Source: Eutreptiella sp. 'Long Island Sound 2002'
Lineage: Eukaryota > Euglenozoa > Euglenophyceae > Eutreptiales > Eutreptiaceae
Assembly (NCBI GenBank): GCA_964036045.1
Contig: OZ038380.1
Coordinates: 13,227,629-13,291,628 of the forward strand
DNA length: 64,000 nt
Direction of reading: 5' to 3'
Positions 1-64,000 of the stretch are shown here, in pieces (position 1 is the first letter of the stretch; every line of letters begins with the position of its first letter). Under the pieces are notes generated by a model, which worked only from the letters and a program-made list of their open reading frames with translations, searched no databases and had not been told where the DNA came from. The translations under genes were made by a program, and so were the position numbers.

Positions 1-1181
1 TTGATACACTCCTGCTTGACTTCCTCGTGTCAAAAGTGCCCCCCAAACTTCACAATGTGTCCGAGAACTGCCCCAAAAAGATTATTGTTTTGCAACCGTT
101 GCGCGCAAAAGCAAAGGGCACCAACAAGCACGCAAAGGGGACAGGCCAAAAGCAAATGCGGAAAATTGCAAATAACTGCGAAAAATGCAAAATTGCGGAA
201 AACTGCGGGCCTCAACCCCCCCCCCCCCCTGCTTCTGCTCCTCCTCCAGAATGTTGCCCTGTCATCCTCCTGGGGGGTGGGGAGGGGGTGGGGGGCACAG
301 GGGTTGCCTGCCTTTTTCAGGAAAGGGGCGTCTTGTCGGGACCCTCCTGTGCGGGTAGGCCAACAGTGTTGTATACCATGAACATCAGGCATTGGAGGCA
401 GAGGTTCCAGGTCTGATTCCTGCTCATGCTGCTGCTGTGCAGCGTCGGGCGTGGCGGAGCCCAGGGGTTTGTGTTTTCAATGAAGGCCATGTCCACTCCA
501 CTGGGCAACGGCCTGCTCACAGTCCCTAAACAAAAGGCTTCAAAATAGTGGGGCAGCCTTTCAGCAAAAATGAAACACACAGCCTTCTTAACGACCGCCC
601 CGCCCCCGCATCTCTGTGTGGTGGGTCACTTCAGGGCTGGCATGTCCGTTCCACTTGGGCCACTTCGTGCATGTAACGCAGACCCTTGCAGCCCAGGCGG
701 CGCACGGACACAAAAAGAAAATGCAAAGGCACGCACCGAGCCCCCACCACCCCAAAGCCCTGCCCCACATCCCCCGCCGCCCCCAACCACCGTTGAAGTA
801 CACAACTTAAACATCATTCTTGAGCTTTTCAGACAAAGCATAACCCACTGGTCATGTCCCTTTTTCTCAAGGTGCCTGCAAATGAAGAGACCTCGGTCGC
901 GTGATGTTATGGTATGTCCTTGTGGGAAGGGGGGGGGGGGCTAGAAATACACCAAAGGCCATGCACTTCAACAACACAGAAGGCCCCCCCCCAGGCCGAC
1001 GTGGGCTACTGCTGGCACTGCCATCCAAGCAGCTGGAGTGGCTGAGAGCTACACTTCACCCTCTTCTGCCTGCTGCTGCACCGCACCGTCGCCGCGCCTG
1101 ACGAAGCGACCTGTGTGCACGCAGCGATTTCTGTCAACGCAGCCCACCAGTCCACCAGTCAGAGGAGGGCAGGGGGCATAC
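1..1181. other. left edge, no exon found; poly-C and GCGGAAAATTGC-type repeat
   Basis: This stretch should hold the next intron and exons of the kinase that runs off the left edge, but I found no kinase subdomain VIII (APE) motif in any minus-strand frame. It carries a short run of GCGGAAAATTGC-like units around 155-210, next to a poly-C tract at about 218-230. G or C runs also occur at 929-938 and 984-991. The open frames here are short, low-complexity and overlap on both strands, so none is called. Confidence 0.4.
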
Positions 1182-4100
1182 CGTGGCAACCTTTGGCAGT
1201 GGGTGACATAGCCTCCAAAATGAAGGCGGAGCCAAAGTCCGCCAGTTTGGCGGCACCGTTGGTGCTGACCAGGATGTTTGCGCCTTTGATGTCCCTGGGA
1301 GACAGAAAGGCAGATGTCCCTGGGAGGGTGGAGGAGGGGAGCGTGCCATGGGGTGCTGAGGTTGTTGCCACCAGGTGTACGAGGGTTGGTAATGAGTGGA
1401 CTTGCCGTGACACACTGCAGTAGGCACGAGAGTATGACAGCCCCACCGCTGGTGGGATGGACTCTGAACGCAGGATGAGGCAATCATGTTCGCTTGGAAT
1501 GGAACCCCCAGCCCCACCCCACACCGCCTTTGTGTGGGTCAAAATGTTGGTGTGGAGTCGGTGTATGGGCCATGCTGGAGCGTGTCAGTGCCCAATGGTT
1601 GGATTTCCAAACACTGCCCACTACATGCGACATTTTGGGTGCTGGGAGGCAACAGATCGCTTCCCACCCCACTTGTCTACAATATGCAGATAGTGTCTCC
1701 AAGCCGGTAGCCCCAGCCTTGTGGCAGGCATTGTGTGGTGTCCCTTCTCAAGGCTACACCGTTTCAGTTGTCTGCACCACACATGCACTGCTTCCGGGGC
1801 TGTGTGGGCTACCTATTCCCCGCCCTAGCTTGTGTTTTTGCGAGAGCTCATGTGGAGCAGGCGCAGTGCCACGTGTGCCTGGCATGGAGTGTGCTTGCTG
1901 CTGCCTGCTGCTGCCTCCATCACTGCTGCAGCAGCAGCTGGATCAGCATCAGTTAAACTTTCTGTCCCCGCCAGAGGCTCTACCCCCGAGTACCTTACGC
2001 AGGGCGCAACCGTGCACCCTTCACGGGGCGAACCGTGTGCACTTGTGCCCCCCCCCCCCCCTCCCCTCCCCCAGACATCAACAACCAGTGATGTTTCACC
2101 GTTTGACCACCAGGTGGTCGTGGGACAGTGTTTGAAGGCAAAAAAAAGCCGTCTGACCAGGGGCTGGTCGCCGCGGGGGACAGTGGGGGACAGTGTGCAG
2201 TGGCTGCACAGACTGATTGTATGGATGGTATTGACAAAGAGGCCATTCGCAGCTACACTGCGTACGGTGGCTTCGCCCCTTTTCCACTCGGGTACTATGG
2301 TCAGTCCCGCCTAGAGTTTCAGGATTGGCGCTGAGCCGACAGTCTGTTGGCGTCCCGGGGTGAGAGGGTTTGGCGCTGCTGGGGCATGCAGCGGAAAGGC
2401 GGTGGCGTGTCCGCGCGCCAACCGGCTGCGTACGGCCAACCCTGAAAGCCACGCACAGCTGTGTGTGGTTGGGATTGGAGACATAGAAAATGCAGATGGC
2501 AGACCTGTGGTCAGAGTGTGTGTTGACAGAAAAAATGAGCGCTGGCGGTGTTTTTGGTCCAAGGGACGGTCTGTGGAAGAAGACTACCCTACATACCTCT
2601 CCCCAGCGCCTTGCCCTGACATACTGCCACCCCACATTTGCACCTCAGGTCAGACATGTCCGGCGGGTAGACAAGCAGCGCAGACGGAGGAGGTGTTCTA
2701 CGAAGCCCAGCTTTAGACACCTGTTCGCTCGGAGGCTAATGGTGGGGCGGGAGGAAAAGACTTCGGCCCAGGGCTGGGCTTGACGGGGAGGGGCAGCTGA
2801 AGGGAGGTTCAAAAACGGCTGCAACGGGTGGCTGGAAGCGGTTTCAGGAGCCGTGCTGGCGGTTGCAGAATGGTTGGAGGGCAATGGGGGGCACACAGAA
2901 GTGGCTGGGGCAGAGTTTTGGCAAGGAGGCACAAGGGAAATCCACCAACAAACACCCAATAAACATAAACGAACGCCAATAAACACTCAATAAACACCAA
3001 TAAACACTGACAGAGGGGGAGGTGTAACAAGCGCAGGCCTGTTAATCAAGTAGACCCTTCCCCCCCCAAAGCATACCTGTGGATGACATTGTTGTCGTGC
3101 AAAAACACAACAGCATCCAACACCTCCACAATGTACCGTGCGGTCATCTCGTCGGAGAAAGCTCCGAACTCATTGAGCAGTGTGGCAACGGAGCCCCCAG
3201 GAACGTATTCCATGAAGATGGAGATAGTGGTGGGGCTTGTCTTGGCCATGGCCACGTAGTTGACGAGGCTAGAGAGGTGAAAGGGAAGCCACCCGGTTGC
3301 GAACCAGTGCGAGGGACTGGAGTTGCGACCCCCCCGCGAAAGACCACCCGGCACAGCATTGCGGAGTGGGGACAGGACTGAGAGGCAGAAGGGGGCATGA
3401 AACAAGAGCCTCGGGGGATAACTCCCCTGGACTAGGCCTGGTGCAGACGGACGGGCACCTGCAGTACGGCAACTGGAAAAGGGTTCCTAGGAGACCCTCA
3501 ATCCAGCCCCACAGCTGTTTGGGGTGGGAGTCGATCACGTGGCATGTACGCCACGACCACCCCGAAAAGCACAGGGCACGAGCGCCCATGCAGGCGACGC
3601 AGTCAACAAAGGCAATGCCCTTACCCCACGGAGCCACGGAGGTCAGGGATGTGAGCAATTTGAAATATGCTGCGTGAACTTTGTACGGACATGGGTTTAA
3701 CCGAATATGCAATGAAGGCGGTGTGAAGGCAGGGAAGGGGATGCGCGGACGGCGTGAAACAGAGGCGCACGCAACCGAGCAGAAGACAGGCAGACATAGA
3801 CAGAGGGGCAAAATGAGCCAGCCAGTCCCGCCTACCGCTTTGCGCCAAATGCTGTCCAACCATCTTCGCGTGAGGCAGGAGGTGCCCGCAGAGCTGACGC
3901 CCACAGACCTTCCAGCAAGCGCCCCGGCAGTAATTAAGCAGGGCAAGAGAGCCCTGCACCAGCCCAACGGCACGGTAGCCTTGCATCCATCACACAAAAC
4001 ACATGGGCCCCAGTCCGCCAAGTGATCTCTTGGGTGGTGGATACCTCAAAATACCTCGTTGACTCCAGAAAGGGCTCTGGTGCGCACAATGGCACATTGT

Positions 4101-4503
4101 GCTGCAGGCAAACAGACGAACACAGGACAGGCTGTGCTCTCGGTTCCCATGCAATCAAATCCATCCATGCCAGCAGCCGACACTATCGTCAGCCATGCCT
4201 TAACCCCAGAAGACATCTAAATTGGCACGGGAGCAGGTCTTGCCCAGGTCGGCAAGACATCACGCACGTCAAATGCGGAGGACAGACCTGGGATGGGTCA
4301 GCCTCCTCATAATGGACACCTCGGTCTCCAGCTGCTTCAGCTTTGACCGCAGGCAGGGGTCCCGCAAATCACACGTGATCTGCTTGACCGCCAGCAGCTC
4401 CCCGGTATCCTCGTCCAGGCAAATATGCACAGTCCCATATGCCCCGGCTCCGAGCACTGCACCGAGCCGGGCATGCACTGTTCTATCATCAGCAAACGAT
4501 GAC
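1182..4503 (-). CDS. MAPKKK-type (STE11/MEKK-like) protein kinase, three exons, 3' end beyond window
   Basis: Serine/threonine kinase of the MAPKKK type, expected to phosphorylate a MAPKK in a cytoplasmic cascade. Three exons join in frame: 4288-4503, 3077-3268 and 1182-1294, with introns of 1019 and 1782 bp. Visible kinase landmarks, in order, are the glycine loop GAGAYG, the ATP lysine in LLAVKQI, an alpha-C glutamate in LETEV, the hinge segment FMEYVPGGS, the catalytic loop HRDIKGAN and the metal-binding DFG. Splicing rebuilds HPSLVNY and IHRDIKGAN exactly, which supports the borders. Donors are GTCTGT, GTATGC and GTATGC; all acceptors end in AG. The first exon opens with an acceptor (TTCACAG), so the N-terminus lies upstream and was not found. 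The C-lobe after KGCH lies past the left edge. A G run follows the second donor. HRDIKGAN and the GGS hinge fit MEKK/ANP kinases; the exact subfamily is uncertain. Confidence 0.85.
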
Positions 4504-5614
4504 CTGTGAAAATGGGCGCGTCATGGGACTGAACAGCTGGGGAGTGGTTCGGCATTGGAGGGAGGGTGCACACTTTTCCGCGGCACGCCACAATGCAACA
4601 CCATGCTCGGCTCTTCGCTGAGGCCACACTGCCCTCCGAACCTTAGCCAACCTCAACGCTGCGTCCGATTCCTCGACTCCAGGTCCTACACTGGCACCAG
4701 ACGCTTCTGAGTGGGGGGGAGGTCCTGAGACCCAACCTGCCAAAGATTTTTTTCTGTCATACAACTTGACCCCCCCCCCCCCCCAGGCATGGACTCGGAG
4801 TGTGCATCTGGATGCACCTGGTCAACCGCACGGGCAACAGCCCATCTCCGGGACAGCCGACCCTGGAGTAGTCAAACAGGACAAGTCATCCAGGGGCTCC
4901 GTTGACACAACCAAAACACGTTCGGGCCCACAGAGGGTGGGAATGAGCAGTGGCGAGAGGCTATTAGGCTCCGCCAAAAGCAAACAATCAGATACTGAGG
5001 CCTTGTGCCAACCACCCCCCCCCCCCAGAAGCATTTTTTTTGACCCACAGGGGGGGGGGGGGGGGTTGTTTCATTCTTCAAGCATCGCCCTTTCTCCCCT
5101 CCTGCCCTGCCACTTACAACCATCAAGCAAAACACGTGCGCCACGACTGCATGAGCAAGAACGTGCGCGTGTTCCTGTGATTCTGCATGTTCTTACGGTT
5201 TGTACGTTCTTACTGGCTCCCACCCAGACGAGACAGGGCAGATCTCTCCTTGTTGACTTGACAGCAGAGGCGTGGCAGATGACCCAACCAGCCTCATGGA
5301 ACACCATGCCTACTGCTTGGAGACGCATTCGCTCGCTCAATCATCAGAGATAAAACTGTAGCTCACGTTTACAGCTCCCATCAGGCCCAGCAGCACAACA
5401 CGGTAGTCCACACCACGCCATAGCTTAGTGATACTGGGGGGGGGGGGGGTAAATTGGCCCTCCCGGGATTTTGGCTGACCCACCCACCCACCCCCAGACC
5501 CACCCACCCACCTGCCGGATACCCTGAGGGGGGGGGGGGTCACAGAGCAATTTTCGAAAAAAAATTTCAGCCGTCTGTACATGGTCCTTGATGCGTAGCA
5601 TTTCCGATATGCTC

Positions 5615-5680
5615 AGTGACCTCGTGGTCAGAGCACCACATCTCCAAATGGATAACGTTGGTTCACGTCCTAGCGCTGCA
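5615..5680 (+). other. tRNA-like sequence (possible SINE head or tRNA pseudogene)
   Basis: An A-box-like segment (GACCTCGTGGTCAGAGCAC) is followed at about 24 bases by a B-box-like segment (GGTTCACGTCC). The spacing and order match an internal pol III promoter. Acceptor and T stems do not pair well, so this is not a working tRNA. A tRNA-derived SINE head or decayed tRNA is the likely reading. Confidence 0.3.
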
Positions 5681-5805
5681 CAATTTTTATCACCTGCCTT
5701 GGAGTGGTCAACCTGAAGGAAAGGTCTGCACAAAGTGGCAGCACCCCCATGTGTCACAATGTGCCTTGGCCAGGGGGGGGGGGGGAATTGCGGTCTGGGG
5801 GGGTC

Positions 5806-5884
5806 GAATCCAATTGCGAAAAATTGCGGAAAAATTGCGGGAAAATTGCGGAAAATTGCGGGAAAATTGCGGAAAAATTGCGAT
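5806..5884 (+). repeat. AATTGCGGA tandem cluster
   Basis: About eight imperfect units of AAAATTGCGGA sit next to G runs at 5776 and 5797. The same unit recurs at 6331-6408 and, degenerate, at 155-210. Each cluster adjoins a G or C run, so they look like interiors of one family of small elements. Confidence 0.7.
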
Positions 5885-6159
5885 GTCATAAGCGGCCCTC
5901 CTGAACCCTCAAGGTGCTACAGCTCTGGACAGGTGGCTCAGAATTCTCAGAATTTCAGTGAAACAAATAGTCCATGGACAGTACAATTACAGGAGGCGCC
6001 CCTCGATATCACCGTGGAATTGCAGCATGAACCGAAGGCGGCGGATGTTGTCATCCAATTTGTGCTGCCGCTTTGAAACTGTCCCACACTGTGAGAAAAA
6101 GCAAACATGCAAACATGAAGGCATGAAAAAGACCAAAAAAGCGAAGGTAAAAACAATGC

Positions 6160-6228
6160 GCCCAGATGGGTTTAAACCCAGGACATTTGAAATTAGGCCC
6201 TAGTGCTACTACCAACTAACCTATGTCA
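6160..6228 (-). other. tRNA-like sequence with A- and B-box-like motifs
   Basis: Read on the minus strand, TAGGTTAGTTGGTAGTAGC resembles an A box and GGGTTTAAACCC resembles a B box, about 25 bases further on. The T loop is palindromic rather than a proper 7-base loop and no acceptor stem closes. I read it as a degenerate tRNA or SINE head. Confidence 0.3.
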
Positions 6229-6330
6229 GAATTTGATGACTTGGAAACATTAGAGAGTGAATGGCATAGTAAAAAAAAATTTTCTCACTGTTCTGCACCA
6301 GCGTGGGGAGGCAGTCAGAAAATCGGGAAG

Positions 6331-6408
6331 TGAGAAAAATTGCGGTAAAATTGCGGAAAATTGCGGAAAATTGCGAAAAATTGCGGAAAATTGCGAAAAA
6401 TTGCGGAC
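6331..6408 (+). repeat. AATTGCGGA tandem cluster
   Basis: Seven or so units of AAATTGCGG follow one another and end in CCTCAATTTTCCCCCCCC at 6409-6427. A CCCACCCA-rich tract lies just to the right. This is the same family as the cluster at 5806-5884. Confidence 0.7.
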
Positions 6409-6977
6409 CTCAATTTTCCCCCCCCCTGCCTTGGCCCATGAACAATGTTGGCTCAGCAACCCACCCACCCACCCAACAAAGCGGACAACCCCCCCTGGGG
6501 GCGGTACTTGCACTTTTCCCTACATCGGGGAAAACGCAGACAAACCCACCCACCCAGCCTCAGACCCACCCACCCAGCCTCAGACCCACCCACCCAGCCC
6601 CCCCCCCCCGTTATAGTATCAACCAGTCACTAAGCTATGGCCTGGTCCACACAGGACAACGGAGCGATGCAGAAGCCCCAGCGCATCCGACACAACACAT
6701 CCCAACACACCGTTTCTAACACGTCCCATAAATAGAAGGCCACTGGCCACGTCAGTAGTGGCATTCAAAAGACATCAAGCCCGGCCAGTTGAAGTGCTCA
6801 GAGGAGCAAAAACAGCAAGCGTGCCAGTCCTCGCCAATGCCTCCACCATTTGCGCTAACGTGATGTTTATGCCTCTTTCTGCACCCTCGAATAAAAAAAT
6901 TGACTATCTCAAATCTCTTCAATACCACTGAGCCAACCCAGCGCAACGGCACTCCCACCACGAAATGTTGCAAGCGT

Positions 6978-9148
6978 TCAGGCTGCCATAAAGGGCTGTG
7001 AACTGGATACCGGGATGAAATGGATACACAAAGCCCATGAAAATGCAACTGGGCACAAGAAAGGAGTAGATGCCGGACAGGTGGATATGGAATATACGGA
7101 AAAAAGAGGAACTTGAATGTTCAAAGCCCAGGGGAACGTAACTGGGCACAGGAAAAACTGAGCAACCGAGTGGAAGGATGGACAGAGCACATGGAAACTT
7201 GACAGGAGTGGCCACAAATTGGAATGGCTGCAATGCTGGAGGGGACAATGCGCATCGTCCATGGGAACACAACCCTTCGTTGACTTCTGCGCCCAGTTGT
7301 GTTCCAATGAACAGAGCCCCGCTGCAACAAATGGCACAAGCGTGCGGGGAACATCATACCCTGGAGACACGGAGGCCGGTCCACCTGGCGAAACAGGGAG
7401 TTGCTTGTAAGACGCCGAGCACTGTCGGAAGCTATCACTGATGGACTTGGAGTGGGAGATGTGGGTCAGGGACTGCAATGTGCGCTGCAAACGGCCACTA
7501 TTGACGAGAGACTGAGACCGGGGGATGGAAACGGTGTCCCCTGGGTCAAGGGACCCGGACCCTGTGTAGCAGCTGAAGCTGATTTCATCGTCCTTCATCG
7601 AACCAGGGGTCGTGGGAGTCGGATTGCTGTCCTGTTCAGGAATAGTGAGTGGGTGAAGGGACACATGTCACAACACGCTCGTTCGTGCGGGTGAAGCACA
7701 ACGAAATGCGGTGGAGTTGGACACAAGCTTTTCACTCAATCCAGTGCCAGTTCTGGTGTACGCTGGTTTTGTGAGTTGAAACGCGATTTTGGCTGTGACC
7801 CCATCCTCCCCCGCCTCCCTCAAACAACACCGTTGACGTGGCAAGTTTTGGTCTCTCCCTTTAACATGCAACGAAATGGCTGGAGGGTTTTGGCCTATCC
7901 GAAATTCTCCTCCATACAACGGGGGGTTTCAACATTTGGTTCATACTCTCAAAGTTTCAACATTTGGTTCATACTCTCAAAGTGTGGGTGACTTTGGCCA
8001 GCAATTTGCTGTTTCAAACTGCAAACTGCAAATAAACCACTCCCGTTTCGGCGTTCCTGAGCGGCACCACATACCGGTTTACCACTTGCTTCTCCCGTCA
8101 ACGGCCTTGCGGGGTTCAGCAGACTCGTAGGCTTGCGGCGACTTTTGAAGGAGAAAGTGCCATCACCGTCGTCAGAGCGGCAACTGGTTTCACGGTCCGG
8201 AATCCACTCGCTTTCAACACGAGATATTGACAGTGAATTTTCATTGTGAATGAAGTCCTGAACTTGTGTCGAGTTGCCAAGTGAAAATGAAAAAGGGGAC
8301 CCAGGTGCGACCTCGGGTGTGGTGCTGCTGCGCTGAACGTTGATCACAGGTTGGTTGAGGTCCACTGATAGACCCGATATGCTGCTATGTATTGTGGAAA
8401 GACTGCCAGTTTGTCCGAACCGGAACGCTTCCAAGTTGTAAGGCTGATCCTCCCCTTCCCCCTCCTCCTCCTCCTGTTTAGCAGGACAACCAGAAAGGTG
8501 ACACATTTTGGCAGCGATCAGCCCCACCTCAATCACCTGCAACATCCTTCGGTTACGAGAAGTCGGATCGAACGCAGTGACCGAAGCCAGCCAGGAGCAA
8601 TTGAACGCCACCACTGTGCCCACGAGGGAGTGGCTACACCCCTGAATATGTGGTAACTGGTCATTGAATAGAACGTGACCGAGCACCAGGGCTAGCACTG
8701 CCTGCAAAATGGCGGCCTCCCCGTCCAACGTACCGAGAAAACCGACTGCACACATGTACGCCGACACCCCCAGGTCAGCGAGCAAACACAGTGATGCCAC
8801 GCGCTCCCACCCACGGCTAGCAGTCCAGATACAGAGAGCAACTACACCGAGTGTGTGCGCATCCCATACAGCGGTAGTCACCTGCATATTAACTAAGCTC
8901 ACAGCGAGTAACAGAGTCGAAACCACCCCGTGTGTGCAATACAGAGGGATGGCATTCGTGCACTGCAGCAAATCCTTATAGCGTTTCGGCACGAGGTTCA
9001 TGCACAGATCCACCACTGGACACAACATGCAATCGCCATCAGACGACGGTTGAGGCTGGGTGGCGCGGGCAGCTTCACAGATGGTTTCTCTCCGATTCCG
9101 ACAGCTAGGCTGGACAGATTCATCCGGCGTGCTGCCCCCCTTGCGCAT
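6978..9148 (-). CDS. putative multi-pass membrane protein, two exons
   Basis: Unrecognised protein. Exon 1 (8075-9148) starts at an ATG with an in-frame TGA 18 bases upstream. It encodes 358 residues: a Cys-containing N-terminus (about 1-55), then a hydrophobic block of roughly five to six membrane helices (about 60-215), with segments such as VVSTLLLAVSLV and AILQAVLALVLG. A soluble Ser- and acid-rich tail follows. The donor is CCG|GTATGTGG, phase 0. After a 443-bp intron the acceptor GAACAG|GACAGC at 7632-7633 opens exon 2 from 7631, also phase 0, giving DSNPTPTTPGS. Exon 2 stays open to a stop at 6978, but its last third is low complexity; a donor near 7360-7385 may end it earlier. The layout (N-terminal membrane domain, long tail) suits a sensor or channel-like protein, but no domain was identified. 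The intron carries a 26-bp direct repeat at about 7929-7981. Confidence 0.55.
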
Positions 9149-11329
9149 GTATCGTAGATTGTGTCACAAGTCAGGGACGTAAAAGGTTGGGATCCGCAGA
9201 CATGTCCAAATGACCTCACAGAACATGACGTGTAAGGTTGCAGGAAGACAGGAATTCCAGGGGATCCGGGTTCTGAAACCTCTCACACGACCGAAATCAG
9301 GTAAGTAAGCAGTTAATAAGCGTTGTTGGAGACTAACCCTTCTGGTGAAGTGGTGAGGCAAAACGAAAACTTGGAAATGGGTCGGCTCCACAATTATTTG
9401 TCGTGTCCAACATTGAGGATATTATCTCACTCGCTCACATTTAAAGGAGGCATCGGGGACATTTTCCCAGACTGAGAATGGGTGTGGAGGTACTGTAAGG
9501 GGGACACGGGCTGGCCGTTTGCAATGCTTTCTTTGACTGTCTCCTAGGGAATAATGCTAATTTTGAAACACTGGGTTTTCCACATTGGTATTGCAATCAC
9601 GCTGTCCTGCGGCTGCGCGGATAATAAGCTAAACCTCAACCACCACCATCTCACCATTTGGCACTATACTATTTCCACTTCGCTTCCATTTACTTCAACA
9701 AATTCAACCTCTGAGGAATTCTTAAGACCTTTCAAAATTCACAAATACTGGGAAGGCAATGGCATAGTGGGCAAGGCCCAAGGCGTGGTGAGATCATTCA
9801 AAGACTCATTTTTCTTAGAGTCCTCTTCGGTTAAAGAGGAGCATATTGCAAAAGATGCATTCTTCAATTCACCTTCCAAACCAACTGCATAGACCGACAA
9901 CCTCAATATAGGGCTAAAGCTACCAGAATACCAATTCTGTATTCGCTCCATTCATGTGCCAAAATGCCATGACCACATAAGCCGCAAATAAGGTGGCTAC
10001 ATGGTCCTTGACCACAACAACTTCCTTTTCAACGAAGGCCGGCTTCAACCACCGAAGTCTTTAAATCAATAGTTACCAATCAAACATGCCAAGCTGCATT
10101 GAACAACTCAATGTCGGCTGCCCCCAAATGGGCCCAAGTCCAACCAGATGGCCCCATGACTTCATATGAACCAAAACTTCCAAAAAGAAATCCGTGTCGG
10201 CGATAGAACAAGAACTGAACAGTTCTCACAATGGTGGTGTATACTTATTGGACAGTCTGAGAGTTTTTGCCCATTAAAGGATAGGTCATACGAGATACAA
10301 GCCTATGATTCTGTGCAATTCACGTTTAGCAATCAACAAAAGCTTAGCCATAGATGGGGAGACTGCCAGAACATTTTTATGTCTCAGAAAAGAGTGACAA
10401 GTCAAGGGTTCAATATGTCAGAACTACCACCACTCTCGCCAGCTATTGTATTGTTGTTGCATTCACTGCTGATATCCTGCAATTTTGGGAATGAATGATC
10501 TTTTATACTCCATAGTTGTCGGCAGTCTTAGTGCGGGGGAGGTGCAAGGGGAGGACACACTAAACATGGATTGGTCTCCATTGATTGGTCTCCACTACCA
10601 CAAAGATTTGTCAACCCCCAAAATAGTTTTGTAAAAGCAAGTTTTGCAGGTTTTGTCCAAGTGGAAAAGGTTCACCAAAGGCAGAGCAAGTTTAGGAACA
10701 CAACAATCAGGATCAAATTGATTGAATAGAATCTATCTAACTCAAAAGGGCTAAGATAGTGCAAACAATGTATAAACAAAGTTTTATGAACAAAGCAAAT
10801 GGTTTCAATGTAAAAACTGACGGCATTCTGATTAGATGCAGTGAAATGTGCATTCAATGTGCACTCTTTGGATGACATAGCCACTGGTTAGGAATCACAG
10901 GCGCCATGGATCAACTTGGTTACAAAATAGAACCACAATTAGTAAATAGAATTTCGGGGCATTCAACGATCGAATCGCACCAGAAACTGAACTAGCAAAG
11001 AATAAGTTTCTATCATGAATCAACAATATCCAAAGTTCTAGCCTTTAACTATTGAAGAATTTAGGGAAATTGGCCGAAGAAGTCTGAAAATCACCGATGC
11101 GTGGACATGCAACAATGCAAAAAAAAAAGAAAGAAAGATTGCGAAACAATGTAAAACAAGCAAAACCAAAAAGTACCACAATATTTGACCTTATTAATTT
11201 TTTAAACTAAAACTCACTTATTTGGAAAAATATTACAAAGTATTTGAAACTTTCTGGTGCATTTCAACTCATGTGAGGTTTTACATCCTTTGCCAATGGG
11301 CCTGAGATTCAGAGGCAAAGAGTGTTTTT
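9149..11329. other. AT-rich intergenic stretch, no gene recognised
   Basis: Base composition is clearly AT-richer than the flanks. Short open frames occur (for example 9554-9892 plus), but they show no domain, no codon bias like IF-2 and no good splice signals. It would include the promoter and 5' UTR of the membrane protein gene at 9148. Confidence 0.45.
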
Positions 11330-11398
11330 AAATTTGGCCCGCCTATATGTTGACCACATGCGCTTAATGCGTAGCCAACACATAGGCGGGCCAAATTT
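11330..11398. repeat. inverted repeat, 23-bp arms and 23-base loop
   Basis: The left arm at 11330-11352 (AAATTTGGCCCGCCTAT...) and the right arm at 11376-11398 are reverse complements except for one position. The structure could be a foldback element, a transcription terminator-like hairpin or the remnant of a small MITE. It directly precedes the minisatellite. Confidence 0.85.
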
Positions 11399-11469
11399 CA
11401 CAGTGTTGCTCTAGTGTTGTGCTAACTGTGAACCAATATGATTCCTAAGAACACAGTGTGGACGGAGCG

Positions 11470-12236
11470 TCTTTAGCAATGAAGCGACACTTTTTCTGGG
11501 AGTGAAGCGCCAGTTTCCATGCTAATGAAGACACTTTTTATGGGAGTGAAGCACCCGTTTTATGGGAGTGAAGCACCAGTTTTTATGGGAGTGTGCCGCC
11601 AGTTTTTATGGGACTAAAGCGACAGCTTTTATGGGAGTGAAGCACCAGTTTTTATGGGAGTGAAGCACCAGTTTTTATGGGACTAAAGCGACAGCTCTTA
11701 TGGGAGTGAAGCACCAGTTTTTATGGGAGTGAGGCAACAGTTTTCATGGGAGTGAGGCGCCGGTTTTTATGGGACTGAAGCGCTAATTTTTATGGGACTG
11801 AGGCGACAGTTTTTATGGGAGTGAAGCGCCAGTTTTTTTGGGAGTGAGGCGACAGCTTTTATGGGACAGAAGCGACAGTTTTTATGGGACTGAGGCGCCA
11901 GTTTTTATGGGAGTGTAGCCCCAGTTTTTATGGGAGTGAAGTGACAATTTTTATGGGACTGAGGCACCAGTTCTTATGGGACTGGGGCGACAGTTTTTGT
12001 GGGAGTGAAGCACCAGTTTTTATGGGACTGAGGCGACAGTTTTTTTGGGAGTGAAGCGCCAGTGTTTTTGGGAGTGAGGCGCCAGTTTTTATGGGAGTGA
12101 AGCGACAGTTTTTTCGAGAGTGAGGCAACAGTTTTTATGGGAGTGAAGCGCCAGTTTTTATGGGAGTGAAGCGACAGTTTTTTTGAGAGTGAGGCGACAG
12201 TTTTCATGGGAGTGAAGCGCCAGTTTTTTTGGGAGT
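11470..12236. repeat. minisatellite, 23-24 bp unit, about 30 copies
   Basis: The unit CAGTTTTTATGGGAGTGAAG recurs with small changes (GGGACTGAGGCG, GGGAGTGTAGCC) for about 770 bp. Copies differ at few positions, so the array is fairly young. A long minus-strand frame crosses it, but its protein is only a translation of the repeat. Confidence 0.9.
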
Positions 12237-14058
12237 GGTTGTCAGCCAACAACTGAACCCTTCCGTGCTCCAAAAGCCATTTTTCCTTTCCGGAGCTAAT
12301 GCTTTTGCCCAAAACCACAACCCACAAGAGTTGAAAGCAATCTGGCCGCACTCTTGTGCACCACAACACAGCCACACTACAATGCATTTCTCTCCTGCCT
12401 GTTGATTTGTGTGGCATGCCTTGCGTACAATACTTGCGTGAGTTTGGGAGCCACCCGGATAGCTGGCACACAGAGCAAAAAAGTTGACCAACATGGATCC
12501 TCCGTTGGCTCACAAAAAAGCACACCAAACAACCACAACATGTGTTGAGCAACCAGGAGACCAGATGGAACCCACTTTGCATCGAATGTGCAACTCTGCT
12601 ACCCCATCCTCTTGTCCCCTTGTGAGCAGCAAAAAAACATGGGCACTCTGCATGCATACCCCAAATTGTTGCCGACTGCCAGAGCCACAAACTGGCAAGC
12701 ATGCTCTGCTGCAACATTGCTTATTTGCAGGAACAACCAAATGCGACTTTGCCAACAGCAAATTGGCAAATTGCCTCACTGGATTGTGCACTGGAGCTGT
12801 TGGGAGGACTACACGTTAGGTAGGCAGGTCTCCAACATTGCATAAATAAAGTGGGTAAATCACATACTTGGGCAATCTGAGGACCCTAAAGCAATTGTAG
12901 ATCCTCGCATTTTGGGTCACCAGTCTGTGTTTACATCTGCTGTTGTCCCCCTGAATCCTGTAGGCGGTCCTCTCTCAGGCTGTACTGTAGCCCTTATGGA
13001 AACCAAAAACCTGCATCATTCTAAACATAGAAAAATGCAATCTTCCCTGGAAGCATTCACAATGGGAAATACCCTGCAAAATACCCTGCCCTCTGCCCCC
13101 TTGTCCACAGACAGGCAAAAATGCCAGGCCAAATCCCAAAGGCACTGTTTGACAGGTTTCCAGTATTGCCAAAACCTGCAAAACCTGCAACTACATGCTG
13201 CCGCACACCACAATTCCAGCACCATGGGAGTGATGGTGCAAAACACGGGGTCGGATGGGTCCCCGTCTCTGGGTGAGACCGTGGTTATACAAGGGGGAAG
13301 GGGTTAGTATTCCCACGAGGGAAAATTTGAATATGCTTGCAATCGTGCATTGTGTGGCTACTGTGCTTGAAGGTAGGCTGTACTACAGAGCCCAGGTGAC
13401 AGGGCTTCTGCTCTTGCCTGTCAAAGCACATGCAACCAGGCCACTGACAAACACCTGTGGCCTGACATAGATGACCCCACTTGCAAGGGGCGGGTCTGCA
13501 AGGTTTTGTGCACTAAGCAACTTGGTGAACCCCCATATCCCACCTCCCGTGGAAGAAATTACTGCACAACTCGTTTGCTGTGACTTGCACACAAGACGCG
13601 TTCGGAGGAGAGTGACCAACTGGCAAATTTACCGCATATGTCTCAAAATGAGTTTGCGCTTTGGCATCAATCTGCACACCTTCAACACAGGAAAGAGTCC
13701 CTGCGACATGCCAAGAAAATCGCCCAACCTGGGCTCAACCAGCAACACCAGGTTCCGCACTGGACAACAAATGTGTCTTCGAATTGTGGTCGCAATTGGG
13801 GCTGCACCAGTTAATATATAAGTCTCTGCCTGCGAGACTGGGGGCCGCTGTCGCCGAAACCCCCACAAATGCAAAGCCAACACGGTGGCCAAACTTTGGA
13901 GGGTATCACCCTTGAGTTGGGGGACTGTGGTGGCATGGCCAAAGATTATCTCACATAGATGATTTTCCACAGTGCCCACAATTGATGTTTTACAATTTAC
14001 TACATCCTAGCCACAGTAATGCCTTCCTGGCTGCTCCAGCCTCTGCGCCGTGACCTGC
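12237..14058. other. spacer downstream of IF-2, no gene recognised
   Basis: The part next to 14059 is the 3' flank of the IF-2 gene. Open frames on both strands (for example 13629-13979 minus and 13471-13821 plus) overlap each other and carry no motif I know. No splice-consistent exon was found. Confidence 0.4.
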
Positions 14059-17000
14059 CTAATTATCCATGAGAGTCCTTTCTGGAGTCAACTCCAACGC
14101 CCTCTGCCGGGTGATGATGCTAGAGCAGACGATACGATCCCCCTCCTCCCAATCTGTGAAATCCAAGACGGTCACACCGCACTCAGTGTCGGCCCCGACT
14201 TCCTTGACGACGTCCTTCATGCGGCGGAGCTCTTCCAAGTGTCCACTGTACACCACCTTCTTCTTGCGGAGGACCTCGATCCAGGCAGGGGCCACCAGAC
14301 GGCCCTCAGTCACCAGACATCCAGCAGCCTTCTTGCCATCCTTAGCGCCAAACACAGCCTTGACCTCCGCCTCACCAGAAAACTCCCGCACCTGCTCATC
14401 CCCGAGCCGACCCTCCATGACCTTCTTCACCTCATCCACCAGGTCATAGATCACATCAAACTTCATGCATTCAATGGAGAGCTCCTTCATAAGCGCAGCT
14501 GCAGCAGGGAATGTACCCACATTGAAGCCCAAAATGCAGCTTTCTGTTGAGGATGCAAGGTTGACGTCAGACCTGCTGATGTCCCCAGGGGTGGCCATGA
14601 TGAACCGCAGCTCGATCTTCTCCTGCGGCAGAGCAGAAAGAGCAGCCTTGATGGCCTCACAGGACCCGGACACATCAGTCTTGAGGATGATATTCATGAC
14701 CTGGATTTCTTTTCCATCAGCAGAAGCCTCTGACCGGACAAGATCTCTGGCCCCAAGCTCAGCCCAGCTCTTCTCCTTCTTGACCTGCATCTGCTCATCC
14801 GCCTTCTGCTTGGCCTCTTTCTCAGACTCGAATACCTCAAAGCGGTCCCCGGCGGTGGGCACTTCATTCAGCCCCAGGAACTGCACCGGGAAAGATGGGG
14901 TGCCGTACTCCACATTCTCACCGAGGTCACTGGTCATGGAGCGCACCCGACCCCAGGCACCGTTGCACACAATGATGTCACCTACAGCAAGGGTACCGTT
15001 CTGCACCAGCACGGTAGCAACAGCCCCCTTGTTGCGGTCCAAGTGGGCCTCGACGACCGTTCCGGTTGCACCCGCCTGGGGATTGGCCTTGAGCTCTGCC
15101 ACTTCTGCGGTGAGCAGGATCATCTCCAGAAGGTCCTCAATGCCATCTCCCTTCTTGGCACTGATGGGCACCATGGGCGTGTCTCCGCCCCACTCCTCGC
15201 TCACCAGGCCATACTCCGCAAGCTCGCCCTTGATCTTCTCGATGTTGGCCCCTTCCTTGTCAATCTTGTTGATGCCCACAATGATGGGCACGTTGGCCGC
15301 CTGGCAATGGGCAATCGCCTCCCGGGTCTGGGGGCGCACCCCGTCATCCGCCGCCACCACGATGATGGTGAAGTCTGTCACGGTGGCCCCTCGGGCCCGC
15401 ATCGCAGTGAAGGCCTCATGCCCGGGGGTGTCGATGAAGGTGATGTAGTAGGGGTCCTCCTCATCCTCCGAGTTGGGCACGAGCACGGAGTACGCACCGA
15501 TGCCCTGCGTGATACCGCTGGCCTCGCCACTGGCGACGTTCGACTTGCGGATGTAGTCCAACAACGACGTCTTCCCGTGATCGACGTGGCCCATGATGGT
15601 CACGACCGGGGGCCGCCACTCCAGGTCCTCCTCGTCCTCATCGTACACGTAGCGGTCGTCGGCGGACGCGATCCCGTCAGCGCCCTCGTCAGCTTCGAGG
15701 ATCTCCACTTCGTAGTCGTCGCACACCATCTTGACCATATCAACGCCGATCACTTGGGTTGGGGTGGTCATGATCCCCTGCTTGAAGAGCACCGTCACCA
15801 CGTCTCCGACGGTGATGGCCAGCCGGTCCGCAAGCTCCGTGACCGTCATCCCCTCGGCGCTCACCTCGATGATCTCCTCCTTTTCCTTCGCCATGGCCTT
15901 GCGCTCCTCCGCGCGCTTCTCCTTCCGCTCCGCGCGGCTCTTCTTGCGGCTCTTGATCAGCATCGCGTCGCGCTGCCGGTCCTCCTCGTCCCTCCGGTAC
16001 CTGCCACGCCCTCTCTTGCCCTTGCCCTTGCCCTCGTCCTTCGAGGGGGCATCGGCACCGTAGTTGCGGGTGGGCGACGTCCTCGTGGAGCTCTGAGCGC
16101 CTTCCTCCGATTTGCCCTTGCCCTTGCCCTTGCCCTTGCCCTTGCCCTTGCCCTTGCCCTTGCCCCTGCCCTTGCCCTTGCCTCCATAGGGCCGGCCACG
16201 GCCGTCCCCGCCCTCAGGGGGCGTGAGCGGCTTCGAGCGGTCCGGAATCTCATCCAGATTGATCACAGGCTTTGGGCGGGCCGCGGGCGTGGGCGCGGGC
16301 CGCACAGGCCGCGCCAACTGGACCGGGGCAGCAGGGGCTTCAGGCTGCGCGGCAGCTGCCGTCTCTTCCTTCTGTGGCGGCTGCGCGGCTTGCTCAGGGG
16401 CCGGCTTTGCCTCCGCGGCCTCCGCCGGCTTGGAAGGCATTGGGGGCAACACAGAGCTGGGCCTTGCAACCTGGGGCTTCTGCTCGCTGGGCTTGGACGC
16501 CAGGTCGGGCTTGGCAAACGTCGGCTGGAAAGGGGCCTTAGGGGCTGCCGCGGGTTCTGGCTTCGCAGCAGCTTCCGCGGGCTTCGGCGGGGCTGCAGGT
16601 GCGGGGGCGGGCTTGGGGACCTCCGGGGCCTGTGCGGGCGGGGGGCGCATCGGCCGGACCAGAGTCAAGCCCGGGGGCTCGGGCTTGGCCGCCGACTCCG
16701 GCGCTGGGGGCGCTGGGGGTGGCGTGGGCCGTGCTGGGGCTGGTGTGGGAGGGGCAGCCGCCTCAGGGGGGCTGACGGGGGTGGGGGGCTGTGGAGGCTC
16801 GGGGGCTGTGGCTGGGGCGCGTGTCGGCCTCATGAGGGTGGCGCCCGGGGGCTCGGGCTTGGCGGCCGCTTGCGGAGGAGCCGCTGGCTTCTCAGCGGCG
16901 ATCTCGGCGGGTTTTGCAGGCGGTTCGGGGGCCGGGGGCGGGGCGGGCTTCGGGGGTGTGGCAGCGGGGGCCGCAGGCGCCGCATTGAAGCTGAAGCTGA

Positions 17001-17724
17001 CCTCACTGGCGGGCTTGGGGGCCTCGGGGGCGGGGGGCGCTTCAGGGGCCTTCGACGCGCCATCGGTCACAAGAACATCCAGTTTGGACTCCGGCTCAGG
17101 CGGCTTGTAGACGGGACGGGTTAGCTTGGGAGGCGGCTTCAGGATCGGGGGTTCGGCATCAGTGGCGGTCTCGGTGGCTGTCTCCCCCGCTGCCTCCCCC
17201 GACGTCACCAACATGTGGTAGGCAACCTGGGGTTCGGGGCGGCTGCTGCCCCGTGCCAACAGGTAGCCAACAGCCGAGGCGAAGGCCGCAGCGGACAGCA
17301 ACCAGAGAGACCAGAGGTTTGAATTGTTGGGCGCAGTCACGGGGTAGCCAGTCACAGTGTGGACCTCGCCAGAACCCCGGTGGTCCGGTGCAGGCCCTGC
17401 GAGGGTGGCATATTGGTCAGGTCGTTGGGAGGCCGCCAACACAGTGCCCCGCTGCGGGGCCCTGATGGCGTTCATGGCGGTGGCCCCGTGGACTCCCGCC
17501 TTGGTCTGGTAGGTAGCAGGCAGTTGGGCTTGCAATGCAGTGGTGGGCTCCCAGCTTTGGCTTCTCATCGCGATCAACACCGCAATGGAGGATGCCACGA
17601 CCCCAAGTCCCACGTAGGCCACCCAAGGCCGCACATTCCCCGTGGGTTCGCTGCCACCGACAGGCACAAAATTGGTGCCATAGGCGCCTGGAGCTTGATG
17701 GTTCATGGGATAAAAATTAGACAT
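14059..17724 (-). CDS. infB: translation initiation factor IF-2, plastid type
   Basis: GTPase that places initiator tRNA on the small ribosomal subunit of bacterial-type ribosomes; the sequence is closest to chloroplast IF-2. One uninterrupted reading frame of 1221 residues. Order: hydrophobic helix 33-52; Ser/Thr/Ala-rich stretch 53-135; second helix about 137-157; long Pro/Ala-rich linker 190-500; Lys-Gly tandem repeat 516-538; basic region 565-615; IF-2 N domain 623-675; GTPase domain with G1 GHVDHGKT (712-719), switch I GITQGIGAY, G3 DTPGHE (765-770), G4 NKID (819-822) and G5 SAK (855-857); then domains II, III (about 1005-1100) and IV to the stop. The core matches land-plant chloroplast IF-2 closely. 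The helix-TP-helix leader suggests import through membranes in two steps, or tethering; this is inference. Absence of introns is notable here. The 693-codon frame on the opposite strand is a GC-rich shadow. Confidence 0.95.
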   Translation of the reverse strand: MSNFYPMNHQAPGAYGTNFVPVGGSEPTGNVRPWVAYVGLGVVASSIAVLIAMRSQSWEPTTALQAQLPATYQTKAGVHGATAMNAIRAPQRGTVLAASQRPDQYATLAGPAPDHRGSGEVHTVTGYPVTAPNNSNLWSLWLLSAAAFASAVGYLLARGSSRPEPQVAYHMLVTSGEAAGETATETATDAEPPILKPPPKLTRPVYKPPEPESKLDVLVTDGASKAPEAPPAPEAPKPASEVSFSFNAAPAAPAATPPKPAPPPAPEPPAKPAEIAAEKPAAPPQAAAKPEPPGATLMRPTRAPATAPEPPQPPTPVSPPEAAAPPTPAPARPTPPPAPPAPESAAKPEPPGLTLVRPMRPPPAQAPEVPKPAPAPAAPPKPAEAAAKPEPAAAPKAPFQPTFAKPDLASKPSEQKPQVARPSSVLPPMPSKPAEAAEAKPAPEQAAQPPQKEETAAAAQPEAPAAPVQLARPVRPAPTPAARPKPVINLDEIPDRSKPLTPPEGGDGRGRPYGGKGKGRGKGKGKGKGKGKGKGKGKSEEGAQSSTRTSPTRNYGADAPSKDEGKGKGKRGRGRYRRDEEDRQRDAMLIKSRKKSRAERKEKRAEERKAMAKEKEEIIEVSAEGMTVTELADRLAITVGDVVTVLFKQGIMTTPTQVIGVDMVKMVCDDYEVEILEADEGADGIASADDRYVYDEDEEDLEWRPPVVTIMGHVDHGKTSLLDYIRKSNVASGEASGITQGIGAYSVLVPNSEDEEDPYYITFIDTPGHEAFTAMRARGATVTDFTIIVVAADDGVRPQTREAIAHCQAANVPIIVGINKIDKEGANIEKIKGELAEYGLVSEEWGGDTPMVPISAKKGDGIEDLLEMILLTAEVAELKANPQAGATGTVVEAHLDRNKGAVATVLVQNGTLAVGDIIVCNGAWGRVRSMTSDLGENVEYGTPSFPVQFLGLNEVPTAGDRFEVFESEKEAKQKADEQMQVKKEKSWAELGARDLVRSEASADGKEIQVMNIILKTDVSGSCEAIKAALSALPQEKIELRFIMATPGDISRSDVNLASSTESCILGFNVGTFPAAAALMKELSIECMKFDVIYDLVDEVKKVMEGRLGDEQVREFSGEAEVKAVFGAKDGKKAAGCLVTEGRLVAPAWIEVLRKKKVVYSGHLEELRRMKDVVKEVGADTECGVTVLDFTDWEEGDRIVCSSIITRQRALELTPERTLMDN
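16111..16179 (-). repeat. in-frame (Lys-Gly)n coding repeat in IF-2
   Basis: A hexanucleotide repeat (GGCAAG on the coding strand) encodes alternating Lys and Gly over about 23 residues between the Pro/Ala linker and the N domain. It may bind RNA, or may simply be replication-slippage expansion. Confidence 0.85.
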
Positions 17725-18245
17725 TCAGAAAGTGTCCCACCATGCAATTCACTGGGATGCAGGGGAGCGGACGCAAATCACTGGGGTGCAGAGGCATGGA
17801 TGGGCATAGTTGCAAAGACCGCACTATACACCAAGTGTTACACAAGGCATAATTGTGTTGCCTGTCCCACACGCAACGATTCAACCACCGTTTCCATGCA
17901 ATGACCTGGCACCCATCACGGTGCCAGTGCGTAGCGGTCAGATGAGAGCACAATGAGCCAGCCGCCCAAAAAATATAAAAAATCTCTTTGCAGTGACCGC
18001 AGACTGACTGTGAGTGACGGTGCATGAGCCACATACCCAACTCCCCACCCCAGGAACACTTTAGTGCGGGAGGTTTCCCATAAAGGCTCAGTGTGTCGGC
18101 TGGTGCTTCCAGGTGGTTTGAGTTTCCAGGAATAAATTTTAAACCCACTGGGGAAAACTACTATTGGTAGGTGAGGGGAACACCTGTGTCGCTCTATGTC
18201 TCTCTGCTCACAAGCGCTGCTTCTGTCCCTTGGCATTCCTCACAA
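17725..18245. promoter_or_regulatory. 5' flank of the IF-2 gene
   Basis: This 500-bp stretch lies upstream of the IF-2 start and must hold its promoter and leader. I see no clear TATA box, only AAAATATAAAAAA at 17966-17978 at some distance. No competing gene was found. Confidence 0.3.
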
Positions 18246-18725
18246 TGTGATGGATCTAATTGGGGGGGTGGGTGTCCCTCCCTCCCCCCCCCCCTGTTGT
18301 GACGAGGCGTCACAATACGCGTCACAAAAAAACCCGGTCACAGATTGAGCCACGCAGGGTACCAGGAGGCAAGCAGGACAACCCTTCCAGAGAGGCATCA
18401 GAGCCTACAGAGAACACAGTGTCAGTTGACACCGCGTCTCATCTCTATGCTGTGCATGCAATGGATGGATGAATGTCACAAAAAACAGCAAGGTCAGAAC
18501 CAAGGTCAGAAGCACAGACACAACTATTCAGCAACCTGCCCACATGCCCTCAGGAAATACCACTGCCCTCAGGAAGTACCGCAGAGCCTTTTGGGTGTCA
18601 CAATATTTTCAGAAAAGCTGTTTTCCCACTATGGCCTATTGTATTTTTTGTGACATGTCACAATTCACTACCCCCCCCCCCCCACCCCCACCCCCTGAGT
18701 GGCGCACAAATTAGATCCATCACTG
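18246..18725. mobile_element. hAT-like MITE with TIRs and 8-bp target duplication
   Basis: The two ends are inverted copies: GTGATGGATCTAATT on the left, and a right end reading CAGTGATGGATCTAATT on the other strand. CCTCACAA (18238-18245) and CCTCACAT (18726-18733) flank it as an 8-bp direct repeat with one mismatch. A CAGTG-type end with an 8-bp duplication is the hallmark of hAT transposons. The 480-bp element has no transposase. Inside are several TGTCACAA motifs and G/C runs at both ends. Part of its interior (GTGTCAGTTGACACC) recurs near 35440. Confidence 0.7.
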
Positions 18726-19088
18726 CCTCACATGCCGGCACTGGCCATGCCTCACATTCAGTCATTCCCACAACAGTGAAATTCTATTGCCTTCAGCAAG
18801 GCAGCTCCAAGAGAGACGAGTGGCGTTGTGGGGAATTCATACACCACAAGCCAACAACAACAACATGTCCGCCCCTCGCGGTGCAAACAGGCCCAAAATG
18901 GTGCTTTGGGGGGCCAGAAAGCACCCCTGGAAGGGCCTAGTTGGTGCTACGTGAGTTTATACGTACACCCATTGTCACAATATGACCACCCAATAATGAC
19001 CTAAGAGTCTCCAAGGGTTGTCAGAGGTCACCCAGAAATTGCAATTTTTCAGCCACCCATGCCAGCCTGAAAACGGCGAGGTCCTTAC

Positions 19089-19180
19089 CAGCGGGGCTCA
19101 TGTTGGAAACTTGAAGATAGCACCTGGGATCCCCGTCGTTGGTTAGGAAATCCATGTAGAAGAAAAAAGTGGAATGGTAC
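19089..19180 (-). CDS. internal exon of an unrecognised gene
   Basis: Acceptor GACCCAG and donor GCTG|GTAAGG enclose 92 bases that read open in one frame, with residues such as FFFYMDFLTNDGDP and NMSPAG. Phase is 2 at the start and 1 at the end. GTAAGG is a strong donor. The aromatic run followed by an acidic turn looks like a folded domain, but I do not recognise it. Flanking exons were not found. Confidence 0.45.
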
Positions 19181-20084
19181 CTGGGTCGTGGCAGCTATCG
19201 GCCAACCAAGTTTTGCCCACCACAGTGCAAACAGGTGGCCAATGAGCACCACTAGGAGCGAAAAGCCCCAGGATCCATTGCAACTCCGGGCGGGGGGGCG
19301 CTCCGAGCCTGTTTCCCAACTCCCTGTGTGACATTCTGTCAGGTTGCAGTTTTGTTACGGGACCCTGGACAGTCACCCGTTCTTCCCTTCGCATGCTGTG
19401 TCGGTTCAATGCTTTCTGACGGCCACTGCAGCCTGTATTCCTTGTGGTGTCGTTTCTGTGTTAGCAGAGCCCAGCACTTGGCATACTGGGGTCCCCAATC
19501 CCCCTCCCCCCATTGGGCTCTTGGGCCTGGGCCCACCAAAATGACCACATGCACATCCCAAGTATCATCTTATCTCAAATGCGCAGTGCCCCCTGGTTAG
19601 GTGGCTTGCACCGAGCAGTGCAAAGTAGCACCTACCAGTGCACACCACTAACCCCCTAGTTGGGGGAGGGGGCTACCCCATTCTGATGCACCCTAGCCAC
19701 AAATGTTCTCGGAGGCTTCCCAATGGTTGCAGGAGGCTTTTGGCCGCTTGTTGCAACTGGGTGGGGAGAGAGGGGGGTGAGACCTAATGAAGAGATTGAG
19801 ATGAATAGAAGGAAAACAGACAGACAGTGCTGCAAAAATGCAAACGAATGTAATGCACTCAACATTAAGGCATAGGTGCATCTTTATTCTCTACGCCAAA
19901 CCTGGTTAAACCTCAAATACTCACTGAATCAGCCAGCATACGTCAGCAGACTTGAAATCAAAACAAACAGTACCTCAAACAGTGTGTGTGTGTCAGGAAC
20001 AGAGAAAGAGAGAGAATAAAACAGAGGAACAGTGAAGAAATCAGAGATAATGAGAATCAAGCATTCCGGATAACAGGGAAATCA

Positions 20085-20287
20085 TCATTTGGAACTTGGG
20101 GGTGGGTAGGTAGAGAAGGTCTTGGGAAACTTTCTCTGGGGAGGCTCGTGCAATTCCTGCAGCTCTGTAAACACGATAGCTGTTGGATGTTGCGTAGGGT
20201 GCGTGCTTATTTTTCTTTGGTGTGCGTCTATAAGCTTTTCTTTCTCTCTTGTGGCTTCTTCGGCAGTTTGGTACAAATGTGTACGAG
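20085..20287 (-). CDS. 3'-terminal exon of an unrecognised gene
   Basis: Acceptor AATGTCAG opens a 203-base exon ending in TGA, 66 residues. The protein segment has a charged helical part (YQTAEEATREKEKLIDAHQ) and a Pro-rich tail ending YPPPSSK. A coding-like segment lies just upstream at about 20310-20430 (minus; VDPAAIILASLAPDSK), but the splice between them is unclear. No domain recognised. Confidence 0.4.
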
Positions 20288-20519
20288 CTGACATTCAGGA
20301 ACACGGCTGTCGTCAGTAGCTTGGGACTGGTATGTGTCAGTGTTTCTTCCTTTGGATAGGGCCATGGATCATACATAGTCGTTTTGGAATCTGGAGCCAA
20401 ACTGGCCAAAATGATTGCAGCGGGGTCCACATTGATTGTCCCATGATTCACATCACACCGGCAAGCAATCATTTGGCTGCCGGTCCATTGCAAGCCGGGG
20501 AGGGAGACCCTCCAAGCCT

Positions 20520-21760
20520 GTCCGAATAAAAGGGGGGGGGGGGTAAGGAAATAGGCTTGAGGGCCAAGCTGTCAAATTTCCCATAATGATGTGTTCCTGC
20601 AGGGTTGAGTGAGGGCAAAGGCGTGGTACTCTAAGGGAACCTTGAGCAGGCTAGTTAGAGCCGCTGCAATATGTCGGTGGGAGCCAACAAGCACCTAGTA
20701 GCCAGGAAATGACTGCAACCAACCAAAGGCCCATGGGAAATGACAACCGCCATTCACAGTGTACGGTTTTTACCCCCAATCTACCAAAATTGTCAGTGGT
20801 ATCTCAGAATTGGTGCCAGATTTTCTGTGCAGCAAATTTCGCCATTCCCAATTTTGGGTGTACCAAATCCACCCCCCCCCCCTGACCCCCCTGCCCAGCT
20901 CAGCATCCGGCTCAGCGTCCGATCAGGCTCCTCCTCCCATCGGAACCATTGAGTCCCTGGCCTGGACCCTCCACTTTGCCCCACTTTTGGGGGTTCCCAT
21001 TTATGGCCCCCCCTCTTGCCCCACTCCTGCACCGAGGCCACATCCTTTGCCTTCCACATTGTGATTTGTTGGGCATTCAGTTGGGTTGTGACAGCCATGG
21101 GTGTGGGTGTGGTTGTGGTTGTGCAAGGAAATGGATTACTGTTGCTACTTTTGTTGCTCTGGGTCCTGTTGCGAGCCGAAGAGCCAGAAATTAAATCCCA
21201 CCCCACCCCTTCCCCTAAACTACTGTCCCAGTCACCCATACAAGACGGTATAGACTGGAATGACTGCGGGAAACATGCAGAATTGGGCCATATGTCAGGC
21301 ATTGGACATGGGGGGGCCAACAGAAGAGACTCTCACCCAAACTCTGGCCGAAGCCATCTTGCATAATCCATAATCACACTGCAAGAAGCACCTGCTTCCC
21401 ATCTCTGCTGCCACCACCAGTCCCTGCACCACCCAACACTGCAGCAACAATGCCACACAAGACAGAGAGTTTCAACCACTTTCAATTCTGGCTCTCAATC
21501 CAACTTCAGTGCTGGGCTGCACATATGCCAGCCAAAGGCAAGGCAAGCGGCACCCATGCCTAATACATCAAGACATGTAATGCTCTTAGAAATTCACAAA
21601 GCAGGGCTGCAGCTCCCATGAGAACCTGTGCCTGGCCCACAGAAGTCTGCTGCAGGGGTGGATGTAGTGGGGTTGGTAGTCCCCAATCACGAACTACCAA
21701 TTGCGAATTACGAAATTCAGGCTGACCAAAAGTGGTGTGTGGGAGGTGAACCATCGCTCA
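20520..21760. other. no gene recognised
   Basis: The stretch has a G run at 20531-20542 and a C run at 20872-20882. Open frames overlap on both strands without clear coding bias. Nothing here was called. Confidence 0.35.
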
Positions 21761-21767
21761 TAATTCC

Positions 21768-22010
21768 TCAGCCCTGAGGCACATGACGAAGCACTGAACA
21801 CAGTGTGGAGGCATACAACACAAAAGTGTCATTATTTCTTGCTGTTGTTTTTTTTTGGCATCTTGCCAAAATTTCACGAATTTCAGCTTCATCGGTGCCA
21901 CTGCTGTCACTAGGACTACTGAAACTACTGGACAATTCCCCACCACTTGAAGCACTGGAGGATGAACTGGCGGATGCATCTGCAGCACAAGGTGTGCCAG
22001 ACATAAGCAT
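21768..22010 (-). CDS. Ser-rich open frame of unknown function
   Basis: Eighty codons from an ATG to TGA. The first half is a Ser/Ala/Asp-rich linker. The second half (EIREILARCQKKTTARNND) looks like a short helix with basic residues. Such N-termini are common in transposon proteins and in plant-like regulators. It could equally be the end of a longer spliced gene. Confidence 0.3.
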   Translation of the reverse strand: MLMSGTPCAADASASSSSSASSGGELSSSFSSPSDSSGTDEAEIREILARCQKKTTARNNDTFVLYASTLCSVLRHVPQG

Positions 22011-22499
22011 TCCAAGACATTGTCACCACTGGTCCGGAAAACCCAGGCCTTGCACTTTTTTCCCTTGTCACTGCAAGTCTTCCACTTTGTCTGTCTAATG
22101 CACCTGCAGTCCCCAGAGGTCGCTCATGCAGAAGCCACAACAATACCACAACAATTAGGCTAGGCTATTTCATGACCTACAAGAGTGGGGGGACTTTTCA
22201 CATGAGACCTGTGATGAAAATTCACAGGAAGGAGTGCATAACCTGTGCACACTTCATGCTGCAGATTGATCCAACAGGCGTCAGCTGGCCGCCCGCAAGA
22301 ACATGGCAAACCTGTAAAGAGGTTAGCAGGGAAAATTTTTGGGAATTTCGAACTTCGCAACTTGTCACCACAGGCCCCTCCAACCCCCTCCCCCCCAAGC
22401 CCGCCCCACCCTCTTAAACGCGACATTATCATATCCACCCCTGGTCTGCTGTCCTCCAGCCCTAAACGTGATCCCCCCCCCAAATATGAAATGGGCGGT

Positions 22500-22759
22500 T
22501 CTGCATGACTTTGAGTGTCTAAAATGCCAGTGGGAAAAAACCATCAAACCAATCTGTCCCCAGCCGGTCGTGGTTGATAAAAATGGTCAACAAATTCAGT
22601 TAAAAAGAGTGAAAGCCAGCCACATTGAGCCACGCAGAAGGCCACACCCCTGTTCCCGCAGAGCCACGAAAGAATTTCTAGCAACACAAAAGCAACAACT
22701 GGTGTTTTGGTGGGTGAGAGTGATTTGGCGCAAAACACCAGATGTCTGCAGCGTCTCAG
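22500..22759 (+). CDS. candidate exon of an unrecognised gene
   Basis: One frame, open from 22339, reads sensibly from about 22500: CLKCQWEKTIKPICPQP is Cys-containing, and a basic segment (HIEPRRRPHPCSRRATK) and WWVRVIWRK follow. It ends at a strong donor TCAG|GTAAGG at 22759/22760. The Cys pair and the basic segment hint at nucleic-acid binding, but this is inference. The start is unclear. Confidence 0.3.
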
Positions 22760-22769
22760 GTAAGGAATG

Positions 22770-23755
22770 CAGAAGGAAGGTGTTCAGATCAACCCCCCTT
22801 GTCCTTGTGGCTGGCTGCAGGTTCTGTCATGCCCTCTGCTAAGGCATTGATTACATCTCCTGCAAAGCCAGCGCAAGCCTCCTTAGAGTGCCAAAGCTGT
22901 CTACGGTCCATGGACGGCAGTTGGCGGTGAACGACGAAAAATGATGGCCAGCCAATGGGCGGCGAGGGGTTTGGCAAGTGCGACGGTTAAAAGGTAGCAT
23001 TCGGCAGTTGACCATCAGCAGTTGCTTGTGGGCGGTGGTCGGGGGCTGTTTTCTCAATGGGCGGAAATGAAGTGAATGGCTTTCTTTGTTTTGGTGTTAC
23101 TGAAGGGCACGAATGAGGGCTGGGTGTTTAGGATGTGGAAACAAAGTGTACAAAATCACTGTAAAGGTGAACACAACGTGGGAAAACAATGTTTTGAAGT
23201 TGTGCTGGAGGTGCCTTGAAATTGTGCAGCAGGTGCAGAGGAAGTTGTATGAAAGGCGTGGGTGAATGGAATTTGTACAGGCACTTCAGAGCATAAACTG
23301 TCTTTGCCTCGCGCAACTGAACAAGCTCTTGAAGGATGCCCTTCCAGATGCATAGATAGGGTCGGGTCTGCATCAAACAGTCAAGCAGAACAGAGAGCAT
23401 CGTTGGAGACGAATGTTCAGGCTTGAAACTCCCAACTGGGAGAACCTACTCTGCAATTGTTCAAATCTATCTGGAACACAATGCAACCCAGAACGCGGTT
23501 AGATGAAGGCTTAGTACTGCACCCTTCCCAGCAAGGTCAATGTTTCGGGCGGGCACACCAGCACTCCTTCTAGGCTCTTGTGTGATGGGGTTGCGGAAAG
23601 GTATTAAAGGAGGTTACAAAAGGGGGTGCGTCAGGTGCCAAGACGGTTAGGGCAGTCGTCGTCGGTTTGTTGCTGGTCTGGTTGGAGGGTGACCAGTTAC
23701 GCGAAAGCATGAGATAGGTCTGTCCCACAGACTCTTCTCAAGACTCGTCTCAGCT
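22770..23755. other. no gene recognised
   Basis: I saw no exon with consistent phase and splice signals. Between 22920 and 23060 the sequence has several GGCGGT/GGCAGT-like near repeats. The 3' flank of the terminal exon at 23760 lies at the right end. Confidence 0.35.
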
Positions 23756-23759
23756 CTGA

Positions 23760-23866
23760 CTATAGGATGGCCGTTGCACTCAGCATCTTTTGTCCCAATT
23801 GCTGGCGCTCATTTAATTGATCCTCCCGCAGCATTCGGAGCTTCTGAATCACCTTGTTGACCGTGG
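23760..23866 (-). CDS. 3'-terminal exon, charged helical C-terminus
   Basis: Acceptor GTCTCTCAG opens 107 bases ending in TAG. The 34 residues (TVNKVIQKLRMLREDQLNER...) form a highly charged amphipathic helix, probably a coiled coil. Phase at entry is 1. The 69-base exon at 24295-24363 may belong to the same gene, but their phases do not match directly, so an exon between them would be needed. Confidence 0.45.
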
Positions 23867-24294
23867 CTGAGAGACAGACGTGCACACAATAAATCAACAA
23901 TAACAACAATAACGTGAAAACAATAAACGGCACCAAATACTGGAGGCACAACAAATCCTGCACTACTTCTTAAAATTTTGGCCATGATGAATGAGGACAC
24001 GCTTGAGTGTTTGTGAGGCAGCCACCAGTGCCACACTGATGTGAGGCTTTTTTGTTCCATTAATTACATATAACATTGCGGGCCTACAGTGATGAGCCGC
24101 AGAGGCTGCGAAGTATGCCACACAAATCCACAAGGATTCTGAACGGAACATGCGCAATGTATGGAATGTCTCTCCTACTGGGGATGGTGGGACATGTGAA
24201 AAGACGTGAACAAACCCCCCATGGAATCCCCTGTACGAATCTTAATGGGCTGTTGTGGTCCCCCATGGGATTCCCCACTCCCGGTACCGAATAC

Positions 24295-24363
24295 CTGGGA
24301 TAAAACTCAGTAGGTTTGCCATACAGAGGGTGGACCAGGTGGTCATAGGCCTTTTCCAAATTG
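24295..24363 (-). CDS. short internal exon of an unrecognised gene
   Basis: Acceptor CTGCAAG and donor CCCAG|GTATTC enclose 69 bases with one open frame reading NLEKAYDHLVHPLYGKPTEF. Leftover bases are 1 at the start and 2 at the end. The length and sequence look protein-like, but no family is recognised. Confidence 0.35.
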
Positions 24364-24830
24364 CTTGCAGGGCTCCAAAAATTGTGGAACCATGAGTTAT
24401 CCCTCAGCATGATATGATACGCACAACACACTGATCATAATCCATGTATCATCCTGAATGCTCCTCCTGCTTTCTGATGTGTCGCCATGCAAATATTTCA
24501 AAAGAGCATCCAAATAAGGAAATGAGGTACAGCAGCGCAGGCAGGAGATTGACACTCCTATGCCATAGAGGACTCCCATATCACAGGGGAGCCAGAGGGA
24601 TCCTACCGCACTGCGCATCGCACCGCGCGCTCTGTTTTGTGTGTTGTCTTCTGAAATTTTCCAGCATACAACAGCAGAGGCCTCCACTCCACTTCCTCAC
24701 CCATGTAATGGTGGTTGTAGCCGCCCACACCCCCTAGGGTGCCCAGTCCCAAAAGGCAGCTGTTTTGTCCGTTTCGCGTTTCGCTCCACTACCTCATGGT
24801 GTGCCCACTTCCACAATGCAGCGTTATCAA

Positions 24831-24962
24831 TTAAATTTTGTACTCTTCCTTGTTCTCGTCCTCGTTCTCGTCCTTGTCCTGATCATCAGACGTACGTGAT
24901 GAGCGGGACGAAGATGATGAAGATGAAGAGGATGAATCTGGGTTGGTGTGCCGCCTTGTAGC
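24831..24962 (-). CDS. candidate terminal exon with Ser-rich and acidic tail
   Basis: An acceptor (ACCAAAG) at 24963-24964 opens 44 codons ending in TAA. Ten Ser in a row are followed by DDQDKDENEDENKEEY. A second frame over the same (TTC)n stretch reads as a membrane helix (FILFIFIIFVPLITYV) and then stops. Both frames use C-rich third positions, so either could be real; I favour the acidic tail because it stays open across the whole exon. Confidence 0.3.
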   Translation of the reverse strand, partial: ATRRHTNPDSSSSSSSSSSRSSRTSDDQDKDENEDENKEEYKI

Positions 24963-25583
24963 CTTTGGTTGGGAAGATATAATGATGCCAAGTGAACAAG
25001 TGACAACGCCAAAAAGATAGTGCACAATGCACGCACCGCATGTTAGGCTCCCTTTCAGAGCACAATGAGTGTGCTGAGCGGCTCCCGCGGGGCAGCAATC
25101 AAGAAGACTTTGCTTGATAGCTGGGAGACCTAATTAAAATGAGCTAAGCAACAAAAAGGAAGAGGGGGGGCGGGGGCGTTAATGAATAAACCCGGGATGC
25201 ACTACCTTTGGACAGCACAGGTTTCTGCGTTTGGGCGCAAGAGCGGGAAGGGTGACCCAAAATGGCATAAAATGGTATGGACCATTCGGTACATTTGGTA
25301 GAACACAATGAAATCTGCATAATCTCTTGTTTGGATCCTCACCGCTGTCAAATTGGTGTTGGGGGTACAAGGAGCAAGGGACATGCCAACTGCCCGCAAA
25401 GAGCCTTTTTCCTGCAAACCAATGCTCAAAAACATTTTCAAAGTAATCCTTTGGGCTCACGAAATGTCCAGAACGTGCCAGGCAGAGCGGTTGTCATAGT
25501 CGGCATCATGATGGTGTGTGGAGGTGACGTGGGGGTGGGGGTGCCGGGCCATGGGGATGCGGCGGGAGAGTGTTCAAGCACAC

Positions 25584-25673
25584 CTGTGTGGGGTCGCTCA
25601 CTGATCTCTTCGACCACCTCCTTTGCCACTTGCACATGGCCGTAACATTTCTTGATTGCAAGCTTGTATCCCT
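25584..25673 (-). CDS. internal exon of an unrecognised gene
   Basis: A pyrimidine- and C-run-rich intron end gives acceptor GCTCATCAG. The 90-base exon reads GYKLAIKKCYGHVQVAKEVV and ends at donor ACAG|GTGTGC. The amphipathic Lys/Val pattern suggests a helical domain. A further coding-like stretch lies at about 25206-25400 on the same strand, ending at AAAG|GTAGTG, so these are probably exons of one gene. Confidence 0.4.
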
Positions 25674-25984
25674 CTGATGAGCATGAGCATGGAGGGGGGG
25701 GGTGGGGGTGAGACCAAATTAACGTGAGCTAAGCAAAAGTGTAGGCAGAACCTTTGGTAGACTAGTCCTATTTAATACGATTTGGAGAGCTACTAGAATG
25801 CAACCACTCAAAGGCACATAACTTCAAAAAGTAGTGCAAAGGAATGGTGATGCAAAATTGGTGAGAGAAATGAAACATACTGTCAGAGTGAGAACCTACC
25901 ATGCCCCCCCCCCCCCCCCTGTCAAAGCGACGCAAAACTCCCAAACATGGCTCGTCGGGCTTGGACACCAACTACCCCCCCCCC

Positions 25985-27060
25985 CCCACCACTAATCGTT
26001 GGCCGGAGGCCCCAAAGGGGAGCGGAGTGCTTGGAGGGGGGGTCCTGGGAGGGGGGGTGGGGGGCTGGGAGGGGCTTTGGGGGGGGTTTCCAGGTAGGGC
26101 GGTTTGGGGTGGGCGGGGGGGGGGGGGAAGGCCAAGCGTTGGTCAATCACAGGCTCCCCTTACCTCCCCTTGCCCTGCCTCTGACCATACCATCACCCTA
26201 AACCTAACCCTAACTTTTGCAGAGAGCTGGTCCGGCCATGCCAGCCATGTTGATTAGGCTGAACAAGATCATGGCTGCTTTTTGACACATCATTGCTCTC
26301 CATTTTGGACCCCGACACTAACTCTGACCCTGGCCCACGGGTACAGGTAGGGCTTGGGTTGGAGCTAGGGTTAGGGTTATGGTCACCGAGCTGGTGGAAC
26401 CCATCTTGGTTTTATAACCCTCTTTAGTGTCTAGGGTGGACATAACAGGTTTGGCAAGCAAGCAAGCAAGCGAGCGGCAAGGCAGCAAGCAAGCAGCAAG
26501 CAGCAAGCAAGCAAGCAGCAAGCACGCGCGAAATGGGGGAAAATCACATCTCCGTCGTGGTGCTTCGGATTCGGCAAAAATTTTGGTGGGTGCTACCTAT
26601 GGGTGTGAGGGACAACCACACAAAGTATGAGCCAGAAACTCAATGGTGGCGGCCGGGAACAGGCGTCACAAGTGCCGGACCTCCATTTCAAAATCTGCAA
26701 TTTCGGGCCAAAATCAGCCTTTTTTTGCCCAAAACCGCCCAAGAACCTGCTAGAAACGGCCAAATGAAGGGAAGCAGTGGCTACACATGCAGCTAGACTT
26801 GCTGAAGGGTCCCCTCCCCGTGCTGAAGGGCCCTCTAGAGCCCTCTAACTCCACAATTTCTCCGCGAACCGCCCCCAAAAGGCCCCCAAAATCCCCAGAC
26901 TTTGTGCACATTGGCCGCCGACCGCCCCAAACCAAAAAATAGACCATATCTTGGGCTACGTGGCTCAAAACGTGATTTTGAGCGCACCTAATCCACCCGC
27001 AACCACCCACTTTTGGTGGTTTCCACCCCTCAAAATTGCCCTAACCAACGCCTAGACCCC
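25985..27060. repeat. long dispersed repeat R1, copy 1
   Basis: Aligns by eye with 29270-30340 in the same order. Shared parts are a G-run block, an ACCATCACCCTAAACCTAAC segment, CCAGCCATGTTGATT, a TTAGGG-like stretch, TTTATAACCCTCTTTAGTG, a GCAAGCA microsatellite and a conserved tail (GGGAAGCAGTGGCTACAC). No reading frame is kept between copies, so it is non-coding. A subtelomere-derived or Helitron-like origin is possible. Confidence 0.75.
26449..26527 (+). repeat. GCAAGCA microsatellite
   Basis: Runs of GCAA/GCAGCAA units inside repeat R1. The matching array in copy 2 is at 29757-29816. Confidence 0.85.
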
Positions 27061-27747
27061 CGTACCTAGGCCCAGTGGGCTGCAGCCGGCTGCAAGAGGT
27101 AGCCCAAAGAGGTGGGTGCCAAAATGGGTCAACAAGGTCCACTGACTTTTTCCAAAATGATCTTGGACCACATGGAATGCCAAAACAAAGTGTTTTGGGC
27201 ATGTTTTGAGCTCGCGGTGGCCCGTTTTGGCCCACCTAGAATCCCAAAATGCCTTGAAAATGGGATGTTTTGGGACAAAAAATGGGTCAAAAATGGGCCA
27301 AAAATGTGCTTTTCCAAAAAATGATCCTAGACCATTGGGGGTGCCCAAACAAGTGAAATTAGCCCTTTTTGAGCCCATCGCAAGCCATTTTGTCCCCTCC
27401 AAAAACAAAAAATGCCTTGAAAAGGGGCTGTTTAGGGAAAAAATTGGTCCAAAATGGGCCAAAAATGTGTTTTCCCCAAAAATGATCTTGAGACCATTTG
27501 GGGTGCACAAACAAGTGAAATGAGCCCTTTTTGAGCCCATTGCAAGCTAGTTTGGCCACTCCACAATCACAAAATGCCTTGGACTAGGTCTAGGCTGTTG
27601 TTTTGGGACCAAAAATCAGTCAAAAATGGATCAAAAATGTGTGTTTTTCCAGAGATACTTTTGGATTATTTGGGGTGCACAAACAAGTGGAATGAGCCCA
27701 TGTTAAGCCCATGTTGGGCAATTTTGGCCCCTCTCAAGGCCGAAATG
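27060..27747. repeat. degenerate ~150-bp tandem repeat R2, cut by gap
   Basis: Units carry CCAAAATGCCTTGAAAATGG, CAAAAATGGGTCAAAAATGG and a variant of CCTAGACCATTTGGGGTG. About four units occur before the gap. Related blocks lie at 30360-30690, 34550-34860 and 35640-36010. The strong AAAATGGG periodicity keeps all frames partly open but no protein is encoded. Confidence 0.8.
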
Positions 27748-27947
27748 NNNNNNNNNNNNNNNNNNNNNNNNNNNNNNNNNNNNNNNNNNNNNNNNNNNNN
27801 NNNNNNNNNNNNNNNNNNNNNNNNNNNNNNNNNNNNNNNNNNNNNNNNNNNNNNNNNNNNNNNNNNNNNNNNNNNNNNNNNNNNNNNNNNNNNNNNNNNN
27901 NNNNNNNNNNNNNNNNNNNNNNNNNNNNNNNNNNNNNNNNNNNNNNN
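27748..27947. other. assembly gap of 200 N
   Basis: Exactly 200 unknown bases. Both flanks match the block 35725-36125 almost base for base. There the corresponding interval is about 117 bases long, so the 200 is probably a placeholder. Confidence 0.95.
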
Positions 27948-28009
27948 AGCCCCTTTTGAGCCGCTCTCATCCACTTTCCAGTGCGTACCTCATTTGTCGT
28001 TGAAAACTC

Positions 28010-28290
28010 CTAGATGATGTTCCTTCCCCCACCAGCTCAGTCCCAATATTCAATCCTGGTTAGGGCTAGTGGTAGGAGTAGGTGTAGGGTTAGGACTAGG
28101 CTGATGGTTGGGGGTGGGCGTTAGGGTCAGGGGTGGGTTTAAGGATAGTGTTGGGGTGCAAAGTGGACAAAATTTCCTTAGGGCACCTTTGTTGCCCATG
28201 GAGCGTCGGACACCTTTGGCGCCCATGGACGCCTGAGGGCGGCACCTTTGACAACTAATTGTTGGCCAGAGGCCCTCGGGGGGGGGGGGG
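28010..28290. repeat. dispersed repeat R3 with TTAGGG-like interior
   Basis: The segment starts CTAGATGATGTTCCTTCCCC, passes CCAATATTCAATCCTGG and a GTTAGGG-like stretch, and ends in a G run (28278-28297). A close copy lies at 36080-36310 and a partial one at 31380-31530. Confidence 0.75.
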
Positions 28291-28799
28291 GGGGGGGGCA
28301 CAAGGCCTCGGTAGTAGGTTGGGGTGGGGGGGCAATTGGCATCCTAGGACCCGCGAGTCACCCCTCCCCCCCGGGCTCCCAAATGAATATGGTTCCTACG
28401 CCTCCTGTAGCTGAGACAAGACCGTAATACCGTAATACCGACCCATAATTGAGTGACCACATGGGGGGGGGGATGGTGCATTTATACTTTTCGGAGCGCC
28501 GTCTGCATCTAGCACAGCATGAAGAAAGTGTTGCGAGTGACCAGACCGCTCAACATCCTTGATGAGGTAAAGCATTACTAGCATGGCTCTAATGAGCATG
28601 GGAGGGGAGGGGGGTTAGGAGTGAGTGTGGCTCAAAGGTGAAGCAAAACAATGTGCTGCCCAGACACGTGAATAGAAAAACATCTGTGCCACTGACGAGG
28701 GGTGCACTTGCCTTGGGCATACTGAAGGTATCGTTTTGAAAAGCCCGAACAGGCCTGAACAAGAGGATCTTGTGGCACTGCACCATGCAAAACAGGGCA

Positions 28800-29012
28800 A
28801 AAACAGGCCTGCATGCTGGTCGTAAAATTGTGTACTACTCGTGTCATGGAGCTTCTCCTGTGGAAGATCTCTGTGGATGCACAAACCAATGTTGCAAATG
28901 AAGCCCCAGACTGATTCTTAACACAGACGAATCGGTCAAAAAACGAAATAGACGCTAGGCCTCCAAACACTGACTTGCCTTCCTCCAGCTTGGGATCCTG
29001 CAGCCCAAAAAT
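28800..29012 (-). CDS. candidate exon of an unrecognised gene
   Basis: Acceptor GATTGTCCAG, preceded on this strand by G runs, opens a frame with IFGLQDPKLEEGKSVFGG and ISFFDRFVCVKNQSG. The donor is not clear. A second coding-like stretch on this strand lies at about 28480-28600 (VMLYLIKDVERSGHSQH). I do not recognise the protein. Confidence 0.35.
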
Positions 29013-29269
29013 CTGGACAATCATCGCCCCCCTCCCCCCCCTCACCAGTCACCCCCGTGTAGGCAAAGAAAATCCCAACACATCGGCAGAACTAATCACC
29101 GAGAACATGTTTGGACCTATCAGCGGCCCCCTGTCTGCACTGGGCATCGTACTGAACCCAGGCCTTTCAAAATAGTGCCTCATTCAGCGTTATTCTTGTT
29201 CATTTGGTAGCTTACTGTAGTGCGCTCACCACGGGGGGGCCGTCTCCTCACTTTTGTACGCCCCCCCCC

Positions 29270-30340
29270 CCCAGTAGAAGTGGGCTGAAGGCCCCTGGGG
29301 GGGGGGGGCATTGGAGGGGGGGGTTTAGGGAGGGGCGATGGGGGGGGGGGGTCCAGGTGGGGCAATTTGGGGTGGGGGGGGGGGGGTTGGCACAAGGCCT
29401 TGGTGGTTAGCTCCTGGGGGGGGGGGGACAGGCTCCGCTTACCTCCCCTTGCCCTCCCTCTAACCATACCATCACCATAAACCTAACCCTAACCTTTGCA
29501 GCAACCTGGTTTGGCCATGCCAGCCATGTTGATTGGGCTGAACATCATCCACCAAATTTCATTCATGGCTGCTTTTGCCACATCATTGCTCTCCATTTTG
29601 GACCCCAATACTCACTCTAACCCTAGCCTAGGGTGAGAGCTAGCGCTAGGGTTAGCGCTAGGGTTAGGGTTAGGGTTAGGGTCAGGGTCACCGAGCTGGT
29701 GGAACCAGTCTTGGTTTTATAACCCTTTTTAGTGTCTAGGGTGGACCTACCAGGTTTAGCAAGCAAGCAGCAAGCAGCAAGCAAGCAGCAAGCAAGCAGC
29801 AAGCAGCAAGCAGCACGCGCGAAATGGGCCAAAATCAGAACTCCGTCGTGGTGCTTTGGATTTGAGTGAAATTTTGGTGGATGATACCTATGGGTGTGAA
29901 GTACAATCACACAAAGTTTGAGCAGGAAACTTGACAGTGGTGGCCGGGAACGGGATTCGCAAGTGGCGGACCTCGGTTTCAAAAACTGCAGTTTAGGGCC
30001 AAAAACAGCCATTTTTCGGCCAAAAAAGCCCTAGAACACATTCAAAACGGCCAAACGAAGGGAAACGGTGGCTACACTCCATGTGCGGCTTGACTTCCCC
30101 GTGTCAACGAGCTCTTTGCCGCCCTCTAACTCCATGATATGTCCAGGAAACGGCACAAAAAGGCCCCCAGAAGCTCCAAATGCCGACAGCCACAAACCAA
30201 GAATAGGCCATATCTTTGGCTACATGGCTCAAAATGCGATTCCGAGGGCACCTATTCCACCCACAACCCCCCACTTTTTGTGGTTTCCACCCCTCAGAAT
30301 TGCCCAAAGGGACGCCTAGACCCCAATGCCTAGGCCCACT
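29270..30340. repeat. long dispersed repeat R1, copy 2
   Basis: Second copy of the repeat at 25985-27060. It includes a longer TTAGGG stretch (29640-29690, GTTAGGGTTAGGGTTAGGG) and a GCAAGCA microsatellite at 29757-29816. The R2 block at 30360-30690 follows directly, as in copy 1. Confidence 0.75.
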
Positions 30341-30359
30341 AGGCTGCGGCAAGCTGCAA

Positions 30360-30690
30360 GCTCAAGCCCAAACAGGTGGGTGCCCAAATGGGTCAACAGG
30401 GTTCAGTAGGGGCAAAAAGATGACTTTTCTAAAAAATGATCCTAGACCATGTGCGACGCTAAAACAAGTGTTTTTGGACCGTTTTGAGCTTGTGGTGGCC
30501 CATTTTGGTACTCCGAAAATCCCAAAATGCCTTGAAACTGGGCTGTTTTGAGACCAAAAATGGGTCAAAAATGGGTCAAAAACGCATTTTTCCAGACCTC
30601 ATCCTAGACCATTTGGGGTGCACAAACGGGTGAAATAGGCCCATTTTGAGCCCATTTTGGGGGCATTTTGGCCCCTCATAAGTCCAAAAA
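30360..30690. repeat. R2 repeat block, about two units
   Basis: Carries the same AAAATGGGTCAAAAATGGG and CCTAGACCAT motifs as 27060-27747. It grades into the 85-bp array that starts near 30698. Confidence 0.75.
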
Positions 30691-30697
30691 GCCTTGA

Positions 30698-31325
30698 ATG
30701 GGATCGCGGTGAAGCGAAAGCCATTTGCAAACTCAAAAGGAGGGAGGGGAAGACAAAACATTCAGTGACATTCATGCAATAATGGGATCGCGGTGAAGCA
30801 AAATCCAATTGCCAAAGCAAAAAGAGGGGAGGGATTACGGAACACACAACCACATGCATGCAACCCTCAATCGCCATCATTAACCTACAGTCAATCAATG
30901 ACATACATGCAACATCATTAACCTACCTGACGCACGGGAGCAGATATCTGGTGGTTAGGGGAACACTGAACACACAATGACACAAGGCGGACTTTTTAAC
31001 TTCTCTATCTACCTATCACGCACAAGAGCAAACGTTGGAACTCATGCAGTCGAAAATGAATGGGATTGCGGTGAAGCGAAAGCCATTTGCAAACACATAA
31101 AAGGGGAGGGGAATACAAAACAGACAGTGCAATTCGTGCAATAATGGGATCGCGGTGAAGCGAAAGCCATTTGCAAACTCAAAAGGAGGGAGGGGAAAAC
31201 AAAAAATGCAGTGACATTCATGCAATAATGGCATCACGATGAAGCGAAAACCGGTTGCCAATGCAAAATGAGGGGAGAGGAATACGAAACACACAACAAC
31301 ATGCATGCAACCCTCAATCGCCATC
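30698..31325. repeat. interrupted ~85-bp repeat, five copies
   Basis: Units start ATGGGATCGCGGTGAAGCGA, continue CCATTTGCAAACTCAAAAGG and end CAGTGACATTCATGCAAT. Copies begin near 30698, 30781, 31059, 31143 and 31227. A unique segment (about 30870-31058) splits the array. No coding frame is conserved. Confidence 0.85.
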
Positions 31326-31681
31326 CCCCAACCAATTGACTTTCCTCCACCCTAGTACGCACAAAAGCATAGGCACTACCCCACCAGCTCGGTCCCAATA
31401 TTCAGTCTTGATTAGGGTTAAGTTAGGAGCAGGCTGAGGGTTGGGATGGCGTTAGAGTCAAGGTTGGGTTCAAGGATAGTGTTGGGGTGCTCCACCACCT
31501 GGGCGGGGAGGGGTGCTATGTGGGCAAGGAAAAAAAATTCCGGGCGCCTTTGGCGCCACCATATGTATGGCTGGCAGCTATTGACCCTTGGTAACTAAGT
31601 GGGCCCAGAGGGCAGGGAAGGGGGGGGGGGGAGTCGCATACCCGAACTGAGGAGACGCCCCCCCCCCCCTGTGGCGCTCAC

Positions 31682-31824
31682 CAGTGAAACAGCGGTCTGT
31701 GGTGAGCATCCCCTTGAAAATCCGAACAGAACAATCTGCCACACAACTGGTGGTCGGGACGTCAAGGCATTGATTGCAAGTAGCAAATATGCTTCCAGCT
31801 TCAAACATTGACAGGCGGAACCAC
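31682..31824 (-). CDS. internal exon of a multi-exon gene, unrecognised
   Basis: Acceptor TTTGAAGCAG and donor ACTG|GTGAGC enclose 143 bases, 47 codons, with FEAGSIFATCNQCLDVP and RIFKGMLTTDRCFT. The donor is followed within ten bases by a 12-base G run. The protein is Cys-rich (five Cys in 22 residues), which could mean metal binding or disulfides. It is probably part of the same transcript as the exon at 32217-32368, but an exon between them would be needed to match phase. Confidence 0.45.
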
Positions 31825-32216
31825 CTGCTTCAAATACAACAAACACTGCCCAGATTGATGCAATGAAAATGCACACTGGGGTCAGGAATCAAGTGGGTGT
31901 GATGGTTCACGTCTCAAAGCATTGAATCCCGTTGCCTGGTGTCAAAGACACGCATCGCAGCCAGAACTGTTGCCCAGAATATTCACTGACTCAGGATGCA
32001 CGAAATTCAGGGTGGAAACATTCCAAAAACTTCGTGATGTCTATCTGCAAATCAACACAAAATATGCAGCGTCCACACCAATAAATCAGGACACCGATTT
32101 CCCATTCTTATTGGCTTTGGTCATTTTGGCTCCAAAATTGGCAAAATTGGCGAAATTCTACCACCAATATGGGAGGGTGGTGGGGGGGGGGGGGGGTTGG
32201 TCTGCCCATCACATAC

Positions 32217-32368
32217 CGCGCCAAAATGGCCGCACGTCCTCCACATTCTCCATCTCTGGCCGTACTTTGTCCGGCGCCGGCCGATTTACAGCTGCTGGAT
32301 TGGCCATCAGTTTGTTCAGGAATGTGATGGTGGCATCACATTGCAAGATAGACACATCGAGAGAGAAC
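32217..32368 (-). CDS. internal exon of a multi-exon gene, unrecognised
   Basis: Acceptor GCTCCTGCAG and donor GCGCG|GTATGT frame 50 codons: FSLDVSILQCDATITFLNKL, then a Pro-rich charged stretch (NRPAPDKVRPEMENVEDV). A long C run starts 18 bases into the intron. The helix-loop pattern looks like an alpha-helical repeat protein, but no family is assigned. Confidence 0.5.
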
Positions 32369-32559
32369 CTGCAGGAGCAGAGAGCAGAGAGCGAGTGGTC
32401 TCCTTGTGCCTTGCTGCCCCATTGCAAGGTGGGAGGGGGACAAGGGGGGGGGGGTACCAAAGAAAAGCAGGATGTTGCTGCAAACGTGAGCTGACACAGT
32501 CGTCCCCGTTTCACCCAAAAAAGTTCGAAAGGCTCCATTTTTAACACTACAGTCTAAGA

Positions 32560-34006
32560 CCCCTAGCATATGCCTGCACAATGGGTGGCCTGTGCGCTCT
32601 ATCGCGAAGCGAAGGACACGAGTGAAGGAATCACAGGGTGTTTTGGCAAGCATTGCCCCCATGGCGTCCACCCTGCTGATCCCAGCTTCTCAAAGAAGGA
32701 TCATTTCAGCAATACATCAACTCAGGGCCTCACCGTCGCATGCATGTGTTTCACTGTCCACTTCCAAGATTGCAATAGTGCATTGCGTCATTCCGGAGGG
32801 CACTGTTATGGCACTTTACCATTGTGGCAGGGGTTCCCATCCGCATCAATGAATGCATGCAGTCACGTGCGCATTCAAAACATCGCCACCAAGAACACCA
32901 AAAATACTGCAATTCGTCGTGCCAAGCCTGTTGACGCCCAACAGGCATGCAGCAACAACTCAGGCAGTGCTCCCAACTGATCCTTGGCAATGGCCTCGCA
33001 ATTATTAATAGTTTCGTGCGTGCTTACTGCGGACTCTGAGGTCCCCCACAGAGCTCCACAGAACAAGTGTGCCTCTGCTTTTCCAGCCCCCAGCCCCTGC
33101 TTCACGGGGGCTTCTGCCAGGGCCCTGAGGGTTAGGAGATTGCTCTCCAACACCGATGTACACAGGGCCAGTGGGGGTCCCTAATGCAAATACTTGGTCT
33201 CAACCAATACATCTCCTGAAGCATTGGCAAAATGGTATGGGCCAGGCCTTGTTGAAGGAACCCTGTGCTCAGCATCACATGGAAGGGGCAGCGCAAGGAC
33301 TGGGCTGGAGGGAGGTGCTCTGCAATGGACTGCCAAAGCAGGGGCTGTACTCCCCTCCAAATGCGAAAGAATTTTGTGAACGATGTTACTGTGCCGAAGC
33401 ACATACAGGTGCCAATGCCGAATGCGGTGGTCAGGTTAGGGTTAGGAGTTCCACCAGTTAATAAACTAGCCTTTCCCACATGGGTTGAAACCCTCCCCTG
33501 CTGCTGAGCCCTCCTTACCCGACAGCAACAGACACAACCCAAGGATCCTCTGCAACCCCGGATGGCTCATCACGGGTCGACGCAGGAACAACAACAGCAA
33601 CCGCACCAACAACACCAACAACAAGAAGCGCAGAACAGGCACGCACATAGACCGCCCGCCGCAGGCGTGGGACATGCTGAAACGTGCTGCTGACCCAGCA
33701 AATCCAGCAGAGCATCCAAGGCTCAGCTTTGACTTGCCAAATCAACATGTGACTCGACAGTGGAGACGGCACCAGCAAAGGGGCCAAAGGACCGGGCACA
33801 GGCCATTCGCAGACAGCAACATACAATCGCTCTTGGGCCTGCTGGAGCCGCGTGATGTCCTCGTTCTTCTCCTTCGCATAACGCTCACCACGCTCTCTGT
33901 GGCGCAGAAAACAAAGCATGGACTTGATGAGTGGCTGCAGGCGCAGAACGGTGGTGGGGGAAAGGAGACAGGCTGAGACCTGTTTTCTGCCTGCGACGGT
34001 GCGCAA
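32560..34006 (-). CDS. candidate further exons of the 31.7-34 kb gene
   Basis: Four stretches read well on the minus strand: about 32580-32671 (DSFTRVLRFAIERTGH), 32875-33120 (STHETINNCEAIAKDQLGAL), 33180-33440 (LWQSIAEHLPPAQSL) and 33830-33950 (RYAKEKNEDITRLQQAQERL, a coiled-coil-like segment). Acceptors GCGCCTGCAG, CTCCCTCCAG and CTAACCCTCAG are present, but donors are ambiguous. They suggest a large helical protein transcribed to the left, with the exons at 32217 and 31682 downstream. A plus-strand frame (33485-33976) competes for the same bases and cannot be excluded. Confidence 0.3.
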
Positions 34007-34137
34007 TCAAACAAGATGTTGATTGTGTTCCTTCCAATTTGATCATAGTTGGCATCGGTGTGCGCCTTGTAATGCATGCGTCTCTGTACAGGTGCAGGAG
34101 CACTCGTGAGTTGCTGGACGCAGCATAGGGCGTCACG

Positions 34138-34227
34138 TCACATGACATGACATGACATGACATGACATGACATGACATGACATGACATGACATGACATGA
34201 CATGACATGACATGACATGACATGACA
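34138..34227. repeat. (ACATG)n microsatellite
   Basis: About 17 perfect copies of TGACA/ACATG, followed by decaying ACATTGCATC units to about 34410. Confidence 0.95.
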
Positions 34228-34549
34228 TTGCATCACATGGCATTGTATTGCGTCACATAACGTCATTTTACAATACATGACATCACATTGCCTTACATTG
34301 CACACCTCCTTACATCGCATTATTTTCAGGACACTGCATCACGTGACATCACATTGCAAGACATTGCATCACATTGCATCACAGCACTCCACTTACACTG
34401 CATCACATTGCACCACATCAGGTTCCTCTACAGTACGTTCAGGTATAAGTGTTGATATCAATGTAAGTGTCAATATCAGTGCAATGGAATGCAACGTGAT
34501 GCACTGTACTGCACTGTACCCTAGACACTAAAGAGGGTTATAAAACCAA

Positions 34550-34860
34550 GACTAGTTGCCCCAACTGACGCCTAGACCCCCATACCTGGCCCAGTGGGCT
34601 GCGGCAAGCTGCAGGAGGTAGCCCAAAGAGGTGGATGCCAAAATGGGTCAACAAGGGTGCAAAAAAAAGACTTTTTTCAAAAATGATCCTGGACCACATG
34701 GAATGCCAAGACAAGTGTTTGTGGCGCGTTTTGAGCTCGTGGTGGCCCGTTTTGGCCCTCCTAAAATTCCAAAATGCCTTGAAAATGGGCTGTTTTGGGA
34801 CAAAAAATGGCTCAAAAATGGGTCAAAAAAGTGTTTTTCCAAAAATGATCCTAGACCACC
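34550..34860. repeat. R1/R2 repeat junction with inverted R1 fragment
   Basis: An inverted R1 fragment (CCTAGACACTAAAGAGGG at 34520-34545, the reverse complement of 26410-26435) abuts a direct copy of the R1 end and two R2 units. This shows rearrangement between copies. Confidence 0.7.
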
Positions 34861-34974
34861 ACCAAAGGATTAATTTGAGGGGGGTCTTTTTTTGGGAGGG
34901 CTAAAATTGGGGGGGGGGGGATTTGGAACTGGTCCTTAGAAATGAAGGAAATTTTTGGTATAAGGTCCCTTGCT

Positions 34975-35165
34975 GTTGCTTCCTGGTGGATGGCTGCTAT
35001 TTCCTTGTGGCCTCTGGATGGCTGCTATTAATTCCTGGTGGCCTCTGGATGGCTGCTGCTATTTCCTGGTGGCCTCTGGATGGCTGCTGATATTTCCTGG
35101 TGGGCTCTGGATGGTTGCTGGTCTTTCCTGGTGGCCTCTGAATGGCTGCTGATATTTCCTGATGG
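34975..35165. repeat. ~36-bp tandem repeat, five copies
   Basis: The unit GGCCTCTGGATGGCTGCTGA plus TATTTCCTGGT repeats with small length changes. The plus-strand frame over it (34970-35152) is a translation of the repeat, not a gene. Confidence 0.85.
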
Positions 35166-35639
35166 GCTGATTACAACAAGAAGACTGCACGACACAAATG
35201 ACCGACGGTCTAGTGCGGATCAGACAGGTAGTCAGGATTAGTTGAGTCTGAAACTGGGTTATGCAGTGGGAGGTTGCCACGCCCGTAGGCTTCCCAGTGT
35301 GCATGAGGCACAATGATTGTGGGCTGAAAAAGACAGTGGTGTGAAGACTGTGCACAGCCCCCGCTGGACCACTGTCCATCTGCCCACGCCTCTCCTTCTG
35401 CTGTGAACATCGGTGGTCTTGAGGACCTGCAGAGAACGCAGTGTCAGTTGACACCACGTCTCATCTTTGTTGCAGATTCACACTGCATGCAGCGCGCAAA
35501 AAACCCACCCCTCCTGCAGCCCATGCGTAGTGCACACATTTTGACACATCGCATCCTTAAAATTGAAGGAAATATTTGGTACGAGGTAGGGCTTCCAAAT
35601 TTGTCCACGTCAAACTTGTACCTCTCTAAAATTATCCTT

Positions 35640-36310
35640 TGGTGGCATTTGGAGTGCCTAAACAAGCGAAATGAGCCCTTTTTGAGCCGATTGCAAGCTA
35701 GTTTGGCCACTCCACAGTCACAAAATGCCTTGGACTAGGTCTAGGCTGTTTTGGGACCAAAAATCAGTCAAAAATGGATCAAAAATGTGTGTTTTTCCAG
35801 AGATACTTTTGGATTATTTGGGGTGCACAAACAAGTGGAATGAGCCCATGTTAAGCCCATGTTGGGCAATTTTGGCCCCTCTCAAGGCCGAAATGGCCTT
35901 GAAAATGAGCCAATTTGGGACCACAAATGGCTCAAAAACGGGTCAAAACCATGGTTTTGGAAAAATGATCCTAGTCCAGTTGTGGGGCCCAAACGAATGA
36001 ATACAGCTCATTTTGAGCCCCTTTTGAGCCGCTCTCATCCACTTTCCAGTGTGCACCTCATTTGTTGTTGAAAACTCCTAGATGATGTTCCTTCCCCCAC
36101 CAGCTCGGCCCCAATATTCAATTCTGGTTAGGACTAGGCTTATGGTTGGGGTGGGCATTGGGGTCAGGGGTGGGTTTATGGATAGTGTTGAGGCGCAAAG
36201 TGGACAAAAATTGCCTTCGGGCGCCTTTGGTGCCCGTGGAGCGTGGGGCCTTTGGCGCCCATGGATTCCTGAGGCCGGCACCTTTGACAACTAGCTGTCG
36301 GCCGGACCCT
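35640..36310. repeat. R2 plus R3 block, intact equivalent of the gapped copy
   Basis: Matches 27500-27747, the gap and 27948-28290 in order with very few differences. It therefore shows what the 200-N gap should hold. It ends in a G run at 36311-36326, like the other R3 copy. Confidence 0.85.
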
Positions 36311-36641
36311 AGGGGGGGGGGGGGGGGCAGAGTGGGTGGGTGGGTGGGGCTGTGGGGGGACCCCCCCCCGAGACCCTGGACAAAGAAAATTTTTAGCCTA
36401 AACTGACTTGTCCCAAAGGCGCCAGAGAAAATTTTGATTGACTGAAGACCCGGAGAAAATTTTGCCCAATCACTGAAGGGGGGGGTCCGAGGGGGTGGGT
36501 GGGTGGTGTCAGACCCCTGACCCCCCCGGCCCAGGAGATGCTGAGTTGTTAAGCAAAACTCTGGGGGGCGGAAGGGGGGTAGTTGGTGTCCTAGGACCTG
36601 CGGATTCGCACCCCCCGTGGCTGGGAAGTGGAGGAACATAC

Positions 36642-39600
36642 CGGCCGGTTGTTCTTGTGGTATGAGGCCCCATATGGAGGCGGGATTTCCGCGTCTTCTC
36701 CAAAGTACAGGCTTGTGTACTGGTCCTCCACCTCCCTTTCATTGCGTTGTGCTTGGGTGCGGGTGACAGGCGAAGACCTTACGTCGCGTGCCATCTTCCC
36801 ACTGCGCGTATTGTTAGCACTGGGGCGCTTGTACCCAGCTGTTGATCTGCAGGCGGAAACGAAGTCATTTCACGGATGCACGTGCATCTCAGTATGCTCT
36901 AAATTCACCCCTCACCACACAAAACCCTTCTTCGCGAGATGGAAATTTGTGCATCTTGATGTACTGAATTCAAACATGCAAGAGTTTGGGCTCAACAAGA
37001 CGATATGTTAGAGGATTTGCCAATTTGCATCAAAAAGGTCACATGTCACTCTGTGGCTCTGATGGCTCTCAGTAGTGTGACAGTAAACCTTGGGCCACTA
37101 AGTTGGGAAATGCTCAAACATACCGTTGTGTTGAGCACAAAATCTCGTATTTTTGAATTTAGCAGATTGAAATACACAAATTTCCATCTCCCCTTTTTCA
37201 GCATCGAAACAATATGTTGGCGCACTGGCCCAAGCACCGCAAAAACCCCGCACATAGTGCAGACCCTGAAAACTCTGCACACCGTGAAACTGTGAAACGC
37301 CGAAACGTTCAGCTCCGGTGCTCAAAAATATGGTATCCAACCCCCCCACCTCTCTGAAATGGCCTTTTCTTGCAGATTTCAAAAAGCATACGCATACCCC
37401 CCCCAAGGAAATGATATTTTGGCGCATCGGAACAAAAATTCAGAAACCTGAGAAAAATGCCAAAACCCACTGAGTTGGCACATTATGAACTGCCCCCGAG
37501 AGATATCGCATGAGAAAATATTGCAGAAAATTTCCGTCTGGGGCCCCTACGCGGCCCGAGTGATTTTCCGAGTCAGTACTAGACCTCAGACTGCCCTTGT
37601 GTAAGGGCTCTGTTGCTTTTTCAGGACCCCCAAGCCTAACCCTGCGAGCGTCACGGGCCTCAGAGCCCCCCGCTGTGTTTGCCCCGCGGTGCAAGAAACA
37701 TGAACGAACAGCAAAGCAACTTTGGTCAGTACTGCACATGCCCCCAGCAGAACGGTTTCAGAAGCTCCGGTGAACGGCTCTAACGAACAGGTGTCACCCT
37801 TCCAGAGGCTCTGTCCACCACCGACAGGACGAGGACTGCGCAGATCTCCCCCACCCGACAGTGCGTCAAAAAAGGGAAGGGGGTCACCCCGGCCTCATCC
37901 GAGGCCACGCACTCCTCCGCACCCTGGGGCCCTCCCATGTCCGCGATGCTGACCAAACGTCTGTCAGTCCTGCGGAAGGGTCAGAGTCATGCATCCAGCA
38001 GCAGAGTGACCTGGTCAGAGGCAGATCCCTGAAGAACGCTGTCCTGGAGGGCTCCGCCCGTGGCTGGGGCTCCGGCCTACTGCGGCGCTGCGGCGGTGGC
38101 AACACTGGGGCTACCCCCGGGAAGAAGATGGTCATGCTATCCAAAATGCGCTTCTGGGCACTGAACACCCGCTTCAGCTGCGCGTAGACCCGACAGGCAG
38201 GCGTGGTCTCGGTGTCCGTGGCCATATACTCTTGCAAAATGCTGAGCAGACGGTCGTACTTGGGAGCAATCGGGCGGCTCGGCCGGCTCTGCAGACAGAA
38301 GATCAACATCTTTCGGGCGCCGGACCATTGGTGGCTTCAATGGTGTATGTTGTGTGGCTGTGTGCACAATTTCATCCTTAAATCCCAGACCACTGCGTAG
38401 ACCCAGAGGTACCACCCGGCCCATTTATTCCGCTTTCATGGCAATCCCCCTTCCCCGCCACCCACAGCTCTGTATTCCGGCTCCAGGGTCCCCCCGACCA
38501 TAACCTGGGCACGGAACCATCGGTGATCACCTGCCCGATAGCACACGGAGCGCATCCACTCACGCCACCAACGGGAAAAACGCCTGCATATGCAGTGCGC
38601 CATTGATGTGCAACATTTTGGTGATCCGGCACCCCCCGGGCCTACAGTGCTATTTCAGTGGCGGAGCACACTCCAACCCTCATGGGTTGACAATGCCTGT
38701 ATGTCAGCGCTGGTAGGGCAGTGGATGCCACAAGGTCCGCGGATCACTGATTCGCAGGGTTCAAACCCCCCACCCCACTCCTCCCCAATTTTGAGCCATG
38801 GATCACGGATCACCCCCCCCCCCCCCGGCACCCCCCACTCACACACACGCATTGCCTACCCCCGCAGATTTTCCGGACCACCAATCTGGGTGGCCAGGCA
38901 GCAGCAGGGGCTGAGAACCCTCAACGAGCAACCATTGCCAACGCGGAGTGCTGCAATTGTGAGCAGTGGGACAGACATTCCGATCCCACCCACAACTGAA
39001 TTCGACAAACAAGCAGGTCACACAAAAGGTACGGCATTGGATGCTGCCATATGCCTCACCGGCGTGGGAGGGATGCCAAGGGGCAGAAGCAGCACCTGTG
39101 AGCAGTGGGACACCTTTCCCATTCTCATGTACCAAATATGTTGAGGAGGGAATCCTCAACTCCTGGATAGGGGTTGGTTGCCCACCCACTGGGTTGGGGG
39201 TGAAGAGGGCGGGTTGTGTGTGGGGGGGATGGTGCCATCATGGCTCAGTACGTGTGCCGGTTGGTACTTGTTTTCTCCGGAGGAAAATGTTTGTGTTGCT
39301 TGTCCCAGGCGACTGGGAAGCATAAGGTGAAAAAGTACGCACACCCACGTACACCCGGAACTACCAACCGGCACAGCCACTCATTGCTCGCCGCAAGCCA
39401 CACAGGGAAAAATGTTTTCAGGCGGTGAGAATGGGACAGTCATCCCTCTGCTCACAAATGCTGCTTCAGCCCCTTGGTGTCCCCTCCCACGCCCGGGGCT
39501 GGGGGGGGGATGACGGCGGAGTAGGTTTCATGCACTTGGGTTGTGTTTTGTGGAGGTGTTTCCAGACTGTGGAAGGGGGGGGGGGGGTTGAACCAGACAA

Positions 39601-41060
39601 GTGAAGCATACGCTCCGGGGAAAAGGGGGGGGGCAACAACCAGGAACAACATGTGAAACTAGATGCAAGAATGGGGTAAACCGCCTAACAACCCTGAGGG
39701 TCAGCACTCCAAAAGTTTCCTCATCACTCCTCCTCTCCCTCAGAAAATGGCGTTCGTTGGGGTCTAGACCGCACGCACCAGAATCACAAGTCCTCGCTCA
39801 CTTCTTCCTACCTCCCTCCCTCACTCCCTCCCACCCCCTTTCTATGCGTCTATCTGACATACCCCCTTCCCCGACCCTGTCCTCCACCCCCTCCAACCCC
39901 TGGGGCCGGGCACCTTGTCATGGTGTGGAGGCATGGTGGGGTCTCCCCAGCATGAACGGACCGGAACAGGGGGACAGCCTTGCTGCCGCGGCTCAGCACT
40001 ACTCTGAAGACCTTTTGCCCATTCCCGGTAAGCCACCCGCCACGCCGTGATGCTGGGCGCTAGAGCGATTGGGTCACGGGCACGGGGGCTCTCTCCATGT
40101 GCCGGGAATTTGGCGGTGGATCGCCCATGTCCACCTCTGCTCAGCAAGCAGGAACACTGTCACCTTTCCCAACCATCTGCGCTTTGCACGCTTTGCACTC
40201 ATCTATCTACAAGGGAATGGTGGGGCGGGCATCCCTTGAACACCTATCCGGTGGGGACCCACTTTGGCACACCATCTGCGCTTTGCACGCTTAGTTTCCC
40301 CTGCTCCCCTTTTGCTCATCTGTGCTGTATTACCCAGCCGTCTGCCCGGCCTGGTCTGCCTCTTTGTCCGTGCTCTACTTGATCGATCTACAGCGGGTGG
40401 TGGGGCGTCCTCCTATCAACACCTATCCGGTGGGGAGCCGCTTTGGTGCACCACCTGCGCCTTGCACGTTTTGCTCGCGCTATGCCTTCGTTTTGTACGT
40501 CCCTTGCTGTCACCAAGGTCTTGGGAGACCTACCGTCAGTGTCCGACGATAAGACATGTCACCTAGTGGACGCCTTGGTGGGCGGGGGTATCTATGTGTC
40601 CGCTTGACCTGGGTTCTAGCCCCGGGTTGGGTCTGTCGCCGAGGTATCTCTGGTTCAGCAGGGGCGTTGGTTTGGAGACTAGACCAAGCCCAATTCATCC
40701 TACGCCCGGGATGAACGTGGCTAGTCTAGTCTGTGATCTTGCATCTCTATCCGTGCAGTGGAGACACGGGGAGTGGGCACCCTTTCCCGGCTATCCGCTG
40801 ACACGGGGCCTGCGCCGATCGCCAGCAGCTCCTCCTCCTCCTCCCCACCCCGAATCGCACTTGAAACAAACAAGCAACAGCAATCCACACTCCCATATCT
40901 CTGTCGCTTGTCTGTCTCCACATCCGGCATCCGCGTCCTCCCTCCCTCACCAAACCCCCCTGCACCATACATTTTTGGCTTGGATCTCGTCTAGATTTCT
41001 GATTTGCTCCAGCACCTTCGCGACATCTTGTTCCTTGGGCTTGCGGTACTGCTTCTGGTA
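36642..41060 (-). CDS. multi-exon gene with PAH-like helical segment
   Basis: Exons read on the minus strand: 40971-41060 (30 codons, YQKQYRKPKEQDVAKVLEQI, donor AAT|GTATGG); 38505-38583 (26 codons, REWMRSVCYRAGDHRWFRAQ, donor CAG|GTTATGG); about 37970-38288 (acceptor TCTGCAG); and 36642-36846 (68 codons, REVEDQYTSLYFGEDAEIP, donor CCG|GTATGT). The 38505/38288 join is phase 0 on both sides. The third exon has KYDRLLSILQEYM, then VYAQLKRVFSAQKRIL and SMTIFFPG, a pattern like the paired amphipathic helices of SIN3 (Y..FL, V..LF..H..L, F..FLP). That is inference from pattern only. Missing exons are likely at 38.6-40.9 kb and at 36.9-37.9 kb. A nuclear regulatory role would fit but is not shown. 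Confidence 0.4.
37310..37490 (+). repeat. dispersed ~180-bp repeat, copy 1
   Basis: Shares TGCTCAAAAATATGGT, a C run, GCCTTTTCTTGCAGATTTCA, CATACCCCCCCCAAGG, GATATTTTGGCGCATC and ATGCCAAAACCCAC with 44570-44760. Copy 2 differs at about one base in six. Confidence 0.8.
38705..38775 (+). other. tRNA-like sequence with good A and B boxes
   Basis: GCTGGTAGGGCAGTGGATGC matches an A box and GGTTCAAACCC matches a B box 30 bases later. Stems do not close into a full cloverleaf, so this is probably the head of a tRNA-derived SINE. Confidence 0.35.
39070..39488. mobile_element. foldback/MITE-like element with ~55-bp inverted ends
   Basis: CCAAGGGGCAGAAGCAGCAC at about 39075, followed by GTGAGCAGTGGGA, is repeated inverted at 39430-39485 (CTGCTCACAAATGCTGCTTC, then CCCTTGGTGTCCCC). 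An inner pair (TGTGCCGGTTGGTACTTG near 39250, and its inverse near 39365) makes a second stem. Similar interior sequence is found near 46650-46830. No transposase is present. Confidence 0.6.
39500..40970. other. no gene recognised; ~230-bp imperfect duplication
   Basis: Between 40175 and 40470 a segment holding CATCTGCGCTTTGCACGCTT, GTGGGGCG and AACACCTATCCGGTGGGG occurs twice. The rest shows C-rich frames on both strands without consistent splice signals. Exons of the 36.6-41.1 kb gene could lie here. Confidence 0.4.
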
Positions 41061-41985
41061 CTGACCATGCACAAAGATGGAGAATCAAGGAGCATGGCTC
41101 ATCAGCGGTGGCAGCACAATCAACACCAAAGAGGAGCGGTGTCCAAACTTCTGTGGCACTTTGTCACACTGTGTTACAGTTTGTCCTACTTGCGTTGCAC
41201 TTCGACAGTCCGCTTGCCCAGTGAGGGCGTGGGATAGTGGAGTCACACAAACACTGACCCTCAACATCAGCCTCCGAATCCAGCTCCACATTCTTGCCCC
41301 CATCCCCCACACCCTCCCCCGCCTTCGGCCACGCCCCCGGGCCTGACGTGACCATTGGTGCCCAGGGCCGGAAGGAGATGGTTGTCCATATTGCCTTCCG
41401 CAAAGATGTCCATGACGCATGCATGTCCGTCGCATATTGCTGGCATGATAGCATGATACCACAGGGTCCACAAGGGGGGCAAACGTCATGCAAAACGGCA
41501 TTTCTTCCGTTCTTTTTGGGACAGAAGGTCCTGATAGGCGGTTGATGATGGCGCCCCTTCAAATGGAGGCCCTGGTCCAGACCCCTCCCCGTCTCCCGAT
41601 TGTCCGGGGCTCCATCGAACCCCCTGCACTACCCCTCCCTGCCTCACGTGGTCTCTGCCACAGTGCCCCGTGCGGCATCCCGTCTGATTGCGAGATGAAG
41701 TCTCACGCATTTGGTTGTGGGTACACACAGCTCTCGCACTTCCTGCACCACGCCCCCCCCCCCCCCACCCTCCTCCTCCTCCTCCTCCCACTCTGCCCTC
41801 CCGACATGTTCAAATCTGTCTGAACCATCTTCCGCTCAACAGCTTTGTCGGGTCCCCAATGAGTGGGGCTTGCTTCGGTGGTCTAGGATGAGCACTCGTG
41901 CAGTTTGTGCAGTTTTCAGACGATGAAGCAGAGGAGCGACGGGTTAGGCACGTGGAGGCACGGCCAGGAAGGCACAGGAGTGGAT

Positions 41986-44900
41986 CTATAAAACCACTCG
42001 TGGCAAACAAGCAGCGGGTCGTTGCAACATGGGCTGTAGCATGGCACGCAGCAGCATCGACAAAACCTCGCACTCGGCGCGTCTGTACTTCTCCTTTCCT
42101 CGGATCAGCTCCTGCCGCTTCATCGCTGCCCGCAGCCGGACCCACATGACGTTGTCCTTCTTCTGCCGCTTCTCCTTCTTGAACTTGCGCTTGCGCTTCT
42201 TGTCCTTGGAGTCCACACTTGGTGCAGTGGGCGCAGGCTCCGGTGCAGGAGTCGATGGGGCATGGCTGGCTGCAGATGGGGCTTCAGATGCAGAGGCCTC
42301 GCAGGGGCTGGCCGTATCTGGATGGAGAGGGCAGCACGTGCACAGTGAGCCCGTTGACCGAATAGCCGCTTCGGGTACGTGCATCCGCACCTCTGTTGCC
42401 CTGGCTCCCTCATACCTGGGTGACTGCTGCTCGAGGTAGGCTCAGGTGTGAGCTTACTTTTCGCTTTGCTGTCGGCTGCAGGGGGCTTGCCGGTTGCGGG
42501 GCCCTTCTTGTCCTGCATAAGAACGGCACATCCGCTTCAATTTTGTGGGCACAATAATGACCCTTCCCCCCGCCCCCCCAAGCCACCGACCACATATGTC
42601 GGTCGCACATATATCAGCCCACATATCTCTGGGGGGCATTGACAATTGCGCCAACTCGGTGGGTTTTCGGGGGTCGGTGCCATTGTTGCCTCATTTGTGT
42701 CCGCTGAGTGTCCCGTAGGGGGGAGATATGTGGGGTATATTTGGAAAGCCCTTGAAAAGGGCTATTCAGGTTTGCATGCTGTACTGACGATATGTTCGAC
42801 ATTTTCGTCCGTTTTGGACGATGCCTGTGTTGCTTGCTGCCTCCTTTTGTCAACAGGCAGTTACCATGTCTTCATACAAATTCACACCCCGCGCTGTTGC
42901 ATCCCCAGAGGCACCACAAAAACCCTTGGTTCGGAAAAGGGCACGCTCTGGCGGGGCAAGCTGGGTGCGCGTTACTCATTGCACTTCCCAGCAATGCAAA
43001 AAAGCCTTGTACAGCCGGTTCGCAGCAACCTGCATGCACCCACGAGGAACGTCAGATTCTGTCCACCGCAGAGGCCGCTTCTTTTGCAAGTCAATTTTGG
43101 GATCGTAAAGTGCACCCCACGAAGGCTTCCCAGCATGAGTTTCTGGCCACGCGCATTGACGTTGATTTGGAGAAAAATGTCAAGCGTGCACAGTGGCACA
43201 AATACACTAGAAAGAGGGGTCATTAGACAACGTATTTTGTACTGTACCGTGGAGCACGTTGATAAATCTGCAAAACACAGTTTTTGCATCACTTCAGTTT
43301 TTCAAGCCCTGGGGTCCGATTCCCCGATCGCGCTGAGCACATGGTGCTGGATTACAGTAAAGCACTGAATGTATTGAAATTGCCTGTTGGTGAAAACCTC
43401 AGAGTTGAAAGTGCACCGTTTGGTTCTGCACCACACAACTCTGGGGGTCAACACTGTAATGGTTTGGCCAGAGTACCTTCCCCCCCCCATGTCCATCCCC
43501 CCCCAAGGGACGACGGTTCCCCCCCACCCCGGGGGGAACCGTCACCAAGTGACGGTTCCCCCCTGGGGGGGGGGGGAACCGTACACCACTCCTGACCAGC
43601 CAATTCTAGTATCACCCAACCAAAAATTTTCTTCAGCGCCTTTGGCGCCTGTGATTTCCTATTGATTTCTTATTGTTCATGGGCCAAGTGACGGTTCCCC
43701 CCCTGGGGGGGGGGATGGACACGGGGGGGGGATGGACATGGGGGGGGGAAGGTATGTGGCTGGTAAGGGCTTTAACGAGACGGCCTCTGCCCTGATTGGG
43801 GAGCTGTACAGGTGCTCCAACGGGGCAGGGCACCTATTTATTCATACCGATGGCTGTTGCTCAGAATTTTTGAACTGGGCATTCTGTAATCTGTATGACA
43901 AATTGGTGCAGTGGCGCTGGTTTCATCGCATTACGCGGTGTGTCTTCATTAAAGGACACTCGTACAATCTGTGCGATGCAGCGTCACGCGCCATGGACCG
44001 TGCTCTGCACAATGTTGATTATTATTGTGGCCTCACTGACATGGCTGGCCTGACGATCCAGCATGTTGTACGAAACAAACAACGGTTTGTACGGAAGCTG
44101 CGCATCTTGAAGCGCAGTGATTTTTGCGATGTCCAGATGGCTTGCAGGTGCCACCAGCAGGCCCCTGTTTTGATTAGAGATGCCAAAATAAAATGGCTGG
44201 ATTGGTATGACTCCTGATGCTCAGAACCTGCAGCCCCATCCTGGCTTTATCTGGGTGAAGTCTGGGTACAGTGAGCCCATTGCATGGCGCAAGGTCCGGC
44301 TGATGAAACAGCGAAATGTGGACCTGACGACTGATGGCCTCTGGGCCATGCCGCTCAACACAGGGTGCGTGCCTGTGAAGGCACGCAGGCTGCAGGACTG
44401 GCAAAAATTGAAGCAATACGTTCCCATTCACAAGCACGGCAATGTCTGCCCCAATGGAGTCCCAGCACTTGTGGAAGGGAACTACAAATTTGGACAACTC
44501 AGATTCGGAATAATCAGCGGTCCCCTGTGCACTGCGCCGTCCTGTGTATCGACAAGTTTCCAGCCGTTTGCTCAAAAATATGGTCACTTGCCCCCCCCCC
44601 TAACCTATACGTTTCTGAAACGGCCTTTTCTCACAGATTTCAAAAAGTATACACATACCCCCCCCAAGGGAACGATATTTTGGCGCATCAGACGAAAAAG
44701 TCAAAAACTCCGGGAAAAATGCCAAAACCCACCGGGTTGGCACACAATGAATGTCCCCGAGAGATATGTGCACACATGCGGCACGCACAGTGCTGTGACA
44801 CAGACAAGAACGCACGGACCCTGCACGCATGCATATCACACAGCCCAGCAGATGTCAGCACAAGTCCCGGCAGTTGCTGGCAGGGGTCAAGAATGGTGTC

Positions 44901-47900
44901 AATTGGGGGGGTGTCTGAAAACATTTTGGCAGGTGTTTGCGGGAAATACATGTCAACACCAGCGGTGGCCCCAAGCCACAGCAGTCACCCGGGGAAGCGG
45001 CAGCCACCAGCCCCAGGCAGCAGCAGCCCAGCCTCAAGCAGCAGCGGCCACCAACGGCGACGGCCCCAGCAGAAACCGCACAGCACAGCAGACAACGTGC
45101 ACAGGCGTGCAGGGGTGCGCAGCAGGCACAGGTGACACAAGGCACATCAGAGCCGAAGCATCATACAGCGATCACACATACTGTTCCGGGGGGTCTTATC
45201 CTATTGCTTGGTCTCTCCGGATGCACAACAGACCCTGTTTGCATGGGTCTCAAGAGGACAGACGAAAAAGGGAGCACCACCAAACAGAGCGGTCTTCCCA
45301 ACCGGTTGGTGCTACTTCCACCAAACGTAGCCAGGACGGATGCACAATTGATGCAGCCAGAGGGTAAGCAGCAGGAGACGGGAGTGGTGGGGTCCAGGAG
45401 GCATCATCAACGTCAATGCAACCGACTGTAATGATAAGCGTCAAACGGGGTAATAGCAATGACATGTAATACAGTACCAGGAAGGTCACGCATGTCACAG
45501 GACTGGGCGCAAGGCTTAGGGATTAAAGCTGAGGGGAGCAGTGGCTGGGGGCTCCGTGCGTGAAATCCTTAAACGAAGTGCATGGCTTCGTTTGCGGGTG
45601 CGACATCGGAAGGTACAACAGGTCTGTGTGTTGTGGTGTGTGGTCGCCGCATTATGGCAGTCGCGGTTGCGGGCCCAAGTTTGGCCCCAAGAGCAGCACA
45701 AGTCACTGCCCTTCCATTGCAACGTTGGGGTGTGCGTCAGCGTAACTCCACTACTCAATGGTGGCCCAGGCTGGGACGAAGGTGATTGTGGCAGGCTCCG
45801 CGACTTTTTTGTTGCCAGGTGCAGGTCGGGGGATTTCTCATCGACCTGCAGCATCCAAAGCAACCAGGACATCGTCAGCTACAATGTCTGCTCACAGGCA
45901 TATATCGCACGAAGTCGCCCCCCCCTACCTTGGAGGTAGGGGGGGGGGGGTAGGGGGGGGGTCGAGAAGGTAGGGGGGGGGTATGGGGGGGGAAGGCGGT
46001 GCACACACAAGGCGGAACACACAAAAGGCGGCCTGTGGCCACCGCAGGAGTCTTGTTATTTAAGGGGCCACAGGCAAGGCGGTGCACACAGAAGGCGGTG
46101 CACACACAAAGCGGAACACACAAAAGGCGGTCTGTAGCCACCGCAGGAGTCTTGTTATTTAAGGGGCCACAGGCAAGGCGGTACACACAGAAGGCGGTGC
46201 ACACACAAGGCGGAACACACAAAAGGCGGAACACACAAAAGGCGGTCTGTAGCCACCGCAGGAGTCTTGTTATTTAAGGGGCCACAGGCAAGGCGGTGCA
46301 CACAGAAGGCGGTGCACACACAAGGCGGAACACACAAAATGCGGTCTGTGGCCACCGCAGGAGTCTTGTTATTTAAGGGGCCACAGGCAAGGCGGTGCAC
46401 ACAGAAGGCGGTGCACACACAAGGCGGAACACACAAAATGCGGTCTGTGGCCACTGCAGGAGTCTTGTTATTTAAGGGGGGTGCGGGGGCTGGCCCCCGC
46501 GTCGAGCGAAGCGAGCCGAAGGTAGGGGGGGGGGGGTTGGGGGGGGGGTAGGGGGGGGGTAGGTAGGGGGGGGAGGTAGGGGGGGGGGCGACTTCGTGCA
46601 TACTATCTCACAGGTGTGTACGCTTTTTTGGGGGGCGGTTGCCATCAAGGCTGAGTGAGTATGTCGGTTGGTACTTCCGGTTGTAGGTATGTGTCCACCT
46701 TTTGAGGAGGGGATCCTCCACGTGTGGATGGGTGGGTTGGTCATCCACCCACTGGGTTGGGGGTGGAGGGGGCGGGTGCAACACTTGCGAGAAAGGACAG
46801 CATCCCCGTTGTGGAACTGCACACCCGCTGGTATCATGACTTTGGTGGTGGTGTGGGGGGAGGCGTATCCAACACTGACAACCACACCAACACTTTGGGC
46901 CTCCAAATTGTATTCGGATTCTTGATGTACCGGGGGTGTAAGACCGGTCTTTTGCACCTTTATTTTTTCTTTCTGCACTCTGGCAGGCTCCGACAAGCGA
47001 CGTGTAGCGGGCGCTCCCCACCACATCTCATGTGCACAGTGGCAGGGGAGATGAAGCAAAGAAGTCATAAAAATGGGCCTTTAATACGTCAAGTTTCAGT
47101 GCAGGCCTGTTCAGCACTGACCACTGACCCACTCAGTAACGCCCCGAGGCAGCCCTAGCCTCACGCCCTCATACCTCAGCGGCACTTGCAGCAGCATCCG
47201 CCTTCCTTTTCTTGGGCTTATACTGCGGCAGGCGGCCGTTGTCCATGCAGTGGATGGAGAGGGATGCCAGCGGGATCTGAGCCGTGTTCCCGGGGCACTG
47301 CAAGTGGAAGAAAAATCTCGAAACGGGCTGGGTGTCAGCAGTAAAGCGCACAGTGGGTGGCGCAACAACAGTTCGTAGGTCTGGCGGCAAAGCCTGTGTG
47401 GTACACTTCCGCCAAACCACAGTTCATACCCCAGCACACAATGCCCATGATGACTGTAAAGCGTTTGACTGGACTTGTGCGCCCTGTCAGGTGTTGTGCA
47501 AACTGACCTCGGTGCCCCGCCCCCGCTGCGGGATACGAATGTTGAATGCTAACCTGCTAACGCAAGCAGACGGTTGCAAGACAACAAAGTCAGAACAAAA
47601 AGCTCTTCAGTGACATTGCCATAGGCGCCTTTCGCCGTGAAACAAGAAGTACCCCGTGGATCAGTGCATTGGGGGCTCGTTCAGGTAACATGCACAAAAT
47701 TACTACCTACTGAAATGCTGGACAAAAGAGTCGAATCCCCCCCCCCCCCCCCGGTGCGCCCCACCTGCGCCCCGAAGCGCAACATAAATACCCACCGTCT
47801 TTTTTTGGGGGGGGGGGCTTCAGTGCCATTTCTGGGTTGCATTCCCCAATTGTGTACATTCAGTGTCACCGAAGGACAGCGGCTTGCGTACAGGGAAACA

Positions 47901-48615
47901 AGGGCGTGCATTGACGTGGAGTGTATGTTTATTGTCTGACATGCAGAAATACCCACCGTCTTTATTCCACAGTCGATTGCAGCATTGCGTCACGTGTGGT
48001 TGAGGGCCCGCCACGCCGTTGCCAAAGGCACGCGGTCAAAGGAACCCCGTCAAAGCACGCACCACATCGTCAGCCACTAAGGTACACACCTCACCGTCGC
48101 TATTCTCAAAATCGTGAGCACCCAAGAAGCCAACCGTCCACCTCATGTAGTGGGGGGGGGGGGGGGGGTAAATAGAAGCACTACACAGGGAGCACATCGA
48201 TCTGTACAGACGGTTTGATGTTGTAGGAGAGCAGCTGGTGACATGGTTTGTCCTGAATTATTGAATACTGGCCGGACGTGTCTCCGTGGGGATATCCAGC
48301 GTCAGAGACCGACCACGCTGGTGCCATCACTGCCATCCCATCTGCCATCACTGCAGATGGTTGATGCCCACAGGCTCTCTGAGCCCACTTGATGTGTTTT
48401 GCAAAGGCGAGTGCTGCGTCGGTGGGACACCTCAAAGGCGCAAATGCCGAAAACAGTGATCCGTGGACACGGAAGTCAGGGGTGGGGTTTGCAGAGGGTG
48501 CCGTGGCCATTTGCCCGGTCTCGGTATTGCAGACCGCATCGCCGGGTCCGATGTGCTTCAGGGGGATGGGAGGCATTCCAAGCCACCCCGGACAACCCCC
48601 CCTGAACCCCATCCA
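41986..48615 (-). CDS. multi-exon gene, Lys-rich C-terminus, unrecognised
   Basis: Exons: 48181/48200-48615 (acceptor TTCCCACAG; about 140 residues, contains PPIPLKHIGPGDAVCNTETG and DTSGQYSIIQDKPCHQLL); 47175-47297 (41 codons, CPGNTAQIPLASLSIHC, then KPKKRK, donor GAG|GTATGAG); 42416-42512 (acceptor TTATGCAG, donor CCAG|GTATGAG); 41986-42317 (acceptor CCATCCAG, to stop TAG). Phases match at 47175/42512 (0/0) and 42416/42317 (1/1). The tail is very basic (KDKKRKRKFKKEKRQKKD), so nuclear or nucleolar location is likely; a Pro/Ala/Ser linker precedes it. The 4.7-kb intron 42513-47174 hosts a transposase remnant and a TIR element. The end of the first exon is unsure, since several weak GT sites exist before the TAG. 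No family recognised. Confidence 0.45.
43386..44575 (+). pseudogene. DDE-type transposase remnant with introner-like intron
   Basis: Part of a cut-and-paste transposase of the kind with a D-G-C-C motif. Segments in order: LHHTTLGVNTVMVWPE to 43472; after removal of 43473-43751, YVAGKGFNETASALIGELY; LFIHTDGCC with a catalytic-type Asp; then a GHS motif (VFIKGHSYNLCDAASRAMDR), typical of these families where GHT and a following D are conserved; and after a frameshift near 44210 the C-terminal part (RRLQDWQKLKQYVPIHKH). The earlier N-terminal half (about 42900-43230, for example EERQILSTAEAASFASQFW) is out of frame with the rest. Frameshifts mean it is dead as a gene. It lies in an intron of the minus-strand gene 41986-48615. 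Confidence 0.6.
43473..43751 (+). mobile_element. introner-like element: TIR transposon copy acting as GT-AG intron
   Basis: The element proper is 43476-43752. It starts CCTTCCCCCCCCCCATGTCC and ends with the inverted form (GGACATGGGGGGGGGAAGG), flanked by TA on both sides. The host G plus the T of the left TA makes the donor GT at 43473-43474; the AG of the right end (43750-43751) makes the acceptor. Splicing yields TGG CCA GAG TAT GTG GCT, that is WPEYVAGKG, the same as exact excision. Inside are further palindromes (GACGGTTCCCCCC with its inverse). It has no coding capacity. Confidence 0.8.
44570..44775 (+). repeat. dispersed ~180-bp repeat, copy 2
   Basis: Second copy of the repeat at 37310-37490, right after the transposase C-terminus. 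Both copies include a pyrimidine stretch ending in CAG. Confidence 0.8.
45907..46599. mobile_element. TIR element carrying an internal minisatellite
   Basis: Ends GCACGAAGTCGCCCCCCCC (45907-45925) and its inverse at 46579-46599. Next to each end is CTACCT/AGGTAG with long G runs. The interior (about 46000-46480) is a tandem array of roughly 100-bp units with GGCGGTGCACACACAAGG, CACCGCAGGAGTCTTGTTAT and TTAAGGGGCCACAGGC. No clear target duplication is visible. No transposase is encoded; the minus-strand frames across it are translations of the repeat. Confidence 0.75.
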
Positions 48616-48639
48616 CTGTGGGAATCTACGCACAGTACT

Positions 48640-49207
48640 TTAAAGGAGAGTGGGAGGCGAGTTTTCGCATCCAGAAATCCGCGACCCTCTACCCCGACTC
48701 TGTCCCGCAACTCTATGCATACCGCAAAGGGTGTTTGTTATAAAAGGTTATAAAACGGGGGGGGGGGGAGGGGCGGGCTCATCACGGTCACAGTGGAGGT
48801 CACAAGAGGCACTTCATATCGTACGAAACATTCCAATTATCTGTCGGGACTGGTCGGGCGTACCAATGCGTGGATGCAAACATGCTGCCCGGGTCGACCA
48901 ACCGTGGCTAATTCATGCCAATGGTGGCACCAATGAAAAGAATGGCCGGCGCGCGCGCGAGGGCGCATGTTGTACCAGGGCTGTCCTTCATGCAAAAAAA
49001 AAAAATCAAATGCCGGGCTCCGGTACCCTCGGGCCTCAGCAGCGGCAGCCGACGAGTAACTGCTGTCCGTCACGGCCAACCGGCGTCTGCCGTCGGTCAC
49101 GCCACTCCGCCGGTTGGAAAAAGAAGAAAGAATAATCCCATTCCCAAAAGTTAGTCCTGCACAAGACGTTACATGCACATCTACGCTAATTGTTATTACG
49201 TGGTGTA
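48640..49207. other. no exon recognised
   Basis: A G run lies at 48760-48769. A minus-strand frame (48837-49301) is long, but its right part is element sequence and its middle is low complexity. This is probably intronic for the minus-strand gene. Confidence 0.35.
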
Positions 49208-49581
49208 CAGGGGGGGGGGAAATTTCGCCCGGGGACAATTTCGCAGGGGATAATTTCGCCAGGGGACAATTTCGCCACCCTTGAAATCCCCAAAGCCCCA
49301 AGCAAGCATGTGGTCTCGCAAAACGTCTCTCAATTTTCGAAAAATGATATGAAATCTGATGCAGACGATCCAGTAACTGGTGCAGAAGGTGCAGGCTTCT
49401 TTTTCAAGGCATCAACAGGCACAGGCGCGTTCGTAATCGCGCCTGGCCCTGCTCAGGAAACACAATGCCTGCAGCTGTGGTGAAGGATGGAACTGTTACG
49501 CCAAAATTTCGCCTGGGGAAAATTTCGCCACCTTTCTAAACGGCGAAATTCTCCCCTGGCGAAATTTCCCCCCCCCCCCTG
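49208..49581. mobile_element. TA-flanked TIR element, G-run ends
   Basis: Left end: CAG, a G run, then AAATTTCGCC; the right end is its inverse. TA lies on both sides (49206-49207, 49582-49583). Near both ends are tandem units of ACAATTTCGCCAGGGG. It is 374 bp, without a transposase. It sits at the end of a minus-strand coding stretch that reads THQCT up to the element. Unlike the element at 43473, its ends do not supply an AG acceptor. Confidence 0.75.
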
Positions 49582-49582
49582 T

Positions 49583-49942
49583 ACATTGGTGCGTGTTGTT
49601 CCGGGTTTCCCTGTGGCTCCGGTTCGAGCGCGCCGTCTCGAGCTTCGAGGGTGTCCAAAGGCATTCCGAGGTCCCATTCTGGGCCCGAAAGCAGCTGCTG
49701 CGGTTGAATGGAAGGCAACGCACCTGCGTGTACGCCCCAGCGTAGTCGGAGGGGTTGGCAGAGATGTAGAGGCGCTTCAGCAGCGAGACGCTCACAAATG
49801 TGTTGTAAAATGGCTGCGTCGCCAGTTCCGTGGCACTGAGCCCCGCAGGGGCGAACGGCTGCATGCGGTTCTGATAGGGCGACTGCCCGGCATAATGACA
49901 GAGGCCAAGAGGCTCCATTCCTGCATGGCGAAATGGCGCTGA
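49583..49942 (-). CDS. coding segment of an unrecognised gene
   Basis: About 115 codons with G/C-rich third positions: MEPLGLCHYAGQSPYQNRMQ, then LLKRLYISANPSDYAGAYTQ, ending NRSHRETRNNTHQCT at the TIR element. An acceptor CATGCAG lies at the left end of the reading (49927-49932 region). If the element were removed exactly, the frame would run six more codons (TPRNNN then stop). It may be the end of its own gene or an exon upstream of the gene at 41986-48615. More coding-like sequence lies at 50040-50200 on the same strand (ECTTHFTDDDVGPTACAVAF), ending near GAG|GTCTGG. Confidence 0.4.
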
Positions 49943-50689
49943 TCGGAATGCGACGGGGTCGAGGTCGATGCAGGAAAGGGGGGGGGGGGACAAATTTCCG
50001 CAGAATTGCTGTCGTAAATTTCGCATCCACCCCCCAGACCTCCTCTGCGAAGGCAACGGCACAAGCAGTGGGGCCCACATCATCGTCTGTGAAATGTGTG
50101 GTACATTCCACACGAAGTGCGAAGTTTCCCACAGCGAAACACAAAGTCCCCCTTCCCCCCGTGTCTTTCGGGAATAGGGACCAGAAGTTGAGTTTTGTTC
50201 GTAAAACGGGGGCGTTGCGGGCTCTGGGGTGCAGTTGCATGCACACCACTGACTGCGGCCGCCACTCCTTCAAAGGCAAAGCACGTTAACTCTGGCTGGC
50301 GAGGGGGAGGGGGGGGAGGTTCTCAATGGAGTTGTTACGGGCTGCTGAGGGGGAGAGGGGCTTGGTGCCGCTGAGGACTCAATCCACCAAATGGTCATGT
50401 CCGTCAAAATTGGATGTCATGGAATGTTGGCACGGAACAAGCGGTCGAGGGAGGAGCCCACGACACCTGACGTCCCGTCCGGCGTTGTTGCTTGTTCGGG
50501 AGGGGGCGAATGTTTTGATCTGTCACTTTTGGAGAAGGGGTATCCATTGCGGGCTGTCGTTGGTTGCCGCTTCCAAGATTGGTGTTCTGTATACTTTGGC
50601 ACCAGGGGTGCATGGCAGTGCAGTCTGTTGCATTCCATTGATTAGGTCGACATCCGGGGGCCATTTTCATACTTGCCCCTGGACCCCCT

Positions 50690-50944
50690 TTACATCCGCC
50701 CTCTTCGTCCCCACAACAGCACAACACAACATTCGCACGCGCCAGGCGTGAGACAGATCGGGGACACACCGAGAATGCCGGGGCAAGGCGCAGGAAGGCT
50801 AACCGCACACCCATTTCCATCCATGGTTGGAGGGTATGCTGCATCATCTGGTTCGGCATCCGAGGTCGGAGCCTCCAAGAGCTTGATGGCTAGCTCCGTC
50901 TCTAAAGAAACAATTGAAACGGGCAAATCCGAAGCCGGAAACAT
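50690..50944 (-). CDS. candidate exon of an unrecognised gene
   Basis: The frame reads SIVSLETELAIKLLEAPTSD, then a Pro/Cys-rich stretch. It lies in line with the minus-strand coding segments at 50.1 and 49.6 kb and may be an earlier exon. Splice borders are not clear and the frame at 50404-50859 competes. Confidence 0.25.
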   Translation of the reverse strand: MFPASDLPVSIVSLETELAIKLLEAPTSDAEPDDAAYPPTMDGNGCAVSLPAPCPGILGVSPICLTPGACECCVVLLWGRRGRM

Positions 50945-50949
50945 GCAAT

Positions 50950-53900
50950 AACAACCAAGCTAGGATACAAGGCTCCCAGAGAGCAGCTTCCCGTGCCTTC
51001 AACGATTTCATGTCCCGTTGGCGTGAGTGGAAGTGGGGCTGGGGTGGTGGAGTAACAGCCGTTGGATGCGTTGGGGTTACCGCTCCCTCCTTGACGTACT
51101 CACCCACGACAATGTCATCCCATGCACTATCGAGGGGCGTTGCTATCGGTTTGCAATTTCCTGGCACATAATGGTAACCGCCCCGTACAATTATCGTGTG
51201 CGGTCCACGCTATCCCACATTCTATCACAACCTCTCGACCACAGCACCCGCTCCCCATTGGAGCACGTTTCACAACTATTGGAGAACTTTTCCCTTACCC
51301 TACGACCCCCTTCCGCATTCGTTGGAGCACTGTTCACACCGGTCTCTAATCTTTGGACAATGTTACGTGAAGCCGACGAGTTACAAACGACCCATCGACC
51401 AAAGCAAGCAAAAAAGCACACCATGTTTGTCCGCGGGATCATGGGGGAGAAATAACTTGAACCCTTTCAACAATTCTGGAAAACCGTAGAACAATTTCCG
51501 CACTTTGCCGACGACATAGCCAATCTCCACCCTGCGAGGGATGTGCCGTTCACAAAGAATTACAAAGCGATGCATTGATCTCGCACACCGATGCATTGAT
51601 CACGTACGCTATTGACATTACAAACATATGCATAGGTATTGGGGTGAAGCGTTGGCGCGCATTGAGGGCTCGCACGTTGCTAACGCCTCCATTAACGCCT
51701 TTGCAAACAAGTTGTGGTTGGTACCAAGACGACGACCATTCCAAGAACGATGTCTTTCGCTTCCCCAAAAAGCTATGCACGGGTGCATAAAACCACACCT
51801 TTTTTTGTGCCAATTTAATGTGTTCAGATGGGACGGGCGTGACATTGCATGCATGCGTGACGAAGTACCTCCACTTGTGGAAACTATTTGTTTTGCTTGA
51901 CGACTAAAGTGGCAAACGTTTCACTTGCACTTGCCATGAACGTTGAAAGTGCGGAGGGTGGTGTTTCGAGCGAAGTGTCGGGTGTGACACGGCACCAAAA
52001 CATGTGCCGAATGATCGGTGGCCAACATGAATGGGATGTGTGGTCCTTTCAGTCGAATTGCATGGAATAAAAGGGAAAAAACCAAGAAGATCCGTTGGAA
52101 ATGGAAGGTGCTCGCCTTTGCCGTGCCCCATGCTCCACACGTTATCGACACCAAGCCTTACAAGCGAGCCAACATCGTTTCGCTAGACCGCGCAAAGATT
52201 CGGGAAAACCAATGAGGTGCCAAGGTAACGGGACGACGCCTTGATGGGAATGTGTCTTTAACTTGCAGGAAAAGAGCACTCGTTGAACGTGAAAACAAAG
52301 TTAAATTTAAACATTTCTTCCTTGTTAGTACACACTCTCAAGCGCGATAGAGGACGTCAGCAAGCGGAGACAAGTGATCGCAGTGCAGCAAATCCACACG
52401 GAGCACGAATATGGCGATGGTCACGAATTATGTGCCGTGAGGTAGACATCATGCGACACGTGAATGGCGATTTTCAATGTCCCAAATCACGCGGATTGGT
52501 TGAGTCCGCAAGGAAGGAAACCCTCGGATTGGCATATATGTTTTGTCGCCTTACCACCAAATGTGCATGATTGCGTTGTGTGAGTCAAAACCCCGACTAA
52601 ATAGCTTCACACGCGAGATAATCACGATTCTCTCCGTTGTAGCTAGCACCAACTGCATGGGGGCTCGATTGGATCTCGACCATTTGCGACGTCCACACTC
52701 CGAAATCAAGCGTCACGGCGTTCGCAAAGAAATTTGTCTCACAATTTTTCTACTTTCGGGGTATTTCCACATGTCATGTTTTGATGCCACCAGCTACGAA
52801 GGACACCACACATTTCTCTTTGAGTATGACTTCTTTTTGCCGGTACAAAAAAGAAACACCCGCGAAGGTCGTGCTTGGAAGTTGGGGAAAAGTCACAAAG
52901 ATGGAATAAAGGACAAAGCTCCTCATCCGACGCGTCCCAAGGCATGATCAAAGGTGACCCGGCGGCAAATAACGATCGTATCTCTTGTGCGTGCGCGTGC
53001 CACCACTCCATGGTCTAAAATCAAGAAGCCTCATGATAAATAATTCACACCCAATACTCTGGACACAAATAGTATACTTTTCACGAAACTAGCAACCGAT
53101 TCACGCATTTAGCCACACAAGAATGCTCAAACCTGGTGTTGGTCGTGTCATGCTTTGTATTAACAACTTGTCGCCTTCTACAGTAATGGTGAATGTTGGT
53201 GCGAAGAATGTTGATTCCAGAACCATGAAATTGTATTTACATATAGGGCGGAACGAGTTGGCGAATGCGCGAGAAAATACACAGTGCCTGGCACAACGTT
53301 TTTTCTCCGTTGCATGTGAGGTACTTCTTGTTGTCGATGCGCCCGATGAACATCTTGCTGCATTCCCGATGCGGAAAATGTCACCGATACCTACTTAGCT
53401 ATCTTCTCGAGGCATGTGAATTTTTCAATCATCTCAACCAAAAGAACCTGGTTATCTATCGATCAAGAAGGGCCGTCGCTTGGTTGTTTTTGTGAAGAGT
53501 TGGGGGCAATGCGACGGTTGCCTTTGTATTGCTGTACGAAAAGTAACACAACGGCAACACGATTGATCTATTGGCCAATAAAACCGCTTAACTTGTGAAT
53601 AGTAATTCGGCAAAACTCGCATCGTTTGATAGTAAATCTTTACTTACATGCAATGTACACGTTGCCACATACTTCTTTTCCTTGAAATCCTTGAGTAGGC
53701 TCGTAAACTCTTGGTAGGTTTGTGTGTTGTCGGCAAATGTTTCCTTCACCGTGTTTAAATAAGAGAACGCCTCTTTCAACAACAATTCGCCATCATCAGG
53801 TTTTCGAGGCAGTGGATGTGGACCTTGACACCTTTCGACGAGAAAAGACAAGGTAACAACGCTTGTAACGGACGATCATACACACAGCGAGTATATTATG

Positions 53901-54400
53901 CTTTAATCATGCTTCTGAGTGTTGTTTGTCAGCATACTGAACAGTTTTCCTTCTTTTCCGCATGGGCTCTGCAAAATCCATGAGACGCCGCATCGCGACG
54001 ACGTCGGTTTTTGTGGTTTGCCTTACGCGGCAGGTTCAAAGCGTTAAGCGTGCACACTGCTCGTTCAGCTGGAGCCAACTGCCGCGGTCGGCCCACTTAA
54101 CCGAATTATTTTGAGGCTTTCAAGAAAGAGATATTTTTTCCCGCGCCGACAGTTGAATTTTGGAATGTGAATCAATAATTCAGATCAGTGCGGCTCTGTT
54201 GATGTAATTTCTGTATCCGTCGCTTCATTGGTGCTCTTCGTTGTCTTTCATGGTAGAAATAAGTGTCCCATGATGTCGTTTTGTTGTTTGGTATCATCCT
54301 GTATCGCTTTTAAACCTTCGATGCATGGACGCCAATATTCACCTTTGATGAAATAGGTTTTGTCTCGCTCCCTTCTTAGCATTTGCCTCATGAATCACCA
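50950..54400. other. lower-GC block, short open frames, mostly unassigned
   Basis: From about 50.95 to 55.3 kb G/C runs disappear and AT rises. Several short frames look protein-like (51628-51900 plus, 52543-52947 plus, 52018-52215 plus), but none gives a known domain or a consistent exon chain. A minus-strand frame at 53250-53360 (acceptor GGAATGCAG) also looks coding. Introns appear much shorter here than elsewhere. Confidence 0.4.
53673..53830 (-). CDS. exon with SIN3-type paired amphipathic helix
   Basis: The frame reads EAFSYLNTVKETFADNTQTY and then QEFTSLLKDFKEK. This is the first helix and turn of the PAH domain (consensus A..YL..VK..F......Y..FL..L.DFK), found in SIN3 corepressors, where it binds transcription-factor helices. 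The donor is probably AAGAA|GTATGT at 53671-53672; another candidate (GTAAGT) lies at 53642-53647. The second PAH helix should follow in the next exon and was not found with certainty. The upstream acceptor is near 53826-53836. No SIN3 core was found in the window. Confidence 0.5.
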
Positions 54401-54932
54401 TGCAAGGTCCCTTTCCTGGCGATGTTACGCATGGCAAATCAGATGGCTTCTATGTGGTATGTTTCGTAAAGTACCTCATCCAATGCCGTCTCAATTTGGA
54501 TGTCCATTTTCGAATTCGTCAAGTTCGAATTTGTTGTAGGCATTTACGATCTTCACTAAATCTTGGTTGCCTTAGGTGTGCAAGAACCCAAAAGGCAAGA
54601 ATTTGTCGTATTGGGCACCACTCAAGCCAGAGTTTGAACACAAGTATCGTGCTCACAATCTCTCACAATCTTGCACGGATGCCTACATTGCAATTGCTAA
54701 CACTATGCAAGCGATGGTGCAACTTGTCATGAGCGAGGGAGGGACAAATACCCCCACACTTGGTGACCGTGGTACTACAACGCATGCGCACTTGTTGTGC
54801 CAATTGGCCAACTTTGCGTTGCGCTTGATTTCCATCTTCTCCAGAGAATTTGAGCTTCCTTTCCTTAATGGTAGTCATCATCTTGGTACCACCACAGGGC
54901 AAGACTACCAGAAATTTCTGAAGCCATTGTAA
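54400..54932 (+). CDS. two-exon gene of unknown function
   Basis: Exon 1 54400-54456 starts ATG and ends TATGTG|GTATGT; exon 2 54576-54932 starts after TTGCCTTAG and ends at TAA. Both borders are phase 0 and join to DGFYVVCKNPKGKNLSYWAP. The 119-bp intron is the shortest convincing one in the window. The protein is 137 residues; the middle (DAYIAIANTMQAMVQLVMSE) and end (LLCQLANFALRLISIFSREF) are helical and hydrophobic. An exon upstream of 54400 is possible, since acceptor-like AGs lie before it. No family is recognised. Confidence 0.45.
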
Positions 54933-55369
54933 CTACGAAGTAAAGGCCCAAAGTGTTTCTCAGGTAAAACCAGGTAAAAACCAGTTAAAATGGGTAAAAA
55001 ATCAATAACTTGCCTTGTGTGTGTTTGCTCGCCTTGCCCTCTCTTATGATGTGTAACAGACACATTTGCATGCAAATAGGCTGAAATATGGGTGAAAACG
55101 GAGGTGTTTTGCCACTTTTACGTGTCCCGCACCACAACACCCCCATGTACATGCAATTATTGCCCTTTCAGGCCTTTTTGCGCGCGTAAAAGGGTGTATT
55201 CGCGTGGTTACTATAAGTTTAGCTCGGACGCAAAAAGGGTAATTTACGCACGTAAAAGGGTTTATTTACTTGTCTCCTGAATTCTGTTGCGGACGCAAAT
55301 TAGGCCTTTTGCGCACGCAAAATCCATGTATTTGCCTCTTCACTCTTAGGGGCTTCTCTTTTATGGGAC

Positions 55370-55669
55370 ATGCCTGGCAAGAAGTCCAAAGCCAAGGCCG
55401 CCGTCCAAGCCCCCGGGGACCCGCATCCACCGCCCAAGCCCGCCCCTCCTCCCCGCAGTACCCACGAGCCCACCAGGCAGGTTGTTGATGAGTATGTGAA
55501 GGTGGTGGGTGTGGAAAATGTGGCGGGAACTGGGATCCAGGTGTTGGATCGTGCACTCTCGGTGAACGAGATTAAGGGGTTGCCGGCTATCCCCGAGGAT
55601 GTTTGCTCGGTGAGAGAGCGGCTGCAAAAATTGCAGCAGGAAAAAGGTGAACCCTTGAAATATTTGTAG
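55370..55669 (+). CDS. small protein of unknown function, 99 aa
   Basis: ATG to TAG without introns. Lys/Ala start (MPGKKSKAKAAVQ), Pro-rich linker, then a probable folded part (VDEYVKVVGVENVAGTGIQV) and a charged helix at the end (SVRERLQKLQQEKGEP). Third positions are GC-rich, as in IF-2. It could instead be a first exon with donor AAAG|GTGAAC at 55645-55646. It is the first G/C-rich coding segment after the low-GC block. Confidence 0.45.
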   Translation: MPGKKSKAKAAVQAPGDPHPPPKPAPPPRSTHEPTRQVVDEYVKVVGVENVAGTGIQVLDRALSVNEIKGLPAIPEDVCSVRERLQKLQQEKGEPLKYL

Positions 55670-55680
55670 GCCGCGTTGCA

Positions 55681-56379
55681 CTACTCCAGTGTCCGGCAGG
55701 ACTTCTGTGGCCGGAACATGTCCACCGTCCCTTGGAAGTGGTAGAACGTGCACCGCATCTCAAGCGGAACGCGAAGCCGCCGTAGCGGAACTCATCCTCG
55801 TCGCCGAAGGAGAAGGGGGGCGTCCAGACCATCCCGTCGGGGGCAGAGGCGGTGTTGACGCTGCTGCTCCACAAACTGTCCGGCACGACAATGTGGTACT
55901 CCTGCAGTTGTCAATAAATGTGAGGAGCAAGCACTGAAGAGCCAGGCAGCTGACAGGAAAACTTATCAAATGGCCATGAGCTGCAGCACTATTGCGAAAA
56001 GCCATAGTGACACATGATGCATATGGGCACATATCATGCACAAGGGGTCATGGACCATGCATTCACCTGTTGTCAGCCCTCGCTTTCGATTTTGATAACT
56101 CACATTCCAAGTATCATGACCGGGCACATGCTATGCTATATGCTACATTTCATCCACTGCATACACACATGCACTGTTTGCGTTCCAACTCTCTACCCCC
56201 ATAGTATAAATAGGTTCTATAAGATCCGGACGCTCATTGTGAGGCGCTCTTGCCACTTGATCCACCCCGCCTCATCCAGATCCTGGAAGCTCAGCTGCAA
56301 TTGCACCGGAAACACTTTGGGGATGGCTGCGGATTGAACCACTGCACGGGGGACGAACACGACCGCACAGCTGTAGTAC
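55681..56379 (-). CDS. two terminal exons of an unrecognised gene, possible frameshift
   Basis: Exon 56232-56379 (acceptor CTACTGTAG, 49 codons, VQLQLSFQDLDEAGWIKWQE) ends ATGAGC|GTCCGG. Exon 55681-55901 (acceptor AACTGCAG) reads EYHIVVPDSLWSSSVN, then PPFSFGDEDEFRYGGFAF. Both borders are phase 0. Near 55757-55763 the good frame shifts by one base: before it FRYGGFAFRL, after it MRCTFYHFQGTVDMFRPQKS and TAG. Either one base is missing in the assembly or the gene is decaying. No domain recognised. The plus-strand RT remnant starts just beyond the first exon, so it may sit in the preceding intron. Confidence 0.4.
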
Positions 56380-56389
56380 CTACAGTAGG

Positions 56390-57954
56390 GTAGTATCCAG
56401 GTCATTGCAACTTCTGTGCGCGCACCTGCATGGTTCTGGAGTGAGCCTGGGCTTTCCTAACATGCTAGGCGTACGTGACCAGATTAAAGCAGTGCAGAGT
56501 TTTGCTTCCCAGGGTGACGCAGTGAGTTTCAGGGAGCGAGACATGGATGATATGTTCTGGCAGATCGAGCGTTCAGAGGCGCTCACAGCGATCCGGTGGG
56601 CTGTGGGTAGGGCACGGGCTGAGTCGCGGGGTTCCACATTGTGGTTTAGCATTGCCAAGGGCCTGGAGAAAGATCTTGACAGGTTTGGGAAAAATTCTGC
56701 GAAGTCCTTTGTTACACTTTCCGAAGAGGAGGTGCTGCGTTTTGTAGAGTTTGATATGGCTGAGAATGTGTTTTTGACTGTTGGCCCTATTATATTAAGC
56801 CAAGGAGCAAAAGGGATACCCATTGGTGGGTTCCTGTCTGCTCAAATTGCAGAAATCTGGGCCTGCTGGAGAGAGTTTACCAGTCTTTTTGGTGAGCACG
56901 TTTCACAGTTCCAGGTATCCATGAATGCAGCCTGTGCCACTTTTTCTCAGGAGACAGGTGTCACTGTAGGTTGTGATATTCCTGGGGCTCCGGAGGTGGT
57001 CCGTCACCACCCAGGAGCAGAGATCTTGGCGCATGACATGTTTGTCGCCAAAAATGTCCACCAAGCGACTCCTGAGGCCCTGTGTCAATCTGGGTTTACA
57101 GGCTGGTGGTCTCCAGCAGACAGAATTTTCGCCACTGCCACTGTTGCAGACGAAACCTTCAGTTTATCAGCACTACCCCGTGGGATGGGGCTGAGGGAGG
57201 TAGACTGCAGAGCATTGTCAGGCATTCCACTCGTAAAAATAGGCGGCTTGTGATGAAGTTTTTCGAGAATTTTGATGCCCTGAATGGGGTGGTGGGGGAG
57301 ATTCTGTCCGCTGTGCAGATGGGTGCCTGTAGAGGCCCCATGCCTCTGTCACAGCCAGCAGTGATCATGTCTAGGTACAGAGATAACATTTATATTGCCC
57401 TGGTTGGGATCTCCCCCTGTTTTGTGGCGCCGCTGACGTTTATTATTGAACAGATGACTTCTATTATTTATGGTATACCTTTGAAATGGGAACCCCATGG
57501 TGATGTGACCACCTGGGGTGAAGCGGCAGTAATTTTGGCACATCGCACTGGTGCCTATGTGCAGGACTTTGCACTGCACAGAAAGGGTGTGGTGCATGAT
57601 CTTGAAGCGTGGAGGCAAGGTGCAACAGATGCCGAGTGGGAACAATGGGTTGATGCCCATTCTCCAAATGCACGTACAGTCCTGAAATCCTTTTTGCCTT
57701 CTGTTTTTTATAAATCTCTGCTTTACGCTCTCAGTCCATAGGATGTTACCTGTAATTTACGGTCACTACTCTGGGGTTTGGGCGTGAGGGCCTACCCAAA
57801 TCAGTGGTGGCGTCCTTTGCTTTTGCGGTTTTTAAAAAGATTCGGATTGCATAGAATTTTAGGTTTCAAGGTGTTGATTCGCTGGTTCCATGAGGGACGA
57901 GGGGTAGTAATTGACACCAAGGCGAACAGGGAGCAGACCCCAGTGCACAGGTGC
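56390..57954 (+). pseudogene. reverse-transcriptase-like element, frameshifted
   Basis: RT signatures in order: motif A SFRERDMDDMFWQI (56531-56572), motif B KGIPIGGFLSAQIAEIWA (about 56809-56862), motif C SRYRDNIYIA (about 57370-57399). The second Asp of the usual YxDD box is Asn. The frame shifts by one near 57200-57250 and a TAG interrupts at 57739-57741; the same frame then continues (LRSLLWGLGVRAYPNQWWRP) to 57954. The set GIPIGG plus YRDN does not fit LTR retroelements or LINEs well; it recalls Penelope-like and other G-P-x-G RT groups, but I cannot place it. No endonuclease, RNase H or LTR is visible. Confidence 0.6.
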
Positions 57955-58197
57955 TGATGTACTGTATTTTTCTGCACCACCAGACAGGTATCCACTGCTG
58001 GTGCAGACCTGCAAGAGGCGTATATGCGAAATAATCTGGAGTTAGGGTGCAGAACATGAAAGACAGGGATTGAACTCATGGTGTATGTGGATACATTTTT
58101 TCTGCACACGCTTTGTTTCAGTCTTTGATCACTGATGAGTGTTTTGCTGCTCGTGTAGCCCTCTTTCTCTTGAACAACACGTGTGGTGTGCAACGGC
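57955..58197. other. 3' flank of the RT element, no gene
   Basis: No poly-A tail or repeat marks the end of the RT element here. Open frames are short. Confidence 0.3.
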
Positions 58198-58305
58198 CGT
58201 ATACCTGGTGTATACAACCGTATACTCCCACATGCCTCCTCCGTATACCAACCAATATACGGCCGTATACTGGGGACTATACAGCCGTATACTTTCAGTA
58301 TACGG
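58198..58305. repeat. cluster of GTATAC palindromes
   Basis: Seven GTATAC sites, several as CCGTATAC or GTATACGG, lie within about 106 bases, plus ATATACGGCC and ACTATAC variants. Spacing is irregular. Arms can pair in many ways (GGCCGTATAC with GTATACGGCC-like partners). Confidence 0.85.
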
Positions 58306-59261
58306 TTCATTGCAATGGGCGAAATCCAAGGGAAATAAGTTCCCTAACCTCCCGTGGTTGCAAGCAATGCACATATGCGCCTGTGTAGTACACTATGGCG
58401 CACCGTTCTCCCTTCCAAGGTGCAGGGCCATGGAAGGCGGAGGAATTGAATATCACACCTGGCCATCCGGCCATTGCCTTTGCCTGAATGGCACCACCAC
58501 CGAAAAGAGGTAGCCTCATACTTGTGCCACCCCACCTTGCACCAGACCAAGCCACACCACACACCACCACCTTCAACCAGCACTTCACCGCCTATATGGT
58601 TTCCAACTGTTACCACTGCACACAAAGGATATGGGTCGTTCAAATGCCGGTGACCTGGCATGGGGTCGTGGTTCGAGCATCGCACAATTTGGATTGTGCA
58701 CCACATAAACCATTGCGGGAAAATGAGAGTACAGGTGAACGCACTTCTTTGGTTTTAATGCAAAGAAGGGGGTGGGGGGGGGGTTGAAAACATATTGGTG
58801 GTTGGAATGGGGGGGGGGGTATCCATACTAGTGGTGGGAAGACGGGGGGGGGGGTTCAGACGACTGGAGATTATGTCATCGTACACTCACAGGTTCTACA
58901 TTCTGTTCCACTTTTCAGCAATGTGAGGCACTGAGGTGGCTGTATTTCTTTGGCTACAAGATTTGGAGCTGTAGTCTATCTATCTATCATGGAACCAACA
59001 TGAGATGGCGTATGGGTTTCCAAAATTCCGTACAAATAGACAGGGGTTGTTGTTGCATGGAACACGCACAGTGCACAGATATTTGGGACCATCATCTGGT
59101 GGGCAGACCTTGACCAATGCCGTGGGCAACTGCACATGAGCCAAACCTTCTCACCTGATCATTTCGTGGACCATTGCTTTTCCATTAGACCACTTAACCT
59201 GTGAGTTTTGTGCCTTGGTTCCAGGAACGCTTTTAAGCTGTGTCTAGTGTCGGCCTCGTAT
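58306..59261. other. no gene recognised; G runs
   Basis: G runs occur at 58767-58781, 58810-58819 and 58843-58853. No exon with good borders was seen. Confidence 0.35.
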
Positions 59262-59465
59262 TTAAATGCCGACAACAGTGTGCTCATCCACACCCAGGGG
59301 AGATCTGGCTGCCTGTAACTGGTGTGCTAGGTCTTCCATGTGCCTCTGGTGCATTTGCTCAGGGGTGGGGGGGGGGCGGGCTCTCAGGTCTGCAGGGAGG
59401 GAGTTGTGTTGGTCCCACACCCGTGAAGGCTTGTGTTTGGCATCATCCTTGATGCTCATCCTCCT
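59262..59465 (-). CDS. candidate terminal exon, unrecognised
   Basis: Acceptor CACACCTGCAG opens 67 codons to TAA: RRMSIKDDAKHKPSRVWDQH, then a Pro run and MHQRHMEDLAHQLQAARS. The length is a clean multiple of three. It faces away from the GT47 gene at 59533. Upstream exons would have to lie inside that gene's span, which weakens the call; it may be a transposon piece. Confidence 0.3.
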   Translation of the reverse strand, partial: RRMSIKDDAKHKPSRVWDQHNSLPADLRARPPPTPEQMHQRHMEDLAHQLQAARSPLGVDEHTVVGI

Positions 59466-59532
59466 CTGCAGGTGTGCTATGTTGCTCCCACTGCCTCATG
59501 TAATGACTTTTTGTTCCTCTTGATAGAGCTTT

Positions 59533-62500
59533 ATGCCATTGTATGTGCCATGGCTGCTTGGCCTGCTCTCGTTCCTGTGTTGGCCTTGCCAAACACAAAT
59601 CACGTTTTGGATGGAGACATACCTCTGGGAATATAACATGATCTACGAGCTGCTAAGCTTTGAGAAGCCCCCTCGTCTCGTGGAGGAATGTGGGAGGCCA
59701 GTGGATGTCCTGGTTATGAATTTTGCATCAAACATGACAGAAATAGATTGTCACCCGGCGCCCGTTTTCATTGACCTGTCCGATGAGACATGCGATCGCA
59801 AATGGCGTTGGGAACAAATCTACCCCAGGTCCAAAGCCCGCCTCCCTCTCCTCCCTCCCTCCCTCCCTTCCTCCCTGCTTGCCTCGTCTTTTGCATTTTC
59901 CCCTGCAGCCCTTCCTCAGCCCTGCGACAGGTTTTTGATGCTTCTTCTGCGTTGAGGATATGGCATATTAGGGTTTGCTTGTTCAATTTGAATGAACAAA
60001 TTTGTTGGAACAAAGTTGTGAAGGTGATTCGGATATGCTTTTCCTGCTCAATGCTGTGCCCAGATGTTTTTTCGCTTCATTTGGCAGGTAAGTGGCATCT
60101 GTTGGTCTACTTGGGGGCTTCATTGGGGAATGGTGAAATTGGGGGCTGAATCTGGGAAAATCATGATGAAAGTAGCGCGTAGGGCGCACGCAGGGCAAAT
60201 CTTTTCCGTATATTGGGCCCACCGGTGGTTTGCCATGCTCCCCTATTCTCGTATCCATCACGTAGCCCACCACACAATTGTCAAACCTGAGCCACTGCCT
60301 CACTGTCTCCAGTCCCAACCATAGCAACTCGACTAATGCACCCACCTCCTTCGTGGGCTGTTCAGCAATCTCATCTCGTCGTCCCCAAATGGCACCAACA
60401 CTGACTGCCGCTGGGGGTGTGCGAATGTGCGACGAGCTTGACAATTACATGTCCACAGAAGCCATTCATGGGGCTCCAAAAGCCTACGTTGGCACCAAGC
60501 CCTCTGTCGGGAGATGCCACACCCTTCACGTAGATGTACAAAGCCCTCTGCCCCTCCCTTCACTCTCCCCATTTCATGCCTCCGCGCCTATGAAAATTCG
60601 CTTTGCTACACCCGAAGAAGATTTGAAACCAAACAAGAAGTATTGAAATATCATGAACAGAAAAATCGTCTCAGAAGCCAAAGCCTCCAGGATGAAAAGT
60701 TGCTTCATGAACAGGTTCTACCGCGAACCTTACTACAGAATGGGACGGGGGATTTCATGTGGGGACAATTTTGTTTTTCAGATTAGTGCCAAGATTCCCC
60801 CTACGAATTTTTTTGCTTAATTGGGGGAGTATTAGCGCGCCGGGCATTTTTTTTTAGACCATTCCCCACCCGCGCCTATTTTTGTCACAAGCGCTCCACC
60901 GTCACAGTTTGTGGTGAGTGTAAGGAGCACTATTGTTGTGAATGTATTGACACCCACACTTGTGGGAATAATATTATTTGTTAATCACATTCAGAGTGAC
61001 ATTTTGTGGTGTTCAATTCTCATTTTCCGGCTTATGCAACGTGCTTTGCAGGGAAGGTTTGCGGTCCAGTGCAGTCTGGTTGGGGGATTTCCCTAGGTGA
61101 GGACAAAATTGGGGCTAGAGCCAGGATACTTAATACAAAGGTAGCGCGCCAGGCACGCGCCGGGCAACTATTCCCCCATTGGGGCTGATGAAAAAAAAGT
61201 GTGGCCCACAAAAGACTTCCTCCTCATTAAAACAGATGAGAAGAGCTGAATTCAGCCCTTTTGAGGAGGCTCGCATCCAAAGCTACTTGGAGCACGACTA
61301 TGCCCATTGAAGTCCAAACTAAAATGAGCACTTTGGTTGAGCAACCCTCAGCACCAGTGCCATGAGGCCATGGGTAAGACTCATTTAGGAGGTGGCAATT
61401 GGGCCCTTTTCGTCATTTTGGGTGCACAGTTGCACATTTTTGGGAAACAAAAATGATTTTGCTTCCGTTGAATGAATCATCCTGTTGCGGAACCATTTGG
61501 CTCTTGGGGGTTTCAAATTTTTCGGTGTCGAAATTTCCGGCAGCTGATTGTCCAGCACCAAAATTTCTAGAGTGCTGAAATTGTCCCCACACGAAATTGC
61601 CCGCCCCCCCCCCCCCTCCTCCCATTGTAAGTGTTGCCAAGCACGATCCGACACAGTTGGAATATTCAATGCATCCCTCCTTCGCTCCCTTTCCTGCTAC
61701 CTTCTTGCTCTCCTCCCTCCTGCCACCTTCTGTCCACCATCTCTTACTGCTTTTCTCCCCCCCCTTCGTTTCCCCTTCCTCCAGATGGGAGCAACCACCC
61801 AATAAGGTATGTGCAGTGGATACAGGCAGGGATCCAGAAGCCCGAGGCCTTGAGAAGCGCGGATTCCGCACACCGGTTGCGTTGGCATTAAACGGTCCCC
61901 TGCAATCCAATCTGATCCCTGCCTCCGATGCTGCTCCCTCCAGGTTCAAGCACGTCTACCGCCAGTACGCCTGTGCAGGGCACTACCGGGACTTGTACCA
62001 ATTGTTGGAAGCACGGCAGGGAATTTTCAACTCCACCCCTGTCACTCTGACGGTGCTTCCCCTTGGATGGACCAAACAGACTGGGATCGAATCAACCAAG
62101 CATGCGTCAGACAACGCACTAGCAACCATTGCACTGAATCGGCCTTTCAAGTGGAGCTTCTCAGGGAGTCTTGGGAAAAGTGGGCGAAATATTGCTGTAC
62201 AACAGTTCCAGATGCTGACTCCTCACTGGGTGAATCCCATCAACAAGAAGTACCCAGAGACACTCTCCAAGTCTCATTTTGTCCTCAGCCCGCGCGGCAA
62301 CGTCAATTTGGACTGCTTTCGACATTACGAAGCCTCCATGCACGGGGCCATTCCGATTGTTGCCGGGCCGCAGCAGGAAATGGAGGACGCATTCCATCAT
62401 TTTGCCACTGTCCCCCCGTGGCTGTTTGCGGAGTCGTTCGAGCAGGCCCGCGAGCGCGTGCAGGTTTTGCTGGGCGATCGTCAGGCTCTGCATGAGGCCC

Positions 62501-62730
62501 AGCTTGCTGTAGTGACGTGGTGGCGCGACGAGTGGCACGGTCTCCGACGCAACATTTCAGATCAATTACACCTGCGCATCAATGCCACGAATGGGACAGG
62601 GACCGGGGCAGACACGGAAGCGGTGGTTCGTCCGGGACGGCCGCTACTGCAGGCTGCAAACCGGTCCCGTAAAATGCCGCGGTTTGTGCACAGGGCTGTT
62701 CGTACGGTCACGAGCAAAAGTCTTTTCTGA
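59533..62730 (+). CDS. exostosin-type (GT47-like) glycosyltransferase, two exons
   Basis: Golgi/ER sugar transferase, by family. Exon 1 59533-59828 and exon 2 61944-62730 join to 360 residues. The start gives a type II signal anchor (MPLYVPWLLGLLSFLCW). Then a short luminal stem, PVFIDLSDE (78-85), and across the splice WEQIYPRFKHVYRQYA, as expected for exostosins (SDE followed by F..V.R.Y). LTVLPLGW lies at 134-141 and the signature SHFVLSPRGNVNLDCFRHYE at 209-228, with MHGAIPIVAG after it, which fits the nucleotide-sugar-binding fold. NMTE, NISD and NATN are possible N-glycosylation sites. Donor CCCAG|GTCCAA and acceptor CCCTCCAG leave phase 2, rebuilding Arg-99. The protein is shorter than most GT47 enzymes. 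The 2115-bp intron holds repeats but no other clear gene. Donor sugar and acceptor cannot be told from sequence. Confidence 0.85.
60060..61190. repeat. two related ~140-bp segments in the GT47 intron
   Basis: 60085-60220 and 61050-61186 share GGCAGG/GCAGGG starts, a TTGGGGG segment and the core GTAGCGCG...GGCACGC...GGGCAA. A third fragment (TTAGCGCGCCGGGC) is at 60832-60845. They may be a small dispersed element. A minus-strand frame over the first copy (59983-60444) is probably non-coding. Confidence 0.5.
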
Positions 62731-62734
62731 GATT

Positions 62735-63145
62735 AGCAGCGGGCGGATTCATGTGGCCGAAGCAGTGAAATCTGACTGCAGGGACAAGCCTTTCAATTCT
62801 GTGGAAGACAGTGGGGCACAGGCCCTTGCAGCGCTGATAGAGAGCCCTCCATCTGCATACTCTGACCCTCACCATTTCTTGGAATTCTGGCACAGGCCCT
62901 TGCAGTGCTGAAGGAGGCCTCCTTACTGCGCACACTGAACGTCAAGCCTTTTAACAATTCTGTGGGAGACAGTGAGGCACAGGCCCTTGGGGGCGCTTGC
63001 TGCGCGCCGCAGGTGCTGCAGGCGCTGCAGGGTAAGGGTAATTAGCTGTGGGGTAATAAGCACGCCATTAATTCCCCTCAATTTTGGGTTAAGGGAGTAG
63101 GTCAAACGAGCACAATGGCAAGGGACAATAGTCAAAATACACAAA
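62735..63145. other. 3' flank of the GT47-like gene with short repeats
   Basis: The motif GGCACAGGCCCTTG occurs three times (62815, 62890, 62977), with similar surroundings (TTCTGTGG(A/G)AGACAGT). No exon found. Confidence 0.45.
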
Positions 63146-63269
63146 AATGTTGCGATAACAACTCCCCATTCAAAAGTATGGTTCACAAAAGGAACAACTG
63201 GCCATGTTCAATGCCTCTTGTTCCTTTTGTGAACCATACTTTTGAATGGGGAGTTGTTATTGCAACATT
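63146..63269. repeat. 52-bp hairpin, miRNA-precursor-like or MITE
   Basis: Left arm 63146-63197 and right arm 63218-63269 pair over all 52 positions, with a single G-U wobble, around a 20-base loop. Arms contain CCCCATTCAAAAGTATGG and TTCACAAAAGGAACAA. Transcribed from either strand it would give a long perfect stem. Confidence 0.9.
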
Positions 63270-63378
63270 GCCTTCACTTGCCTTCACTTCTTTGCCTTCA
63301 CTTCAACAATGCCTTTCAATTGACATTGATCACGGCAGCGTGTAACCCAAAGCCTCTCTTCAATGCCTAAATCCCATA

Positions 63379-63959
63379 TTGCTAGCCCCACACCCCAATC
63401 TCCCCCCTCATGTCACTCTAATTCCAGAGTTTGTGTCAGAACCAATCGAAAAAGTGCTGGATGAGCTGGCAAAGCAAATGGTTACTTACAGGCATGCTTC
63501 AGGCCGTTTTGACTGCCAGCTCGGTTTCATCTTCACTCGGGCTCCCCGGAGCTCACTCCCCTCCTACCCCTCCACGTCGCCGCCCCCTACTTCCTCCTGC
63601 GCCTAGTAGAGGATGTCCAGTGCCTCCTAAACTTAATTGTTATGCAGTCCATAATCTTAGTGTACTTACGGGGTAGAGGCATTGGGTTTCACACAGATCA
63701 CGCCATGCTACCCGAGGTTGTTCTAAGTCTCAGCCTATCATCCTCCACCACCATGGACTTCATGCACCCCCATCACCCTCCTTTCTCTATCCGCCTTCCA
63801 CGCCGATCCCTCCTTGTCTTGCGCGATAAAGTACGAACAGAGTGGAAACATGGCATTTCAGATGCGTCTGTAACATCTGAGAGGACAAGCTACACTTTCA
63901 GAGGCTTCCAACCCCCGCAGCCCACATGCCATTCCCCCCCAGAACCCACACCCTTTTAG
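63379..63959 (+). CDS. AlkB-like 2-oxoglutarate/Fe(II) dioxygenase, 5' part unclear
   Basis: Oxidative demethylase family acting on alkylated nucleic acids or tRNA. The end exon, probably from 63648 (acceptor TTATGCAG) to TAG at 63959, reads SIILVYLRGRGIGFHTDH, then VVLSLSLSSSTTMDF, RRSLLVLRDKVRTEWKHGI and SERTSYTFR. Iron ligands HxD (in GFHTD) and the distal His (WKHGI) are present, as is the Arg pair that binds 2-oxoglutarate (RTSYTFR). This pattern is closest to the ALKBH8/ALKBH6-7-like branch. A likely earlier exon from about 63379 carries VTLIPEFVSEPIEKVLDELA, the usual P.F.....E lead-in. The join is not resolved; the frame between 63560 and 63648 is Pro/Ser-rich. The upstream start may lie before 63379. 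The gene seems to end inside the window. Confidence 0.6.
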
Positions 63960-64000
63960 TGGCCACGATCCAGGCGCGGCACCCCGATTAACCGATAGTT

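Follow-up and report, generated by a model that had tools for sequence, protein, structure and literature searches.

Is the inverted-repeat element that interrupts a transposon-derived reading frame at this locus removed as an intron, or does it owe its intron-like borders to the way in which it was inserted? The element lies in the window, i.e., the whole stretch of 64,000 nucleotides analysed here. A first-pass annotation had described positions 43473..43751 as a terminal inverted repeat (TIR) element that is spliced like an intron, with algal introners as the model. We analysed the structure of the element, its host, its relatives in the same genome, its target sites, and the intron rules of the lineage to which the genome appears to belong.

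Results

Structure of the element

The body of the element comprises 277 bp (CCTTCC...GGAAGG; 43476..43752), as delimited by its inverted ends and many genomic matches. A TA target duplication flanks it on the left (43474..43475) and on the right (43753..43754), and empty sites hold a single TA. With the TA included, the left TIR (43474..43504, plus strand) and the right TIR (43724..43754, minus strand) are complementary at 31 of 31 positions. The TA flanks, the CCTTCCCC/GGGGAAGG ends, the GT at 43473-43474, and the AG at 43750-43751 are all present as annotated. The inverted ends are thus real; the repeat, however, is longer than reported (31 nt with TA), and the annotated span is that of a hypothetical intron and not of the element body.

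This hypothetical intron (43473-43751, 279 nt), read from the sequence alone, would use as donor a GT formed by the host G and the T of the TA (43473..43474, plus strand) and as acceptor an AG within the right end of the element (43750..43751, plus strand). Exact removal of 279 bp can begin at any of four positions (43473-43476) with an identical product, and a GT...AG border arises only from 43473. The 279-nt segment folds with -185 kcal/mol (z -9.85), and none of 200 shuffles was equally stable. A repeat scan and the fold revealed an internal palindrome, ACGGTTCCCCCC...GGGGGGAACCGT, at 43513..43582, and the scan also detected an extra copy of the GTGACGGTTCCCCCC module 5' of the right end (43688..43715). 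No match was obtained in an Rfam search at gathering scores, and a tRNA search found no tRNA.

We also scanned the window for TA-flanked exact inverted repeats of at least 10 nt, 50-3000 bp apart. Five rows were returned (two are nested repeats of a single element), and the ends described above occurred in one only. A further TA-flanked element, at 63158-63257, measures 100 bp and has inverted repeats of 40 nt without mismatch.

The host is a transposon relic

Judged by sequence comparison, the host is a TIR transposon that appears to encode a DUF7869-like protein, and the window copy has decayed to a relic with deletions and frame shifts. Its left TIR (42620..42667, plus strand) and right TIR (44724..44770, minus strand) align with each other at 41 of 46 identical paired positions, with 3 gap columns, and relatives have similar ends. 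Three remnants of the open reading frame, all on the plus strand, were located relative to the 713-codon relative L062: residues 1-172 in two frames (42788..43304, by tblastn), residues 389-452 with a frame change near 43395 (43296..43475), and, 3' of the element, residues 451-702 (43753..44476), a remnant that has lost sequence near 44131-44165 and shifts frame near 44203. Residues 173-388 (216 codons) are missing, and three frame shifts were located, near 43000, 43395, and 44203.

The assignment to PF25273 (DUF7869) is weak for the window piece (E 9.4e-4, 19.3 bits, below the gathering score); P0002 reached 26.5 bits against a cut-off of 26, and a full-length relative remained below it at 20.7 bits. 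The AlphaFold model of the DUF7869 protein was too poor for use (pLDDT 43), and a literature search for DUF7869 found no paper.

The genome yielded 2392 candidate relatives of the host; scoring of 130 gave 135 matches, of which the 30 best were fetched. Open frames of 688-713 codons are present in 7 of these 30. The end motif of the window copy was found on both sides, at a minimum of 16 of 21 bases, in 7 of 31 relatives (the 30 best and L079). The host family (L049-L079) has ATATCTCTCGGGGAC-type ends, and the best matches to the end motif lie 2560-2608 bp apart in 14 of the 31. The family itself probably generates a 2-bp target duplication, either AT or TA, which are not separable by eye. In L062, L074, and L079, a subfamily-variable stretch precedes FAHFQAKL, and in L079 its DNA ends in TTTTCAGG; judging from its sequence, the host transposon gene may here contain a conventional intron that is in frame.

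Empty sites and the timing of insertion

As the first-pass annotation had stated, the element interrupts a frame that belongs to another transposon, and its exact removal restores WPEYVAGKG locally. The continuity of WPEY and VAGKG that it had predicted for relatives was also borne out. The insertion point is ungapped at the DNA level in 29 of the 30 genomic relatives (at least 42 of 60 bases ungapped across the point, both strands scanned), and the remaining one, L075, stops short of the site. An uninterrupted EYVAGKG is present in 14 of 61 protein database hits, which include the window protein and many that do not cover the segment.

The two pairs of terminal repeats differ in divergence: the inserted element has 0 mismatches in 29 positions and the host has 5 in 46 (P = 0.036 if equally old, on the assumption that both pairs were perfect at the start and with few sites). 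The lower divergence of the inner repeats suggests that the element entered a host copy that was probably already decayed. An ordinary insertion followed only later by the host lesions is a variant that does not exclude the mechanism favoured below; the flanks join seamlessly in the host frame and the age test is based on few sites, both in its favour, but the difference in mismatches makes this order of events unlikely.

A high-copy family with TA duplications

We searched the 2.28 Gb assembly (2205 contigs) for further copies. The search yielded 2137 first-look candidates, and all 40 that were scored, including the window copy, matched at 94-100% over at least about 263 of 279 positions. The 39 further copies with flanks served as the target-site sample; they are the best-scoring copies and not a random draw. 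TA was found at both borders in 33 of the 39 by script, and inspection by eye added another three (L013, L026, L042), as the first-pass annotation had anticipated. Two copies, L032 and L043, have TG flanks in place of TA, and the right border of L033 is ambiguous. Among the 33 parsed copies, 25 have CCTTC/AGG ends and 8 have others. Variant ends are of the CCATCC type in L015, L019, L029, L031, and L033, and CCCCGCC in L041, L047, and L048.

When one frame of the element was used as a protein query, three copies were returned (P0062-P0064), the edges of which are compatible with TA flanks where tested (both in P0064 and P0062, the left one in P0063); a search with another frame gave no matches. 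Viral contigs contained no relative, and none of 10 pattern matches in genome contigs was confirmed as a relative, in collections that possibly omit records of the source genome. The viral pattern match L001 was rejected, being a lone 18 bp in a GC-rich contig with nothing further similar across the 600 bases read. Among the papers listed in literature searches on introners and euglenids and on MITEs and Euglena, the family is not named in any title or abstract opening shown.

The element thus combines terminal inverted repeats, a target duplication with empty sites, and a multi-copy, dispersed family of uniform length. These properties identify it, with high probability, as a MITE, i.e., a nonautonomous TIR transposon, from a family with many copies. 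The TA duplication is presumably that of a Tc1/mariner-like target. The first-pass annotation had considered it unusual for a transposon to gain an intron from another transposon; the nesting of one transposon in another is ordinary.

Target preference and the GT...AG borders

The base 5' of the TA was G in 18, T in 7, C in 6, and A in 5 of the 36 copies read (G excess, p 0.004), and the base 3' of it was C in 20, A in 5, T in 5, and G in 4 of 34 (C excess, p 2e-4). The expected frequencies, 27% and 28%, respectively, were taken from 1878 TA sites in the window. The G excess is possibly inflated, since the query started with that G, whereas it did not extend to the C. In the 33 copies read on both sides, G-TA-C occurred in 11, G only in 6, C only in 9, and neither in 7 (Fisher p 0.73). 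G and C are therefore not mutually exclusive, which fits a symmetric target preference; selection for splicing of the sense strand would tend towards alternatives. Of the 8 variant-end copies, 5 have C 3' of the TA and 3 have G 5' of it, and an exact GT...AG is possible in only one. These counts suggest that the preference is not limited to spliceable copies, although the copies are only 8.

Exact GT...AG borders are available on the plus strand in 15 of the 33 parsed copies, on the minus strand in 15, on either strand in 21, and on both in 9; 12 copies have none. In simulations, the chance of such borders per strand was 27% for these ends at plain TA sites, and 0.9% of random TIR ends with a TA duplication offered exact splicing on one strand. 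The geometry is explained by the GTAC target preference of the family together with its common AGG end. We consider it very likely that the intron-like appearance arises as a by-product of the target chosen and the sequence of the ends, and splicing of the window copy is not needed. The placement of the terminal AGG, correct for exact splicing as in 0.9% of random ends, counts against this explanation. A transposon with a GTAC preference and an AGG end will often yield GT...AG borders with exact restoration, and caution is required in reading such borders as introns.

Copies in open frames elsewhere

A second copy splits an open DUF7869 frame on contig C6 (L019/L079). This host is nearly full length, with 360 open codons on the 5' side and 346 on the 3' side (88% and 97% identity to L074). 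The copy lies at a TT-TA-CG site and has variant ends (CCATCC/GGTGG), and its exact removal would involve neither GT nor AG. It shows that the family enters such frames regardless of splicing; given its variant ends, it bears on the family overall rather than on the AAGG form, and is a weaker control. Two copies were thus seen in DUF7869 frames: the window copy, whose host is broken, and this one, which offers neither dinucleotide.

Open frames spanning the empty sites had a median of 152 codons, compared with 135 in controls (n 34 vs 99, p 0.02, with non-independent controls). We count this slight excess against the by-product explanation. Ten of the 34 spanning frames (33 copies and the window) were scanned against Pfam, and nine, including the L019 frame, had no match. 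The tenth, L047 (C11:56936583-56936850), matched a ubiquitin-conjugating enzyme (UQ_con, E 7.4e-24), with the MITE upstream of the matched part.

Euglenid signatures in the window

The window encodes an IF-2 protein on the minus strand (14059-17724) in 1221 codons without an intron, in which IF-2 domains were found. Positions 17733-17708, overlapping the start of this frame, match the Euglena spliced leader (query from PMC6242988) at 22 of 26 bases; the best other site reached 18 of 26 and the best of five shuffles 16 of 26. The segment 14059-17733 has the appearance of a retrogene that retains a relic of the leader, and no poly-A tract was seen in the downstream bases read. Two hydrophobic N-terminal stretches, identified by reading, suggest that the protein is of the plastid type. 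The Euglena telomere repeat is TTAGGG, and the window contains 11 TTAGGG repeat matches (at most one mismatch) versus 0.19 expected. The genome is, on these signatures, very probably euglenid nuclear, and its source is probably Euglena gracilis or a close relative. The leader relic and the TTAGGG repeats led us to reject a dinoflagellate origin, which had been considered at first. The comparison with Micromonas, Aureococcus, and dinoflagellates in the first-pass annotation hence concerns other lineages.

Discussion

Our analysis favours a mechanism in which a transposase, which would be encoded elsewhere, moves the MITE into TA, preferably within GTAC, duplicating the TA; the duplication and the preference are based on the 39-copy sample. 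The window MITE would have landed in a DUF7869 transposon relic that, from the divergence of the repeats, was probably already decayed. Frequent GTAC targets and the common AGG end would then cause insertions to mimic a GT...AG intron in 15 of 33 cases per strand, with removal restoring the target exactly. As the host copy has suffered deletions and frame shifts, nothing would select for splicing.

The intron rules of Euglena gracilis provide a further comparison. Conventional introns of this species start with GTGTG and have a C-rich tract 5' of CAG (PMC11170887). The window element has the donor GTACC (2 of 5 positions of GTGTG), 3 pyrimidines in 16 positions at -20..-5, and AAG at the acceptor; owing to the symmetry of the TIRs, its C-run falls at the donor end on both strands. 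Nonconventional introns have CCAGG at +3..+7, CCTG at -9..-6, and paired ends, with a pairing energy of -10 to -2 kcal/mol in most cases (PMC11170887). CCAGG and CCTG are absent at the four equivalent positions of the MITE. Its ends do pair, as those of nonconventional introns do, at -11.2 to -19.7 kcal/mol, and this very stable pairing, typical of such introns, is a point against the mechanism proposed above.

A GTAC target combined with CCTTCC/GGAAGG ends produces a GT...AG intron in either reading direction, as in 9 of 33 parsed copies. Copies of the family, with their paired ends, might accordingly be facultative introners in both orientations, and RNA from transcribed genes might lose some of them; we regard this as quite unlikely. 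If true, it would represent a living step from a MITE to a euglenid intron. The corresponding reading of the window copy, namely insertion into an exon and spliceosomal removal via the GT from host G and TA and the AG of its own end, agrees with its exact GT...AG, with such borders in 21 of 33 copies when either strand is allowed, and with published TIR introners in which the element supplies the 3' site and the duplication the 5' site (PMC9860276). It is nonetheless very unlikely, since the donor and pyrimidine rules of E. gracilis (PMC11170887) are violated, the host copy is broken, the copy at L019/L079 splits a frame of the same family without GT or AG, albeit with variant ends, and the single Pfam match among the ten frames scanned has the MITE upstream of the matched stretch. 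The proposal of the first-pass annotation that the element is spliced like an intron is accordingly not upheld: target preference and terminal AGG explain the appearance. A nonconventional intron or its progenitor, with paired ends and removal by a possibly spliceosome-independent route, is most improbable given the missing CCAGG and CCTG and the broken host, even though the ends pair more strongly than the published range (PMC11170887) and such introns have been suggested to derive from MITEs (PMC6221363, PMC4770533).

Returning to the MITE as a transposon with GTAC preference, its family, with up to about two thousand candidates, offers a natural experiment on the MITE origin of euglenid nonconventional introns. 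It shares with TA-duplicating MITEs and TIR transposons short length, TIRs, a 2-bp TA duplication, and high copy number, but differs from such MITEs in its G/C-run ends, internal palindromes, and preference for GTAC instead of plain TA. Introners with TIRs and target duplications, e.g., those of Symbiodinium microadriaticum (PMC9860276), recruit their splice sites in the same geometry and likewise allow exact restoration; those are annotated introns assessed by RNA-seq, whereas the present element is described from its sequence, with a 2-bp TA, a broken host, and another lineage. The introner elements of Amoebophrya (PMC7789003) likewise have inverted repeats that pair the ends and direct repeats at the borders; in contrast to our MITE, they are RNA-supported, mostly non-GT-AG, and found in dinoflagellates. 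Finally, the nonconventional introns of Euglena (PMC11170887, PMC6221363, PMC4770533) share with the MITE the apparent lineage, pairing ends, and a proposed MITE origin, but carry the CCAGG/CCTG motif that the MITE lacks and are spliced, which for the MITE is hypothetical.
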